This document shows, piece by piece, positions 1 to 61,692 of a DNA stretch of 61,692 bases. The DNA is from Komagataeibacter sp. FXV3 (GTDB taxonomy: Bacteria > Pseudomonadota > Alphaproteobacteria > Acetobacterales > Acetobacteraceae), in the NCBI RefSeq assembly GCF_015155755.1, contig NZ_VWPI01000001.1, positions 1 through 61,692 of the forward strand, written 5' to 3'. The position numbers were made by a program, and so were the translations under genes. A model generated the notes under the pieces. It was not told the DNA's origin and made no database searches. It saw nothing but the letters and a program-made list of their open reading frames with translations. Each line of letters starts with the position of its first letter. Within the stretch, counting starts at the first letter, position 1.

Positions 1-1082
1 GTCCGGCAGCGCCCGCCCCCGTGGCGGAGGAACCGCGTCAGGCCGAAGTGCGCAGCGATCTTGCCGCCCCCCTGGATCCGCGTTTCACCTTCGATACCTT
101 TGTCGTGGGCAAGCCCAACGAATTCGCCTATGCCTGCGCCCGCCGGGTTGCGGAACGGCCGTCCAGCCCCGGTTTCAACCCGCTGTTCCTGTATGGTGGT
201 GTTGGTCTGGGCAAGACGCATCTCATGCACGCGATCGGCGCCGAACTGCTGCGTGAGGGCAAGGTATCCGTCGCTTACATGTCGGCGGAAAAGTTCATGT
301 ACCGCTTCATCGCGGCCATCCGGTCCCAGTCCACCATGGAATTCAAGGAACAGTTGCGCTCCGTCGATGTGCTGATGATCGATGACCTGCAGTTCCTGAT
401 CGGCAAGGACAATACGCAGGAAGAATTCTTCCACACCTTCAACGCGCTGGTTGATGCGGGACGGCAGATCGTGGTGTCGGCCGACAAGTCGCCTTCCGAC
501 CTGTCGGGGCTGGAGGACAGGCTGCGCACCCGCCTTGGCTGTGGCATGGTGGCGGATATCCATGCCACCACGTTCGAACTGCGTATTTCCATCCTTGAGG
601 CCAAGGCCAGTGCGTCCGGCGTGGTGGTGCCCGCCAAGGTGCTGGAATTCCTCGCCCACAAGATCACGTCGAACGTGCGTGAGCTTGAGGGCGCGCTGAA
701 CCGCCTGATCGCGCATGCCAACCTGTTTGGCCGTCCCGTGACGCTGGAGGCGACGCAGGACGTGCTGCATGACATCCTCAAGGCGCATGACCGTCGCGTC
801 ACCATCGAGGAAATCCAGCGCAAGGTGGCTGAACACTGGAATATCCGCCTGACCGACATGTCTTCGGCCCGGCGTGCGCGCGCCGTGGCGCGCCCCCGGC
901 AGGTGGCAATGTACCTGGCCAAGCAGCTGACCAGCCGTTCCCTGCCTGAAATCGGGCGCAAGTTCGGCAACCGTGACCATACGACGGTCATGCACGCGGT
1001 GACCCGGGTGACGGAACTGATGGAACAGGATCCTGCCTTTGCCGAGGATGTGGAACTGCTGCGGCGCATGCTGGAAAGCTGA
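1..1082 (+). CDS. dnaA: Chromosomal replication initiator DnaA (5' end outside window)
   Basis: DnaA binds DnaA boxes at oriC and melts the origin as an ATP-bound AAA+ oligomer. The reading frame is open to the left edge (first full codon at 3), so only the N-terminal domain I and part of the linker are missing; family members usually have about 450-500 residues and about 360 are here. Counting from a GTG at 21, Walker [10 protein letters not shown] lies near residues 59-67 and Walker [10 protein letters not shown] near 112-120. The C-terminal helix-turn-helix signature [11 protein letters not shown] is intact, so the DNA-binding domain is complete. It is followed by dnaN, recF and gyrB, the classic replication block. 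The GTG at 21 is an internal codon rather than the start. Confidence 0.97.
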
Positions 1083-1106
1083 ACGAATTTAGGATTCAAC
1101 GACCTC

Positions 1107-1136
1107 TTTACCAGAGTCGCAAGGGGCTGCTAGACT
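1107..1136 (+). promoter_or_regulatory. Possible dnaN promoter
   Basis: In the 117-base gap after dnaA, TTTACC (1107-1112) and TAGACT (1131-1136) are separated by 18 bases. Each matches four of six bases of the sigma-70 consensus. The site lies about 65 bases before the dnaN start. Weak call made by eye. Confidence 0.3.
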
Positions 1137-1199
1137 GGTCGCCCCCCGTCTGCACGTATGCCTGCCGTGACGGGACGGGATGTGGAGGATATTGTACCG

Positions 1200-2324
1200 A
1201 TGAAGTTGAAGGCCGACCGCGTAACGCTGCTCAAGGCACTGGCCCATATCCAGAGCGTTGCCGAGAAGCGCAATACCATCCCCATCCTGGCCAACGTGCT
1301 GATCAATGTCGTGGACGGCGCCATGACCCTGACCGCCACCGACATGGAAATCGCGGTTGTCGAGGGCGTTGCGGCCGAAACCCATCGTGATGGCGCGGTC
1401 ACGGCGCCGGCGGCTGTCCTGTATGAAATCGTGCGCAAGCTGCCCGATGGCGCGCAGGTTGAACTGGACCATGCCGGGGGCGATGCGCCGCTGGGCCTGC
1501 GGGCGGGCCGGTTCGCCACCAGCCTGAACGTGCTGGACGTGGATGATTTCCCGTCCATGATGGCGGGGAACCTGCCGCATGAATTCAGTATTCCGGCACA
1601 GGTGCTGCGTGGCCTGATCGACCGCACGCGGTTCGCGATTTCCACCGAGGAGACGCGCTATTACCTCAACGGCATTTTCCTGCATGTGGCCGAAGGCGAT
1701 GCGGGGCAGGTGCTGCGCGCGGTGGCAACCGACGGGCACCGTCTGGCCCGGGTGGAAACCGAACTGCCCGCAGGCAGTGCCGGCATGCCTGGTGTGATCG
1801 TGCCGCGCAAGACTGTGGCCGAACTGCGCAAGCTGCTTGATGAAGGTCCGGAGCAGGTTGATGTTGCCCTGTCCGATACCCGCATCCAGTTCTCCATCGG
1901 CAACATCACGCTGACATCCAAGCTGATTGACGGCACCTTCCCTGAATATGAACGCGTGATCCCGCACGGCAATGACAGGATCCTGCGCGTGGGCAAGAAG
2001 ATCTTTTCCGACGCCGTATCCCGCGTGGCCGCGATCAGTCAGGAACGCTCCCGCCCGGTCAAGCTGAGCATGGCGCACAACCTGCTGACCCTGTCCGCCG
2101 CCAGTCAGGACCAGGGTACCGCGACGGAAGAACTGGACGAAAACCACGTCTCCTATGACGCAACCCCCATCGAGATCGGCTTTCAGGCCCGGTACCTGAA
2201 CGACATTACCGATCAGGTGGAAAAGGAAGTGGAATTTGCCTTTTCCGACAGTTCCGCGCCCACCATCGTGCGTGATGTGGACAGCCCGTCCGCGCTGTAT
2301 GTCCTGATGCCGATGCGCGTGTGA
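1200..2324 (+). CDS. dnaN: DNA polymerase III beta subunit (sliding clamp)
   Basis: The clamp encircles DNA and tethers polymerase III and repair enzymes. The product is 374 residues from ATG 1200 (MKLKADRVTLLKAL), the usual beta-clamp length and N-terminus. An in-frame ATG at 1158 would add 14 atypical residues; the ATG at 1200 has GGAGG (1184-1188) 11 bases upstream and is preferred. The three-fold repeated clamp fold is consistent with the whole length, and the C-terminus SALYVLMPMRV is the typical beta-clamp ending that forms part of the partner-binding pocket. It lies between dnaA and recF and is probably co-transcribed with recF, 22 bases downstream. Confidence 0.97.
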   Translation: MKLKADRVTLLKALAHIQSVAEKRNTIPILANVLINVVDGAMTLTATDMEIAVVEGVAAETHRDGAVTAPAAVLYEIVRKLPDGAQVELDHAGGDAPLGLRAGRFATSLNVLDVDDFPSMMAGNLPHEFSIPAQVLRGLIDRTRFAISTEETRYYLNGIFLHVAEGDAGQVLRAVATDGHRLARVETELPAGSAGMPGVIVPRKTVAELRKLLDEGPEQVDVALSDTRIQFSIGNITLTSKLIDGTFPEYERVIPHGNDRILRVGKKIFSDAVSRVAAISQERSRPVKLSMAHNLLTLSAASQDQGTATEELDENHVSYDATPIEIGFQARYLNDITDQVEKEVEFAFSDSSAPTIVRDVDSPSALYVLMPMRV

Positions 2325-2346
2325 TCACGCGCGGCCGTCTGGTCGC

Positions 2347-3471
2347 ATGGCCTGCGTGACGCGGCTGGTTCTTACGGATTTCCGTAATTACCACCATCTT
2401 TCATGGAAACCGGCATGCCCGGTCACGGTCATTACCGGGCCGAATGGCAGTGGCAAGACCAACCTGCTGGAAGCGGTCTCGCTGCTGGTGCCCGGACGTG
2501 GCCTGCGGGGCGCGCGCATGGATGAACTGCCCCGTAACAATGCCATCCTGTGGGGTGTTGCCGCTGATGTCGCGGCGCAGTGGGGTGATGACGCCCTGTC
2601 CATCCAGATCGCCACCGGGGCCGATCCCGTCCGGCCTGAACGACGGGCGTTCCGTGTTGATGGGCAGGCCCTGCGCAACCGCGATGCCGTGGGTGAATAT
2701 TTTTCCGCCGTATGGCTGACACCACAGATGGACCGCCTGTTTCAGGAAGGGGCAGGCGGTCGTCGCCGCTTTCTGGATCGGCTGGTGCTGGCGCTGGAAC
2801 CTGGCCATGCGCGGGAACTGGCGGCCCATGACCGCGCGATGATGCAGCGCAGTCGCCTGCTGGCGCAACGTGGGGCGGATGAGGACTGGCTGGCCGCCCT
2901 TGAACGCACCATGGCGCGTCATGCCGTGGCCGCGGTTGCCGCCCGGGTGGATATGGTGGCGCGGCTGAATGCTGATGAACAGGCGGTGGCCGATGGCTTT
3001 CCCGCCGCGTGGCTGGAACTGGACTGCGCGATTGCCGACCGGTTGCGCGAAATGCCCGCCCTTGCGGTGGAAGACTGGCTGGCGGAACAGATCGCGGCCA
3101 TGCGTATGATCGACCGCCAGCGTGGGGGAAGTCGCTTTGGCGCGCACCGTACCGACCTGCGCATGGCCGACCGGCTGAGCCTGCGCCCGGCCAGCCAGTC
3201 CAGCACGGGCCAGCAGAAGGCGCTGCTGCTGGGTATCGTCCTGTCACATGCCCGTATCCTGGCCGCATGCCGGGGGCAGATGCCCATGCTTTTGCTGGAT
3301 GAACCGCTGGTGCATCTGGATGATGTGCGACGCGATGCCCTGTTCCAGGCCATTGGACGGATGGATACGGGCGTGTTCCTGACCGGCACGGACCACGAAC
3401 AGTTTGCCCCGTTGCGCCAGATTGCCGAATTCGTGACGCCGGTCGAAGGTAATCTCGCGCCACGTGCATGA
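2347..3471 (+). CDS. recF: DNA replication and repair protein RecF
   Basis: RecF is an SMC-like ABC ATPase that acts with RecO and RecR to load RecA at single-stranded gaps. The 374-residue length is normal. The N-terminus TRLVLTDFRNYHHL is the family hallmark, Walker A GPNGSGKTN lies near residues 30-38, a signature-like QSSTGQQKALLLG precedes the Walker B segment MLLLDEPLVHLDD near residue 320. The start ATG 2347 follows dnaN by 22 bases. It sits in the canonical dnaN-recF-gyrB order. Nothing unusual was noted. Confidence 0.96.
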   Translation: MACVTRLVLTDFRNYHHLSWKPACPVTVITGPNGSGKTNLLEAVSLLVPGRGLRGARMDELPRNNAILWGVAADVAAQWGDDALSIQIATGADPVRPERRAFRVDGQALRNRDAVGEYFSAVWLTPQMDRLFQEGAGGRRRFLDRLVLALEPGHARELAAHDRAMMQRSRLLAQRGADEDWLAALERTMARHAVAAVAARVDMVARLNADEQAVADGFPAAWLELDCAIADRLREMPALAVEDWLAEQIAAMRMIDRQRGGSRFGAHRTDLRMADRLSLRPASQSSTGQQKALLLGIVLSHARILAACRGQMPMLLLDEPLVHLDDVRRDALFQAIGRMDTGVFLTGTDHEQFAPLRQIAEFVTPVEGNLAPRA

Positions 3472-6030
<2,559 letters not shown>

Positions 6031-6034
6031 CCGG

Positions 6035-6715
6035 TTACGCGGGCACCAGTTCATTGGCCAGATGGGGGATTTCGGAAATAGAATCGGCACCAACCGTGGC
6101 GCCCGCTTCCATTTCCGGGCGACCATAACCCCAGCGGGCGAAGATGGCGGGGACATGCGCCCCGATGGCGGTGGCCATGTCGTTATGATGATCGCCGGTC
6201 ATGATCGCGCGCTTCGGGTCGCCATGCGCCATTTCAATCGTACCCAGCAGATGGCGCGGGTCGGGTTTGCGCACGCTGAAGCTGTCGCCCCCACCCACGG
6301 CCACGAACCATTTTTCCAGATCAAGGACCTGCAGGATATGGCGTGCCGCGGCAACGGGCTTGTTGGTGCAGACAGCCATCTGCCACCCTGCGGCCCGCAA
6401 TTCCTCCAGCATGCCGATGGTGCCGGGAAAGGGGCGGGACAGGTTGGTTGAATGGGGCGTGTAATCGGCCATGTAGCGTCTGGTTGCTTCGGCTGCGTCA
6501 ATGCCCGTGGCGGCGGATCCCGCATGGACCAGCAGGCGGCTGACCAGGACGGCCACGCCATCACCAATCATGGGGCGGACCTGCTGCGTTGCTATGGGTG
6601 GCAGGCCATAATGCGCCAGAAGCCGGTTGGCGCAGGCCGCAAGATCGGGAAGGCTGTCGATAAGCGTGCCGTCCATGTCAAAAACGGCAAGACGGGGCGG
6701 GAGAGAAGTCATCAT
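6035..6715 (-). CDS. gph: Phosphoglycolate phosphatase (HAD superfamily)
   Basis: Gph dephosphorylates 2-phosphoglycolate, a product of DNA repair and oxidative damage. The product is 226 residues from tandem ATGs at 6715/6712. The HAD nucleophile motif DMDGTLIDS is near residue 12-20, a conserved TNKP segment marks motif II, and the acidic motif GDHHNDMATA lies near the C-terminus. The frame stays open to 8086, antisense through glmU, but the homology begins at this ATG. It converges on gyrB (stop codons 4 bases apart) and is divergent from glmU. The exact substrate within the Gph/PGP group is inferred from the motif pattern and length. Confidence 0.88.
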   Translation of the reverse strand: MMTSLPPRLAVFDMDGTLIDSLPDLAACANRLLAHYGLPPIATQQVRPMIGDGVAVLVSRLLVHAGSAATGIDAAEATRRYMADYTPHSTNLSRPFPGTIGMLEELRAAGWQMAVCTNKPVAAARHILQVLDLEKWFVAVGGGDSFSVRKPDPRHLLGTIEMAHGDPKRAIMTGDHHNDMATAIGAHVPAIFARWGYGRPEMEAGATVGADSISEIPHLANELVPA

Positions 6716-6826
6716 GAACGCCTTTGAGCATATGAATGAAGTAGCAATCGGAAATTCTAAGTGATGGTATCGCGCGCGCATAAGGGTTTGACAGGCAACG
6801 CAGGGGCGGAGTACCCGCACACTGCC

Positions 6827-8194
6827 ATGAATACCCAGACCGATACCGCAGTATCCGCCCCTGCACGCACCCTGTCGACCGCTGTCATACTGGCGGCGGG
6901 TCGTGGCACGCGCATGAAATCGCAGCGTCCCAAGGTCATGCACCCGCTGGCGGGGCAGCCCATGCTGCGCTACCTGCTGGATAATGCGGCCCGGATCTTT
7001 GACCGTATCGTGGTGGTGGTGGGACCGGACATGGATGATGTGGCGGCCCTTGCCGCCGCGCATCAGGTCGTGGTGCAGCAGGACCGCCTGGGCACCGGCC
7101 ATGCCGCACGCCAGGCCGAAGCCCTGTTTGGCGATGGTGATGTTGCGGTCCTGTATGGCGATAACCCCCTGATCACGCCCGATACCATGCGCGCCCTGCT
7201 GGAACAGCGCCGCAGCAATGATACCGGCCTTGCCCTGCTGGCGATGGAACCGGCCGATCCGGCGCGTTATGGCCGCGTGGTGACGCATGACGGGCGGGTT
7301 GAACGGATCGTGGAGTGGGCGGACGCCACTCCGGCGGAGCGGGCAATCCGGCTGTGCAATGCCGGCGTGCTGTGCGCTGATGCCGCTGATTTCCGCCGCT
7401 GGCTGGATGAAATCAATAACGACAACGCGCAGGGTGAGTACTATCTGGGCGATGTGGTGGCCCGCGCCGTGTCCGACGGACGCAGCGTGCGCGCGGTGGT
7501 AGCGCCGGAAGATGAACTGCGCGGTATCAATTCCCGCGCCGAACTGGCACAGGCGGAAGCCTGTGTGCAGGCGCGCCTCCGGCAGGCGGTGATGGATGGA
7601 GGCACGACGCTTGTTGCCCCCGATACCGTCTTCCTGTGTGCCGATACCGTGCTGGAACCCGATACGGTGGTGCATCCCAACGTGGTGTTCGGCCCCGGCG
7701 TACATGTAAAAAGTGGCGCGGAAATCCATGCCTTTTCGCACGTTGAGGGGGCAATCGTCGGCCCGGGTGCGCAGATCGGTCCCTATGCCCGCCTGCGTCC
7801 CGGCAGCGATGTGGGGGCAAGGGCGCGCGTGGGCAATTTTGTGGAAATCAAGGCCACGACACTGGGGGCGGGGGCCAAGGCCAGTCACCTGACCTATCTG
7901 GGTAACGCCACGGTGGGTAGCGGGGCCAATATCGGCGCGGGCACCATAACCTGCAATTATGATGGTGTGTACAAACACCGGACCGAAATTGGCGCAGACA
8001 GTTTCATTGGCTCGGATTCGGTGCTGGTGGCTCCCGTGCGGGTGGGCAGCGGTGTCATTACGGCGGCAGGCAGCGTGATTACCCATGATGTGCCTGATGA
8101 CGCCATGGCCATTGGCCGGGCACGCCAGGCCAACAGGGCAGGATATGCCGCATCATTTCGCGAACGGCTGAAGAACAGGAAGGAACGGGGCTGA
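6827..8194 (+). CDS. glmU: Bifunctional GlmU: N-acetylglucosamine-1-phosphate uridyltransferase / glucosamine-1-phosphate acetyltransferase
   Basis: GlmU makes UDP-N-acetylglucosamine for peptidoglycan and lipopolysaccharide. The 455-residue product starts at ATG 6827 (MNTQTDTAVSAPARTLS); the open frame from 6761 adds residues not expected in the family. The N-terminal nucleotidyltransferase has LAAGRGTRMKS near residue 23. The C-terminal left-handed beta-helix is seen as repeated hexapeptides (AEIHAFSHVEGAIVGPGAQI), with the acetyltransferase segment KASHLTYLGNATVG. It overlaps glmS by one base, so UDP-GlcNAc synthesis and glucosamine-6-phosphate supply are in one operon. Confidence 0.95.
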   Translation: MNTQTDTAVSAPARTLSTAVILAAGRGTRMKSQRPKVMHPLAGQPMLRYLLDNAARIFDRIVVVVGPDMDDVAALAAAHQVVVQQDRLGTGHAARQAEALFGDGDVAVLYGDNPLITPDTMRALLEQRRSNDTGLALLAMEPADPARYGRVVTHDGRVERIVEWADATPAERAIRLCNAGVLCADAADFRRWLDEINNDNAQGEYYLGDVVARAVSDGRSVRAVVAPEDELRGINSRAELAQAEACVQARLRQAVMDGGTTLVAPDTVFLCADTVLEPDTVVHPNVVFGPGVHVKSGAEIHAFSHVEGAIVGPGAQIGPYARLRPGSDVGARARVGNFVEIKATTLGAGAKASHLTYLGNATVGSGANIGAGTITCNYDGVYKHRTEIGADSFIGSDSVLVAPVRVGSGVITAAGSVITHDVPDDAMAIGRARQANRAGYAASFRERLKNRKERG

Positions 8195-10017
8195 TGTGTG
8201 GCATTGTAGGGGTTGTTGGCAGCAATCAGGCCACGCCGGTCATTCTGGACGCGCTGCGTCGGCTGGAATATCGCGGGTATGATTCCGCAGGGATCGCCAC
8301 GCTGGAGGAAGGCCACGTCGAACGCCGGCGCGCGGCGGGCAAGCTGGACCATCTGGCCACCCTTCTGGCGCGCATGCCGCTGCCGGGTGTAACCGGCATC
8401 GGCCATACGCGCTGGGCCACGCATGGCGCGCCCACCGAAAACAATGCCCACCCTCACGGAACGGAACGCGTATCGGTCGTCCATAACGGCATTATCGAGA
8501 ATTTCGAGGAACTGCGCCACGAACTTGAGGCGGCAGGGCAGGTCTTCTCGACCGATACGGACAGCGAGACGATCGCCCAGCTGGTCGATTACCACCTGCA
8601 GCGCGGCCTTTCCCCGCGGGAGGCCGCGCATGAATGCCTCAGGCGGCTGGAAGGCGCCTATGCGCTGGCCATGATCTTCGCGGGACATGATGGCATGGTC
8701 ATCGGCGCGCGGCATGGCGCGCCGCTGGTGGTGGGCTTTGGCGATAACGAGATGTTCCTTGGCTCCGACAGCCTGGCGCTGGCGCCGCTGACACGCCGCA
8801 TCGCCTATCTGGATGACGGGGACTGGACCGTGGTGACACCCGCGGGGGCTGCGTTCTTTGACATGGCGGGCAACCCGGTCGAACGCCCGGTCAGGCTGAC
8901 CGCGCTGATCGCGGCATCGGTCGGCAAGGACGGCTACCGGCACTATATGGAAAAGGAACTGCACGAACATCCCGTCGTGATCGGGCAGACCCTGCAGCGC
9001 ATGATCGACCCGGCTACCCGGCGTGTGGTGATGCCGGACCTGCCATTCGACCTTGCCGCCATTCCGCGCGTGGTGCTGACGGCCTGCGGGTCGGCTTTTT
9101 ACGCAGGCATGATCGGGCGGTACTGGATCGAGCAGTATGCGCGCCTGCCGGTCGATATAGATGTGGCGAGCGAGATGCGGTACCGCAATCCGCCACTGGC
9201 CAGTGGCGGCCTCGGGCTGCTGATTTCCCAGTCGGGCGAGACGGCGGACACGCTGGCCGCCCTGCGCGGCATGCGTGAGGCCGGGCAGCATATCGTCTCG
9301 GTGCTGAATGTTGAACAGAGCACGATGGCACGTGAAAGCGACGCCGTGCTGGGCACCGTGGCGGGGCCTGAAATATCGGTCGCCAGCACCAAGGCCTTTA
9401 CCGCGCAGCTGTCCGTCCTTGCATGCCTGACCATTGCCTTGGGCCGTGCGCGCGGACTGATGACCGCGGAGCAGGAGGAAAGCATGGTGACCACCCTGCT
9501 TGACCTGCCCAGCAAGGCGACCGAGGTCTTCGAACGCCATGATGAAATCCGCCGCATGGCCACCATCGTGGCCGAAGCGCGCGACGTACTCTACCTTGGT
9601 CGTGGGGCGATGTTCCCCGTGGCGCTGGAGGGCGCGCTGAAGCTCAAGGAAATCACCTATATCCACGCCGAGGCCTATGCCGCGGGCGAGATGAAGCACG
9701 GCCCGATTTCCCTGATCGACAACACGGTGCCGGTGGTGGCCACCGTGCCGTCGGGGCCATTGTTCGAAAAAACGCTGTCCAACCTGCAGGAAGCCAAGGC
9801 CCGCGGGGGGCGCCTGCTGGTGTTCACGGACATGGCCGGGGCGCCGCGCCTGCGTGAAATCGCGGAATGCGTGGTGGCGATCCCGACCGTGGATGAATTC
9901 GTGGCCCCGATCCTGCAGACCATCCCGGTGCAGATCCTGGCCTATGAGGTCGCCCTGCTGAAGGGCACGGATGTGGACCAGCCGCGCAACCTCGCCAAAT
10001 CCGTGACTGTTGAATAG
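8194..10017 (+). CDS. glmS: Glutamine--fructose-6-phosphate aminotransferase (isomerizing)
   Basis: GlmS converts fructose-6-phosphate and glutamine into glucosamine-6-phosphate, the entry step of hexosamine synthesis. The 607-residue length is standard. The N-terminal MCGIVGVVG carries the catalytic Cys of the class II glutamine amidotransferase domain, with HTRWATHG near residue 70. Two SIS sugar-isomerase domains follow (SQSGETADTLAALR and the second after residue 450). The C-terminus ends with LAKSVTVE, the invariant GlmS tail. Start ATG 8194 overlaps the glmU TGA. No glmS-type ribozyme would fit in this overlap, as expected outside Gram-positives. Confidence 0.97.
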   Translation: MCGIVGVVGSNQATPVILDALRRLEYRGYDSAGIATLEEGHVERRRAAGKLDHLATLLARMPLPGVTGIGHTRWATHGAPTENNAHPHGTERVSVVHNGIIENFEELRHELEAAGQVFSTDTDSETIAQLVDYHLQRGLSPREAAHECLRRLEGAYALAMIFAGHDGMVIGARHGAPLVVGFGDNEMFLGSDSLALAPLTRRIAYLDDGDWTVVTPAGAAFFDMAGNPVERPVRLTALIAASVGKDGYRHYMEKELHEHPVVIGQTLQRMIDPATRRVVMPDLPFDLAAIPRVVLTACGSAFYAGMIGRYWIEQYARLPVDIDVASEMRYRNPPLASGGLGLLISQSGETADTLAALRGMREAGQHIVSVLNVEQSTMARESDAVLGTVAGPEISVASTKAFTAQLSVLACLTIALGRARGLMTAEQEESMVTTLLDLPSKATEVFERHDEIRRMATIVAEARDVLYLGRGAMFPVALEGALKLKEITYIHAEAYAAGEMKHGPISLIDNTVPVVATVPSGPLFEKTLSNLQEAKARGGRLLVFTDMAGAPRLREIAECVVAIPTVDEFVAPILQTIPVQILAYEVALLKGTDVDQPRNLAKSVTVE

Positions 10018-10084
10018 ACACGTCAGGCATAACCGGCACAATCACAGCAAGATACAGACAACCGCTACAGGGGATACGACGCAT

Positions 10085-11080
10085 ATGGCAGCACAAACGG
10101 CAATCCCCCACGGGGCGGGACCGTCCGTCCTTGTGCGTGGCGCTGGTGTGTCGGGCCTGACGGCGGCGGTTACCCTGGCTGAACGTGGCGCGCGGGTCAG
10201 CGTGCATGAATGTGGCGGTCGCGTGGGCTGGGGCGCGTCATGGAAGGCGGGCGGCATGCTGGCGCCGTGGTGCGAGGCGGAATCCGCAACCCCGGAAGTC
10301 ACCGCGCAGTCCCTGGCCTCCCTCGACTGGTGGGACCAGCATGTCCCCGGCGTGGACCGCAACGGTACCCTGGTGCTGGCGCCCCCGCGTGATGTGCGTG
10401 AAATCATGCGGTTCGCACGCAGGACTTCGCATTTTTCCACGATTGGCGAAGCCGGGATCGCGCAACTGGAACCCGACCTTGCCGACCGTTTTTCCCGTGC
10501 GCTGTTTTTCGCAGGTGAAGGGCACGTCAACCCGCGCGACGCCTTGCAGGCGCTGGCGGCGCGGCTGGTTGAACTGGGGGGCAACCTGCATTTCAACGTG
10601 CCGGTTGACGCCAGCACGTCGGGCTATGACTGGGTGGTGGACTGCACCGGTATTGCGGCCCGCGACCAGATGGTTGATATGCGCGGGGTGCGCGGGGAAA
10701 TGCTGTTGCTGCGCTGTCCCGATGTCACGCTGCATCGTCCGGTGCGCATGCTGCATCCGCGCATTCCCATCTACATCGTGCCCCGTGCGGGGCATGTGTA
10801 CATGGTGGGGGCGACCATGATCGAAAGTGAGAACGCGGGACCCATGACCCTGCGTTCAATGGTGGAAATGCTGGGTGCGGTCTATGCCCTGCATCCCGCG
10901 TTCGGGGAGGCCGAGATACTGGAAACCGGCACCGGCCTGCGCCCGTCCTATCCCGACAACATGCCAGCCGTCAGGCAGTCGGGGCGGCATATCCATATCA
11001 ATGGCATGTATCGGCATGGTTTCCTGCTTTCACCCGTTCGCGCGGCCGAGGCGGCCGATATCGTGTTTGACAGGGGCTGA
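10085..11080 (+). CDS. thiO: Glycine oxidase-like FAD-dependent oxidoreductase ThiO
   Basis: ThiO oxidises glycine to the imine (dehydroglycine) that ThiG needs for the thiazole ring in aerobic bacteria. The product is 331 residues from ATG 10085 (MAAQTAIPHG); an upstream in-frame ATG at 10010 overlaps glmS and is not preferred. The FAD-binding dinucleotide motif VRGAGVSGLTAAVTLAERGA lies near residues 17-36, and the C-terminal ThiO-like segment around GTGLRPSYPDNMP is present. It is the first gene of thiO-thiS-thiG-thiE. The 67-base gap after glmS lacks a recognisable TPP riboswitch core. Amino-acid oxidases of other specificity look similar, but the context favours ThiO. Confidence 0.88.
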   Translation: MAAQTAIPHGAGPSVLVRGAGVSGLTAAVTLAERGARVSVHECGGRVGWGASWKAGGMLAPWCEAESATPEVTAQSLASLDWWDQHVPGVDRNGTLVLAPPRDVREIMRFARRTSHFSTIGEAGIAQLEPDLADRFSRALFFAGEGHVNPRDALQALAARLVELGGNLHFNVPVDASTSGYDWVVDCTGIAARDQMVDMRGVRGEMLLLRCPDVTLHRPVRMLHPRIPIYIVPRAGHVYMVGATMIESENAGPMTLRSMVEMLGAVYALHPAFGEAEILETGTGLRPSYPDNMPAVRQSGRHIHINGMYRHGFLLSPVRAAEAADIVFDRG

Positions 11081-11104
11081 ACCCGCCATAAGGGGAGGAC
11101 GGAC

Positions 11105-11305
11105 ATGCGGATTCTGGTGAACGGCGAACACCATGACGTGACGGCGGCAAGCCTGGCAGCATTGCTTGATGAACTGGGATATGATGCCACTGCCCGCGTT
11201 GCGACCGCGGTGGATGGCAGCTTTGTCGCGGCCGGCCGGCGCGCGACCCACCCCCTGCATGACGGGGCACAGGTGGAAATTCTGGCCCCCATGCAGGGAG
11301 GATAA
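11105..11305 (+). CDS. thiS: Sulfur carrier protein ThiS
   Basis: ThiS is a ubiquitin-fold protein whose C-terminal thiocarboxylate donates sulfur to the thiazole ring. The 66-residue product begins [12 protein letters not shown] and ends in the obligatory Gly-Gly (PMQGG). It lies 24 bases after thiO and 5 bases before thiG. The adenylating enzyme ThiF/MoeB is not in this window. Confidence 0.95.
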
Positions 11306-11310
11306 CCGCA

Positions 11311-12081
11311 ATGACCCTTTTTTACGGCACTGAACTGTCGTCACGCCTGATGCTGGGCACGGCGCAGTACCCATCCCCCGAAATACTGGCGGATGCCGTG
11401 CGCCGGGCCGGGGCCGGGGTGGTCACCGTCTCGCTGCGGCGCGAGGCCGCAGGCACGCGCGCGGGGCAGGCGTTCTGGGCGCTGATCCGGGAACTCGATG
11501 TGCCCGTCCTGCCCAATACGGCGGGCTGTCATACGGTGCGTGAAGCGGTGACCACGGCGCAGATGGCGCGTGAGGTCTTTGGCACGGACTGGATCAAGCT
11601 GGAGGTGATCGGGGAATCCGATACCCTGCAGCCCGACATGTTCGCGCTGGTCGAAGCTGCCCGCATCCTGACGGAAGACGGGTTCAGGGTCTTTCCCTAC
11701 ATGACCGAGGACCTGGTTGGTGCGGAACGCCTGCTGCGCGCAGGATGTGAGGTGCTGATGCCGTGGGGCGCGCCCATCGGGTCGGGCAAGGGGCTGAACA
11801 ACCTGTTTGGCCTGCGGGCGCTGCGGGCCCATTTTCCCGATGTGCCCATGGTGGTTGATGCCGGGATAGGTGTGCCGTCCCATGCCGCGCAGGCGATGGA
11901 ACTGGGTTATGACGCGGTGCTGATCAATACGGCGGTGGCCAAGGCGGGCAATCCTGCGGAAATGGCGCGTGCCTTTGCCATGGCGGTGGAGGCAGGGCGC
12001 ATGGCCTATATTGCCGACCCGATGGAAGAACGTGACATGGCCGTGCCCTCCACGCCCGTGATCGGGCAGGCCGTGCTATGA
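11311..12081 (+). CDS. thiG: Thiazole synthase ThiG
   Basis: ThiG condenses deoxyxylulose-5-phosphate, dehydroglycine and ThiS-thiocarboxylate to thiazole phosphate. The 256-residue TIM barrel has the Schiff-base lysine in [10 protein letters not shown] near residue 97 and the phosphate-binding segment [12 protein letters not shown] near residue 150. The start ATG 11311 is 5 bases after thiS. It overlaps thiE by 4 bases (ATGA), indicating translational coupling. Confidence 0.96.
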
Positions 12082-12698
12082 CCACGGTGCTTCCGTCCCG
12101 TATCTATCCGGTCGTGGACGCGGCGCACTGGGTCGGCAGTCTGGGGCAGGCGGGCGCGCGGCTGATCCAGTTGCGGCTCAAGGACATGGGGGAGGATGAA
12201 CTGCGCCGCGCGGTCCGTGAAGCCCTTCGCCTGGCTCGCGCGCATGATGTCTGCCTTGTGCTGAACGATTACTGGCAGGTGGCGATTGAGGAAGGGGTGG
12301 ATTTCATCCATCTGGGGCAGGAGGATCTGGATACGGCGGACCTGCCTGCCATCCGCACGGCAGGGCTGAAACTGGGGGTCAGCACCCATAGTGATGCTGA
12401 ACTGGACCGCGCGCTGTCGGTTGCCCCGGATTACGTGGCGTTGGGGCCGGTCTGGCCCACGAAGCTGAAGAAAATGCCCTGGGGGCCGCAGGGTACGGAA
12501 AAACTGTCGGTGTGGAAGCAGCGCATTGGCGATATCCCGCTGGTCGCCATCGGGGGGATTACCCTTGCCCGCGCGCCACTGTGTATTGCGGCGGGGGCGG
12601 ACTGTGTTTCGGCAGTGTCCGATTTTATCCGCATGCCGGACCCGCAGGCACAGGTCCGGGCATGGCTGGCTGCCACTGATCATCCGGTCAGGGTGTGA
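12078..12698 (+). CDS. thiE: Thiamine-phosphate synthase ThiE
   Basis: ThiE joins the thiazole and pyrimidine moieties to form thiamine phosphate. The 206-residue product has the N-terminal strand RIYPVVD, the QLRLKDM pyrophosphate-binding segment and LVLNDYW near residue 60. The late [10 protein letters not shown] segment matches the variable Thr/Lys loop seen in the family. It overlaps thiG by ATGA and closes the operon. thiC and thiD are not in the window, so the pyrimidine branch must be encoded elsewhere. Confidence 0.93.
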
Positions 12699-12921
12699 AA
12701 TACTGGAATATAATGTGATGCATCATGTGTTGTTGATGCAACGTTGGTGTGGCATTATTGATACGCGGCATATGAGTATGTGAAGGAACGTCTTTCACAG
12801 CCAGATGTTGGTCTTATAAGCCAGATTCTGTTGATTTGAAACGCGGTGGACATAATCTGTTCATGGTCAGCCATTAGGATCGGTCTGTAAGCATGATATG
12901 GCCGGAAGTCGGGGATTTTGA
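12699..12921. other. Intergenic region between thiE and the antiporter gene
   Basis: This 223-base gap is richer in A and T than its surroundings. It contains a perfect 10-bp palindrome TGATGCATCA (12716-12725) and a possible weak promoter pair TTGATG/TATTGA just downstream. No open frame with coding character, tRNA or strong terminator is seen. It presumably carries the antiporter promoter. Confidence 0.5.
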
Positions 12922-15546
12922 ATGGAGATAGCGGGTCTGGCAGCAATTCTGATGGCGATTGCCGTGCTGCTTGTCGTGGTCAGCGCGGTCCAGCCGCTTG
13001 CCCGCCGTCTGGAATTGTCCGAAACCGTCCTGCTGGCCATTGTGGGTATCGTGATCGGGGGCGCAGCCGACCTTGTGCTGCGCAATTCCCATCTGGAAAT
13101 ATTCAATGGTGCGGCACAGACGCTGCTGGATTTCCCGCTTAACAGCGAAGCGTTCCTGCTGATTTTTCTGCCTATACTGGTATTCCAGGGGGCGCTGGGC
13201 ATTGATGTGCGCAGGCTGGCGCATGAAACCGCGACCGTGCTTCTGCTGGCGGTGGTGGCGGTGGCGGTCTCGACCGCGGCCATCGGTTTTGCGCTGTATC
13301 CCTTTGCCGGCATGCCACTGGCGGTGTGCCTGCTGCTTGGTTCCATCGTGGCGACGACCGACCCTTCGGCCGTGGCTGGGATCTTCAAGGAAATTGGTGC
13401 CGCAAGCCGCCTGACCCGGCTGGTGGAAGGGGAGGCGCTGCTGAATGACGCGGCCGCCATTTCCATTTTCACCATCCTGCTTGGTTCCATCACCTCGCAC
13501 CACAAGATCATGCTGGGTGGTGCGGTGCTGGAGTTCCTTGTCTCCTTCATCGGCGCGCTGATCATAGGCATCGTGTTTGGCCGCCTGACGCTTATGGTCA
13601 TTCCCGCACTGGGTGCGGCACCGGCGGCCGAGGTCACGCTGACGGTGGCGCTGCCGTACCTGTCTTATATCGTATGTGATGAATTCCTGGGCTTTTCCGG
13701 TGTGGTGGCCACGGCGGCGTCCGGCCTGACGATTTCGATCTATGGCCCGTCCACCTTCCGCCCCCAGACCTGGCGCTTCCTGAACGAGTTGTGGCAGCAG
13801 CTTGTTTTCTGGGCCGGGTCGCTGGTGTTCGTGCTGGCGTCCATGCTGGTGCCGCGCCTGCTGGTGGGCATGACCAAATGGGACTGCGTGCTGATCCTGC
13901 TGGCCGCGGGTGCCGGGCTGCTGGCGCGTGGGGCGGTGGTGTTCGGCATGCTGCCCATCCTTGCCGCGACCAAGCTGTCACCGCCCGTGCCGACGCCGTT
14001 CAAGGTCACGATGGTGTGGGGTGGCCTGCGTGGCGCCATTACACTGGCGCTGGCGCTGGCGGTGACGGAAAACGAACATGTCTCCAGCAGCATCGCCCAC
14101 TTTATTGGCATTATCGCCACCGGGTTCGTGCTGATTACCCTGTTCGTAAACGGGATGTCGCTGCGGTATCTGGTGCTGTTCCTCAAGCTGGACCAGCTGC
14201 CGCTGATTGATCAGGCGCTGCGCCACCAGATCCTTGCCATCGGGCTGGGTGAAGTGCGTGACCAGACGCAGGAAGTCGCAGGCGAACTGGGCTTTTCCAC
14301 CAACGTCACCAATACGGTGGTGGAGGTGATCGACCGGCGCGTCCATTCGGAAGAGCAGGCCAATACCTTTGACACCGCCCTGGGTGACCGGCAGCGCGTG
14401 ACCCTGGCGCTGATTGTCGTCGCCAACCGGGAACGTTCCATCCTGCTGGACCTGTTTCGCATACAGGGGCTGTCGCGCCGCGTGATGGAAACGCTGCTGC
14501 GCTCGGCCGAGGCCATGGTGGATGGCGCACGGCTGGAAGGACGCTTTGGCTATGTTCGCGCCCTGCGCCGCAGGCTGCGCCCATCGCTGCGTTTCCGTGT
14601 GGCGCAGGTGATCCATCATCGCTTCAATTTCGACACGCCTCTCATGTACTGCATGATGGAGCGGTTCGAGATGTTGATGATCGGCTATTTCGTCTCCCTG
14701 TCCCTGACCCGCTTCATGCGCCAGCGTATGGAGCCGACGCTGGGCACGCGTATCAGTGAAATCGTGGGTGAAGTGCTGGGGCGGCAGTGCAAGCTGCTGG
14801 ATGAGGCATTGCAGACCCTGCGGCTGCATTACCATGGGTATTCCGAAGCGCTGGAAAACCGCATGCTGCGCCAGATCGCGCTCAGGCTGGAAGAAGAAAA
14901 ATACGATACCCTGATGTCCGAATCGCTGTTGAGCGAGGAACTGCACCGTGAATTGCACCGCGATGTGGAACACCGGCGCGAACAGCTGGATTTCAGGCTG
15001 AAATTCAATATCCGGGCCGGGATCGAAAGCCGCATTCATAATTTTCCCCTGTTTGAGGGGATGGCCGATGGCGTGCTGCATGACATCGCGATGAAGATGT
15101 CCATTCACTTCTCATCCCCCGGTGAGCGGCTGTACCGCAAGGGGCAGAAGGTGCGCACGGTCTATTTTATCAGCGCGGGACTGGCTGAAACCCATTACCC
15201 CAAGCATGACGTGCGCTTTGGTGCCGGTGCGGTCCTGGGTGGGGAAGAAGCACTGAAGGACGAGCGTGTCACCGCAACCAGCCGTTCCCTGCAGTTCGGT
15301 CATTTCATGACGATGAGCGCGCGTGATTTCCGCAAGCTGGTGGAAGATTATCCCCGCATCGGCGAAAACCTTGAACGTCTGGCGCAGGCCCGCAACAAGG
15401 GCGAACTGCCCGATGCCCAGCTTCTGCCGCAGGATGGGGAAGACACACCAAAAAGCCCGCCGTCATATGACGCCATTGACCTGGCCACCGCACCCGTTAC
15501 CCGCGCCATTCCCGTCCGGCAGGATAGTCAGGTCAGTGATGCCTGA
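12922..15546 (+). CDS. CPA1-family Na+(K+)/H+ antiporter with C-terminal cyclic-nucleotide-binding-like domain
   Basis: The 874-residue product starts with about twelve hydrophobic segments in residues 1-420. The CPA1 exchanger core is recognisable from DPSAVAGIFKEIG, EGEALLNDAAAI and GLRGAITLALALA. A long soluble region follows (residues 430-700, helical and charged). Residues about 705-830 resemble a cyclic-nucleotide-binding fold (LFEGMADGVLHDIAMKM, then GERLYRKGQKVRTVYFISAGLAE). It likely exchanges Na+ or K+ for protons across the inner membrane, under control of the cytosolic domain. The phosphate-binding cassette typical of true cAMP binders (GEXAL...R) is only partly recognisable as GGEEALKDERVTA, so ligand binding is uncertain. 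It is monocistronic. Confidence 0.85.
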   Translation: MEIAGLAAILMAIAVLLVVVSAVQPLARRLELSETVLLAIVGIVIGGAADLVLRNSHLEIFNGAAQTLLDFPLNSEAFLLIFLPILVFQGALGIDVRRLAHETATVLLLAVVAVAVSTAAIGFALYPFAGMPLAVCLLLGSIVATTDPSAVAGIFKEIGAASRLTRLVEGEALLNDAAAISIFTILLGSITSHHKIMLGGAVLEFLVSFIGALIIGIVFGRLTLMVIPALGAAPAAEVTLTVALPYLSYIVCDEFLGFSGVVATAASGLTISIYGPSTFRPQTWRFLNELWQQLVFWAGSLVFVLASMLVPRLLVGMTKWDCVLILLAAGAGLLARGAVVFGMLPILAATKLSPPVPTPFKVTMVWGGLRGAITLALALAVTENEHVSSSIAHFIGIIATGFVLITLFVNGMSLRYLVLFLKLDQLPLIDQALRHQILAIGLGEVRDQTQEVAGELGFSTNVTNTVVEVIDRRVHSEEQANTFDTALGDRQRVTLALIVVANRERSILLDLFRIQGLSRRVMETLLRSAEAMVDGARLEGRFGYVRALRRRLRPSLRFRVAQVIHHRFNFDTPLMYCMMERFEMLMIGYFVSLSLTRFMRQRMEPTLGTRISEIVGEVLGRQCKLLDEALQTLRLHYHGYSEALENRMLRQIALRLEEEKYDTLMSESLLSEELHRELHRDVEHRREQLDFRLKFNIRAGIESRIHNFPLFEGMADGVLHDIAMKMSIHFSSPGERLYRKGQKVRTVYFISAGLAETHYPKHDVRFGAGAVLGGEEALKDERVTATSRSLQFGHFMTMSARDFRKLVEDYPRIGENLERLAQARNKGELPDAQLLPQDGEDTPKSPPSYDAIDLATAPVTRAIPVRQDSQVSDA

Positions 15547-15883
15547 CCTGTCGGGGCGGCACTAATCTCCCCGGTTATACGGCGGCTATCGTAATGCCGG
15601 GACCGGGCTGTTCAGGTTGCCTTGTCATGGACACGGGCTGCCAGTGCGCTGGTGCAGTCATCACTGCCATGCAGACTGGATGATTGTCGGGTAAGGGGGC
15701 GCCAACGACGCCCTGATGCCGCAAAACGACATTCCACGCCTTGGCAGGTAATCCATGCGCGGCACCGCAGCGGGCAGACGTCTGTGTAGGCCATTTTTTT
15801 CAAAAGGACGGGGACTTCCTGAAGCTTTTTGAAAAAAGCTTTCCCAAAAACTTCTTATGAAATTCCTGAACGTCGCGACCGCA
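15547..15883. other. Convergent intergenic region
   Basis: The 337 bases between the antiporter (plus) and the DUF4175 gene (minus) hold no convincing gene: minus-strand frames of 63 and 166 codons exist but read through the DUF4175 3' end and lack recognisable features. The right part holds a palindromic element described separately. Confidence 0.5.
15813..15857. repeat. Palindromic element with AAGCTTTTT/AAAAAGCTT arms
   Basis: Arms of 9 bp at 15822-15830 and 15833-15841 form a near-perfect palindrome, flanked on the right by CCCAAAAAC. A similar arrangement with CCCAAAAGC follows the hairpin at 31291-31317. It may act as a bidirectional terminator between convergent genes or be a member of an interspersed family. 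There is no run of T after the hairpin on either strand. Confidence 0.45.
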
Positions 15884-18628
15884 TCAGAAGGCACGAAGCA
15901 GGCGGTCGAGGTATTCCAGTTCTTCTGGCGGCCGGGTGCGGTCGGCATCGCGGCGGCGCAGTTCCTGTTCAATCTCGCGCGCGCGTTCGCGGCTGGCGTT
16001 GTCGGGTACGTGGGTATCATTGTCCATGCCTGCATGGGTGCCGTCGGTCTTGCGGCCCAGCGGGTCACGATCACCCTTGCCTTCGGCCTGCTGTTCGGTG
16101 TCGTCATCGTCATCCTGACCGCCCGGCTGGTTGCCACCGCTGCCATGGCTGCCCTTGCCATTATCCTGCGACAGCATGGGTAGGAATATGGTCATACCGC
16201 CATGCGCACTCTGGCTGCGCATGGACTGGCGCATCTGCTGGTCGCCCTGCTGCAGGTCAGCCAGAACCTTTTTTTCGGCTGCCGCCGCATCGGGGTCCTT
16301 GCCCGCGCCAAGGGCCGCGCGCACGGCCTTCATGTCTGTCTGCGCCTTGTCCAGTGCAGGCATGTCCTTGCCGCTGGCCTGTTTGAATTCACGCTGAAGT
16401 TCATGCAGTGCGCGCGACAGGGCGTGCTGTACGGCCCGGTCGGCATGCTGTTGCGCCGTGTGGGCTTCGGGCGTCATGCTTTCCGGCGGTGGGGGTGTTG
16501 CCGCCTGCGGCTGCGGCGCGCTGCCCGACGGCGTAATGCCAAGCTGGCGCAGCAGGTCGGCGGTGGACATGGATGACAGGTCACTTCCATCTTCATCCAT
16601 GTCGGTCTGGCGGCTGGCGGCGTCACGTTCCTGCTGGCGCTGGGCCTGGTCCATGCGTGACTGCACATGGTCCAGAAGCTGGGACTCGCGACTGACCAGA
16701 TCGCGCAGCGCGCGGCGCAGTTCCTTCGCCTGCTGGCGGGCCTGCATCTGCTGGGCCAGCTGCATCATGTCCTGCGGGGTGGCGTTGCGTATGCCGTTGG
16801 TCATGTCCTCCATCTGTTGCAGCTTCTGCATGGCATCGGCATCGCGGCCATTGGCCGCGTCCTCCTGCAGCTGCTGCATCATCCGGGCCATGTTCTGTTC
16901 GCCGCGCGATGTCATTTCGGGGATGGCTGGAATGGCGGAATGATCACGCATGGCCTGTTGCGTCAGCGCCTGCATCTTGCGCGAAATCGCGTCCTTCAGC
17001 GCCTGCATGCGGTGCTGCAGTTCGGCCTGCTGCTCCGCTCCCTGACCCTTTGCGCCCATTTCGCGCATGTGCTCCAGCTGTTCCCGCACGGCGTCCTGCG
17101 CGGCCTGCACGCCAAAATCGGCCTGTTCGTTATCTATGTCGCGGCGGTTGTGTTCGATATCCAGCGCAAGGAACCACAGCCGTCCGGTAGCCTGTGTAAT
17201 GGCGTAATCATCCGTGACGTCGTCAGCATCCCCCAGCACGGCGGCAACACTGGTCAGCGCCAGCAACAGGCCGACATGATGGGTCAGCATGGTGTCGGCC
17301 TGACCCAACGCCAGCAGTTCGCGCGCTGCCTGCGCGCGGTTTTCGCGGTGCAGGGCCACACGCTTGCGGATATCCAGCACCGCCTTGGCCAACGGGTTGT
17401 TGAAAGGCCGTGCCCCCATGCGCAACCGGACCGGGGCAGAGGTCGCGGTCATGCCGCTGGTGCTGGTGGCAACCAGGCGGGCGCTCACGTCTTCCCCCGC
17501 CCACGGGTTTTGTGACAGGTCGGGGGTTGCCACGTCATCCGCCACGCGCGGGTGGCCGTTCAGCGGGATCGGAACAGTCAGGACATCGCGTGGGCTGTCC
17601 GGCATGACCAGTTCCGCATGCATTGATGCGATGCCGTATGGCTGTGCCACGTGATAGGGCAGGCGGGTGCGCCATTCACCTTCATGGCTGCCCGGATCCT
17701 TGCCCCATGCGATCTCTGGCGCGGGGTTGGGTGTGACGTTCAGTGTCCATTGCCCCAGCGTGCGCCCGCGACCGCGCAGGCGCAGCGTGCCGCTGGCCAG
17801 AAGGGTGGCCTGTGCATTCCAGCTGGCATTGCCCAGGGCGCGAAAATCATGCGGGCCGATGGCGGGCTGCGGTCCGCTGGCATGCATGCGCAGGGCGGGA
17901 CGGCCATTCAGCCCGTTCAGCGTGATGGCCAGCTGCGCGCCAGCGGGAACGGTCGCACTGGTATGCGTCGCATCAAGGAAGACCGGCGCGCCGGGCGCAT
18001 AGTCGGGCATGGTGATCCATGCATTGATCTGTGGGGCAGGGGTATCGGCATCATCCATGCCGGGCAGGAACGCCGCCGTTACCCGGCTTGCGGCATGATT
18101 GCCCGTCCACATCATGCCACCCGCCAGCAGCACGGCAAGGACCGGTGTGGCCGCCCACCATGTAGCGCCCTTCAGGCGGGGGTGCGGCCACCCGCCCCGC
18201 AGGCGGCCCAGCGCCGCCGCGGTGCGGTGCAGGTGGGCCTGCCACAGATAGGTGATTTCAGGCGTGGGGGCATTGGCGGGCCGGTCATGCAGCGTGCGCA
18301 GCGGCTGCCCGGTCAGGCCTGACGCCTGTTCCACCCGGCGGTCGGTTTCGGATGCGGTGGGGGCATGGATGCCACGCCACTGCCGCCATGTGGCATAGGC
18401 CGTTCCACCCGCAATGCCGGCCAGAAGGACGGCATGCAGGCTGTCGGGCATATACTGGGGCAGGCGCACAAGCCCCAGCAGTGCAATACCCATGGTCGCG
18501 TCAGCCGTAGGGAGCATGAGCGGCCACAGCTGTTCCACCCATAGGGCGCGACGCGCCTGCTGGCGTGCGCGGGCCAGGCGTTGCGGCAGGCTGCCGCCGG
18601 GCTGGGGAATGTCCTGCCCGGCTGTCAT
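15884..18628 (-). CDS. DUF4175 / TIGR02302 family membrane protein
   Basis: The 914-residue product starts at ATG 18628, which overlaps the lysA stop as ATGA; an extension to 18691 is ignored. Two to three hydrophobic segments lie in the first 80 residues and another near residue 165-185. A beta-rich periplasmic-like middle follows. The C-terminal half is strongly Gln/Met/Ala-rich and helical (many MQ and QQM runs), then a Gly/Asp-rich acidic stretch and a basic tail ending YLDRLLRAF. This matches the alphaproteobacterial TIGR02302 family, which is usually found next to lysA; its biochemical role is not established. Its envelope location is inferred. Confidence 0.8.
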   Translation of the reverse strand: MTAGQDIPQPGGSLPQRLARARQQARRALWVEQLWPLMLPTADATMGIALLGLVRLPQYMPDSLHAVLLAGIAGGTAYATWRQWRGIHAPTASETDRRVEQASGLTGQPLRTLHDRPANAPTPEITYLWQAHLHRTAAALGRLRGGWPHPRLKGATWWAATPVLAVLLAGGMMWTGNHAASRVTAAFLPGMDDADTPAPQINAWITMPDYAPGAPVFLDATHTSATVPAGAQLAITLNGLNGRPALRMHASGPQPAIGPHDFRALGNASWNAQATLLASGTLRLRGRGRTLGQWTLNVTPNPAPEIAWGKDPGSHEGEWRTRLPYHVAQPYGIASMHAELVMPDSPRDVLTVPIPLNGHPRVADDVATPDLSQNPWAGEDVSARLVATSTSGMTATSAPVRLRMGARPFNNPLAKAVLDIRKRVALHRENRAQAARELLALGQADTMLTHHVGLLLALTSVAAVLGDADDVTDDYAITQATGRLWFLALDIEHNRRDIDNEQADFGVQAAQDAVREQLEHMREMGAKGQGAEQQAELQHRMQALKDAISRKMQALTQQAMRDHSAIPAIPEMTSRGEQNMARMMQQLQEDAANGRDADAMQKLQQMEDMTNGIRNATPQDMMQLAQQMQARQQAKELRRALRDLVSRESQLLDHVQSRMDQAQRQQERDAASRQTDMDEDGSDLSSMSTADLLRQLGITPSGSAPQPQAATPPPPESMTPEAHTAQQHADRAVQHALSRALHELQREFKQASGKDMPALDKAQTDMKAVRAALGAGKDPDAAAAEKKVLADLQQGDQQMRQSMRSQSAHGGMTIFLPMLSQDNGKGSHGSGGNQPGGQDDDDDTEQQAEGKGDRDPLGRKTDGTHAGMDNDTHVPDNASRERAREIEQELRRRDADRTRPPEELEYLDRLLRAF

Positions 18629-19995
18629 AGGCCTCCGCCAGCGGGGAGAAGGGTATTCTCCACCCAGTCGGGAATGCGGTCGGCAGTCCACAGGTCTTCA
18701 ACCTGCTGGCGTTCGCGGATGACGGACCAGCGCGCACCGTCCACCATGACCTGCGCCGCAAGCGGACGGGCGTTGTAGGTGGAACTCATGACCATGCCAT
18801 AGGCCCCGCAATCCAGCAGCGCCAGACGCGCCCCCGCCTCCATATGCGGCAGGGTGCGGTCATGGCCGAAGGTATCGCCGCTTTCACAGACCGGCCCCAC
18901 CACATGCACCTGTTCCGTGGGGGCGGCAGCGATTCCGGCGGAAAGCGGAATGATGCCATGCCACGCGTCATACAGGCTGGGGCGCATGAGGTCATTCATC
19001 GCGGCATCCAGCACAAGGAACGGCGGCATGCCATCATATCCCTGCTTGCGCAGGATCACGGTGGACAGCAGCACACCGGCGGGACCGGCCAGCCAGCGTC
19101 CCGGCTCAACAGCCAGCCGCGTACCCAGATCACCCAGTTCCGCATGAATGGCGGCGGCAAGGGCTTCGGGTGCGCCTTCGGTTTCATCACGGTAGGAAAT
19201 ACCCAGTCCCCCGCCGCAATCCAGTGCCTCGACCGCCAGTCCACGCGCGCGGATGGCCCGCACAAGGTCGGCAAGTCTGGCATAGGCGGTACGGTAGGGC
19301 TGCATGCGTACGATCTGGCTGCCGATATGCATTGCCAGCCCGACGGGCCGGATACCCGGTAAAGTGGCGGCGCGGGCATAAAGTTCAACCGCGCGGTCAT
19401 AGGGAATGCCGAATTTGTTGGTGGCGAGGCCGGTAGTGATCTTGGCATGGGTGCCGGCATCGACGTCGGGATTGATGCGCAGGGCGATGCGCGCCTCCAG
19501 CCCTTCGGCTTCCGCTACGGCGGAGAGGAGTTCAAGTTCCTCCGCGCTTTCGACATTGATCTGCGCAATGCCCGCCTGCAGGGCGAGGCGCATTTCCTCA
19601 AGGCTCTTGCCGACGCCGGAAAAGACGATCTTTTCCGCCGGGATGCCCGCCATCATGGCGCGACGCAGTTCGCCGCCACTGACCACGTCCGCCCCGGCCC
19701 CTTCGGCCGCCAGCACGCGCAGTACCGCCAGATGGTCATTGGCCTTGACGGCGAAGTGAATGGAAACCGGCCGGTCTGTTGCGGCAAGGGCCGTGGCAAG
19801 CCTGCGGTAGCGTGCGCGCAGCGTGCCGGCACTTATGACCCATGTGGGCGTGCCAAGCGCGTCGGCAATGGCGTTAAGGGGCACGTCTTCCAGCACAAGT
19901 CCGTCCATGGCATGCATGGATAGCGCCGGACGGACCGCCAGAAGGGCGGCAACGGATGGATCCTGTCCGGGACAGGTAGGGGAAGCATCAGCCAT
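18625..19995 (-). CDS. lysA: Diaminopimelate decarboxylase
   Basis: LysA decarboxylates meso-diaminopimelate to lysine with pyridoxal phosphate. From ATG 19995 the product is 456 residues. The PLP lysine is in HFAVKANDH, the phosphate-binding GGGLGISY and the dimer-interface catalytic motif CESGDTF are present. The N-terminus is longer than usual; an ATG inside (MHAMDGLVLEDVPL) would give a more standard length, so the exact start is uncertain. It overlaps the DUF4175 gene downstream by ATGA and is divergent from cdd upstream. In many relatives lysA follows argH and a small lipoprotein gene directly; here cdd lies between them. Confidence 0.93.
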   Translation of the reverse strand: MADASPTCPGQDPSVAALLAVRPALSMHAMDGLVLEDVPLNAIADALGTPTWVISAGTLRARYRRLATALAATDRPVSIHFAVKANDHLAVLRVLAAEGAGADVVSGGELRRAMMAGIPAEKIVFSGVGKSLEEMRLALQAGIAQINVESAEELELLSAVAEAEGLEARIALRINPDVDAGTHAKITTGLATNKFGIPYDRAVELYARAATLPGIRPVGLAMHIGSQIVRMQPYRTAYARLADLVRAIRARGLAVEALDCGGGLGISYRDETEGAPEALAAAIHAELGDLGTRLAVEPGRWLAGPAGVLLSTVILRKQGYDGMPPFLVLDAAMNDLMRPSLYDAWHGIIPLSAGIAAAPTEQVHVVGPVCESGDTFGHDRTLPHMEAGARLALLDCGAYGMVMSSTYNARPLAAQVMVDGARWSVIRERQQVEDLWTADRIPDWVENTLLPAGGGL

Positions 19996-20072
19996 GATGT
20001 GCGCACGATACCGCCTTGCCCCGTCGCTTCCAAGGTGCTTGACGCAGGAAAGAACAGGAAGGACAGACCGGT

Positions 20073-20492
20073 ATGAACAATGACCCCCTGGTTCAGGCTG
20101 CCATTGACGTGCGCCTGCGGGCATATGCGCCGTATTCACGCTTTCAGGTCGGCGCGGCGGTAGAGATGGCGGATGGCCGGATATTCGCCGGATGCAATGT
20201 TGAAAACGCGGCCTATCCCGAGGGCACCTGCGCCGAAGCCGGGGCCATCGCCGCCATGGTGGCGCAGGGTGGGCGCCAGATCCATCGCATCGTGGTATGC
20301 GGGGGCACGGATGCCCCATGCACGCCATGTGGGGGATGCAGGCAGAAAATCAGGGAATTCGCCCCCCCTGAAACGCCTGTCACCATGGTTTCAGCCGGGG
20401 GGACGGTCCTGCTGGTCCGCACGCTGGCGGACCTGCTGCCCGACAGTTTCGGGCCGGACAGTCTGACCCGTCAGCGATCGGGGCTGGGATAG
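20073..20492 (+). CDS. cdd: Cytidine deaminase
   Basis: Cdd deaminates cytidine and deoxycytidine in pyrimidine salvage. The 139-residue protein has the short homotetrameric form. Zinc and catalytic motifs are intact: CNVENAAYPEGTCAEAGAI (the CAE signature) and PCTPCGGCRQ, giving three cysteine ligands plus the catalytic Glu. Start ATG 20073 is preceded by AGGAAGGAC about 10 bases upstream. It sits on the plus strand within an otherwise minus-strand argH-lipoprotein-lysA group, and its last 22 bases overlap the 3' end of the lipoprotein gene. Confidence 0.95.
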   Translation: MNNDPLVQAAIDVRLRAYAPYSRFQVGAAVEMADGRIFAGCNVENAAYPEGTCAEAGAIAAMVAQGGRQIHRIVVCGGTDAPCTPCGGCRQKIREFAPPETPVTMVSAGGTVLLVRTLADLLPDSFGPDSLTRQRSGLG

Positions 20493-20632
20493 GTCGTGTA
20501 ATAGGCCCGGGAATTGGAAGGCTGGCGTGGGGAGCCAATGCGGCCGCATGCCCCCAGCGAGGAAGCGATGACCAGGCCCGCCAGCGTCAGCAGCATGATG
20601 GCGCGCCCGCGCCGGGAAGGGTGAATGTTCAT
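20471..20632 (-). CDS. Small LptM-like lipoprotein
   Basis: A 53-codon gene of only 162 bases. The ATG at 20632 overlaps the argH stop (ATGA). The product has a basic N-terminus ([10 protein letters not shown]), a hydrophobic stretch ([13 protein letters not shown]) and a lipobox LGAC with the acylated Cys near residue 29, followed by [10 protein letters not shown]. Tiny lipoproteins with a Cys-Gly start next to argH/lysA belong to the LptM (YifL) type, which assists maturation of the LPS translocon in E. coli. The E. coli-like GPLY motif is not clear here (GSPR), so family membership rests on position, size and lipobox. It overlaps cdd tail-to-tail by 22 bases. Confidence 0.72.
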
Positions 20633-22068
20633 TTGCCGCTTTCTCCTGTCCCCAGCGTATCCAGCCAGCGCGCGGCCTGCGCGCGTACGTTCTTCGCCGC
20701 CGTGCCGCCGTGGCTGGTGCGCGAGGCGATGGAGGAATCGACATCCAGCACCGTGAAGATGTCGGCGGTGATGCCCGGCTCCTCCGCCTGCATGTCCTCC
20801 AGCGTCAGGTCGGCCAGACCCACGCCCTTCGCCTCTGCCTTGCCAACCAGGCGGCCGGTGACATGGTGGGCGGTGCGGAAGGGGACCTTCAGCACCCGCA
20901 CCAGCCAGTCCGCAAGGTCGGTGGCGGTGGAAAAACCGGACCCGGCATAGGCGCGCATCTGCCCCGCATTGACGCTGAGGTCGCGGATCATGCCATCCAT
21001 CGCCGCAAGGCTGAGTGCCGCGGCATCGGTCGCGGCGAATACGGGTTCCTTGTCTTCCTGCATGTCCTTGGCATAGGCCAGCGGCAGTCCCTTCATTACC
21101 GTCAGCAGCCCCACCAGCGCGCCGGTAATGCGGCCGCCCTTGGCGCGGACCAGTTCGGCCGCGTCCGGGTTGCGCTTCTGCGGCATGATGGACGAACCGG
21201 TGGTGAACGCATCAGACAGGCGGATGAAGGAGAAGGGGGCTGAACACCAGATCACGATCTCTTCCGCCAGCCGTGACAGATGGACGGCCATGATGGACAG
21301 CGCGGACAGGTATTCCAGCGCGAAATCACGGTCCGACACGGCATCGAGCGAATTGGCGGTGGGGCGGTCGAAGCCCAGCGCTCCTGCCGTCATGTCCCGG
21401 TCGATGGGAAAGGACGTGCCCGCAAGTGCGGCCGACCCCAGCGGCGATTCATTGAGCCTGCGCCGCGCATCCGCCAGCCTGCCCCGGTCACGGGACAGCA
21501 TTTCCACATAGGCCATCAGGTGGTGCCCAAATGTCACGGGCTGCGCGGTCTGCAGATGGGTGAAGCCCGGCATGGGGGTATCGGCATGCTCCGCCGCCCG
21601 CCGCGCCAGCGCGCGCATGAGGGACGCCGCCTGCTGGTCCAGTCCGTCGATCGCGTCACGCACCCACAGGCGGAAATCGGTCGCCACCTGGTCATTGCGC
21701 GACCGTGCGGTGTGCAGGCGCTTGCCTGCCTCGCCAATCCGGTCGGACAGGCGGGCTTCGATATTCATGTGAATATCTTCAAGTGCGGTGCTGAATTCAA
21801 AGGTGCCAGCCGCGATTTCCTGCCCGATCTGGTCCAGCCCATCGGTAATGGCGCGGGCATCCGCGTCGGAAATGATGCCGGTTTTCGCCAGCATGGCGGC
21901 ATGGGCCTTCGACCCCGCGATATCCTGCCGCCACAGGGCCTTGTCAAAACCGATCGAGGCATTGATGTCCTGCATGATCGCCGCCGGCCCCCCGGCAAAG
22001 CGTCCGCCCCATTGTGCGTTCGCCTTCTGCGCGTCCTGATCCGTCAGCGTTTTTGCGTTCCCCGGCAT
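20629..22068 (-). CDS. argH: Argininosuccinate lyase
   Basis: ArgH splits argininosuccinate into arginine and fumarate, the last step of arginine synthesis. The 479-residue product is a normal length for the fumarase/aspartase superfamily. The superfamily signature [12 protein letters not shown] lies near residue 290-300, and [14 protein letters not shown] near 115-128 and [18 protein letters not shown] near 165 are substrate-site segments. The start ATG 22068 is followed by [20 protein letters not shown], and the QWGGRF segment is typical. It is the first gene of a minus-strand unit with the small lipoprotein gene. Confidence 0.96.
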
Positions 22069-22277
22069 CCTGTGTTCCAGCTACCCCAAGTGTGAAAAGG
22101 ATTGTGTCTGATACGTCGTGGCATAATGCCATCACATGCCGCGCACCCTACCCATCTGCCGCTGCAGATACAATCGTTCCCGTGCCCCTGCGGCCGCCAT
22201 ATGGCGGGTTATGCGGAGGGTCTTTTACTCAGGCAGCGGGATCTGTAATATCGGGTGCAACCCGCCCATGGCACAGG

Positions 22278-23108
22278 ATGTCCCGCACAATGCAGCATAC
22301 AGCCCTTGCGCAGGAGCCGTTACGGTTGCTGACGCAGGATGATCCGGCTCCCTTCATCCAGCACGGCAGGTCCGCGCTGGATGGCGTCATGCCGCCGCCC
22401 GGCCTGCCATTCGTGCTGGTCAGCGACCATGCGGGCCGCAGCCTGCCCTCCACGCTGGGGGACATGGGGGTCAGTGCCGCCGATCATGCCCGCCATATCG
22501 CCTGTGACCTGGGCATGGCCGAAACCGGGCGGATGCTGGCGCGAAACCTGGACTGCGTGCTGATTGAACAGGCCTATTCCCGGCTGGTGATCGATTGCAA
22601 CCGTGCACCGGGGCACCCGACTTCCATTGTGCGCGAAAGTGACGGGACGCGCGTTCCGGCCAATATCGACATCACGGCGGCGGAAGAAGGCAGGCGGGTG
22701 GAGGAAATCTTCCTGCCCTACCATGACCGGATCAGCCGGGAAATCTCGACACGGCTTGAGGCCGGGCTGCCTGTCGTGCTGGTATCCCTGCACAGCTTTA
22801 CCGACCGTATGAACGGCATGGTCCGGCCATGGCATACGGGCGTTCTGCATAACCGCAACCCCGCTTTCGGCCTGCGGGTGCGTGACCTGCTGGCGACCGA
22901 AGACGGGCTGGTGGTCGGCAGCAACGAACCCTATGCCCTGACGGATGTCAGTGACTATACCGTGCCTGTCCATGCCGAAGGACGCGGCGTGCCCTATCTG
23001 GAAATCGAGATACGTCAGGACCTGATTGCAACGGAACAGGGGCAGGCGGAATGGGCCGGAAGGCTTGCGCGCGTCCTGCCACAGGCATGGGAAGATTTCA
23101 GGCACTAG
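22278..23108 (+). CDS. N-formylglutamate amidohydrolase family protein
   Basis: The 276-residue product (ATG 22278; an ATG at 22290 is equally possible, with AGGA 12 bases before it) fits the N-formylglutamate amidohydrolase/HutG-like family. These are zinc enzymes that hydrolyse N-formyl-L-glutamate at the end of histidine degradation, or related amides. Visible segments are FVLVSDHAGRSLP, HIACDLGMAETGRML, VIDCNRAPGHP, and LVSLHSFTD, with plausible metal-binding His and Asp. There are no hut genes nearby, so a role in histidine use is not supported. An upstream open frame to 22014 runs into the argH divergent region and is rejected. Confidence 0.78.
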   Translation: MSRTMQHTALAQEPLRLLTQDDPAPFIQHGRSALDGVMPPPGLPFVLVSDHAGRSLPSTLGDMGVSAADHARHIACDLGMAETGRMLARNLDCVLIEQAYSRLVIDCNRAPGHPTSIVRESDGTRVPANIDITAAEEGRRVEEIFLPYHDRISREISTRLEAGLPVVLVSLHSFTDRMNGMVRPWHTGVLHNRNPAFGLRVRDLLATEDGLVVGSNEPYALTDVSDYTVPVHAEGRGVPYLEIEIRQDLIATEQGQAEWAGRLARVLPQAWEDFRH

Positions 23109-23159
23109 CGGTCCCCGTACACGCCTGACAAACACACCGCATCTGATGGATTGAAGACA

Positions 23160-24035
23160 ATGGAACGCAGGCCACGCATTGACGGCCATACCCTGCTGGC
23201 CGGGGTGATCGGCTGGCCGGTGGCGCATTCGCGCTCGCCGCTCATGCATAATTTCTGGCTGGAACAGCGCGGGATCAACGGGGCGTATGTGCCCCTGCCG
23301 GTGGCGCCGGGTTCGTTTGATGTCGCGGTCCGGGGCCTTCAGGCAGCGGGTTTCCGTGGCGTAAACGTGACCATTCCGCATAAGGAATCGGCCTACCGGA
23401 TTGTGGAGGAACACGGCCGGCTGGACCGTTCGGCACGGCGTTCGGGGTCAGTCAACACGCTGGTCTTTGCACCCGATGGGCAGATCGAGGGCTATTCCAC
23501 CGATGGCGATGGATTCGTGGCCAATGTGGAAGCGCATGGAATCCCTGTCACAGGTGGCCGTGCCCTGCTGCTGGGGGCCGGTGGGGCAGCGCGCGCCATC
23601 GCCGCAAGCCTGCTGGACCGCGGGGTTTCTGTCGTGGTGGCCAACCGCACCCGTGCACGGGCCGATGCGCTGGCCGCGTCCCTGTCGGGTATCACGGTCG
23701 TTGACTGGGCGGATGCGGGCAGCGTGCTGCCGTCGTGCCAGTTTCTGGTCAATACCACCTCCATCGGCATGGATGGGGGAGCGTATGCCGCTTTCCCGCT
23801 GGATCTGGCGCGGGCGGATTCCGGTCTGGCCGTGTGCGACATTGTCTATGTGCCGCGCCAGACCGGATTGCTCAGGCATGCCGCCAGCCATGGGCTGCGC
23901 ACGGTCGATGGCCTGGGCATGCTGATCCATCAGGCCGGGCTGGGATTTGAAAAATGGTTTGGGGCAACCCCGGATATCGGCCCTGCGGTCGAGGCCCTGC
24001 TTGATGCGGACCTGCATCGCGCGCATGCCGACTGA
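23160..24035 (+). CDS. aroE: Shikimate dehydrogenase
   Basis: AroE reduces 3-dehydroshikimate to shikimate with NADPH in aromatic amino acid synthesis. The 291-residue product starts at ATG 23160 with GGA 10 bases upstream; a TTG at 23151 would add three residues. The shikimate-binding SRSPLMHNFWL, the catalytic Lys in NVTIPHKES, and the NADP-binding GAGGAARAIAASL with the NRTRAR phosphate-binding segment are all present. It is followed 12 bases later by coaE and then dnaQ, a gene trio common in Alphaproteobacteria. Confidence 0.95.
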   Translation: MERRPRIDGHTLLAGVIGWPVAHSRSPLMHNFWLEQRGINGAYVPLPVAPGSFDVAVRGLQAAGFRGVNVTIPHKESAYRIVEEHGRLDRSARRSGSVNTLVFAPDGQIEGYSTDGDGFVANVEAHGIPVTGGRALLLGAGGAARAIAASLLDRGVSVVVANRTRARADALAASLSGITVVDWADAGSVLPSCQFLVNTTSIGMDGGAYAAFPLDLARADSGLAVCDIVYVPRQTGLLRHAASHGLRTVDGLGMLIHQAGLGFEKWFGATPDIGPAVEALLDADLHRAHAD

Positions 24036-24047
24036 ACGGGGTTTTCC

Positions 24048-24677
24048 ATGCGCATACTGGGACTGACCGGCGGGATCGGCATGGGCAAGTCCACGACGGC
24101 GGCCCTGCTGCAGCGCGCGGGCATACGGCTGTTCGATGCCGACGCCACCGTCGCGGCCCTGCAGGGGCCGCATGGGGCCGCGCTGCCCGCCATCGGGCGG
24201 CTGGTTCCCGGTTCGGTGCGTGATGGCGTACTGGATCGCGCGGTGTTGCGGCAGGCGGCACTGTCCAACCCCACCATCATGCAGGGGCTGGAGGCAATCA
24301 TCCACCCACTGGTGCGTCAGGCGCGCGAGCGTTTCGTGCAGCGTGCCCGGCGTGACGGGTGCCGGTGGGTCGTGCTGGATATCCCGCTTCTGTTTGAAAC
24401 CGGGGCGCAGCGCATATGCGACCGGGTGGTGGTGGTCAGTGCGCCCGCGTCCATGCAGCGCCAGCGCGTGTTGCGACGTGGGCGGATGACACCGGCCCAG
24501 ATCGATGCCGTCATTGCCCGGCAGATGCCCGATGCCGTAAGGCGGCGACGGGCCGATGTGATTATCGAAACCGGCCTGTCACGCCATGAAACAGTGCGAC
24601 AGGTCAGGCGTTTGCTGCATGCAATGCGCGCGGGAAGTCCAGCCGCATGGGCTGCGGCCAGGGGAAAAGCTGCATGA
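24048..24677 (+). CDS. coaE: Dephospho-CoA kinase
   Basis: CoaE phosphorylates dephospho-CoA in the last step of coenzyme A synthesis. The 209-residue P-loop kinase starts LGLTGGIGMGKSTTA with the Walker A motif near residues 8-15. LFDADATV near residue 30 is the substrate-binding DADxxx segment, and VLDIPLLFETG near residue 110 is the family-typical hydrophobic LLFE motif. It overlaps dnaQ by ATGA. Confidence 0.95.
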   Translation: MRILGLTGGIGMGKSTTAALLQRAGIRLFDADATVAALQGPHGAALPAIGRLVPGSVRDGVLDRAVLRQAALSNPTIMQGLEAIIHPLVRQARERFVQRARRDGCRWVVLDIPLLFETGAQRICDRVVVVSAPASMQRQRVLRRGRMTPAQIDAVIARQMPDAVRRRRADVIIETGLSRHETVRQVRRLLHAMRAGSPAAWAAARGKAA

Positions 24678-25354
24678 AACGCACCATCCTGTTTGATACG
24701 GAAACCACTGGCCTTGATCCGCTGAAGGGGGACCGCGTCATTGAAATCGCAGCCCTTGAACTGGTTGGTGACCTGCCCACCGGGCGCAGTTTCCGTGTCC
24801 TGATCGACCCTGAGCGCGATGTACCCGAAGAGGCGTCGCGCGTGCATGGATTTACCCGCGCGGATCTGGAAGGAAAGCCGAAATTCGCGCAGGTTGCCCC
24901 TGAATTCCTTGAATTCATCGGCAATGATCCCCTGATCGCGCATAATGCCCGTTTCGATTTCGGCTTCCTGAACGCGGAACTGGCGCGTGCGCGGTTGCCC
25001 GAACTGGATATGGGGCGCATGGTCGATACGCTGGATATGGCGCGTGAGCGTTTTCCCGGCATGCCCAACAGCCTTGATGCGCTGTGCCGCCGTTTTTCCA
25101 TCGACCTGTCAGAACGCACGACCCATAACGCGCTGCTGGACTGTCGGCTGCTGGCCGCGGTCTATCTGGAACTGACCGGGGGCAGGCAGCGCGGGCTGAG
25201 CCTGTCGGTGGATGAAGGTGGCGGCGGCATCGCAACCTATACCTATGTGCGGCCAGCCGGGCATGTCAGTGTACGCGTCAGGCCCGATGCGGCGGAACTG
25301 GAAGCCCATCAGGGCTTTGTCAGCCGCCTGTCCGACCCGTTGTGGCTGGGCTGA
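24674..25354 (+). CDS. dnaQ: DNA polymerase III epsilon subunit (proofreading exonuclease)
   Basis: DnaQ is the 3'-5' proofreading exonuclease of the replicative polymerase. The 226-residue product begins MKRTILFDTETTGLDP, which holds the Exo I Asp-Glu pair; HNARFDFGFLN provides the Exo II Asp and HNALLDCRLLA the Exo III His/Asp. The C-terminus is short but includes a hydrophobic segment that could bind the alpha subunit. The start is set by the ATGA overlap with coaE. Confidence 0.94.
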   Translation: MKRTILFDTETTGLDPLKGDRVIEIAALELVGDLPTGRSFRVLIDPERDVPEEASRVHGFTRADLEGKPKFAQVAPEFLEFIGNDPLIAHNARFDFGFLNAELARARLPELDMGRMVDTLDMARERFPGMPNSLDALCRRFSIDLSERTTHNALLDCRLLAAVYLELTGGRQRGLSLSVDEGGGGIATYTYVRPAGHVSVRVRPDAAELEAHQGFVSRLSDPLWLG

Positions 25355-25388
25355 ATGGGCGGTATGTAACAAAGGGAGTGGTCCCGGT

Positions 25389-25425
25389 GGTACGTTTGGG
25401 CTAGTCTGTTTTCATTAGCCGTACC
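25389..25425. other. Inverted-repeat leader upstream of the Cache/cyclase gene
   Basis: GGTAC (25389-25393) and GGCTA (25399-25403) can pair with TAGCC (25416-25420) and GTACC (25421-25425), giving a two-part stem with a 5-base bulge and a 12-base loop. It lies about 27 bases before the TTG start and could be an operator or an RNA structure in the leader of the mla-like operon. Confidence 0.35.
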
Positions 25426-25451
25426 TGATTGTATTGAACAGGAAGAGAGCA

Positions 25452-27797
25452 TTGTCCACGGACGAGATTGTCGATCCCACGATTGCCCCTTCCGACCAGT
25501 TCCGGCGCTTCCTTTATCATATCGGCATTCCCGTGGCCGGTGTGGTTTCGGTCATCGCCGTCATCGCCGGGGTGGGGTGGCATTCCTACCGGACCGTCCG
25601 GACCGGTGCGCTGACCCTGACGCATGACCTGCTGGTCAGCCAGCAGGATTATGTCGCCAAGGAAGTCAGTTCCTTCCTCATGCCCGCCTCCGCCGGGGCG
25701 ATCGTGGCCCGCGACATGCTCGAACATGGCGCGCCAGCGGTCGAGCAGAAGATCTTCAACGGCTACAGCAGCACCATGATGCGGAATGTTCCGCAGATCC
25801 AGTCCTTCTACATTGCCGACAGCGATGGCAATTTCAGTACGCTGGAACATGGGGAAAAGCCGGGTCAGACCGCGCTGACCACCCTGCATGACGTGGGAAC
25901 GCCCAAGGCCATTTTCACACATGAACTGCGTGACGATAATGGCAAGCTGCTCAAACAGTGGCAGACCCCGGCGGGTACGTATGACCCCCGTGGGCATGGA
26001 TGGTTTGCCGATACGGTCAAGGCCGGACAGGAAGTCTGGACCCGTCCCTACATGGTGGAGGTGACCAAGCAGGTCACCATCACGGCGGCGGTGCCGTACA
26101 AGGGCAGTGATGACAAGACGTATGTCTATGCCATCAACATGTCCCTCAACCATCTCAACAATTTTCTCAATTCGCTGAAAATTGGTGAAAGCGGCACCGC
26201 AATCCTGCTGGATCAGGACGAACATGTCGTTGCCGGCCACGGCATGCAGGAAACGCAGGCCAAGGCGCATGGCGACCCGTCCAGGATGACGCTGGACCCG
26301 GAAAAATTCCCGGTCATGACCAAGGCATTCGATGAATATCGCGTTCATGGCTACGGCGCGCGTACCGTCACCGTGAAGGGACGGCGGTATGTGACCATCA
26401 CCGCCAACCTGCCGGTGGGCAAGGATAGCTGGGTGCTGTTGATGGTCGCGCCCGAAGACGATTTTTCGCGCTTCGCCATGGCGGATGGACGGCAGAACCT
26501 GCTGTTTTTCGTTCTGGTCGTGGTCATGGCGCTGGGCTTTGGGCTGCTGCTGTTCCTGCAGGCGCGACGCGGGGACCGCCTGCGCAACCAGATTTCCCAG
26601 ACGCGGGCCGTCGCCAATTACGAAAGCCATGCCCTGCAGTCGGTCGCGACCTATCCCGATCTGTTCAATCCGGAAGACAACGCCCTTGTTCTGACCGAGA
26701 CGCTGGCTGACCAGTCCCATGCCCGCCGGGCGGCGATATGGCGGATCCTGCACGACGGGCATACGCTCATGTGCATCGATTCCTATGACCGGCAGCAGGA
26801 TGTGCATTCCGGTGGGTTCGAGATGTCCACAACGGACCTCAAGAGCTTTTTTGACGCCGTTTCCCATGGTGACGCACTGGTCGTCACCGATGCCTCCACC
26901 GATGACCGCACCACGGCGTTCTACCGTGTGTATATGCGTGCCTTTGGCAGTAAATCCCTGTTCTGCAATCCGATTCTGGGCAGTAGCGGCCCGGTTGGCG
27001 TCATCACGCTGGAAGATGCGCCACGGGCGGAAATGGTCTATCATTTCGTGGACATGATCGCCGGTGTTGCGGCGGCCCGCTTCTCCGCCCAGCATTATAC
27101 GGCCGTGGCTGCGGCACGGGAGGAACTGGAATCGGAGCCTCCCCAGGGCAGCGAGGGACCCGAAGATACCAGCCAGGGCTTCCTGCTGGCCCCCGGCGCG
27201 CTGTCCATCAACGGACAGCCAAGCGCAACGGACCTGAGCCAGTTGGAAGGGTTCTACCCTGCCGTTACCATCATGGTCATCAGCCTGTCCGACATGATCA
27301 TGACGGCCCAGAATGACCCTGCAGCCAACATCAAGCTGATTGATGATATGGCGATCGCGCTGCAGGATATCGCCCATCAATGCGGGCTGTATTCCATCCG
27401 CATGCTTGGCCATCGCGTCGTGTGTATTGCCGGGTGTTCGCGCACGCCGGACAAGACGGCGGTGTTCCACATGGCGAATGCGGCGCTCATGATGCGTGAA
27501 AACGTGCTGGCCATGCTGTCCAAGGCGGATCTGGATCCGGTTTTCCGCATTGGCATTGATGTCGGCCCGGTATTTGGCGGCATGCTGGGCAAGAACCCGC
27601 AGGCGTTCAACCTGTGGGGCGATGCCATGGGCATGGCCGAGATGATGGCGCAGGGCGCGCCGGATGTCGGCACGATCCAGGTATCGGAAAATGTCTATCA
27701 ACGCCTGCGTCAGTACTTCCTGTTCCGCGAACGTGGCCGGTTCTTCATTCCCGGCATGGGGCTGACGCGCACCTATGTGCTGGCCGGACGGCGATGA
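25452..27797 (+). CDS. Cache- and GAF-domain membrane protein with degenerate class III cyclase domain
   Basis: From a TTG at 25452, chosen because AGGAAGAGAG ends just before it with good spacing, the product is 781 residues; a TTG at 25434 would add six. A membrane segment at about residues 23-45 and another at 348-368 flank a large extracytoplasmic region resembling a dCache sensor (YDPRGHGWFADTV and GTAILLDQDEHVVAGHG). A GAF-like region (about 390-550) precedes a class III cyclase homology domain (about 600-775, RIGIDVGPVFGGMLG, NLWGDAMGMAEMM). In the cyclase domain the first metal Asp position reads Ser (VISLSD), the second reads His (MLGHRVV), and the transition-state Asn and Arg are Gly and Met; only the WGD Asp persists. 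It therefore probably senses ligands without making cyclic nucleotide. It overlaps mlaE by ATGA. Confidence 0.82.
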   Translation: MSTDEIVDPTIAPSDQFRRFLYHIGIPVAGVVSVIAVIAGVGWHSYRTVRTGALTLTHDLLVSQQDYVAKEVSSFLMPASAGAIVARDMLEHGAPAVEQKIFNGYSSTMMRNVPQIQSFYIADSDGNFSTLEHGEKPGQTALTTLHDVGTPKAIFTHELRDDNGKLLKQWQTPAGTYDPRGHGWFADTVKAGQEVWTRPYMVEVTKQVTITAAVPYKGSDDKTYVYAINMSLNHLNNFLNSLKIGESGTAILLDQDEHVVAGHGMQETQAKAHGDPSRMTLDPEKFPVMTKAFDEYRVHGYGARTVTVKGRRYVTITANLPVGKDSWVLLMVAPEDDFSRFAMADGRQNLLFFVLVVVMALGFGLLLFLQARRGDRLRNQISQTRAVANYESHALQSVATYPDLFNPEDNALVLTETLADQSHARRAAIWRILHDGHTLMCIDSYDRQQDVHSGGFEMSTTDLKSFFDAVSHGDALVVTDASTDDRTTAFYRVYMRAFGSKSLFCNPILGSSGPVGVITLEDAPRAEMVYHFVDMIAGVAAARFSAQHYTAVAAAREELESEPPQGSEGPEDTSQGFLLAPGALSINGQPSATDLSQLEGFYPAVTIMVISLSDMIMTAQNDPAANIKLIDDMAIALQDIAHQCGLYSIRMLGHRVVCIAGCSRTPDKTAVFHMANAALMMRENVLAMLSKADLDPVFRIGIDVGPVFGGMLGKNPQAFNLWGDAMGMAEMMAQGAPDVGTIQVSENVYQRLRQYFLFRERGRFFIPGMGLTRTYVLAGRR

Positions 27798-28684
27798 CCG
27801 ATACGCCAACACCTGCCCCTGAACACGTGGCGCCGCAGGCCGACCCCATGGCCGGTCCCCAGCCGGACAATGGCGGTCGCCTGGTGCACCTGGTACGGCG
27901 TTTTGCGCCGTGGCTTGCGGCACTTGGGCGACTGACGCGGCATCAGGTCCGTTTTGCCCTGCTGGTGATTGGTGCCGGATGGGGGGCGATACGCGAAAGC
28001 ATGCGCCCCAATTCATGGCGCAGGCCGGTTATCTATGAATTCCGCGCAACCCTGCGGCAGGTGGTCAGTGGCGGTTTCCTGAGTATCGTGATCACCGCGA
28101 CGCTGACGGGCCTGATGGTGGTGTCACAGGCCGCGTACTGGCTGGGTTACGCCGGTATGGCGCAGATGACGGGGTCAATCCTTGTTTCCGTGCTGGTGCG
28201 TGAAATCTCGCCCATCCTGGTCGGTATCATCATCATGGGGCGCAGCGGCATGCTGTCGCTGACCGAAATCGGCATGATGGTACTTGGTGGGGAAGTGCGT
28301 GCACTGCAGGCGCGCGGCATTGATCCGTTCCTGGCGCTGGTCATGCCGCGTACGTTCGCCTTTACCCTGGGTGGCTTTACGCTGGGCATGATCTTTGCCG
28401 TCGTATCGCTGCTGATGGGGTTTGTGGTCGCGCATTCCACGGGGGCCATCACGTCTTCGGTCTGGACATTCTTTTTCAATGTCCTTGGTGCGATGACCAC
28501 ATGGGATTACCTGATCATTCCACTGAAATTCGTGCTGGTCGGTTTCTTTGTCGGGCTGGGGGCCTGTGTTTCGGGCCTGACCGTCAGCAGCAACGACACG
28601 ATGGCCACCATCATGCCACGTGGCTTCGCACGTGGGATCATGCTGGTGCTGGTGGTCAATATCCTCTTCATGCTGGATTTCTGA
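27794..28684 (+). CDS. mlaE: MlaE-like ABC transporter permease
   Basis: MlaE-type permeases form the inner-membrane core of lipid transport systems that exchange phospholipid between inner and outer membrane. The 296-residue product has an N-terminal Pro-rich tail, an interfacial helix, and about five hydrophobic segments from residue 80 on. The family core GSILVSVLVREISPILVGI and GRSGMLSLTEIGMMVLGGEVRAL (the conserved E-I-G-x-M-x-x-x-x-E-x-x-A-L loop) is intact. Start ATG 27794 overlaps the sensor gene's stop (ATGA), and the next gene follows after one base. The symbol is by homology; a second Mla system could exist elsewhere. Confidence 0.85.
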   Translation: MTDTPTPAPEHVAPQADPMAGPQPDNGGRLVHLVRRFAPWLAALGRLTRHQVRFALLVIGAGWGAIRESMRPNSWRRPVIYEFRATLRQVVSGGFLSIVITATLTGLMVVSQAAYWLGYAGMAQMTGSILVSVLVREISPILVGIIIMGRSGMLSLTEIGMMVLGGEVRALQARGIDPFLALVMPRTFAFTLGGFTLGMIFAVVSLLMGFVVAHSTGAITSSVWTFFFNVLGAMTTWDYLIIPLKFVLVGFFVGLGACVSGLTVSSNDTMATIMPRGFARGIMLVLVVNILFMLDF

Positions 28685-28685
28685 C

Positions 28686-29381
28686 ATGACAGCCAACGCA
28701 CCCCTGCTGGAACTGCGTAACGTCGTGCCGTCGTTCGAGGAAACCGGCCTCATGCCCGCGCCCTACAACCTGCGCATCATGCCCGGTGAATGCGCGGTGG
28801 TTGATTGCCGTGACTTTGAACGGGCTGCGATGTTTGCCGACCTGTGTTCCGGCATGGTGTCCCTGACGCAGGGTACTATCAGGTTCATGGGGCTGGACTG
28901 GGCTGCGCTGCGCGACCGGCAGCTCAATGCGCTGCGGGGGCGGATTGGCCGCATTTCGCGCAGCAGCAGCTGGCTCAACCTGTTTGGCACGCATCTCAAC
29001 ATCATGCTGCCGCACCTGTACCATACCACGGACCCGTTTGATAACGTGGTCCTGCGTGCCACTGAACTGGGGAACCGGTTTGGTTTTCCCGGCCTGCCAA
29101 CATCCGCGCCCGACCGGCTGTCGGGCGCGGATCTGGCGCGGGCGGCCTGTGTGCGCGCGTTTATGGGGCGGCCGGATCTGCTGGTGCTGGAGGATATATC
29201 CGACACGCTGCCAGAGGAGAATATCCTGCCGTTTTTTGAAATGATGACCACGGCGCGGGATCGTGGCTGTGGCGTGTTATGGTTCGTCCGTTCCGCGGCG
29301 GCGTGGCATGAGTATCGCAAGGCGGTGAATATCCACATGCGCCTTCTTGACGAAGGTCTTTTTCCCATGCGGGTGGTGTAA
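28686..29381 (+). CDS. MlaF-like ABC protein with degenerate nucleotide-binding motifs
   Basis: By position and length (231 residues) this is the ATPase partner of the permease, but the expected motifs are lost. The Walker A position (residues about 40-47) reads DCRDFERA instead of GxxGxGK[ST]; the Q-loop position reads SRSSS; Walker B (about 167-170) reads VLEDI rather than hhhhDEP; the H-loop position in WFVRSAA has no His. A remnant signature LSGADLARAACVRAF (about 142-156) shows that it descends from an ABC ATPase. ATP hydrolysis by this protein alone seems unlikely. Start ATG 28686 is one base after mlaE and its stop overlaps the next gene by one base. Confidence 0.75.
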   Translation: MTANAPLLELRNVVPSFEETGLMPAPYNLRIMPGECAVVDCRDFERAAMFADLCSGMVSLTQGTIRFMGLDWAALRDRQLNALRGRIGRISRSSSWLNLFGTHLNIMLPHLYHTTDPFDNVVLRATELGNRFGFPGLPTSAPDRLSGADLARAACVRAFMGRPDLLVLEDISDTLPEENILPFFEMMTTARDRGCGVLWFVRSAAAWHEYRKAVNIHMRLLDEGLFPMRVV

Positions 29382-30334
29382 TGGTCCAGAAACAACAGTC
29401 AGACGGAATCCGGCAGCTTGTGCGTGTCCGTTACGCCGATGAATGGGTGGGGATCCTTGTCCTTGTGGCCCTTGTCATCCTGCTTGGCGCGGTGATCGAG
29501 GCAGGCGTGCTGCGTGACTGGCTGACGCCTGCGGGCAGGTTGCGGATCGTGCTGCCGGAAAACGGGGTCAGCGGCCTGTCCGTTGGTGACGACCTGGAGG
29601 TCATGGGCATCCATGCGGGCACCGTGCGGCGTGTGCGGATCAATCCATCGGGGGGCATGTACGCCATTGCCGAAATCGATCCCGACATCGAACCCTATAT
29701 CCGTCGTGACAGCACGGCCATCATCCGCAAGCGTTTCGTGGTGGCTGGTGCCAGCTACATCGACATCTCACGCGGGACGGCGGAAAAGCTGGACTGGAGC
29801 TATGCGGTGCTGAGCGCCACAAACGCCCCCAACCCGGCTGACACCATTACCCAGACCTTCAGTGACATCCGTGATCGTGTCATTCCGGTTCTGGACAATG
29901 CCCAGCACATGATGGCGACGCTGGATGCCACCATTACGGACATGCATGCAGGCAAGGGCTCCATCGGGCGTCTCATGACCAATGATGACCTGATCCGGCA
30001 GGCTGAACAGATGATCACCAGCCTTAATGCCACCGTTTCACAGCTGACACCGATCGAAAAACAGCTTGCGGGTGTCATGGACAAGGCGAGTGCAAGCATG
30101 ACCAACGTGCAGAAGGCCACGGGTGACCTGAGCAACGCGACACCGGCCATCACCCATAACCTGCAGGATGCCAGCCAGCAGCTGCCGGTACTTCTGGTGC
30201 AGGCGCAGACAACCGCTACCAGCCTGCAGAAGCTGGTCGATCAGATGCGCGGACTGTGGATACTGGGCGGTAATGGCAACAAGGCGGCAAAGCATGCCCA
30301 TGCCCGCCTCCCGGCGCAGAAGGTGCAGCCATGA
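29381..30334 (+). CDS. mlaD: MCE-domain protein (MlaD-like)
   Basis: MCE proteins form rings that carry lipid through the periplasm, anchored to the permease by one helix. The 317-residue product has an N-terminal membrane segment at about residues 23-45 (VGILVLVALVILLGAVIEAG), then an MCE domain from about 52 to 135 (LRIVLPENGVSGLSVGDDLEVMGIHAGTV). A Ser/Thr/Gln-rich helical coiled-coil region with repeated LNATVSQL-like heptads fills residues 160-290. It is longer than E. coli MlaD (about 180 residues), resembling MCE proteins with long coiled tails. It overlaps the previous gene by one base and the next by ATGA. Confidence 0.85.
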   Translation: MVQKQQSDGIRQLVRVRYADEWVGILVLVALVILLGAVIEAGVLRDWLTPAGRLRIVLPENGVSGLSVGDDLEVMGIHAGTVRRVRINPSGGMYAIAEIDPDIEPYIRRDSTAIIRKRFVVAGASYIDISRGTAEKLDWSYAVLSATNAPNPADTITQTFSDIRDRVIPVLDNAQHMMATLDATITDMHAGKGSIGRLMTNDDLIRQAEQMITSLNATVSQLTPIEKQLAGVMDKASASMTNVQKATGDLSNATPAITHNLQDASQQLPVLLVQAQTTATSLQKLVDQMRGLWILGGNGNKAAKHAHARLPAQKVQP

Positions 30335-31224
30335 GCATGAAAAAGGAACACGTGGCCCTTGGCGTTGCCCTTGCGCTGGCGGGATGTGGCGGCGGGGGGC
30401 AGGCGGTTACCCAGCCGGGTGACACCACCCTGTCGCAGGACATGGATACCGCGAAGGATGCCGTGGGGCTTGAACGCCTCTCAGTGGCGGAACAGCAGTA
30501 CCGGGCCGCAGGTCAGCGTGCCATCGCGCGCGATGATGTCACGGCCATCGGCGATGCGGGTTACAACCTGGCGACGGTGCAACTGGACGAGGGCAAGTCG
30601 CAGGATGCGCTGTCCACAGTGACCGCGACGCGTTCGGCCCTGGCGATGCGCGGCCAGACGGGAGATGATGCCGGTCTGGATCTGGTTCAGGCGGGCGCGC
30701 TGCACCGGCTGGGCCAGGATACCGAAGCCGCTGCTGCCGCATCACGCGCTGCAGGCGCGCAGGACACCGATATTGTCGAGAAAGCCCAGCTGATCCGCGG
30801 CCTGATTGCCGATGACAGCGGGGATCAGGCTACACTGGCCTCCGTTGATGCCTATTTTGCCAACCTGACCGGAAAGCTGCCGGATGGCTGGACGGCAGAT
30901 GCAAAGGAAATTGCCGCCCGGAACCTGCTGGCCACGGGTGGCAGCACGCAGACCGCCATGCAGGACGCGATGCAGGCGGCGACCATTCGCCAGACGCAGG
31001 TGGATTACCGTGACATGGCCCGTGCCCTTGGGGTTGCCGCGCGTGCGGCCGACAAGGCGGGCAATACACAGGTGGCTGCCCAGCTTTACGCCCGTGCCAG
31101 CCAGAGCGCGCGACAGGCGGGTGACAAGACCGCCGCCGATCGCTGGGCAAAGCAGGCGGGCACGGCAACGGCCGCAGATCCTTTTGCCCTGCCCGTGACT
31201 ACGACAACGGTAAAGAAAAAGTAG
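30331..31224 (+). CDS. Lipoprotein of the mla-like operon with helical repeats
   Basis: The 297-residue product (ATG 30331, ATGA overlap with mlaD; an ATG at 30337 is possible) starts MSMKKEHVALGVALALAGCG, with a lipobox LAGC and the lipidated Cys at residue 19. The rest is Ala-, Gln- and Asp-rich with helical segments that look like TPR or similar repeats (AEQQYRAAGQRAIARDD, AAQLYARASQSARQAGDKTA). I do not recognise the family. Its place as the fifth overlapping gene suggests that it is an outer- or inner-membrane-anchored partner of the lipid transporter. Confidence 0.7.
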   Translation: MSMKKEHVALGVALALAGCGGGGQAVTQPGDTTLSQDMDTAKDAVGLERLSVAEQQYRAAGQRAIARDDVTAIGDAGYNLATVQLDEGKSQDALSTVTATRSALAMRGQTGDDAGLDLVQAGALHRLGQDTEAAAAASRAAGAQDTDIVEKAQLIRGLIADDSGDQATLASVDAYFANLTGKLPDGWTADAKEIAARNLLATGGSTQTAMQDAMQAATIRQTQVDYRDMARALGVAARAADKAGNTQVAAQLYARASQSARQAGDKTAADRWAKQAGTATAADPFALPVTTTTVKKK

Positions 31225-31283
31225 GGGTCATTTACCCGGCAGGCGCATCCGTTGCGTGTATCGGTTAATTAGTCAAAAGCTTC

Positions 31284-31317
31284 AAAAAAATGCCGCCTTT
31301 TTTGAAAAAAGGCGGCA
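31284..31317 (-). terminator. Rho-independent terminator of the SulP gene
   Basis: Perfect 13-base arms at 31291-31303 and 31305-31317 (TGCCGCC plus T-run / A-run plus GGCGGCA) form a strong hairpin. On the minus strand it is followed directly by seven T residues (31290-31284), the proper layout for the minus-strand SulP gene that ends at 31362. It may also slow plus-strand transcription from the mla-like operon. Confidence 0.8.
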
Positions 31318-31361
31318 CCCAAAAGCGTTTATTCTTTCCCCGACAGATTGTTGAGGTCCGG

Positions 31362-32819
31362 TTATCCAGCCTGCAACCGCGTATGCTGGGCCAGAAGTCG
31401 GGTGCTGGCGCCATTCAGGCCGATCAGTTGCACGTCCATGCCCTGTGCCTCCATCTTGCCAATCAGTTCTTCCAGCATGCCGGCCGCCGTCATGTCCCAT
31501 ATATGGGCATGGGTCAGGTCGATCGTGACATGGCGGGCCGTATCATGCAGATCGAACGCATCGGCAAAACCGTCGGATGAGGCAAAGAAGACCTGCCCGT
31601 TCACGATATAGGTCCGTGTCTGGCCATCAGCCGAAAGCGTATTGCTGACCGACAGCATGCTGGAAACCTGAAACGCGAAGAACAGTCCGTTCAGCAGTAC
31701 GCCCACGGCAACACCTGCTGCAAGATCATGCGTGCCCACGACAACCGCCACCGTCGCCAGCATGATGACACTGGTCGTGCGCGGATGATGGACAAGGTCA
31801 CGCAGCGACGACCATGAAAACGTACTGGCCGAAACCATGATCATGATTGCCACAAGGGCCGCCACCGGCACCTGCGCCACCCATGGGCGCAGCGCCACCA
31901 TAAGCAGCAGCAGGAAGGCACCCGCCACGAACGTGGACAGTCGCCCCCGTCCGCCATAGCGCAGGTTGCCCACCGTCTGTCCGATCATGCCGCAGCCCGC
32001 GATCCCGCCAAACAGGCCGACCGCGATATTGGCAATGCCCAGCCCCATGCATTCCTGCCGCTTGCTGCTGTGGGTTTCCGTCAGGTCATCCACCACGCGG
32101 GCCGTCATCATGGATTCCAGCACGCCCACGCTGGCCATGGCCAGCGCATAGGGGGCGATGATGTTGAATGTATCAAGCGAGAACGGCACGGCGGGCCAGA
32201 CCAGATGCGGCAGGCTGTCGGGCAGGCGACCAAGGTCGGCCACCGTATGCAACGGCATGGGGCACAGGATCGACACCACGGTCAGCACAACAATGCAGAT
32301 CAGGGGCGACGGGATGGCGGAAAAAAGCCGGGGCAGGGTATAGATGATCACCAGCCCCAGCGCGATCATGGCATAGGTATGCCATGTCACATGCAGCATA
32401 TGCGGGACCTGCGCCGAAAAGATCAGGATGGCCAGCGCATTGACGAAGCCGGTCCGCACCGGACGCGAGACATAGCGCATCAGCACATGCAGGCGCAGGA
32501 TGCCGAACACCACCTGCAACACCCCGCACAGCAGGGTCGCGGCCAGAAGGTACTGCACCCCATGGGCGCGCACCAGGGCGGCGGCAACCAGTGCGACCGA
32601 CCCGGCCGCCCCGGATATCATGCCCGGCCTGCCGCCGGTAAAGGCAATCACCACGCTTATGACAAAGGACGCATAAAGTCCGACGGCGGGATCGACCCCC
32701 GCGACAAAGGAAAATGCAATGACTTCGGGAATCAGCGCAAACGTGCCGACCATGCCGGCCAGTGTGTCACGTGTGATGTTGCCGAACCATTCCTGACGGT
32801 AACGGGCGAGTGCAGACAT
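31362..32819 (-). CDS. SulP-family inorganic anion transporter
   Basis: The 485-residue membrane protein has the SulP core: about 10-12 hydrophobic segments, an N-terminal DTLAGMVGTFALIPEVIAFSFVAG segment in place of the common LAGLTVGVVALPLA, and GLYASFVISVVIAFTGG. A C-terminal STAS-like domain is present from about residue 400 (YIVNGQVFFASSDGFADAFD, then VTIDLTHAHIWDMTAAGMLEELI). Substrates in the family are sulfate, bicarbonate or dicarboxylates; the sequence does not decide which. The GGIAGCGMIGQTVGN segment is the family's conserved ligand-site loop. It lies 34 bases downstream of queD but probably is transcribed with or after the que genes. Confidence 0.88.
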   Translation of the reverse strand: MSALARYRQEWFGNITRDTLAGMVGTFALIPEVIAFSFVAGVDPAVGLYASFVISVVIAFTGGRPGMISGAAGSVALVAAALVRAHGVQYLLAATLLCGVLQVVFGILRLHVLMRYVSRPVRTGFVNALAILIFSAQVPHMLHVTWHTYAMIALGLVIIYTLPRLFSAIPSPLICIVVLTVVSILCPMPLHTVADLGRLPDSLPHLVWPAVPFSLDTFNIIAPYALAMASVGVLESMMTARVVDDLTETHSSKRQECMGLGIANIAVGLFGGIAGCGMIGQTVGNLRYGGRGRLSTFVAGAFLLLLMVALRPWVAQVPVAALVAIMIMVSASTFSWSSLRDLVHHPRTTSVIMLATVAVVVGTHDLAAGVAVGVLLNGLFFAFQVSSMLSVSNTLSADGQTRTYIVNGQVFFASSDGFADAFDLHDTARHVTIDLTHAHIWDMTAAGMLEELIGKMEAQGMDVQLIGLNGASTRLLAQHTRLQAG

Positions 32820-32853
32820 GAAAAAGACGGGGCCTTTCGGGGCAGAAGGGTAA

Positions 32854-33381
32854 TCAGGTATCGGAAATGGTCGTATCTGCCCGCCGCCACCAGCACTGCG
32901 GGGCGGGACGGGGCTGAGGCAGGACCGCTAGCGGGTCGCCACTGTAACGGACCGTGTTGGTGGGTGTTTCCTCGATTTCGATGCTGGCACAGGCCAGTAC
33001 CCCGCCATCGGCGGCAAGAAAGGCGTTCAGCTTGGCCATGAGCAGGCAGGCCAGCAGTTCGGTCGTGGGATCGCCGGGTGTGACCAGTATGCGCCGCGCA
33101 CGCCGTGGCTCGTTCCGGGCAAACCACGCAAGCAGCGGATCGTCTTCCGCCAGTTGCAGGGCATGATCGACATGGTTGTCGATAAAGCCATGCCAGACAC
33201 CCTTTGCCCGCTGGAAGGGCATGACCATGTTGGTGTGGCCATCCAGTGCCGTGGGGTTCGTGGCGCGCAGGTGGGCGCGGATATATTCGTTATGGCCATG
33301 GGGCAGGGCGCAGCGTTCGCTCTCGCCCGCCAGCAGCCGGTGCGCCATGGAAAAGCGCCGGGTGAAAACCAGTTCAAACAT
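32854..33381 (-). CDS. queD: 6-carboxytetrahydropterin synthase-like QueD
   Basis: QueD converts dihydroneopterin triphosphate to 6-carboxy-tetrahydropterin in the synthesis of queuosine/7-deazaguanine. The 175-residue product has a zinc-binding His in RRFSMAHRL and the catalytic Cys and zinc His pair in [10 protein letters not shown]. The HVDHAL and [10 protein letters not shown] segments supply the charge-relay His and the substrate Glu region. It is longer at the C-terminus than many QueD proteins. It overlaps queC by 8 bases, with queE just upstream, giving queE-queC-queD order on the minus strand. Confidence 0.88.
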
Positions 33382-34111
33382 GCTGGCGTGCCGCTACGTA
33401 CTGCGCCCATCCCGCCTTGCGCAACTGGCAGGCGGGGCAGGTGCCGCAGCCATGTCCCCATGCATGCAGGGTGCCGCGTGTACCCATGTAGCAGCTATGG
33501 CTTTCGCGGTTGATCAGGCGGACAAGCGTGTCCCCACCCAACTGGTGGGCCAGTTCCCATGTCTGCGCCTTGTCGATCCACATCAATGGCGTGTGCAGCA
33601 CGTAATGGGCATCCATGCCGAGGTTGAGCGTCACCTGCAGGGACTTGATCGTATCATCGCGGCAGTCAGGGTAGCCGGAATAATCCGTCTCGCACACGCC
33701 GGTCACGATATGGCGGATGTTGCGCCGCGCGGCCAGGGCTGCTGCAAAGGTCAGGAAAATCAGGTTGCGACCGGGCACGAATGTGTTGGGCAGGCCGTTT
33801 TCATTCATCGTGATTTCGGCTTCACGCGTCAGCGCCGTGTCCGATACCGTGCCAAGGGCGGCAAGGTCGAGCGTATGGTCCGCGCCCAGACGCTGGGCCC
33901 ACAGGGCGTTTTCCGTAGCCATCCCGTCACGCAGGGTTGCGCGGCATTCCAGTTCAACCGCATGGCGCTGCCCATAATCGAAACCAAGCGTTTCCACCCG
34001 GCCAAAACGCGCCAGCGCCCATGCAAGGCAGGTGGCTGAATCCTGACCGCCGGAAAACAGGACCAGGGCAGCTTCGTTTTCAGGATGGGATGGGGGAGGG
34101 GGAGCGCGCAT
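33374..34111 (-). CDS. queC: 7-cyano-7-deazaguanine synthase QueC
   Basis: QueC uses ATP and ammonia to form preQ0 from 7-carboxy-7-deazaguanine. The 245-residue product has the PP-loop [16 protein letters not shown] near residue 17-32 and the C-terminal zinc site [24 protein letters not shown]. The Pro-rich first 12 residues are unusual, and a later start is possible. It overlaps queD by 8 bases and lies one base from the end of queE. Confidence 0.95.
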
Positions 34112-34112
34112 G

Positions 34113-34748
34113 TCAGGGTATCCCGATCAGCTTGTGGGTCTGCAATGACAGCCGCCATTGCGGGTGGTGCATGCAATACGTGACCGCATCGGCAGTGTTG
34201 CGGACGCGATTGGCATTGTCCATCGGCTGGAGCCAGAACTGCTGGAAATCAAGCCCGGCCACCTGATCGGGCAGCAGATCCGGCTGCGGATAGACCAGCT
34301 TCAGTTCATGTCCATGAGTCTGGACCAGTTCCGCCCCCGCCTTGGGGCTGACGCATATCCAGTCGATCCCGTCCGGCGCGGGCAGGGTGCCGTTGGTTTC
34401 CACCGCGATTTCAAAGCCGTGCGCATGAATTGCGGTCACCAGCGCATCATCCAGCTGCAACAGGGGTTCACCGCCGGTAAAGACGACAAAGGCAGCTTTT
34501 CTGTCTGGGCCCGGCCACTGGGCCGCAATGGCGTCGGCCAACTGCTCCGCATCAACAAAGCGACCGCCACCGGGGCCATCGGTGCCGATGAAATCCGTAT
34601 CACAGAACCGGCAGGTGGCCCGGTCACGGTCGCGTTCCAGCCCCGACCACAGGTTGCACCCCGCAAACCGGCAGAATACCGCCGTACGGCCTGCCTGCGC
34701 GCCCTCACCCTGCAGGGTGGGGAAGATTTCCTTTACGGTATAGGACAT
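34113..34748 (-). CDS. queE: 7-carboxy-7-deazaguanine synthase QueE (radical SAM)
   Basis: QueE rearranges 6-carboxy-tetrahydropterin to 7-carboxy-7-deazaguanine by radical SAM chemistry. The 211-residue product starts at ATG 34748 ([16 protein letters not shown]); an ATG at 34769 adds seven atypical residues. The iron-sulfur ligands are spaced C-x14-C-x2-C (GCNLW ... [10 protein letters not shown]), an insertion relative to the common CX3CX2C and known from some QueE proteins. FTGGEPLLQ near residue 90 is the SAM-binding GGEP motif. Confidence 0.94.
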
Positions 34749-34834
34749 GTTCCAGATTTCGTAATGCACGCGGCCGGAAAGGGCACCACGCGTGGGAACT
34801 GCCCCAGCCGGTCCCGCGCCCGGCTGCGTCGGGT

Positions 34835-35851
34835 TCAGCCCTGTTTGTGTGATGTATGCATGCCCAGCCGGTCAAGCAACTGCCGGTCACGCAGCGCTGC
34901 CGGATTGGGCGTGGTCAGCAGGCGTTCGCCATAGAAAATGGAATTGGCGCCAGCAAGGAAGCACAGCGTCTGGGCTTCATCGCTCATGTCCTCGCGGCCC
35001 GCGGCAAGACGCACGCGGCTGGCGGGCATGGTGATGCGGGCGGCGGCAATGGTGCGCACGAATTCGATCGGGTCAACAGCTGCGGCCCTGTCAGCCAGCG
35101 GGGTGCCTTCCACGCGCACCAGCATGTTGATCGGCACGCTTTCAGGGTGGCGGGGCAGGCTGGCCAGCGTCGCGATCATGCCCGCGCGGTCCGTGGTGTC
35201 CTCTCCCATGCCGACAATGCCGCCACAGCAGACATTGATCCCGGCATCGCGCACGTTTTCCAGCGTATCCAGCCGGTCCTGGAATGTGCGGGTGGAAATG
35301 ATGTCGCCATAATATTCGGGCGATGTATCAATGTTGTGGTTGTAGTAATCCAGCCCTGCATCCTTGAGCTTATGCGCCTGATGGTTGTCGAGCATGCCCA
35401 GCGTCACACAGCTTTCCAGCCCCAGCGCCTTCACGCCCTCGACCATGGCGCACACGGTCTCCAGGTCATGTTCCTTGGGGCTGCGCCACGCGGCCCCCAT
35501 GCAGAAGCGCGCGGCACCCGCGGCCTTGGCGGCGCGGGCTTCCTTCAGCACTTCTTCAACCGCCATAAGGCGGCTGGCCTGCACGCCGCCATCTTCATGC
35601 CTGGCGCTCTGCGGGCAATAGGCGCAGTCCTCGGGGCAACCGCCGGTCTTGATCGACAGCAGGGTGGAAATCTGCATTTCCGTGGGATCGAAACGGGCGC
35701 GATGCACCGTCTGCGCGCGATAGATCAGATCCGGGAAGGGCAGCGCCATAAGGGCCGCGACTTCGTCACGGGTCCAGTCTGTCCTTATGGGGGGCAGGCT
35801 GGTGGCCCCGGCGTGCATGGACAGGGTGTCCGGGCTGCTCCCATCGGGCAT
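34835..35851 (-). CDS. bioB: Biotin synthase
   Basis: BioB inserts sulfur into dethiobiotin by radical SAM chemistry. The 338-residue product starts at ATG 35851 ([15 protein letters not shown]), chosen for an AGAGGA box 9 bases before; the frame is open to 36013 antisense to sucD. The cluster motif [13 protein letters not shown] near residue 65-77 is intact, the second-cluster ligands are consistent with [17 protein letters not shown] and [12 protein letters not shown], and the late Arg segment [10 protein letters not shown] matches. No other bio genes are in the window. Confidence 0.96.
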
Positions 35852-35957
35852 CGGTCTGGATCCTCTGGTGTCAGGTGGAAAACGTTCTCGGCTGTGCCAT
35901 ACAAAACCGGCGATGACCACACTTTTATTGTTATGGGGCCATCGCCGGAAGCAGGGA

Positions 35958-36830
35958 TCAGCCCAGCACGCGGGCCAGTGTCGTGCCCAGTTCGGCCGGG
36001 CTGGGGGCGACATGGATGCCCGCTTCGCGCAGCGCCTCGATCTTGGCGCTGGCGGTCTCGTGCCCGCCGGTAATCACCGCGCCGGCATGGCCCATGCGGC
36101 GCCCCGGCGGCGCTGTTGCGCCTGCGATGAAGCCCACTACCGGCTTGCGCGTGCCGCTGGCGCGGATCAGTTCGGCGCCATCGATTTCGGAGGTGCCTCC
36201 AATTTCACCGATCATGACGATGGAATGCGTGTCCGGGTCGGCGATCATGCGTTCAAGCACATCGGTAAAGTCCATGCCCTTGACCGGATCGCCGCCAATG
36301 CCGACGCAGGTGCTCTGTCCCTGTCCGATGGCCGATGTCTGGGCCACCGCTTCATAGGTCAGGGTGCCCGAGCGCGAGACGATGCCCACATGGCCACGGC
36401 GGTGGATCGGGCCGGGCATGATGCCGATCTTGCATTCATCAGGCGTGATGATGCCGGGACAGTTCGGGCCGATCAGCAGGCTGTCGGAGCGTTCAAGGGC
36501 GGCACGCACGCGCACCATGTCCTGCACCGGGATGCCTTCGGTGATGCACACGATCAGCGGGATGCCGGCGGCGATGGCTTCAAGGATCGCATCCGCAGCA
36601 CCCGCGGGCGGCACGTAGATGACCGAGGCATCGGCCCCCGTGGCTTCACGCGCCTGTAGGACGGTATCGAATACCGGCAGGCCAAGGTGCAGGCTGCCGC
36701 CCTTGCCCGGTGTGACGCCGCCGACCATGCGGGTGCCGTAGGCAATGGCCTGTTCGGTGTGGAAGGTGCCCTGCGCGCCGGTAAAGCCCTGCGTGATCAC
36801 CTTGGTGGACTGGTTGACAAGAATGGACAT
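35958..36830 (-). CDS. sucD: Succinyl-CoA synthetase alpha subunit
   Basis: SucD with SucC interconverts succinyl-CoA and succinate with substrate-level phosphorylation in the TCA cycle. The 290-residue product has the CoA-binding [22 protein letters not shown] at residues 11-32 and the phospho-histidine motif [14 protein letters not shown] near residue 245. [19 protein letters not shown] is the alpha-subunit signature. The start is 4 bases after sucC's stop. Many acetic acid bacteria lack this enzyme and use a CoA-transferase, so its presence matters for the organism's TCA cycle. Confidence 0.95.
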
Positions 36831-36834
36831 TCAC

Positions 36835-38034
36835 TCAGGCTCCCGCATTACGGACGGCGGATACGATCTTGCGGGCGGCGTCGCCCAGATCATCGGCGGG
36901 GATGATCGTCAGGCCGGATTCAGCCAGCAGCGCCTTGCCGCGTTCGACATTCGTGCCTGCAAGGCGCACGACCAGCGGCACGCTCAGCCCGGTTTCGTGC
37001 GACGCGGCGATGATGGCCTCCGCGATCACGTCGCAGCGCATGATGCCACCGAAGATGTTGACCAGGATGCCGCGCACCTTGGGATCACCGATCAGGATGC
37101 GGAAGGCGGCCGCCACCCGTTCCTTGGATGCGCCACCACCGACATCAAGGAAGTTGGCAGGCTCCTCACCTTCCATCTTGATGATGTCCATCGTCGCCAT
37201 CGCCAGGCCCGCGCCGTTGACCATGCAGCCGATGTTGCCGTCCAGACCGACATAGGCCAGCCCGTATTCGGCGGCTTCGCGCTCACGCGGGTCTTCTTCG
37301 TGCACGTCACGCAGCTTTGCCAGTTCGGGATGGCGGAACAGCGCGTTTTCATCAAACGACATCTTGGCGTCCAGCGCCAGCAGGTCGCCCGACCCGGTCA
37401 CGACCAGCGGGTTGATTTCCACGATCGCGGCATCCAGGCCGGTAAAGGCGTTGTAGGCGGAACGCACGACGTTCTGGAACGCTCTGATCTCGCGCCCCGT
37501 CAGGCCAAGGCGTACGGCAAGGTCGCGTGACTGGTAATCACACAGCCCCTTTGCCGGGTCGATATATTCCTTGAGGATGCGTTCAGGCGTGCGGGCCGCC
37601 ACCTCCTCGATTTCCATACCGCCGTCGGGGGATGCCACAATGACGATCTGGCCCGTGCCGCGATCGACCAGCATGGAACAATACAGCTCACGCGCAATGT
37701 CGCAGCCGGATTCGACATATAGCGTGCGCACAAGGCGCCCCATGGGGCCGGTCTGCTTCGTGACCAGCACTTCACCCAGCATGGCGCCTGCTGCATTGCT
37801 GACTTCGTCCGTGCTGCGGGCCAGGCGCACGCCGCCCCTGCCTTCGGGCTTCCCCGCGAAATGCCCGGCGCCGCGCCCACCCGCGTGGATCTGTGCCTTG
37901 ACCACCGTGACCGGCGCGTTCAGGGCACGGGCGGCATCAACGGCTTCCGCGGCGGTGGTGGCGGCACGTCCTTCAGGCACGGGCATGCCGTAGGAGCGCA
38001 GAAGCGCCTTTGCCTGATATTCGTGAATATTCAT
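36835..38034 (-). CDS. sucC: Succinyl-CoA synthetase beta subunit (ADP-forming)
   Basis: The 399-residue ATP-grasp subunit starts at ATG 38034 ([16 protein letters not shown]), four codons inside the longer open frame to 38046. [16 protein letters not shown] near residue 46 is the nucleotide-binding loop, and INPLVVT and [14 protein letters not shown] are conserved family segments. The C-terminal [14 protein letters not shown] region is typical of the CoA-ligase domain. It precedes sucD in the usual order. Malate-CoA ligase subunits resemble SucCD, but these segments fit the succinate enzyme better. Confidence 0.94.
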
Positions 38035-38138
38035 TTGGCGACCCAATCTGTCGTTCTTATTGGCGGTGTCGGGCTACGCCCCTAGCACGATATGGCCCCG
38101 GAATGACAGGGGTGGGATGGATGCGGGATTGGCGTAAA

Positions 38139-38156
38139 CATGAAACATGTGTCATG
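38139..38156. promoter_or_regulatory. Operator-like palindrome upstream of the ferritin-like gene
   Basis: Bases 38139-38156 read CATGAAACATGTGTCATG, an 18-bp palindrome with a single mismatched pair. It lies 62 bases before the start of the ferritin-like gene, in the divergent region shared with sucC. A dimeric regulator could bind here; the regulator is unknown. Confidence 0.35.
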
Positions 38157-38218
38157 TCGTCTCCAGCAGTGGCACGCGCGGCGCGCCGTCATGGAGAAAA
38201 TGCAGAAGACAGGTAGCG

Positions 38219-39040
38219 ATGAAACACTGGCGCATTGAACAGATGGACTGGGACCGTTTCGATCCGCGACGTGTGGACCCTGACATTGTCCCGTTGGTCA
38301 AGGCTGCATCGGTCGTTGAACGCAACGGCCTGGATTATGCCTGTTACCTGAAGAATGTTTTCGCCGATGATCCTGATTTCAGCAAGGCGGCGGACAACTG
38401 GGCGCAGGAGGAGGTGCAGCATGGCGACGCCCTGGGCCGGTGGGCCATGCTGGCGGACCCGTCATGGGATTATATGGCGGCGTTCGATCGGTACCGGCGG
38501 TCCTACCGGCTGGACCTGGATGTGGATGCCTCCATCCGCGGGTCGCGCACGGGGGAACTGATCGCGCGCTGCATGGTGGAAACGGGTACCTCCTCATTCT
38601 ATACCGCACTGGCGGACGCCACGGACGAACCTGTGCTCAAGGCGATATGTCGGCAGGTCGCGGCGGATGAATACCGCCATTTCAAGCTGTTCTATGACCA
38701 TATGCACCGCTATCTGAAGCGTGAGCACCTGGGGGTATGGCAGCGCACGCGCATCGCCCTGGGGCGGGTGACGGAAAGCGAGGATGACGAACTGGCCTCC
38801 GCCTTCCATTCCACCAATGAACCCAGCACCGTGCCCTATGATCACCGGCGCTGCATCGCGGCCTACATGTCGCGCGCGCTGCGCTTTTACCAGCCCCGGC
38901 ATGCCATGCGGGTGACGGGCATGATCCTCAAGACAATCGGGTGGACACCACACGGGCGGCTGCATGCGCTGATCGCGCGGGGGGTGTATCACCTCCTCAT
39001 GATGCGGCAGCGCAAATTCGCGCGTGTCATGGCGGCCTGA
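38219..39040 (+). CDS. Ferritin-like (di-iron) domain protein
   Basis: The 273-residue product starts at ATG 38219 (MKHWRIEQMDWDRF), the start that agrees with an AGGT box; the frame is open to 38147. Two ExxH pairs, AQEEVQHGD near residue 63 and ADEYRHFKLFYDH near 150, with additional Glu residues (SVVERNGLDYACY near 32; CMVETGTSSFYTA), form the four-helix di-iron pattern of ferritin-like proteins. It is helical throughout and has no signal peptide. I cannot say whether it oxygenates a substrate or stores iron. It is divergent from sucC and followed by an exported Dabb-domain gene. Confidence 0.78.
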   Translation: MKHWRIEQMDWDRFDPRRVDPDIVPLVKAASVVERNGLDYACYLKNVFADDPDFSKAADNWAQEEVQHGDALGRWAMLADPSWDYMAAFDRYRRSYRLDLDVDASIRGSRTGELIARCMVETGTSSFYTALADATDEPVLKAICRQVAADEYRHFKLFYDHMHRYLKREHLGVWQRTRIALGRVTESEDDELASAFHSTNEPSTVPYDHRRCIAAYMSRALRFYQPRHAMRVTGMILKTIGWTPHGRLHALIARGVYHLLMMRQRKFARVMAA

Positions 39041-39093
39041 CCGGCATCCACCCACAGACAGGAATGAAGACAGACAGAATGAAGGCTCGGGAC

Positions 39094-39711
39094 ATGAAGA
39101 CGCGGTATCTTGCCCTTGTGGCGGCAGGCTGCCTTGCGCTGGCGGGCGTGGCGCGGGCGGATGCGCCCGCCACCCCCGTCACGGCAGGGACGGATACCCC
39201 GCCCGAAGCCCAGATCAGCGATGCCGCCCATGCCGAACGGCTGATCGCATCACAGGTCGGGCTGGTGAATTTCACCTCCCCCGGTTTCCACCGGGGCATG
39301 GTGCGGCATATCGTCATGTTCCGATTCCTGCCCGTCATTACCGATGAGCAGCGCGCGGAGGTCGTCCGCCGCTTCATGGCGCTGCGCCAGATCTCCCGGC
39401 GCAATGATGGCAGCCCTGTCATCGCCTCCATCGAGACGGGGGCGCAGATGAGTGGCGAAGGACTGGACGAGGGGCTGCAGCAGGCCTTCATCATCACGTT
39501 CCGTTCCGAAGGGGACCGCAATTACTATGTCGGCCGTCCCGTCGTGACCGACCCGGCCTATTTCGATCCCGCGCATGAAGCCTTCAAGAAATTCGCGGCA
39601 CCCTTCATCATCAGCACCCTGGTGTTCGATTATGCCGTGCCTTCCGCGCACCCCCAGCACAAGGCCCCGGTCCAGACCGGCCGCCTGCGTGTTCCCCAGC
39701 AGCAGGGCTGA
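39094..39711 (+). CDS. Exported Dabb (stress-responsive A/B barrel) domain protein
   Basis: From ATG 39094, with AAGG 8-9 bases before it, the product is 205 residues; ATGs at 39064 and 39079 lie upstream. The N-terminus MKTRYLALVAAGCLALAGVARA looks like a Sec signal peptide ending ARA. Residues from about 60 on read MVRHIVMFRFLPVITDEQR, ending near VVTDPAYFDPAHEAFKKFAAPFI, the Dabb dimeric alpha/beta-barrel pattern. Members of the family are usually cytoplasmic, so the signal peptide is unusual. The C-terminal tail is short and Pro/Gln-rich. Function unknown. Confidence 0.65.
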   Translation: MKTRYLALVAAGCLALAGVARADAPATPVTAGTDTPPEAQISDAAHAERLIASQVGLVNFTSPGFHRGMVRHIVMFRFLPVITDEQRAEVVRRFMALRQISRRNDGSPVIASIETGAQMSGEGLDEGLQQAFIITFRSEGDRNYYVGRPVVTDPAYFDPAHEAFKKFAAPFIISTLVFDYAVPSAHPQHKAPVQTGRLRVPQQQG

Positions 39712-39746
39712 CAGGCCGGATAAGCCCCACCAAGGAGTAAGATTAC

Positions 39747-40505
39747 ATGACAACCGTGACCCTGGGTCATCTGGACAACACCCTGCAGCAGGCATCGGCG
39801 GCGGCAGTGGCGCGCGTTCTGGAAGCCTATGAACTTGAAATCGAATATGTCGTGGCCGCCCGTGCCGAAATGGTGGAACACATGCGCCGTGGCGATGTGG
39901 ACCTGTTTGTGTCCGCATGGTTGCCGGATGTGGATGCCGCCTTCCTGGCCCCCGACCTGGGCATGGAGGCGTTTGGCCAGCTGTACCGCCCGGCCTTTGG
40001 CTGGTGCGTGCCCGAAGCGGCGGCGACCGGCATTACGTCAGTAGCCCAGCTGGCGGGTGAGGGCTGCCCCGTCGGCCGTGAGATCGTGACACCGGACTCC
40101 ATCATTGACCGCGTGCGCCAGGTTGTCGCGGCCTACAACCTGACGGAAGCAGGCTACACGATTGCCAGCCGTCCCGATGCGCAGGCATATGATCACGCGG
40201 CCCATGTCCTTGCCGGTGGCCTGCCCGAAATCATCCCGACATGGCAGCCGTCCTTCCTGCATTACGGGCAGCGCCTGGTACAGCTGGATGACCCGAAGGG
40301 TGCATTCGGGACTGAACAGGACGCGCGTATCCTGCTGCGTTCCGCCATGCGCGCGGACATGGACCAGGATCTGCTGGATGAACTTGACGAACTGACGCTG
40401 GGCAACAAGGTGGTCAGCGCGCTGGACCACGCCATGCGCTTTGATGGCATGAGTGCTGACGAAGCGGCCGAGGCATGGCAGCGCGGCAAGCTGCTGCCGC
40501 GCTGA
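39747..40505 (+). CDS. OpuAC-type (glycine betaine/choline) binding protein without signal peptide
   Basis: The 252-residue product resembles the substrate-binding domain of betaine/choline ABC transporters: TVTLGHLDNTLQQASAAAVARVLE at the start, MRRGDVDLFVSAWLPD, and PDSIIDRVRQVVAAYNL. The start ATG 39747 has AAGGAG 9 bases upstream and the protein begins directly with the folded-domain strand. There is no signal peptide, no membrane segment and no permease or ATPase gene nearby. It may be a cytoplasmic ligand-binding protein. It is followed 10 bases later by a methyltransferase gene. Confidence 0.72.
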   Translation: MTTVTLGHLDNTLQQASAAAVARVLEAYELEIEYVVAARAEMVEHMRRGDVDLFVSAWLPDVDAAFLAPDLGMEAFGQLYRPAFGWCVPEAAATGITSVAQLAGEGCPVGREIVTPDSIIDRVRQVVAAYNLTEAGYTIASRPDAQAYDHAAHVLAGGLPEIIPTWQPSFLHYGQRLVQLDDPKGAFGTEQDARILLRSAMRADMDQDLLDELDELTLGNKVVSALDHAMRFDGMSADEAAEAWQRGKLLPR

Positions 40506-40515
40506 GGCCCCTGTC

Positions 40516-41790
40516 ATGAGCCAGCATGAAACTGACGCCCCGCCCGCCCATGATGCACGTGATGCGGGACTTCAGGCCCAGTACGAGCAGTATCCCTATC
40601 CCGCCCGCGACCCGCGTGAGGAAAAGGGCCGCCTGCTGATCGGCAGCCCCAGCCACCTGCGCGAAATCGATTACTGGGTCTTCGGGGCCACCCGGCCGCA
40701 ATCGCTGCCGTTGCGGGTGCTGGTGGCCGGGTGTGGCACGGGCGATGGCGCGATCATGCTGGCCACCCACATGGCGCGCGCGGGACGGGCGGGGGAAGTG
40801 CTGTGCCTTGACCGTTCCCCCGTGGCGCTGGAAACGGCGCGGGCGCGGGCACAGGTGCGTGGTCTGGAAAACATGCGCTTCGTGCGTGGTGACCTGACCG
40901 ATCTTGCTACGGTCGCGTCCGGCCCGTTCGACTATATCGACTGCTGTGGCGTGCTGCATCATCTGCCAGACCCCGATGCGGGGCTTGCGGCGCTGGAGGG
41001 CGTGCTGGCCCCCGGCGGGGGGATGGGCCTCATGGTCTATGCCCCCTATGGGCGCACGGGCGTTTACATGCTGCAGGACGCGCTGGAGCGGCTGGCCCCG
41101 GTGGCGGATGCACCAAAACAGCGGCTGGACGTGGCCCGCCGGGTCATGCGGCACCTGCCCGCTACGGCGTGGCTGCGGCAGAATGGCAATTTTGGCGATC
41201 ACCTGACCGGTGGCGACGCGGGGCTGTATGACCTGCTGCTCAACCCGCGTGACCGGGCGTATGACATCACCGCCTTCCATGGGCTGCTGGACCGTGCGGG
41301 GCTGGGTGCCGCGTGCCTGATGGAACCGGCGCGTTACGATCCCGCCCTGCTGCTGCCCGACCCGCGCCTGCGCGAACGGATCGCGGCCCTGCCCGAACGC
41401 GCGCGGCAGGCCGTGGCGGAAGACGTGGCGGGCAACATGGCTACCCATGTCGCCTATGTGCGCCGGACCAGCGAACCTGTGGACCGAGCCGACCCCATGG
41501 CGGCGGATGCCGTGCCCATCATGCGTGAAATCCCCGGAATCGAGCTTGCCCGCATGATCGGTGGCGATGACCGGCTGCCCTTCGCCTTTGGCACGTTGCA
41601 GGTCGCGATTGCCGTGCCGCCGCAGACGCGCGGCATCCTGCCCCTGATCGACGGGGAACGCACGGTGGGTGAAATCGGCGCGATCATGGAAACGCGCGGC
41701 CTGTCCGCCAGCCGGTTTGCAAAGGTCTGGGAACAGGTCTTCACCACGCTGGAATCGCTGAACCGGGTGCTGCTGCGCGCGCCGCGCTGA
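40516..41790 (+). CDS. Class I SAM-dependent methyltransferase
   Basis: The 424-residue product starts at ATG 40516 (MSQHETDAPPAHDA). The SAM-binding motif I LRVLVAGCGTGDGAIMLA lies near residues 69-86, and motif post-I CLDRSPVALETARARA follows, with FDYIDCCGVLHHLPD near motif II/III. The segment QYEQYPYPARDPR before the domain is characteristic of a family of proteobacterial methyltransferases. The C-terminal 150 residues look like a mixed helical region ending LNRVLLRAPR, probably substrate specific. The substrate is unknown. It follows the OpuAC-like gene by 10 bases and precedes a YdcF-like gene by 2 bases. Confidence 0.8.
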   Translation: MSQHETDAPPAHDARDAGLQAQYEQYPYPARDPREEKGRLLIGSPSHLREIDYWVFGATRPQSLPLRVLVAGCGTGDGAIMLATHMARAGRAGEVLCLDRSPVALETARARAQVRGLENMRFVRGDLTDLATVASGPFDYIDCCGVLHHLPDPDAGLAALEGVLAPGGGMGLMVYAPYGRTGVYMLQDALERLAPVADAPKQRLDVARRVMRHLPATAWLRQNGNFGDHLTGGDAGLYDLLLNPRDRAYDITAFHGLLDRAGLGAACLMEPARYDPALLLPDPRLRERIAALPERARQAVAEDVAGNMATHVAYVRRTSEPVDRADPMAADAVPIMREIPGIELARMIGGDDRLPFAFGTLQVAIAVPPQTRGILPLIDGERTVGEIGAIMETRGLSASRFAKVWEQVFTTLESLNRVLLRAPR

Positions 41791-41792
41791 TC

Positions 41793-42332
41793 ATGGCGGG
41801 ACAGGCGTGGGGGGACGGCCTGCCGGTCGTCATATTCGGCGCGAAACTTAAACCTGACGGCACGCCCACGCGCACGCTGCGCCTGCGTGTGGCTGCGGCG
41901 CATGCTTTTGGCATGCGCCGGGGGGCTGTGGTGTATGTGCCCACCGGCGGCCCCTCGTTGCCATCCGGGCTGCGGGAAGCGGATGTCATGACCGATATGC
42001 TGCGTGCCAGAGGCGTCCCGTCCGATGCCATCATGGTGGAGGGTACGGCACCGGATACGCTCGCCTCCGTCATCCGGTGCACGGGGCTGTTGCGGCGACG
42101 GGGGTATGCGGGGCCGGTTGCGGTGGCCAGCAGTGCCTACCACCTGCCGCGCTGCCTGCTGCTCATGCGCATGATGGGCTGGCGGGTGGTGCGCGTGCCC
42201 CCGCCAGATGCGCCCGCCGCGCAGCGGTTGGGCCGGCGCTGGTTCTGGCGCCTGCGTGAAGGGGCGGCGCTGCCATGGGACGCGCTGCTGCTGGCATGGT
42301 ACCGCCTGCGCGCAGGGCGGGATGGTGATTGA
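41793..42332 (+). CDS. YdcF-like (DUF218) family protein
   Basis: The 179-residue product fits the YdcF/DUF218 fold: VVIFGAKLKPDGTPTRTL near residue 13, a GGPSLPSGLREADVM segment, VEGTAPDTLASV, and ASSAYHLPRCLLLMRMMGW. The conserved VxGxxxxxDGxPS, Glu and Ser-x-x-H-x-x-R patterns are partly present. Relatives include ElyC, involved in envelope biogenesis, but this protein lacks an N-terminal membrane segment. The stop is 66 bases before fabD, and an RBS-like sequence was not obvious. Biochemical function unknown. Confidence 0.7.
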   Translation: MAGQAWGDGLPVVIFGAKLKPDGTPTRTLRLRVAAAHAFGMRRGAVVYVPTGGPSLPSGLREADVMTDMLRARGVPSDAIMVEGTAPDTLASVIRCTGLLRRRGYAGPVAVASSAYHLPRCLLLMRMMGWRVVRVPPPDAPAAQRLGRRWFWRLREGAALPWDALLLAWYRLRAGRDGD

Positions 42333-42398
42333 CACTGCCTGCCGCAACCCGCATCACGCGGTTGAACCGAAAAAACAACATGAGTGTGGATGGAAGTC

Positions 42399-43376
42399 AT
42401 GCCTGTGCAAGCCTTTGTTTTCCCCGGTCAGGGAAGTCAGTCTGTTGGAATGGGACGCGATCTGGCCGAGGCATTCGCCCCTGCGCGGGAAGTGTTCCAG
42501 GAAGTGGATGACGCACTGGACCAGCACCTCTCGCAGCTCATGTTTGAAGGCCCGATGGAGGACCTGACCCGCACCGACAATGCCCAGCCCGCGTTGATGG
42601 CGGTCTCGCTGGCCGTGCTGCGCGTGCTGGAGCGTGAAGGGGGCGTGGATCTGAAGCGTGACGTGGCGCTGGTGGCCGGGCATTCGCTGGGTGAATATTC
42701 GGCCCTTGCGGCGGCTGGCGCGCTGGGTGTCGCCCAGACGGCCCGCCTGCTGCGCCTGCGTGGCAACGCCATGCAGCGGGCCGTGCCGCCGGGTATGGGC
42801 GGCATGGCGGCCCTGATTGGCGTGGGCATGGACATGGAACGCGCCGCCAGCCTGTGCGCGGAAGCCGCGACCTTTACCGACAAGGCGGGCAGGACCCACA
42901 CGCAGGTGCTGGAAGTCGCCAACGACAATGGCGGCGGGCAGGTGGTCGTGGCGGGCGAGACGGCGGCAATTGACCGTGTGATCGCACTTGCCAAGGCGCA
43001 GGGCGTCAAGCGGGCGCTCAAGCTGCCGGTTTCCGCCCCGTTCCATTGTTCGATGATGGCCCCTGCAGCCGAGGAAATGCGCGCAGCCCTTGCCGATACG
43101 GACATCAAGGCCCCGGTCGTGCCGGTGGTGGCCAATGTCACGGCGGCCAAGGTTACCGATCCGGCCACGATCCGTGACCTGCTGGTGCGCCAGGTGACCG
43201 GCACAGTGCGCTGGCGTGAAAGCGTGGACGCCATGGTGGGCATGGGCATCGACAGTTTTGTCGAAATCGGCTCGGGCAAGGTTCTGGCGGGGCTGGTGAA
43301 GCGCATCAATGGCGATGTGGCCACCCGTTCGGTCGGAACCCCGGCCGATATCGAGGCCTATCTGGCCGCGCGCTGA
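42399..43376 (+). CDS. fabD: Malonyl CoA-acyl carrier protein transacylase
   Basis: FabD loads malonate from CoA onto ACP for fatty acid synthesis. The 325-residue product starts at ATG 42399 (MPVQAFVFPGQGSQ). The nucleophile motif VAGHSLGEYSALAA is near residue 92-105, and the late PVSAPFHCSMM carries the catalytic His segment. The oxyanion-hole GQGSQ is at residue 10-14. It is the first gene of fabD-fabG-acpP-fabF. Between fabD and fabG a small hairpin (CCCACG...CGTGGG, 43392-43411) lacks a T run. Confidence 0.96.
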   Translation: MPVQAFVFPGQGSQSVGMGRDLAEAFAPAREVFQEVDDALDQHLSQLMFEGPMEDLTRTDNAQPALMAVSLAVLRVLEREGGVDLKRDVALVAGHSLGEYSALAAAGALGVAQTARLLRLRGNAMQRAVPPGMGGMAALIGVGMDMERAASLCAEAATFTDKAGRTHTQVLEVANDNGGGQVVVAGETAAIDRVIALAKAQGVKRALKLPVSAPFHCSMMAPAAEEMRAALADTDIKAPVVPVVANVTAAKVTDPATIRDLLVRQVTGTVRWRESVDAMVGMGIDSFVEIGSGKVLAGLVKRINGDVATRSVGTPADIEAYLAAR

Positions 43377-43452
43377 AAAAAATGCGTCTGTCCCACGGCT
43401 TTGGTCGTGGGATCATGTTGAGTTGATGGATACCGAAGGGAACGGACAGGTC

Positions 43453-44208
43453 ATGTTCAGGCTGGACGGAAAGGTTGCTCTGGTTACCGGGGCATCGGGT
43501 GGAATCGGGCGCGAGATCGCGCGTGCGCTGCATGCGCAGGGTGCGGTCGTGGTGCTGTCGGGCACCCGGCAGGCGGTGCTGGAGGACGTGGCGGCGTCCA
43601 TCGGCGCGGAAGGTGGCGCGGAGCGGCTGCATGTCTGCGCCGCCGACCTGTCGGATGCGGCGGCGGCTGACGCGCTGGTCGCCAGTGCCGAGGAAAAGGC
43701 CGGTGCGCCACTCGCCATCCTGGTCAATAACGCCGGGCTGACACGTGACACGCTTGCGATTCGGATGAAGGACGAGGACTGGAGCCGCGTGCTGGACGTT
43801 GATCTGGCCGCCCCCTTCCGCCTGTGTCGCGCAGCCCTGAAGGGCATGCTGCGCCGCAGGGCGGGGCGGATTGTCAACATTGCCTCCGTCGTGGGGGTGA
43901 CGGGCAATGCGGGGCAGGCGAATTATGCCGCAGCCAAGGCCGGCATGATCGGCATGGGCAAGTCGCTGGCGCAGGAAGCGGGCAGCCGGGGCGTGACCGT
44001 CAACACCGTGGCCCCGGGCTTCGTGCAGACCGCCATGACCGATGTCCTGCCGGATGCGCAGAAAGAAAAGCTGGTCGGATCCATTCCCCTCGGCCGCATG
44101 GGCCAGCCCGCTGACATCGCCCCGGCCGTGGTATACCTTGCTTCAGACGAGGCCGGGTGGATCACCGGGGCCACGATCCATGTCAATGGCGGCATGGCGA
44201 TGGTCTGA
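43453..44208 (+). CDS. fabG: 3-oxoacyl-[acyl-carrier-protein] reductase
   Basis: FabG reduces beta-ketoacyl-ACP with NADPH in fatty acid elongation. The 251-residue SDR protein starts at ATG 43453 (MFRLDGKVALVTG); an ATG at 43426 would add nine residues. The cofactor motif TGASGGIGREIA is at residues 12-23, NNAGLTRD near 90, and the catalytic Ser and Tyr-Lys pair lie in IVNIASVVGVTG and ANYAAAKAG. The C-terminal GGMAMV is normal for the family. Context with fabD, acpP and fabF supports the assignment over other SDR reductases. Confidence 0.96.
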   Translation: MFRLDGKVALVTGASGGIGREIARALHAQGAVVVLSGTRQAVLEDVAASIGAEGGAERLHVCAADLSDAAAADALVASAEEKAGAPLAILVNNAGLTRDTLAIRMKDEDWSRVLDVDLAAPFRLCRAALKGMLRRRAGRIVNIASVVGVTGNAGQANYAAAKAGMIGMGKSLAQEAGSRGVTVNTVAPGFVQTAMTDVLPDAQKEKLVGSIPLGRMGQPADIAPAVVYLASDEAGWITGATIHVNGGMAMV

Positions 44209-44320
44209 CAGATGTGATATTTTGCTGGACAGCAGGCCGGAAGTGACAAAAAAGATAGTCCTGACGGTCGCGCTGTCCCCTTAATTGCGGGGTGAGCAGA
44301 CAGGAAATGCATTCGCCGCC

Positions 44321-44348
44321 TTGGCGATTGCATCAAAACCGTGCTAAT
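44321..44348 (+). promoter_or_regulatory. Possible acpP promoter
   Basis: TTGGCG (44321-44326) and GCTAAT (44343-44348) with a 16-base spacer each match four of six consensus bases. They lie in the 257-base fabG-acpP gap. A hairpin (GCCC/GCTTCG arms, 44350-44374) follows immediately and could shape the acpP leader. ACP is needed at high level, so its own promoter is plausible. Confidence 0.3.
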
Positions 44349-44465
44349 CGCCCGCAGCTTCGTCCGAAGCGGGCTGGTGTGAAACACTGGTTTGCAGGGA
44401 CGTTACAGGACGAACACGTTTCGAACCGCCCGTTTCTTTCAGGGGCAGACAGGAAGCAGAGACAG

Positions 44466-44705
44466 ATGAGCGAAATCGCCGATAAGGTTAAGAAGATCGT
44501 AGTCGAGCACCTTGGTGTGGACGAAAGCAAGGTCACCCCCGACGCCTCCTTCATCGATGATCTGGGCGCCGACAGCCTGGACACGGTTGAACTGGTCATG
44601 GCGTTCGAGGAAGCTTTCAGCGTCGAGATCCCCGAAGACGCAGCCGAGAAGATCACGACCGTGAAGGACGCGATCGACTACATCGAAAAGCAGAAAGCTG
44701 CCTGA
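44466..44705 (+). CDS. acpP: Acyl carrier protein AcpP
   Basis: AcpP carries growing acyl chains on a phosphopantetheine arm. The 79-residue acidic product has the attachment motif [10 protein letters not shown] with the modified Ser near residue 37. The start ATG 44466 ([18 protein letters not shown]) is preceded by AGGAAGC. It is the housekeeping ACP; a second, divergent ACP is encoded at 57554-57805. Confidence 0.97.
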
Positions 44706-44775
44706 TCGGTCTGTTTCCGATCATATTTACACGAATTCAGTCAGGTATCGTTACTTTCAGGAGCAGGACGGGTTG

Positions 44776-46059
44776 ATGCAGTCTACCGGATTAACGTCTG
44801 GACAACGGCGCGTTGTCGTAACCGGTATGGGCATTGTCAGCCCACTGGGACTGGGTGTGGAGCGTAACTGGTCACGTCTTGTGGCCGGGGAAAATGGCTT
44901 TGGCCGCATTTCTTCGTTCGACGCGTCCGACCTGCCGGCACAGGTTGCGGGTGAAGTGCCCGCGGGGCCGACGGAAAGTGGCGGCCTGACCCTTTCGGAC
45001 TGGATACCCGTCAAGGACCAGAAAAAGATGGATCGCTTCATCCATCTTGGTCTTGTGGCGGCGACCGAGGCGGTCGAGGATTCGGGCTGGAAGCCGGAAT
45101 CGGAAGAAGACCGCTGCCGTACCGGTGTCATGATCGGTGCGGGTATCGGTGGCCTCCAGACCATTTACGAGGCATCGGTGACGGTGAAGGAAGGACGGGC
45201 CCGTCGCCTGTCGCCCTTCTTCATCCCGTCCGCCCTGATCAATCTGGTCTCGGGGCATGTCTCGATCAAATACGGATTCAAGGGACCGAACCATTCGGTT
45301 GTCACGGCCTGCGCTACCGGCGTGCATGCCATTGGCGACGCCGCCCGCATGATCATGCTGGGTGATGCGGACGTCATGGTTGCCGGTGGGGCCGAAGCCG
45401 CCGTGTGCCCGCTGGGCATCGCGGGGTTCTGTTCCGCCAAGGCCCTGTCCACCCATTTCAATGATACCCCCGAAAAGGCATCCCGCCCATGGGACCGTGA
45501 CCGCGACGGTTTCGTGATGGGTGAAGGCGCCGGTATCGTGGTGCTGGAAGAATACGAACACGCCAAGGCGCGTGGGGCCAAGATCTATGCCGAGGTCATC
45601 GGTTACGGCATGTCTGGCGATGCGCACCACATCACCGCACCCGCCGCAGGGCATGAAGGTGCCTTCCGCGCCATGCAGAACGCCATGCGCAGCGCGGGCC
45701 TGACCCCTGCTGACATCCAGTATGTCAATGCCCATGGCACATCCACCATGGCCGATGATCTGGAACTGGATGCGGTTGAACGTCTGTTCGGTGATGACGC
45801 GCGCAAGCTGGCCATGTCCTCCACCAAATCCGCCACCGGCCACCTGTTGGGGGCTGCGGGCGCGGTGGAAGCGATCTATTCCATCCTGGCCATTCGCGAT
45901 AACGTGGCGCCGCCTACGCTCAATCTGGACAACCCGTCGCGTGAAAGCGTGATCGACCGGATTGCGCATACGGCACAGGAACGCAAGATCGATACGATCC
46001 TGTCCAACAGTTTCGGGTTTGGCGGGACCAATGCCAGCGTGATCCTGCGCGGCGTGTGA
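44776..46059 (+). CDS. fabF: 3-oxoacyl-ACP synthase II
   Basis: FabF elongates acyl-ACP by condensation with malonyl-ACP. The 427-residue product starts at ATG 44776; the TTG at 44773 just before is less likely. Catalytic Cys in VTACATGVHAIGDAAR near residue 170, His in NAHGTSTMADD near residue 313 and His in SATGHLLGAAG near residue 350 form the triad. It follows acpP by about 70 bases. A strong terminator closes the fab unit just after it. Confidence 0.97.
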   Translation: MQSTGLTSGQRRVVVTGMGIVSPLGLGVERNWSRLVAGENGFGRISSFDASDLPAQVAGEVPAGPTESGGLTLSDWIPVKDQKKMDRFIHLGLVAATEAVEDSGWKPESEEDRCRTGVMIGAGIGGLQTIYEASVTVKEGRARRLSPFFIPSALINLVSGHVSIKYGFKGPNHSVVTACATGVHAIGDAARMIMLGDADVMVAGGAEAAVCPLGIAGFCSAKALSTHFNDTPEKASRPWDRDRDGFVMGEGAGIVVLEEYEHAKARGAKIYAEVIGYGMSGDAHHITAPAAGHEGAFRAMQNAMRSAGLTPADIQYVNAHGTSTMADDLELDAVERLFGDDARKLAMSSTKSATGHLLGAAGAVEAIYSILAIRDNVAPPTLNLDNPSRESVIDRIAHTAQERKIDTILSNSFGFGGTNASVILRGV

Positions 46060-46064
46060 GACCG

Positions 46065-46086
46065 GGGCGCCTGCGGGCGCCCTTTT
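46065..46086 (+). terminator. Rho-independent terminator after fabF
   Basis: Arms GGGCGCC (46065-46071) and GGCGCCC (46076-46082) form a 7-bp GC stem with a TGCG loop, followed by TTTT (46083-46086). It ends the fab operon 29 bases before mltG, so mltG either depends on read-through or on a promoter inside this short gap. Confidence 0.8.
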
Positions 46087-46114
46087 CATTTCAGGAACAG
46101 GGTAAGGAGAGGGC

Positions 46115-47113
46115 GTGCGCAGGGTTCTGGCTGCACTTGGACTGGTTTTTCTGTTGCTGGTCCTGTCTGCTCTGGGTACCGCCTTCATGGGGATGCGGCA
46201 TTACGAAGCCCCCGGCCCCCTGACTGAACAGCGCACGGTTGTGATCCCGCATGGTGGCACGGAACAGGTGCTGCTGACATTGCAGCAGGCAGGCGTGGTG
46301 GATACCGGCCTGCTGACACGCAAGGTGTATGAGACCGCAACCGCCCTGACCCGTGTGGATGGGGCCTTTCATGCTGCCGAACTGGTTTTTCCCGCCCATG
46401 CTTCCATACAGCAGGTGCTGTTCGTGCTGCGGCATGGCAAACCGGTGGTGCATAAACTGACGGTGCCCGAAGGCCTGTCCGCCATCCAGATTGCCAATCT
46501 GCTTGAACACGCGTCCTATATGGATGGCAGTTTTCCATTCCCGGCCGAGGGATCGGTCATGCCGCTGACCTATGATTACGAATGGGGCATGCCGCGCGCG
46601 CAGATGCTGACCCGCATGCAGCGCGCCATGGATCGCGCGCTGGATCAGGCATGGGAAGGGCGGGAAGTGGATGCCGCCATCATGAACCGTCATGACCTGC
46701 TGGTGCTGGCATCCATGATCGAGCGGGAAACGGGAAATCCGGCTGAACGGCCAATCGTGGCGCGCGTGTTCCTGAACCGCCTGCATCAGGGCATGCGGCT
46801 ACAGTCCGATCCGACTGTGGTCTATGGCCTTAATCAGGGCGCGGGACCTTTGGGTCATGCCTTGTCCCATGCCGACCTCATGCAGCCGACGGCCTATAAT
46901 ACATATGTGATTGCAGGGCTTCCGCCAGAACCGATCTGTTCACCAGGCGCTGCGGCACTGGAGGCTGCGGCCCATCCGGCACAGGGAAACCAGCTATATT
47001 TCGTGGCGAACGGACATGGTGGCCACGACTTTGCGACAACCCTGGGGGATCATAACCGCAACGTATCCGCGTTCCGGGCGGGGAAGCATGCACAGGCGGC
47101 CTCCTCCAGATAG
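46115..47113 (+). CDS. mltG: Endolytic transglycosylase MltG (YceG family)
   Basis: MltG is an inner-membrane lytic transglycosylase that ends nascent peptidoglycan strands. The 332-residue product starts at GTG 46115 with AAGGAGAGG 3-11 bases upstream. An N-terminal membrane anchor spans residues 3-27. The conserved catalytic-domain segments are LVLASMIERETGN near residue 205, MRLQSDPTVVYGL near 230, and TAYNTYVIAGLPPEPI near 255-270; the usual GLPPxPIxNPG reads GLPPEPICSPG. In many bacteria mltG follows fabF, as here. Confidence 0.92.
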   Translation: MRRVLAALGLVFLLLVLSALGTAFMGMRHYEAPGPLTEQRTVVIPHGGTEQVLLTLQQAGVVDTGLLTRKVYETATALTRVDGAFHAAELVFPAHASIQQVLFVLRHGKPVVHKLTVPEGLSAIQIANLLEHASYMDGSFPFPAEGSVMPLTYDYEWGMPRAQMLTRMQRAMDRALDQAWEGREVDAAIMNRHDLLVLASMIERETGNPAERPIVARVFLNRLHQGMRLQSDPTVVYGLNQGAGPLGHALSHADLMQPTAYNTYVIAGLPPEPICSPGAAALEAAAHPAQGNQLYFVANGHGGHDFATTLGDHNRNVSAFRAGKHAQAASSR

Positions 47114-47142
47114 GGGGAGGCCGACCGTGTATGGTATCGTGA

Positions 47143-47967
47143 TTACTGCGGCGGCAGGCTCTGGCTGCTGACCGACCCGGACGGCGCGGTGGCAACCGGC
47201 TGCTGTGTTGTGGTGGTGTCCGTATTCGTGGTGCTGGTTTTGCCGGTCTTGTCCGGACGGGCCTGTGCTGCAGTCAGGACCTCGCTCAGGGCGGAGCGCA
47301 GCGGGTCCGCACCTGAATTGTTGACCCGCATGGAAACCACGATGTCTTCCGGTCCCACGATCTGGTTGTAATAGGCCCGGTTGGCGGCGCTGTTCACCCG
47401 CATCTTGGACCCGCCCAGCGCCGCACCCGCGAACAGGCCCTTGGATTTCTGCACGCCGCGGATGGACGTGTTGTGTTCGCCCGCCGTGCCGGTTTCCAGT
47501 CCCGACCCGGAGGAGGCAAAGGACGTGCCGACATCCGCGCTCAGCTTCATCTGGCTGTCCAGCAGCGACTGCACGCCATCATCGGTCATGACAAACAGCA
47601 TGACCTCGACATCCTGCATGCCAAGCTGAAGGCCGAAATTGGCCGAAGACATGCGGTAGAACGCAGGGTCCGACCACGACCCATGGGCATCACGGGTCAG
47701 AAAGACACAGCCGCCGCCGCCGCCGCCAAAAGCGATCGACATGCGAAAGACGGATGGACAGACAATGACCCCACGGGATTCAGCAAGGTAACGGGTCACC
47801 TTGCTGCCTGCGGTCGCGGTGGAAAACATGTCACGAACGGTCAGGGTGGCGCGGTCCACCAGATTCTGTTCTTCTTCCATGCTGGCAGCCATGGCCGCGT
47901 GTAGCGGCATCATCAGGGCCAGGGCGGCAAATGATGTCCTGATGAGATGAAACGTGTGCAAACCCAT
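47143..47967 (-). CDS. SYLF-domain (Ysc84-like) exported protein
   Basis: The 274-residue product starts with an exported signal peptide (MGLHTFHLIRTSFAALALMMPLHAAMAA, cleavage after AMA). Residues about 40-225 follow the SYLF lipid-binding pattern seen in Ysc84: GVIVCPSVFRMSIAFGGGGGG, LMMPL-distal FYRMSSANFGLQLGMQDVEVMLFVM, and LFAGAALGGSKMRVN. The last 40 residues are Thr/Ser/Gln-rich and low-complexity. Bacterial family members bind lipids in the periplasm in an undefined way. It converges on mltG with 29 bases between their ends. Confidence 0.8.
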   Translation of the reverse strand: MGLHTFHLIRTSFAALALMMPLHAAMAASMEEEQNLVDRATLTVRDMFSTATAGSKVTRYLAESRGVIVCPSVFRMSIAFGGGGGGCVFLTRDAHGSWSDPAFYRMSSANFGLQLGMQDVEVMLFVMTDDGVQSLLDSQMKLSADVGTSFASSGSGLETGTAGEHNTSIRGVQKSKGLFAGAALGGSKMRVNSAANRAYYNQIVGPEDIVVSMRVNNSGADPLRSALSEVLTAAQARPDKTGKTSTTNTDTTTTQQPVATAPSGSVSSQSLPPQ

Positions 47968-48093
47968 GCTCCCTTTCCGATTCGTAACGGCAGATCCACC
48001 AAAACGGCCCGTGCCTTGGAGTGGTCCGTTTTCATGGCTGAATCATGGTCCATAAGGCAAGACCATGTGGCATGATACAGCCATATATTGCGG

Positions 48094-48882
48094 TTATTTA
48101 AGGGAGACGCCAACCGCGTCCGACAGCGTATCGGCAATGCCGGGGGCTGCGGCAAGGATGCAGATGCCACCTGTCAGCCCACCATCGCGCAGGAAGGGGG
48201 ATACACGCGCCCCGGCTTCATCCAGCAGGACAAGGGCTGCTGCCACATCCCACAGGTTGATGCAGATTTCCAGATAGCCGTCCTGGCGGCCACAGGCGAC
48301 TTCCGCAAGCGCAATGGCGCCGGACCCGCCGGAACGCGGCATGGCGCCAAGGTTCAGGATCGCGTCGATCTTCTGCTGGAATACGCCAGCGGGCACGCGG
48401 TTGCTCCATCCCATCTCGATGAGGGAGGATGCGGTATCGGTTACGGGGGATGCATGGATGCGCTGGCCATTGAGGAATGCGCCATGCCCACGCACCGCAG
48501 TATAGGTTTCACCCAGTGCGGGCGCTTCGATAATGCCGGCGACAGGTGTGTCGCCATCCATTAGGCCAAGCGAGATGCACCAGCGGTTGCGGCCGCGGGC
48601 ATAGTTGGATGTACCGTCAATCGGGTCCACCACCCAGCGCAGGCTGCCGGTGCGGGTGCGGCCTTCTTCTTCCCCCTGAAAACCATCCTCGGGGAACAGT
48701 GTGCCGATTCGTTCGGAAATGAAGGCTTCCACCGCGCCATCGGTTTCCGTCAGCCAGTCCTGCGCGCTTTTCAGCGTACCCTTGGGGCCACCGGGGGCGG
48801 GGCGCATTTTCATGGCCATGGCGGCTGCATCACGCACAACCGAACGGGCGGCTTCAAAACGGGTCAGAATGGCCTGTGTCAT
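48094..48882 (-). CDS. Inositol monophosphatase family protein
   Basis: The 262-residue product has the metal-binding motifs of the IMPase/FBPase fold: GEEEG near residue 68-72, VVDPIDGTSNYARG near 82-96 and the C-terminal segment NLWDVAAALVLL near residue 213-224. Substrate choice between inositol-1-phosphate, PAP (CysQ) and histidinol phosphate cannot be set from sequence alone. The ATG at 48882 is 31 bases after mmcB's stop codon; both are on the minus strand. Confidence 0.85.
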   Translation of the reverse strand: MTQAILTRFEAARSVVRDAAAMAMKMRPAPGGPKGTLKSAQDWLTETDGAVEAFISERIGTLFPEDGFQGEEEGRTRTGSLRWVVDPIDGTSNYARGRNRWCISLGLMDGDTPVAGIIEAPALGETYTAVRGHGAFLNGQRIHASPVTDTASSLIEMGWSNRVPAGVFQQKIDAILNLGAMPRSGGSGAIALAEVACGRQDGYLEICINLWDVAAALVLLDEAGARVSPFLRDGGLTGGICILAAAPGIADTLSDAVGVSLK

Positions 48883-48913
48883 CGGGTAACCTTCTTTTCA
48901 GGGTCAGAAAATC

Positions 48914-49414
48914 TCATTCCACACGTAGCGCCGTTTTCACCGCGTGTTCCACCTGTGGCATTTCCATCCTGCCTAACCGTTCGGCGGCCTGCATGGCAAA
49001 CTGAAGTGTCAGCTGCCGTCGCCGCGCCGGGGGCAGTGGGGCATTGGGGGAAGAGCGCAGGATCGCGCAGTCAATACAGGTCGCAGTCCCTTCTGCTCCC
49101 TGACCCGTCGCGGCCAAGATCAGGCCGGTGGTATCGGGCAGGACAGCCTGTGGAAAATCCTGATTGACGGCAAAATACATCTGGTCGCACCATGGTAGGT
49201 ATTCCTGCCATTTCTGGTCGGCGCGAAAATCGGGCAGGCCGGACTTGATCTCGATACAGATGAAATGCCCCTTGGGCGTAAGCGCCATGATATCCGCGCG
49301 CCTGCGGCCCGGCAGGGTGAATTCATGCAGCACCGCTCACCCATGCAGCCTGCATATCTGGCTTGCGCCAGTACGGATGGCGGACTGGATCTGTGGCGCA
49401 GCCGAGCGGGACAT
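48914..49414 (-). pseudogene. mmcB: mmcB-like DNA repair gene with in-frame TGA
   Basis: From ATG 49414 the frame reads 25 codons (ending ICRLHG), then TGA at 49339-49337, then continues in the same frame as AVLHEFTLPGRRRADIMAL to a stop at 48914. The two halves together match the MmcB family, DNA-damage-related nuclease-like proteins of Alphaproteobacteria; the TGA falls where family members have Trp (GWA), so a single TGG to TGA change explains it. The downstream part (GTG 49333, about 139 residues) holds the recognisable CIEIKSGLPDFRADQKWQEY core. It may be a pseudogene, a sequencing error, or re-initiate at GTG 49333. Confidence 0.65.
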
Positions 49415-49432
49415 GGGGGCGGATAAGAACGA

Positions 49433-50212
49433 TCAGGTCGCAGATGCCGCGGATAGCAGGCGGGTCACCAGTTCAAGGTCCGCAGGCTTGTCCACATCCA
49501 CGGCGGCGCGTCCGTCCGGCAGGGGGATCATGGCCACCCGTGCGTGGGACAGGTGCCCGATGCGACGGCAGACATCCGCGCGCGTCAGGCGCCGCAGGAT
49601 GAAACGCAGCAGGATCCCCGGCCCAAGAATGCGTGCCATCCTGAACGGGTGTTTGCGCTCGGCTTCCAGTTTCTGCCACAGCCGGATCACGCCATAGGCG
49701 GCGGGCGTGCGGAACAGGAACATGTTGCAGCCCGAAAACGCGCCATCCGCCAGCCGGATCATGGTGCGCTTCGTGCCCGGAACATCACGCAGTATATCGG
49801 GTTCCATCGCGATACCGGCCGCGACATCACATCCGCTGTCCTGCGCGCCCTGAACGAAAGCGCGGACCCAGCCAGGTTCCAGCAGGGCATGGTCGGCAGT
49901 GGTGACCAGCAGGGGCGTGCCCAGCGTGTCCAGCGCCCGCATGACACTGGCGCTGGGACCGGCGGCCGGGGGAATGAAGGTGACATTATCGGGCACGATG
50001 CCCGCAAGGATGTCAGGCCGTTCGATGCAGATGGCGATCCTGCCAATGCCTTCGACTGCCTGCAGTGCGGTGATGACCCGGCTGATCATCGGGGTGCCAC
50101 AGACCGGCAGGATGGCCTTGTGCGAAATACCCGCCGCCTGCGCCATCGGGTCGGGGCGCCCGGGCCGGCTGCCCGCCAGGATCAGAACGTTCAGCCCCAT
50201 CTGTGCGTTCAC
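49433..50212 (-). CDS. MobA-like NTP transferase family protein
   Basis: The 259-residue product starts at GTG 50212, whose GTGA overlaps the stop of the hydroxylase-family gene; an ATG at 50200 is the alternative. The nucleotidyltransferase signature LILAGSRPGRPDPMAQAAGISHKAIL with Lys and the loop TPLLVTTADHALLE (metal-binding Asp) fit the MobA/GlmU-like sugar-nucleotidyltransferase fold. The canonical LAGGxSxRMGxxK is altered (LAGSRPG...HKA). The substrate is unknown; context between lipid-export genes and mmcB suggests a cell-envelope sugar or lipid role. Confidence 0.7.
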   Translation of the reverse strand: MNAQMGLNVLILAGSRPGRPDPMAQAAGISHKAILPVCGTPMISRVITALQAVEGIGRIAICIERPDILAGIVPDNVTFIPPAAGPSASVMRALDTLGTPLLVTTADHALLEPGWVRAFVQGAQDSGCDVAAGIAMEPDILRDVPGTKRTMIRLADGAFSGCNMFLFRTPAAYGVIRLWQKLEAERKHPFRMARILGPGILLRFILRRLTRADVCRRIGHLSHARVAMIPLPDGRAAVDVDKPADLELVTRLLSAASAT

Positions 50213-50991
50213 GCCGCGTTACGGGTGGTGTTCGCACCATCGGGCCGGTCACGGGGGGGGGAGCCGGTTTCCTCCATCACCCACGGATACTGCTTGGCCT
50301 CGTTCACGTCGTAACCGAGGTTGAACACGGTCGGGCTGCGCGGGCAGCCGCGGGCATCAACGTAATAGCTACGGAACAGGCGGTCGGCCACGAAGCTGGT
50401 GATGCCGTAATTGCCGTTTTCATTATGGAAATGGTGCAGCACGTGGCGCTGCTTCATACGCTGGATCCAGCCCATGCGCGGCTTGTAGTTCAGGTGCTGG
50501 ATGCAGTGGAAGAATTCATAGATGCACGTGATGGTCAGGCCCGCACCGAAAGCCGCCGCGGCCCCGGCTATGTTGCCAATGGCATAACCGATGGGAATGG
50601 TGACGATGGCAATGGTCGGGATGGTGTTGAGCGGGGAGCCGAATAGCACATCCAGCAGGTGGGGGTCCTGATGGTGGTCGAAATGGATGCGTTTCCACAG
50701 CGTCGCACTCCATTTCATGCGATAGAGAAAACGTCCGTGCAGGATGAAACGATGAATGCAGTACCATACCAGCGGATAGACCAGAATGACGGATGCAATG
50801 CTGATCGCCACCGGCGCCAGGGATGTGAAATTATAGACCATCAACGCGTAGCTGACCAACGCCAGGGCAAAATACAGCAAGATGGTGGGATAGGTCAGAT
50901 AGGCAATCCAGAGCTGGGATAGGTTCATCTTGCCCAGGTCAAAGCTGCGACCTGTTCTGATGGAACTGTTTTTGAGGGTATTCGTAATCAT
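50209..50991 (-). CDS. Fatty acid hydroxylase/sterol desaturase family membrane protein
   Basis: The 260-residue product starts at ATG 50991, overlapping the lptG stop (ATGA). Four or more hydrophobic segments surround the di-iron histidine motifs HRFILH, HFDHHQ, HCIQH and HVLHHFHNE, the pattern of the fatty acid hydroxylase superfamily. The oxidised substrate could be a fatty acid, ceramide or hopanoid precursor; acetic acid bacteria make 2-hydroxylated ceramides, and a sphingolipid cluster lies nearby, so 2-hydroxylation is one candidate. Co-expression with LptF/LptG is suggested by the overlaps. Specificity is inferred only. Confidence 0.8.
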   Translation of the reverse strand: MITNTLKNSSIRTGRSFDLGKMNLSQLWIAYLTYPTILLYFALALVSYALMVYNFTSLAPVAISIASVILVYPLVWYCIHRFILHGRFLYRMKWSATLWKRIHFDHHQDPHLLDVLFGSPLNTIPTIAIVTIPIGYAIGNIAGAAAAFGAGLTITCIYEFFHCIQHLNYKPRMGWIQRMKQRHVLHHFHNENGNYGITSFVADRLFRSYYVDARGCPRSPTVFNLGYDVNEAKQYPWVMEETGSPPRDRPDGANTTRNAA

Positions 50992-52097
50992 CGCTCTTCG
51001 ATCCTCAATAGCACGGTGATGACGCCGAGGATGAAAATAAGGATCCCGACGAATATCGCCATAAGCGAGGGCAATGTTCCCGCATTTCCCAGTGCGCGCA
51101 ATAGCCCCTGGAATACGATAAATAGCAGGCCCGCGCCCAGACACCAGATTGGCAGCCAGCTGCGCGTTCCGGCCCGCGGTGGGATATAGACCACCGGCAC
51201 GGCCAGTAACAGCATTACCGTGAATGTCACGGGTAACATGATACGTCCCAGTATTTCCGTCAGGAAAAAGGACGGAGACTGGCTGGAAGGCAGCACGCCG
51301 CGCTGTTCATCCAGCATCGTATTGATGGACTGTGTAAAGCTGACCGTCAACTGAATGATATATCCCGGCGTCAGTGACGCGGGCCAGTTCAGTCTTACGC
51401 TCTGGCCAGGGGGGGTATCGAGCAGGTCCACGCGTGTGGGGTTGATGACGCTGAGGACATGCGTCGGCGTGCCATACCAGTGGCCATGGATGTAATGGAC
51501 ATCCTCCAGGGTCGTGATTTTCTGCAGCAGGCTGCGCTGGTCGCGGTGATAGACGGTCACATCGTTCATCATCGTGCCGCCACCGCCCAGGTACGTGATG
51601 TTTATCAGGTCGTTATCCGCCCGGATCCAGTAGTTGTGCCTGTGTGTCATCGCGTGTCGCGAGGTGGTGTTCCACCATTGGGCCAGTGCCTGCTCGGTGC
51701 GGGGGGTAATCTGGTCATCCACGATTCCGCACAGCAGCCCCAGTGCGATGGTGGCGGGCAGCAGCAGCTTGATCAGTCCGGGCGTGGACAGCCCGGCCGC
51801 GCGCATGATCGAGATTTCGTTCGATGTCGTCAGTTGCTGCAGGGTCAGCAGCGTGCCGATCAGCACCGCGATGGGCATGGCGTTGCCCAGCAGCAGCGGC
51901 AGGTGCAGCACGGCATAATACAGAACCCCGCTCAGGCCCAGCTTGCGGTGCATGATTTCCGTCACCTGCTCCAGCAGCGCCAGGATCTCCATGAGCGCAA
52001 CCACGATGGCGGTGGTCGTGAACACCTTGGACAGCAGTTCGCGTGACAGGTAACCCAGCAGGACCGTGCCATTGGCCAGGCGTAACCGCAGTTTCAT
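50988..52097 (-). CDS. lptG: LPS export permease LptG
   Basis: LptG with LptF and LptB forms the inner-membrane complex that extracts lipopolysaccharide. The 369-residue product has six hydrophobic segments, three before and three after a periplasmic beta-jellyroll (about residues 115-270). The family segment LTTSNEISIMRAAGLS near residue 90 is the coupling-helix region contacting LptB. The start at 52097 overlaps lptF by ATGA and its stop overlaps the hydroxylase gene by ATGA. The LptF/LptG order is by gene order and sequence; both belong to the YjgP/YjgQ family. Confidence 0.92.
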   Translation of the reverse strand: MKLRLRLANGTVLLGYLSRELLSKVFTTTAIVVALMEILALLEQVTEIMHRKLGLSGVLYYAVLHLPLLLGNAMPIAVLIGTLLTLQQLTTSNEISIMRAAGLSTPGLIKLLLPATIALGLLCGIVDDQITPRTEQALAQWWNTTSRHAMTHRHNYWIRADNDLINITYLGGGGTMMNDVTVYHRDQRSLLQKITTLEDVHYIHGHWYGTPTHVLSVINPTRVDLLDTPPGQSVRLNWPASLTPGYIIQLTVSFTQSINTMLDEQRGVLPSSQSPSFFLTEILGRIMLPVTFTVMLLLAVPVVYIPPRAGTRSWLPIWCLGAGLLFIVFQGLLRALGNAGTLPSLMAIFVGILIFILGVITVLLRIEER

Positions 52098-53326
52098 GTC
52101 CCGGTTTCCACAGCACGGCGGGGCAGGCCGTCGGCAGACAGTTCGCGTGGTGCAATGGCAGGCCCACGGGTCAGGAGAATACGGATCCCGCCCGCCTGAT
52201 GGATCAGTGTGCCGATACAGATCACGGCGAAGACGAGGGTCGGCAGCCAGATGACCAGTAGCGGGGACATATGCATGTTTGCGACAAAGCTCATCCCCAT
52301 CTGCAGCGTATGGTCAAAACCGACCAGTGTGATCGCGGCGATGGCCAGACCGGGATTGCCCTTCTGCCGCTTGCGCACGCCCGCCAGCGCGCAGGCAAGG
52401 ATGGGGATGAACGGAATGGCCGCCGTGCGGGCCAGACGGAAATGCAGTTCGGCAATCATGTAGGAATGGCTGATGGACGGGTTGCCATGTCGTATACCGT
52501 AATACAGTTCCGGGACCGTCAGTTCGCGTTCGGTCTCTCCTCGGCCGTTATAGGCTTCATCATCCAGCTTGCCATTGCTTGAGATCATGCGGGTGGTGCG
52601 GGTGAACCCCGTAACGGAGGGCTGCTTGTCGCCGCTATCGGTCACGATGGTGCCATCTATCAGGTCAAGGCGTATCTTGGAGCCATCGGCGGGATTGTAG
52701 ATATATCCCTTCTGTGCGGAAATGTAGCGTGTATGCGCCTTGTCCGACTGGTCGCGTATGAAGACGTGCCACAGGCGGGACCCGGCATGATCGACCGTTT
52801 CCGCCGTAAGCACGATGTTGTCCGATATCGCGAACATCTTTGATTGCAGATGCGGCGTCCATCCCGCGTGGCTGGCGAAATAGAAGGCCGAACGGTAATC
52901 ATAACGCGCATAGGGCTGGATGAACCCGTAAAGCGAGAATGCCAGCAGCCCGAATACCGCGCCCGTCAGGACAAAGGGCTGGCAGATACGGAAGATCGAG
53001 ACCCCGCTTGCGGTCAGTGCGTCGATTTCGTGGTTGGCGCTCATGCGCCGGATGACGGTGAACACGCTGACGCACATGGCCGCGGGCAGCGCCAGACCCA
53101 GGTAATGGGGGACCAGGTCGCTGAGCAGCGCGACAAAGGTCTTCATGGAACTGCCATTGGCCGCCAGCATGTCGAACAGCACCAGCAGCCGCTCCAGCAG
53201 CAGGGCGGCCATGACCACACCCAGCGCAATGGAAAACGGCGGCACAACCTGACGCAGCAGGTAGCGGTCCATTGTGCTGAGAGCGAGTTTCCCCAGTATT
53301 CGGTGCGGCAAGGACATGCGACTCAT
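52094..53326 (-). CDS. lptF: LPS export permease LptF
   Basis: The 410-residue product starts at ATG 53326 (MSRMSLPHRI), overlapping the metallophosphoesterase stop as ATGA; the open frame to 53353 is not used. Residues about 19-110 contain the first three hydrophobic segments with the STMDRYLLRQVVPPF start, RRMSANHEIDALTASGVS is the LptB-contacting segment, and the last three follow a periplasmic domain. MSFVANMHMSPLLVIWLP near the C-terminus is typical of LptF. Together with lptG it encodes the LPS-extracting ABC permease. Confidence 0.92.
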   Translation of the reverse strand: MSRMSLPHRILGKLALSTMDRYLLRQVVPPFSIALGVVMAALLLERLLVLFDMLAANGSSMKTFVALLSDLVPHYLGLALPAAMCVSVFTVIRRMSANHEIDALTASGVSIFRICQPFVLTGAVFGLLAFSLYGFIQPYARYDYRSAFYFASHAGWTPHLQSKMFAISDNIVLTAETVDHAGSRLWHVFIRDQSDKAHTRYISAQKGYIYNPADGSKIRLDLIDGTIVTDSGDKQPSVTGFTRTTRMISSNGKLDDEAYNGRGETERELTVPELYYGIRHGNPSISHSYMIAELHFRLARTAAIPFIPILACALAGVRKRQKGNPGLAIAAITLVGFDHTLQMGMSFVANMHMSPLLVIWLPTLVFAVICIGTLIHQAGGIRILLTRGPAIAPRELSADGLPRRAVETGT

Positions 53327-54240
53327 GCAGGCGTGCTTACACTGGAAAAACACCCTGATGGAGAGGAAAGGTCAAAAATAGTTTCCTGACTGGCGCCTGT
53401 CGTTGCATCCGCCATGAAAAAATGACGCGTGACACCCAGCCTGTAACCTGTGTCATGCGGTGTGACCGTAATATGATTCCACCCGGCGGCACGCAACGGA
53501 TCACATGACCGTGCGGAAGCTGACGCAATGCCCACGACCGGCACGGGGGCTGCGGGACCGGGAAGGGAAGACAGGGTCGAGGTATGGATATGCCCGTGCA
53601 GGACCATCTCGGCACCCTCCTGTGCGATGCAGGTTGTAAAATCCTGTATATCCGTCAGTGCTTTACGACGTATTGCCAGGCCGGGGACAGGGGGATGATG
53701 GATCATGACAATGCGACACAGTCCCTGACGCGCGGTTTCACGCAGGATGTCACGCAGACGCGCAGCCTGTCGTGCGCCGACCGTTCCGGTCGCCATGAAC
53801 CATGGTGTCGGTACGGCCGAACTGACGCCAATCAGCGCCACATTGCCTACCCTGCGAACAAAGGGAAAGGGCAACGTCCCCATCCATGGCTGCCATAATC
53901 CCACGGTCTGATGCCATCTGTCATGCACAAGGGTGTCATGATTCCCCGGTATGACTGTACAGGGTGCGGGCATCTGCTCCAGCCAGCGCAGGGCCTGCCT
54001 GCATTCCCCCGGCAGGCCCATGTTGGTCAGATCCCCGGTAACGGCAATCATGTCGACCCCACTTGCCGCGATATCCGTCATGACATGGGACAGGATTTCG
54101 GGACGGTGCAGGAAACGGCGGCGGCCTTTCCACGAAAAATAGCTGAACATGCGCTTGTTCAGCCGTTCGCCAAGGCGTGGGGGCACCATTTCGGTAGGCA
54201 AGTGAGGGTCCGACAGATGCGCGATGGTGATCGTGTTCAA
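53323..54240 (-). CDS. Metallophosphoesterase (calcineurin-like)
   Basis: The 305-residue product uses a TTG start at 54240 preceded by AAGAGG about 5-6 bases upstream. Metal-binding motifs are present in order: AHLSDPHLP (D-x-H), AVTGDLTN (GD), PGNHDTLV (GNHD), MIHHPP and LHGHIH. These give a soluble di-metal phosphoesterase with no membrane segment. The substrate is unknown: members act on nucleotides, protein phosphates or lipids. It heads the chain with lptF, lptG and the hydroxylase gene, so an envelope-lipid phosphate is plausible. It is divergent from the lipid kinase gene. Confidence 0.85.
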   Translation of the reverse strand: MNTITIAHLSDPHLPTEMVPPRLGERLNKRMFSYFSWKGRRRFLHRPEILSHVMTDIAASGVDMIAVTGDLTNMGLPGECRQALRWLEQMPAPCTVIPGNHDTLVHDRWHQTVGLWQPWMGTLPFPFVRRVGNVALIGVSSAVPTPWFMATGTVGARQAARLRDILRETARQGLCRIVMIHHPPVPGLAIRRKALTDIQDFTTCIAQEGAEMVLHGHIHTSTLSSLPGPAAPVPVVGIASASARSCDPLRAAGWNHITVTPHDTGYRLGVTRHFFMADATTGASQETIFDLSSPSGCFSSVSTPA

Positions 54241-54399
54241 GCTGACCTCTTTTGTTGCCTCATGCCGTCCGGTAACGGTCGGGACATGTGTTATGGCTGC
54301 CCGCGCGGGAGGGCGCTCCGTCTTTTCGTGCCTTGCAATAGAAGGCAGATGGTTGCTTATGGCCTGTAAGTCAAATTTCAGACAGGGATGGAATAATCA

Positions 54400-55380
54400 G
54401 TGACCGGACGTTTTGCGCTTGTTTACAACCCGCGCAGCCGGCGGAACATGGGGGACACGAGTGCATACGCCCAGACAGCCCGGACTCTGCTGGGAGAAAA
54501 CTTCGTTGATCCGGCTGACCGTTCCCGTCTGGATGCCAATATTGCGGAATTCGCATCCCGCGGCACGGACTGTATCGTCATAGATGGGGGCGATGGCACC
54601 GTCAGCGATGTGCTGACCGCCGTCCACCGGCATTATGCCCCCGACAGGCTGCCTGCGCTCGCCATCCTGCCGTCCGGCAATACCAACCTGATTGCGGGGG
54701 ATGTCGGTTTCGGGCTGCGTGGCCTCAGGGCGCTGGAGCACCTGCAGCGGCTTGATGCGTCAGGTCAGTTACGACGTAACGTGCGCAGGCGCTGCGGTCT
54801 GGTGGTGGAATGGCCCGAACCCGATGGCCCACCACCGGTGGTGGGCATGTTTCACGGGGCGGCGGCGTTTACACGCGGTATCGAACTGGCCCACCAGCCC
54901 GCAATCCTGAATAATTATTCGCATGAAATGGCTGTGGTCGTCTCCTTCCTGTCGTCGGTAGCACATCTGTTCTCGCGGCGTTCCCGGCAGGACTGGATGC
55001 GCGGGGAACAGATGGGCATGAAGGCGGGAAAGACCATCAAGCGACAGGGCAACTGCTTCCTGTTCCTGTCCACGACGCTCCAGCATCTGCCCCATGGCAT
55101 ATGGCCGTTCTGGACCGCATGCGGGGTGCGTGATGATGTCATCAATTTCCTGCATGTGGCGGGACAGCCTTCCCGCCTTGCCGCCGCGGCATGGGCGCTG
55201 CTGCGGGGGCGGCATCCGGCCTGGCTGCAGCATAACCCGGATTATTGCAGCGGGTGCGAAGACCGCATCGAAATGACGATGAAATCCGATTTCGTACTGG
55301 ATGGGGAAGTCATGTCCCCCGGTGCGACAGGCCGGATCGTGCTGTCGGCGACCGCCCCGATCGATTTCATCCACGCGTAA
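54400..55380 (+). CDS. Diacylglycerol-kinase-family lipid kinase
   Basis: The 326-residue product starts at GTG 54400 with AGGGAT upstream. The catalytic-domain motifs are FALVYNPRSRRN, VIDGGDGTVSDVL near residue 62-74 and LAILPSGNTNLIAG near residue 87-100, the DAGK/sphingosine-kinase pattern. Bacterial ceramide kinase (CpgB of Caulobacter) belongs to this superfamily, and this gene lies next to serine palmitoyltransferase, so ceramide or a long-chain base is a plausible substrate. Diacylglycerol is the alternative. It is followed by a nucleotidyltransferase-like gene. Confidence 0.82.
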   Translation: MTGRFALVYNPRSRRNMGDTSAYAQTARTLLGENFVDPADRSRLDANIAEFASRGTDCIVIDGGDGTVSDVLTAVHRHYAPDRLPALAILPSGNTNLIAGDVGFGLRGLRALEHLQRLDASGQLRRNVRRRCGLVVEWPEPDGPPPVVGMFHGAAAFTRGIELAHQPAILNNYSHEMAVVVSFLSSVAHLFSRRSRQDWMRGEQMGMKAGKTIKRQGNCFLFLSTTLQHLPHGIWPFWTACGVRDDVINFLHVAGQPSRLAAAAWALLRGRHPAWLQHNPDYCSGCEDRIEMTMKSDFVLDGEVMSPGATGRIVLSATAPIDFIHA

Positions 55381-55392
55381 GGAATGGTGAGC

Positions 55393-56361
55393 ATGTCCCC
55401 GTCCAGCCCCACAGACCGCACTGCCGCAGCCGGACGGGTCGCCCATCTGCTGGCGCATGATCTGGTCCAGCCTGTCGCCCCCTTTGTTACGCAGTTTGTC
55501 ACGCACCTGCTTGGCGACACCCGGCCGCTGGGCGTCATTTTCTATGGTTCCGCCCTGCGGGCGCCCGATCCGGATGGGATTCTGGATTTTTACGTGATTG
55601 TCGAGCATCTGGAAGACTGGACATCAGGCTACCTGTCACGTGAGGCCAACCGTATCCTACCCCCCAATGTGGAATATCACGAACTTTCCATCGGGGGACG
55701 GATCATCCGGGCCAAGGTGGCCATCTTGTCCATAGCGCAGTTCCGGAGAATGACGGGGCGCGCCACGCTGGATACCACGGTCTGGGCACGTTTCTGCCAG
55801 CCCGTGCGGCTTGTATGGGTCAGGGAGCCAGAGGCGGCCGATGCCATCCTGGCCTGCATTATCCGTGCGGTGGGGCAGGCAGGGCGCTGGGCTGCAGCCC
55901 TGGGTCCGGCGCAGGGTACGGCCGATGACTACTGGCTGGCCCTGTTTGCCCATACGTACGGCGCGGAACTGCGTGTCGAGAACGGGCGCAGGCCGCGTAG
56001 CCTGTTACAGGGACAGGAAGCACGATACAGGCATCTACTGCCGGATGTATGGCGGGCAGACGGTCTGCCGTTCCGGTCCGAGGGCGATCAACTGACCCCC
56101 CAGCTGACACCTGAACTGCGTCGGACCATGCATGATGGCTGGTGGCTGCGTGGCCGACTGGGGCGCGTGCTGAATGTCAGCCGCCTGTTCAAGGGTGCCT
56201 TCACGTTTGAAGGGGGCGCGCGCTATATCGCATGGAAGATCAAGCGGCATTCCGGCATTGAACTGCCGCTGGGACCGTTTTCGGAACGGCATCCGCTGAT
56301 CTGCCTGCCGTATCTGCTGTGGAAATTACGGCAGGCAGGCTTTTTCAGGCGGCGCGGTTGA
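55393..56361 (+). CDS. Nucleotidyltransferase-like protein of the sphingolipid locus
   Basis: The 322-residue product starts at ATG 55393, nine bases after AAGGA; an ATG at 55384 directly abuts that box. The segment GVIFYGSALRAPDPDGILDFYVIVE near residue 45-70 has the GS...D-x-D pattern of a nucleotidyltransferase active site. It is hydrophilic with a basic C-terminus (IAWKIKRHSGIELP and LLWKLRQAGFFRRRG), consistent with peripheral membrane binding. I do not recognise the exact family. Because it follows a lipid kinase it could transfer a nucleotide onto a lipid phosphate. Its end overlaps the SPT gene tail-to-tail by 17 bases. Confidence 0.6.
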   Translation: MSPSSPTDRTAAAGRVAHLLAHDLVQPVAPFVTQFVTHLLGDTRPLGVIFYGSALRAPDPDGILDFYVIVEHLEDWTSGYLSREANRILPPNVEYHELSIGGRIIRAKVAILSIAQFRRMTGRATLDTTVWARFCQPVRLVWVREPEAADAILACIIRAVGQAGRWAAALGPAQGTADDYWLALFAHTYGAELRVENGRRPRSLLQGQEARYRHLLPDVWRADGLPFRSEGDQLTPQLTPELRRTMHDGWWLRGRLGRVLNVSRLFKGAFTFEGGARYIAWKIKRHSGIELPLGPFSERHPLICLPYLLWKLRQAGFFRRRG

Positions 56362-57547
56362 TACCCATCTCCCCCGCCACAACGGCGAAGATTTCCACGG
56401 CCCGGTCTATCTGTTCCGGCGTATGGGTCGCCATGACGGAGGTGCGCAGCAGCGGGTGCTGGTCGGGCGTTGCAGGCGGCAGGCTGAGGTTGACGTAAAC
56501 CCCAAGGTCCAGCAGCCGGTTCCAGAACGCCACGGCAACCGCCACATCATCCAGAATGACGGACACAACAGGACTGGCCTGCGGGCCTGTGCGCAGGCCA
56601 GCCGCCTGCAGCCCGGCATGAAGCCTGCGCGCATTGTCCATCAACCGCACGCGCAGTTCCGGCCGGTTTTCCAGTTCGGTCAGTGCGGCCATGGTCGCGG
56701 CAATAACTTCTGGCGGCAGGGATGCGGTGAACATATACGGACGCGAACACAGCCGGATCAGGTCCAGACCGGCATGGTTGGATACACAATAGCCACCAAC
56801 CGTGCCAAGGCTTTTGGAGAAGGTGCCGACGACAAAATCGACATCATCTTCCACGCCGTCCGCTTCCGCCACGCCACGGCCATGTTCGCCCATTACACCA
56901 ACGGAATGCGCTTCATCCGCCAGCAGCCATGCACCGGTTTCCCGCTTGACGGCGGCGAATTCCTTCATGGGAACGACGTCACCCATCATGGAATAGATGC
57001 CTTCGACCACGACCAGTTTCGCGCCGGGCGTACCCTCAAGGCGACGCAGGCGTTTATGCAGGTCATCGGCGTCGTTGTGACGGAAGCGGATGACCTGCGC
57101 ATGGCCAAGGCGGCTGCCGTCATAGATGCTGGCATGGCTGTCCGCATCAAGCAGCAGGTAGTCGTCCTTGCCTGCTAATGCGGAAATCGTGCCCAGATTG
57201 GCCTGATACCCGGTGGAAAACACCATGCAATGCCGACGACGGAAGAAGGCACACAGCCGTTCCTCCAACTGGCGATGCAGGCCCTGCGTGCCATTGGCGA
57301 TGCGCGATCCGGTCGTGCCGACACCATAGGCCTTGGCCGCTTCCACCGCCGCTTCGATCGCGGCCGGAGACTGGCTCAGCCCAAGGTAGTTGTTGGTGCC
57401 GAACAGAAGCGTCTCACGCCCTTCGATCAGCCCGACCGTTGAGGAAATGGGCTTTTCGATCACGACGTTGAACGGGTTGCGCCCGCCACCGGCCGTTACA
57501 GCCGACAGGGCGGACGCAAGGCCTTCGTATTTCGAGAAAATCGACAT
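56345..57547 (-). CDS. spt: Serine palmitoyltransferase-like alpha-oxoamine synthase
   Basis: Serine palmitoyltransferase condenses serine with an acyl thioester to 3-ketodihydrosphingosine, the first sphingolipid step. The 400-residue soluble PLP protein has LLDADSHASIYDG (His 138 stacking on PLP), LLADEAHSVGVMG (Asp 211, His 214) and GTFSKSLGTVGGY with the PLP Lys 245. This alpha-oxoamine family also includes BioF and KBL. The adjoining dedicated ACP and fatty acyl-AMP ligase genes favour SPT, and no biotin genes except bioB occur in the window. The ACP ends 6 bases upstream. Confidence 0.85.
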   Translation of the reverse strand: MSIFSKYEGLASALSAVTAGGGRNPFNVVIEKPISSTVGLIEGRETLLFGTNNYLGLSQSPAAIEAAVEAAKAYGVGTTGSRIANGTQGLHRQLEERLCAFFRRRHCMVFSTGYQANLGTISALAGKDDYLLLDADSHASIYDGSRLGHAQVIRFRHNDADDLHKRLRRLEGTPGAKLVVVEGIYSMMGDVVPMKEFAAVKRETGAWLLADEAHSVGVMGEHGRGVAEADGVEDDVDFVVGTFSKSLGTVGGYCVSNHAGLDLIRLCSRPYMFTASLPPEVIAATMAALTELENRPELRVRLMDNARRLHAGLQAAGLRTGPQASPVVSVILDDVAVAVAFWNRLLDLGVYVNLSLPPATPDQHPLLRTSVMATHTPEQIDRAVEIFAVVAGEMGINRAA

Positions 57548-57553
57548 GGTGTA

Positions 57554-57805
57554 TCAGGATGCCTGCTTGAGAGAGACGATACAGGCAGCCAGATCATCAA
57601 TGGTGCGGATATCAGCCAGCCGGTCAAGCGGCACGGAAACGTCGAGTGTATCCTCGATTTCCATGACAAAATTCATGACGGCCAGTGAATCAAAGGCCAG
57701 ATCTTCAACGATCTTGCTGCTGCCATTGATATCACGGGGAACCTTGGGGTTCGCCAGCAGCGTCTTCACGATCAGCGCGGAGACGCTCGCTACCGTTTCA
57801 CTCAT
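57554..57805 (-). CDS. Dedicated acyl carrier protein (sphingolipid pathway)
   Basis: The 83-residue product has the phosphopantetheine site DLAFDSLAVMNFVMEIED with the Ser near residue 40, but the sequence is quite unlike AcpP at 44466. It lies 6 bases upstream of SPT and downstream of an acyl-AMP ligase, so it likely holds the acyl chain that SPT uses. In Caulobacter and some other bacteria an SPT-linked ACP has this position. Start ATG 57805 has AAGGATGTAGGA upstream. Confidence 0.88.
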   Translation of the reverse strand: MSETVASVSALIVKTLLANPKVPRDINGSSKIVEDLAFDSLAVMNFVMEIEDTLDVSVPLDRLADIRTIDDLAACIVSLKQAS

Positions 57806-57983
57806 TCCTACATCCTTATGGCATGTCCTGCCCGCTTTCTTACCGGCAGGGGATCAGCATGAATGGCCTGCCCCACGATCCATGACCGGGGGTGGGGACT
57901 GCAATCGGTCCCCTGATCGGAAGTCTTATGATCGAAAAACAGGTTTTTGGCCAGTCCTGCTTTACATTCTTGCCCGAAAGGGC

Positions 57984-58005
57984 GGGACCCTGCGGCCCCG
58001 GTCCC
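57984..58005. other. Hairpin after the acyl-AMP ligase gene
   Basis: GGGACC (57984-57989) can pair with GGTCCC (58000-58005), just beyond the stop of the acyl-AMP ligase gene. There is no clear T-run. The 200-base gap 57806-58005 has no gene; it may carry a separate promoter for the ACP and SPT genes. Confidence 0.35.
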
Positions 58006-59802
58006 TCAGACTACGGAAACAGACGATGTTTCCAGCGGCTGGAACGCACCCGACAGCAGCATGGCTTTTGCACGGGCGCGTGTCAGCTTGCCCGATGATG
58101 TCTGCGGCAGGGTATGGGGGGGAACCAGAATGATGGAAACATCCACCCCATGCTGCCGGCGAAACAGGCTGGCCGTTTCGGTTTTCAGGGTTTCACGTGC
58201 TTCGGGGGAGGACGCACGGCACTGGACCAGCGCCACGATCTTCTCGCCCTCGTCCTCATCAACCGAAAAGACGGCAACGTCACGACTGCGCAGGCTGCTG
58301 ATTTCGGTTTCGGCGGACCATTCCAGATCCTGCGGCCAGATATTGCGACCGTTGATGATGATCAGATCCTTGGCGCGGCCGGTTATGACAACCTGCCCAT
58401 CCAGCATGTATCCCAGATCGCCGGTATTCAGCCAGCCATTGGCATCAACAACCCGGGCGGTTTCCTGTGGACGGCGGAAATAGCCCTGCATCAGGCTGGG
58501 ACCACGCACGAATACGGCCCCGACCTGGCGGTCATGCAGCACGTTCCCCTGCGGGTCACGTACTTCGAGTTCATGGCGCGGCAGGACTTCGCCACAGAGG
58601 ACAAATGTGCGCAGCGCGCGTGTCGGATCATTGGACGGCACGGCTTCGCCACGTGTTTCAAGCGCACGCAGGTCGATCGTATCCGTCCGGATGCCAGATC
58701 CCAGCGGCGCGAAGCTTATGGCCAGCGTCGCTTCGGCCATGCCGTAGCTGGCGGTAAACGCACCGCTGTCAAAACCGGCCGAGGCGAAACGCTGGGCGAA
58801 ATCCTCAAGGATATGATAGCGGATCATGTCGCCGCCGATCCCCGCCACGCGCCATGACGACAGGTCCAGTTCGATCGAGGTGGCACGGCGTGCGCACAGT
58901 TCGTAACCAAAGGACGGGCTGTAGGAAATCGTGCCGCGGTTGCGGCTGATCAGGTCCAGCCACACATGGGGACGCCGTGCGAATTCACGGGTGGGCAGCA
59001 TGTCCACGCTCAGCTGGCATGTCATGGGGGTCAGGAAGAAACCGACCAGCCCCATGTCATGATAGAGCGGAAGCCATGATACGCAGCGATCACCTGTTTC
59101 ACGGACCTTCAGCCCATTCAGGGCAATGGCGTGTGCATTGGCCATGCCGGAACGCTGGGTCACCGCGATTCCCATGGGAAAGCGCGTGCTGCCGGACGAA
59201 AACTGCAGGTAAGACAGATCATCCGGCTGGACAGGGGGCAGGGTCTCGACCGTAATCGGCGTTTCCAGCAGTTCAGACGGCGTGCCGGAGAATTTCAGGT
59301 CCAGCCCTGAAGTGATTTCGTCCGTCCATGACGAGATGATGGAGGCAATGACCACCGCGGATGCAGCAGCGCCCTCGATCATGCCGCGCAGCGTGCCCAC
59401 ATACCCTTCGCGCCCGCCAAATGCGACAGGCAGTGGCAGGGGCGCCGGGACAAGGCCAGCATACTGACAGCCAAAGAAGATACGCGCGAAGTCACCGTCA
59501 CTTTCGGCCACGATGGCCACCCGGTCACCAGGCTTCAGGCCAAGGGACAGCAGGCGCTTCGCCGTCTCGATCGCCTGTTCGCGCAACGTGCTGTAAGGCA
59601 GCGTTTCGAGCAGGACGCCCTTGCCGGAGTAGATATTGAAACCGCTCTTGCCCTGGGCGGCATAATCCAGTGCCGCCGGGAACGTCGGGAAATCGCCGTA
59701 ACGACGAGGCAAACCAGAATCGGAGGGGGTCGGGAGGCTTATCATTTCCGGTAATGTGACTTCCACAGACGTAACTTGAAACGGCGAATGGGCGGTGTTC
59801 AA
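58006..59802 (-). CDS. Fatty acyl-AMP ligase / acyl-ACP synthetase of the sphingolipid cluster
   Basis: The 598-residue product starts at TTG 59802, supported by GAGGG seven bases before it and a 4-base overlap (TTGA) with the upstream gene. ANL superfamily motifs are present: YLQFSSGSTRFPMG (P-loop A3), the segment SYGMAEATLAISF (A5), and LNTGDLGYMLDG (A7), with GRAKDLIIINGRNIWPQDLE (A8). The family pattern fits fatty acyl-AMP ligases, which charge an ACP rather than CoA. With the ACP and SPT genes downstream it probably loads the fatty acid for sphingolipid synthesis. Confidence 0.87.
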   Translation of the reverse strand: MNTAHSPFQVTSVEVTLPEMISLPTPSDSGLPRRYGDFPTFPAALDYAAQGKSGFNIYSGKGVLLETLPYSTLREQAIETAKRLLSLGLKPGDRVAIVAESDGDFARIFFGCQYAGLVPAPLPLPVAFGGREGYVGTLRGMIEGAAASAVVIASIISSWTDEITSGLDLKFSGTPSELLETPITVETLPPVQPDDLSYLQFSSGSTRFPMGIAVTQRSGMANAHAIALNGLKVRETGDRCVSWLPLYHDMGLVGFFLTPMTCQLSVDMLPTREFARRPHVWLDLISRNRGTISYSPSFGYELCARRATSIELDLSSWRVAGIGGDMIRYHILEDFAQRFASAGFDSGAFTASYGMAEATLAISFAPLGSGIRTDTIDLRALETRGEAVPSNDPTRALRTFVLCGEVLPRHELEVRDPQGNVLHDRQVGAVFVRGPSLMQGYFRRPQETARVVDANGWLNTGDLGYMLDGQVVITGRAKDLIIINGRNIWPQDLEWSAETEISSLRSRDVAVFSVDEDEGEKIVALVQCRASSPEARETLKTETASLFRRQHGVDVSIILVPPHTLPQTSSGKLTRARAKAMLLSGAFQPLETSSVSVV

Positions 59803-60932
59803 CCAATTACCCTCAAAAAGTCAATAATCGATTTCGCGCCTTTGGCCGCCGTGTCTTCCGGCGCCGCAAACCCGAACGTGTCGTTTATATACTCTTTTTG
59901 TCGATCAAGGAAATTTGCATGCGTGAGGAATGCCCTGTCAAGGGCCTGGGTCAGTTCATGCACGTTTTCCGTTACCGGCCCCAATGTCCAGTTTGCATAA
60001 TTCGGGTCATCACGCCACTGTATTGCATGCGCGTTCAGGAACAGGCAGGGGCGTGGTTTTGTAAGGAATTCCGCGACCTGACTGCTGACATCACCCAGAT
60101 ACAGGTCTGATGCCAGTGTATAGGTCATGTCCACGCTCCGGTCGCTGCCCGGATCAATGATCATATGTGGATATGTGGCATAGGGTGCCAGCATATGGCG
60201 GCTTTTTACGCGATCTGTATCAAATAACCGGTAATGGGGCGCGAAGATCAGGTTGTATTTTTCCTGTTGGGCAAAATACTCAAGAACAGCTATGCCAAAC
60301 CGTGGCCACGATGACAGGTTCGGACTGAAATGGGGATTGTAGAGAATGGTCGGACGCGTGTTGGAAAACAGGGGGGCGCTATTGGCATGCAGTCGGCGGA
60401 CCATGTCGAATTTGGCATATATGCCAGTCATATAATGGCCATCACGCAGGGTATTCGCCGTTTTCAGGCGTTCTTCTATTTTATGGCCCGCCATCAGGAT
60501 GTAATCGAACTGTCGTGCATCATGGGTAAAGCCGATGGCCCTGTCCCCGGCACCGTGGCGGGTCCAGATCAGACGTGGATGGGACACGCCCATTTTGCGT
60601 AAAAAGAGCGATGTACGCTCGGGAACGACAATTGCCTGAAATCTGTTGAAATAATTTCTGTTCAAAAAGAGCACGGCTATTTTGCTTAGGGGAGTCGGTC
60701 CATGGCGCCTTATATGATTACGCAGCCATGAAGGCAGGCGTAGAATATCAAAGCTGACCGAGGCGTCCGGATAAAAGCGGGATAGCAGCCGTATGCGGGA
60801 ATCGCGTTCCGGTGTCAGGCTGGCAATGTGAACCTTAATCCCTGGATAAAGCCGTGCCATTTCCAATGCGATTGGAAGGGAATGAAATTCCTGATGTGGC
60901 TGGGCGATATATGGAAACAGGATGTGGGACAT
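59799..60932 (-). CDS. CDP-glycerol:glycerophosphate glycerophosphotransferase-like protein
   Basis: The 377-residue product has the GT-B-like layout of TagB/TagF glycerophosphotransferases: LIWTRHGAGDRAIGF, YILMAGHKIEERL, ILYNPHFSP, LIFAPHYRLFDTD and DLYLGDVSSQVAEFLTKPRPCLFLN (the GD.SS motif). It has no membrane segment. Two 60-base lines within it (60601-60720) count to 40% and 45% G+C, lower than the surrounding genes, which suggests recent transfer or relaxed constraint. Placed before the acyl-AMP ligase, it could add a phosphoglycerol group to ceramide or another lipid. Substrate is inferred only. Confidence 0.72.
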   Translation of the reverse strand: MSHILFPYIAQPHQEFHSLPIALEMARLYPGIKVHIASLTPERDSRIRLLSRFYPDASVSFDILRLPSWLRNHIRRHGPTPLSKIAVLFLNRNYFNRFQAIVVPERTSLFLRKMGVSHPRLIWTRHGAGDRAIGFTHDARQFDYILMAGHKIEERLKTANTLRDGHYMTGIYAKFDMVRRLHANSAPLFSNTRPTILYNPHFSPNLSSWPRFGIAVLEYFAQQEKYNLIFAPHYRLFDTDRVKSRHMLAPYATYPHMIIDPGSDRSVDMTYTLASDLYLGDVSSQVAEFLTKPRPCLFLNAHAIQWRDDPNYANWTLGPVTENVHELTQALDRAFLTHANFLDRQKEYINDTFGFAAPEDTAAKGAKSIIDFLRVIG

Positions 60933-61501
60933 TTATGATCGGCCTGAAAATCCCTCGATTGGCCTGAATTACATAACACACGGATTAATCATAAGATTAA
61001 ATAACAAATACCGTTATCTTACGCTTTCGCAAAACAGCATGTTTTTGAACACGCATTATATGTGTGATTTTTCCATGGTCCCGAATGGTCTGCCAGTCCT
61101 CATCGGTGGGCGTGCCATACGTTGCCTTTGGGCTGTCGCCGGGTGAAGGCGGAATGTCCGTGCGGTCGGGATTTTGTGCATGAACAGATCCCTCGTCATA
61201 TATACCCATATAAGTGATGACAGTTCATTGCAGGAGAGGAGCATTTCCTAACCCGCATGCTTCGCCGTCACATGACCGAGATGGTTGTATTCGTATGGTT
61301 GGGCGCGCGTGTCGCCATGTGGCATGATCATATATGAATAATGCCCTGCAGGAACATGGCGAGGTGCCGTCTGCAGCACAGGCAAGCCTCTCCTTTTTTC
61401 ATATATTTTTCATGTTAATGCAATTTTTTCGGTTCGTTTGGCGAACGGTTTTTGGTTTTAGTGTCTGATTTCCGTGCGTTTCATGTGTTTTCAGGGCGGC
61501 G
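60933..61501. other. AT-rich intergenic region before the rRNA leader
   Basis: About 570 bases without a convincing gene. Frames of 60-75 codons on either strand (for example 60922-61146 plus, 60997-61209 minus) show no recognisable motif. The region holds short AT-rich palindromes such as TCATATATGA (61328-61337), a small GTTCG/CGAAC hairpin (61432-61446), and T-rich stretches (61392-61460) that could act as an UP-like element for the promoter at 61502. Confidence 0.45.
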
Positions 61502-61692
61502 TTGACAGGGTGGGCTAATATCCGTAAAAGCCCCTTCACCGGACGGCGATGCTGCTCCGGCGGGATCTTTGACAAGAGAATAGAGAGAGTATCTGGAAGG
61601 GATATGCTGGCGGCGCGGTTGTTGTCTTTAGGGATGATGATTGGCGGTCTGGACTGGGTGAGACTGGTCTAGGTAGCTTGGCGTATCTTTTT
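61502..61692 (+). promoter_or_regulatory. Predicted rRNA operon promoter and leader
   Basis: TTGACA (61502-61507), a 17-base spacer and TAAAAG (61525-61530) form a good sigma-70-type promoter. About 35 bases later GATCTTTGACAAGAG (from 61564) resembles the boxA antitermination motif that precedes 16S rRNA genes in Alphaproteobacteria (CTCTTTGACA). The remaining sequence to the window end has no coding frame. It is inferred that the 16S rRNA gene begins beyond the right edge. Confidence 0.6.

Follow-up and report, generated by a model that had tools for sequence, protein, structure and literature searches.

A Mla-type MCE operon of Komagataeibacter sp. FXV3 holds a conserved pseudo-NBD, i.e. 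a protein with the predicted fold of an ABC nucleotide-binding domain (NBD) but without nucleotide-binding motifs, together with a conserved pseudo-cyclase. Within the open-licence literature that we searched, this combination is new. By its residues the pseudo-NBD is not an active ABC ATPase, which is inferred from sequence alone without data on ATP binding or hydrolysis. The window, that is the whole stretch of 61,692 nucleotides that was analysed, carries the operon as five tightly spaced genes (25434-31224, + strand) for a sensor, an MlaE permease, the pseudo-NBD, an MCE protein and a TPR-like protein. The features are as follows.

25434..27797, +: dCache-GAF-class III cyclase-like sensor, 787 aa, TTG start (Pfam dCache_1, GAF, Guanylate_cyc); catalytic residues of the cyclase domain gone
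25434..27797, +: domain order of the sensor, TM, periplasmic dCache, TM, GAF, cyclase-like (the two TM segments judged by eye)
27794..28684, +: MlaE-family permease, divergent, coupling-helix region partly conserved (PF02405, E 5e-34)
28686..29381, +: pseudo-NBD, ABC NBD fold without nucleotide-binding motifs, 231 aa, ATG to TAA (profiles, residue census, predicted fold)
28806..28829, +: P-loop position, residues 41-48, CRDFERAA, with A47 at the lysine position (alignment with intact ABC proteins)
28959..28961, +: Q-loop position, R92 (residue census)
29118..29132, +: signature remnant LSGAD, residues 145-149, D149 being a new near-invariant residue (residue census)
29178..29195, +: Walker B position LLVLED, residues 165-170, with E169 in place of the Mg-binding Asp (residue census)
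29289..29291, +: H-loop position, R202 (residue census)
29381..30334, +: MCE (MlaD-like) protein, one MCE domain and a long C-terminal part, 317 aa (PF02470, E 3e-10)
30331..31224, +: TPR-like protein with a lipoprotein-type start (LAGC, judged by eye), 297 aa (weak TPR match below the cut-off)

The operon and its permease

According to the coordinates, the cyclase-like gene and mlaE overlap by 4 nt, a gap of 1 nt separates mlaE from the pseudo-NBD gene, the latter overlaps the MCE gene by 1 nt, and the MCE and TPR-like genes overlap by 4 nt. A sequence-only reading had placed an ABC-like open reading frame at 28686-29381 between an MlaE permease and an MCE protein, and this held with exact coordinates. 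The MCE protein passes the PF02470 cut-off (40.8 vs. 25.1 bits), and a tblastn match to the TPR-like gene was found in 36/46 loci, some of these matches being short. An MlaE gene lies upstream and an MCE gene downstream of the pseudo-NBD in 155/155 loci, and on the basis of these conserved neighbours we consider the five genes of the operon to form a unit.

The sensor gene is located upstream in 145/155 loci. Seven of the ten loci without an adjoining sensor are no longer than 3.1 kb, and in G013 the sensor is found about 1 kb further off. The loci of the genomes G523 and G553 cover about 11 kb and have no sensor gene; thus, the sensor is not required everywhere. In both genomes (loci L113 and L115, respectively) MlaE, pseudo-NBD, MCE and TPR-like genes are all kept, with only the upstream cyclase-like sensor missing. 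A gene next to the operon (31362-32819, − strand), which encodes a SulP permease with a STAS domain, was considered as an MlaB-like partner. Among 44 loci that extend far enough to show it (3 kb or more), only 19 have it near the operon, and these are confined to Komagataeibacter (G060, a genome of the same genus, being one of them), Novacetimonas, Gluconacetobacter and G013. Since it is not general, it was excluded from the system.

The permease had been described as intact in the sequence-only reading. It passes the gathering cut-off of PF02405 (118.1 vs. 22.5 bits); with 84.7 bits it stays far below the TIGR00056 cut-off of the MlaE subfamily (212.2). It is near full length in 151/155 loci, the four short matches being those of G636 (contig end), G126 (eroded), G142 (internal TAG) and G136. 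The coupling-helix region keeps R-E, G-R-x-G and P-R in the permease family; E-I-G is not kept throughout, as seen for L064 with V-L-G. As a separate observation, the pseudo-NBD and MCE genes at the G142 locus (L012) are open next to the MlaE frame with the internal TAG.

Loss of the ATP site in a conserved protein

The pseudo-NBD was detected in 160 genomes, and 155 sequences were read (G441, G442, G524, G596 and G597 were left out). CRDFERAA (residues 41-48) aligns without gaps to the P-loop of five intact ABC proteins (e.g. APSGTGKS), which carry every one of the motifs considered here. In the window protein the Walker B line reads LLVLED, in which Asp is exchanged for Glu and the catalytic Glu for Asp; the Q-loop Gln and the H-loop His are absent (R92, R202), and the signature is reduced to LSGAD. 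The sequence-only reading had noted exactly this loss of Walker A, Walker B, Q-loop and H-loop with a remnant LSG, and had stated that every motif is lost. Both hold for the window protein, whereas the second does not hold for every orthologue. Although none of the 154 orthologues that have the column carries the P-loop lysine, the Q-loop Gln is retained in 27/155, Glu at the catalytic position in 10/155, the H-loop His in 2/155 and the Walker B Asp in 1/155. None of the 155 orthologues has the Walker B Asp-Glu pair. The first signature Gly is retained in 13/155 and the second in 4/155. GK[ST] occurs nowhere in any of the 155 pseudo-NBD proteins, and no common motif is found across the family in the former phosphate-binding loop. 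The loss of the site is thus shown at the level of residues.

Other residues have become fixed. R84, G88, G136 and R157 are invariant (155/155), and W72, H113, D149 and E169 are near-invariant new residues; D149 is present in 152 of the 154 orthologues having a residue there, and Glu at the Walker B Asp position (E169) in 151/155. A sequencing error, chance or a local mutation could be ruled out, as the same losses are seen in 155 genomes. No intact intermediate was found among the 155 proteins, the eight divergent members (L110-L117) included, and three of the next-best matches in the class that were aligned (L075, L076, L079) all have ordinary P-loops. The search for close homologues with canonical motifs, which could have refuted the sequence-only reading, was therefore negative in 155 genomes, and the motif losses are conserved.

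An AlphaFold model of the pseudo-NBD (pLDDT 91.6, pTM 0.90) shows the full ABC NBD fold, although this is a prediction only. Foldseek returned 1188 PDB matches at E ≤ 0.001 with YbbA, MlaF and FtsE among the top ones, and the TM-score is 0.84 to YbbA and 0.80 to MlaF (6xgz). A helix begins at residue 44 of the model, i.e. within the former P-loop. Profiles recognise the family to different extents. The window protein matches TIGR02211 at E 6e-10 and, in the PDB, the NBD of MacB at E 6e-7; PF00005 remains below its cut-off (18.3 vs. 25 bits) and matches just 25/45 orthologues even at E 0.01. The protein scores higher on LolD, DevA and FtsE models than on MlaF (NF008809, E 0.0036). Among 45 orthologues, matches were obtained to FtsE in 44, DevA in 42, LolD in 41 and MlaF in 26, the latter counted at E 0.001 with a best value of 3e-11. 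When 20 pseudo-NBDs were placed in a tree with 16 intact ABC proteins, they grouped as a single clade (support 100), set off by a long branch and separate from that of MlaF (support 99). Their neighbour is L066 with a support of merely 49, so that the nearest kin is unresolved; a motif filter had dropped several candidate loci from the tree, including L002, the best intact match of the own genome. Thus, the designation Mla-type, as given in the sequence-only reading, is only partly held: the pseudo-NBD is Mla-type by its gene neighbours and not by its own sequence.

The closest named match of the pseudo-NBD is from K. europaeus (98%). A search of 150 genomes of the family yielded 46 orthologues, delimited by a gap in E-values between the last orthologue (1.5e-19) and the next match (4.2e-14). 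A profile search of a sample of the order, which we take to be Acetobacterales in GTDB, detected the pseudo-NBD in 153/299 genomes and 32/65 genera. In a class sample of 289 genomes it was found in only one genome outside the family, G185 (E 1.8e-70). This genome belongs to another family of the class outside the order and has the complete five-gene operon including the degenerate NBD (L110). As its copy nests within the diversity of the family, on weakly supported branches, there is a hint of transfer, and acquisition of this operon by transfer is likely.

Purifying selection on the pseudo-NBD gene is shown by dN/dS (NG86), with a median of 0.121 (range 0.082-0.160) against 11 Komagataeibacter; these are 11 of the 12 loci of this genus, a short K. 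europaeus contig being excluded. Medians of the neighbours in the same comparison are 0.104 (MlaE), 0.057 (MCE), 0.153 (cyclase-like) and 0.147 (TPR). Values against six Novacetimonas and Gluconacetobacter loci are 0.164-0.294, with synonymous sites near saturation. The best conserved region is the Walker B stretch (mean 3.14 bits). Furthermore, 18 of the 40 most conserved columns fall into residues 82-142 where 10.6 are expected (hypergeometric p 0.004). This region was picked after an earlier look at the alignment, and the p value is uncorrected for relatedness. Residues 82-142 correspond to the helical region on the permease-facing side of an NBD. In G126, which has a small genome, erosion of the operon is evident.

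The upstream sensor and intact MlaF systems

The sequence-only reading had missed that the upstream cyclase-like gene is also dead. We scored two metal Asp, Lys, the purine Asp/Thr and the transition-state Asn and Arg, whose roles (metal, purine, transition state) we take to be those of class III cyclases. The window sensor has 0/6 of these residues; among 70 sensor orthologues 45 keep none, 23 keep one and two keep two, whereas six control cyclases have 6/6 each. Loci whose match spanned 150 aa or less were left out of this census, and two of eight candidate controls (L209, L221) were dropped because the match had not picked the cyclase domain. Nevertheless, PF00211 matches the cyclase domain of the sensor at E 7e-21, which is the sole PF00211 match of the genome. 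The fold of the domain is predicted at pLDDT 92.2, and the three best bacterial cyclase entries match the model with TM-scores of 0.82-0.86. The cyclase-like part is also the most conserved part of the sensor (mean majority fraction 0.60 vs. 0.45-0.59 elsewhere), as determined from 47 sequences, many of them closely related. The dCache loop has a YDPR..W motif drifting between genera, which we take to belong to amino-acid binding in relatives. While the loss of the catalytic residues is shown, it is an inference from the residue census and the predicted fold, without activity data, that the sensor is a conserved pseudoenzyme, namely a dead class III cyclase.

Looking for a second, intact mlaF, a check proposed together with the sequence-only reading, gave a positive result. 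The own genome has two further MlaE genes, on contigs C29 and C208, each adjoining an intact MlaF gene; P-loop, LSGG, DEP and H-loop are all intact in both MlaF proteins. Another MlaE match and an MlaF match at E ≤ 1e-45 were both found in 47/47 carriers searched. The copies in G126 are damaged, its MlaF gene by five internal stops, and the MlaF match in G009 is partial, covering residues 4-134 only. MlaF and MlaE were checked in carriers only. As non-carriers are outside the sample, the presence of MlaF in carriers does not show dependence. Joint erosion of both systems in G126 was considered as evidence of coupling to MlaF and rejected, because 21/51 sampled genes of this genome are disrupted as background decay (10/46 in the control direction). 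A side observation concerns the MlaE on C208 (L039), which has a long N-terminal extension (382 aa in total), STAS-like by eye, and adjoins the intact MlaF and an MCE gene.

Possible role and rival explanations

For the function of an ABC-like protein without ATP site, the sequence-only reading had offered a different ATPase, passive operation, or a structural or regulatory role. These options are supported as a set, and the data cannot choose between them. By a modest margin we favour the view that the pseudo-NBD has a structural or regulatory role in association with the MlaE of its operon; docking is assumed by analogy, without data on interaction, dimerisation, expression, transport or ATP binding. 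In this view, an ancestral NBD would have ceased to bind and hydrolyse ATP before the carriers diverged and would then have been retained for another job. The pseudo-NBD may dimerise and dock on the cytoplasmic coupling helices of MlaE, the usual seat of an NBD, where it would hold an MlaE2-MCE6 complex together and determine its conformation while running no ATP cycle itself, so that the complex would not be powered by its own NBD. The membrane sensor, with periplasmic dCache and cytosolic GAF and dead cyclase domains, may respond to a ligand and pass this signal on, through contact, to the pseudo-NBD or to MlaE. Lipid passage would thereby be gated by the signal, and lipid would flow down a gradient or be pulled by a partner. 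Signal gating, taken alone, is inferred, and we lean slightly against it.

Work on other systems bears on this reading. In E. coli the coupling helix links MlaE to MlaF (PMC7790496), and for MlaB a regulated binding of the NBD to the complex was proposed (PMC7367683). In mycobacteria the transporters become unstable without MceG, or when MceG lacks its Walker B residues (PMC9947336). From the coupling helix and the effect of MceG loss it follows that an NBD matters to the complex itself. Nevertheless, ATPase residues are needed for both transport and complex stability in the mycobacterial relatives (PMC9947336); a dead NBD is thus no obvious substitute, which counts against the favoured reading. 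Furthermore, E. coli MlaF dimerises through a C-terminal extension (PMC7367683), for which the pseudo-NBD, ending at 231 aa, has scant room. Besides this short C terminus, further points against the reading are that the permease has diverged too, that E-I-G of the coupling helix is not universal, that the MlaE frame of G142 has an internal TAG, and that the sensor is not required everywhere.

The main rival is a motor supplied in trans, which is possible and not excluded. The intact MlaF of another Mla operon would drive this MlaE, and the pseudo-NBD would serve as adaptor or placeholder, or contribute one subunit to a mixed pair of NBDs. In favour of it are the intact MlaF genes on C29 and C208, the MlaE and MlaF matches in all 47 carriers searched, and the precedent of a shared ATPase, as MceG appears to serve both Mce1 and Mce4 of mycobacteria (PMC9947336). 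However, each intact MlaF of the genome adjoins its own MlaE, and E. coli MlaE was shown as a dimer (PMC7790496), which makes a one-plus-one NBD pair unusual. In addition, constant MlaF in carriers does not discriminate, since nearly all members of the family may have the canonical system, and the joint erosion in G126 is no evidence in view of the genome-wide decay there.

A remodelled site is unlikely. According to this explanation a nucleotide or another ligand is bound in the old pocket via D149, E169, H113 and R84, and the protein works as a switch under the control of this ligand, or hydrolyses ATP after all in some unusual way. Indeed, the residues at the former motif positions are non-random (E169 in 151/155, D149 in 152/154), and conservation is highest in the Walker B stretch (mean 3.14 bits). 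On the other hand, the phosphate loop is without a common motif and GK[ST] is found in 0/155 proteins, the modelled helix starts at residue 44 within the old loop, and conservation of the strand may be structural. That a former ATPase gene is still decaying, for which only the lost catalytic motifs and the eroded operon of the single genome G126 speak, is all but excluded by the open frame, the strong purifying selection against 11 Komagataeibacter, the occurrence in 32/65 genera of the order sample, the invariant new residues and the MlaE and MCE neighbours in 155/155 loci; the sequence-only reading, too, had argued against decay.

A bolder version of the structural or regulatory reading is that ATP was given up wholly, and that pseudo-ATPase and pseudo-cyclase sensor make a ligand-gated, non-powered lipid conduit. 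We consider this version rather less credible than its opposite.

Several known systems resemble parts of the operon. MlaFEDB of E. coli and Acinetobacter shares the gene set of MlaE permease, NBD and MCE protein and the NBD fold (TM-score 0.80 to MlaF), but here the NBD is without ATP site, the permease is far under the subfamily cut-off and a sensor pseudo-cyclase stands in front. The minimal MlaEFD of Veillonella parvula with its elongated MlaD (PMC10665443) is alike in having a longer MCE protein (here 317 aa) in an operon with permease and NBD; unlike the pseudo-NBD, its MlaF was described as close to that of model diderms (PMC10665443). The relevant sections of that paper mention neither a pseudo-NBD nor a cyclase-like gene. 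The mycobacterial Mce1 and Mce4 are MCE systems with a shared ATPase that is not dedicated to one permease operon (PMC9947336). MceG showed ATPase activity (PMC9947336), whereas here a dead NBD fills the ATPase slot of the operon; a pseudo-NBD is not mentioned in the relevant sections of that paper.

As in the degenerate-site ABC transporters TM287/288, CFTR and SUR1, an NBD site with weakened catalytic motifs has been kept by selection. Those transporters keep one competent site, and their degenerate site usually still binds ATP; by contrast, the only NBD gene of the operon described here is without any ATP site. The sensor resembles class III adenylate/guanylate cyclases behind dCache and GAF in domain content and cyclase fold, but metal, purine and transition-state residues are largely lost in its family. 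No description of a pseudo-NBD in an MCE operon, or of this operon in Acetobacteraceae, was found in the titles and abstract openings of open-licence PMC papers that were searched; the listings were partial, and subscription papers and preprints were outside this search.

The named carriers include makers of vinegar and bacterial cellulose, which live in acid and ethanol. Mla-type MCE transporters are regarded as driven by ATP, and it has been debated in which direction lipid flows through Mla and what energy source is used. A lineage keeping MlaE and MCE proteins with a conserved dead NBD is a natural separation-of-function mutant, and allows asking what an NBD does for the complex besides burning ATP. 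If true, a dead cyclase sensor and a dead NBD in one operon would make an unusual double-pseudoenzyme unit of signalling and transport.
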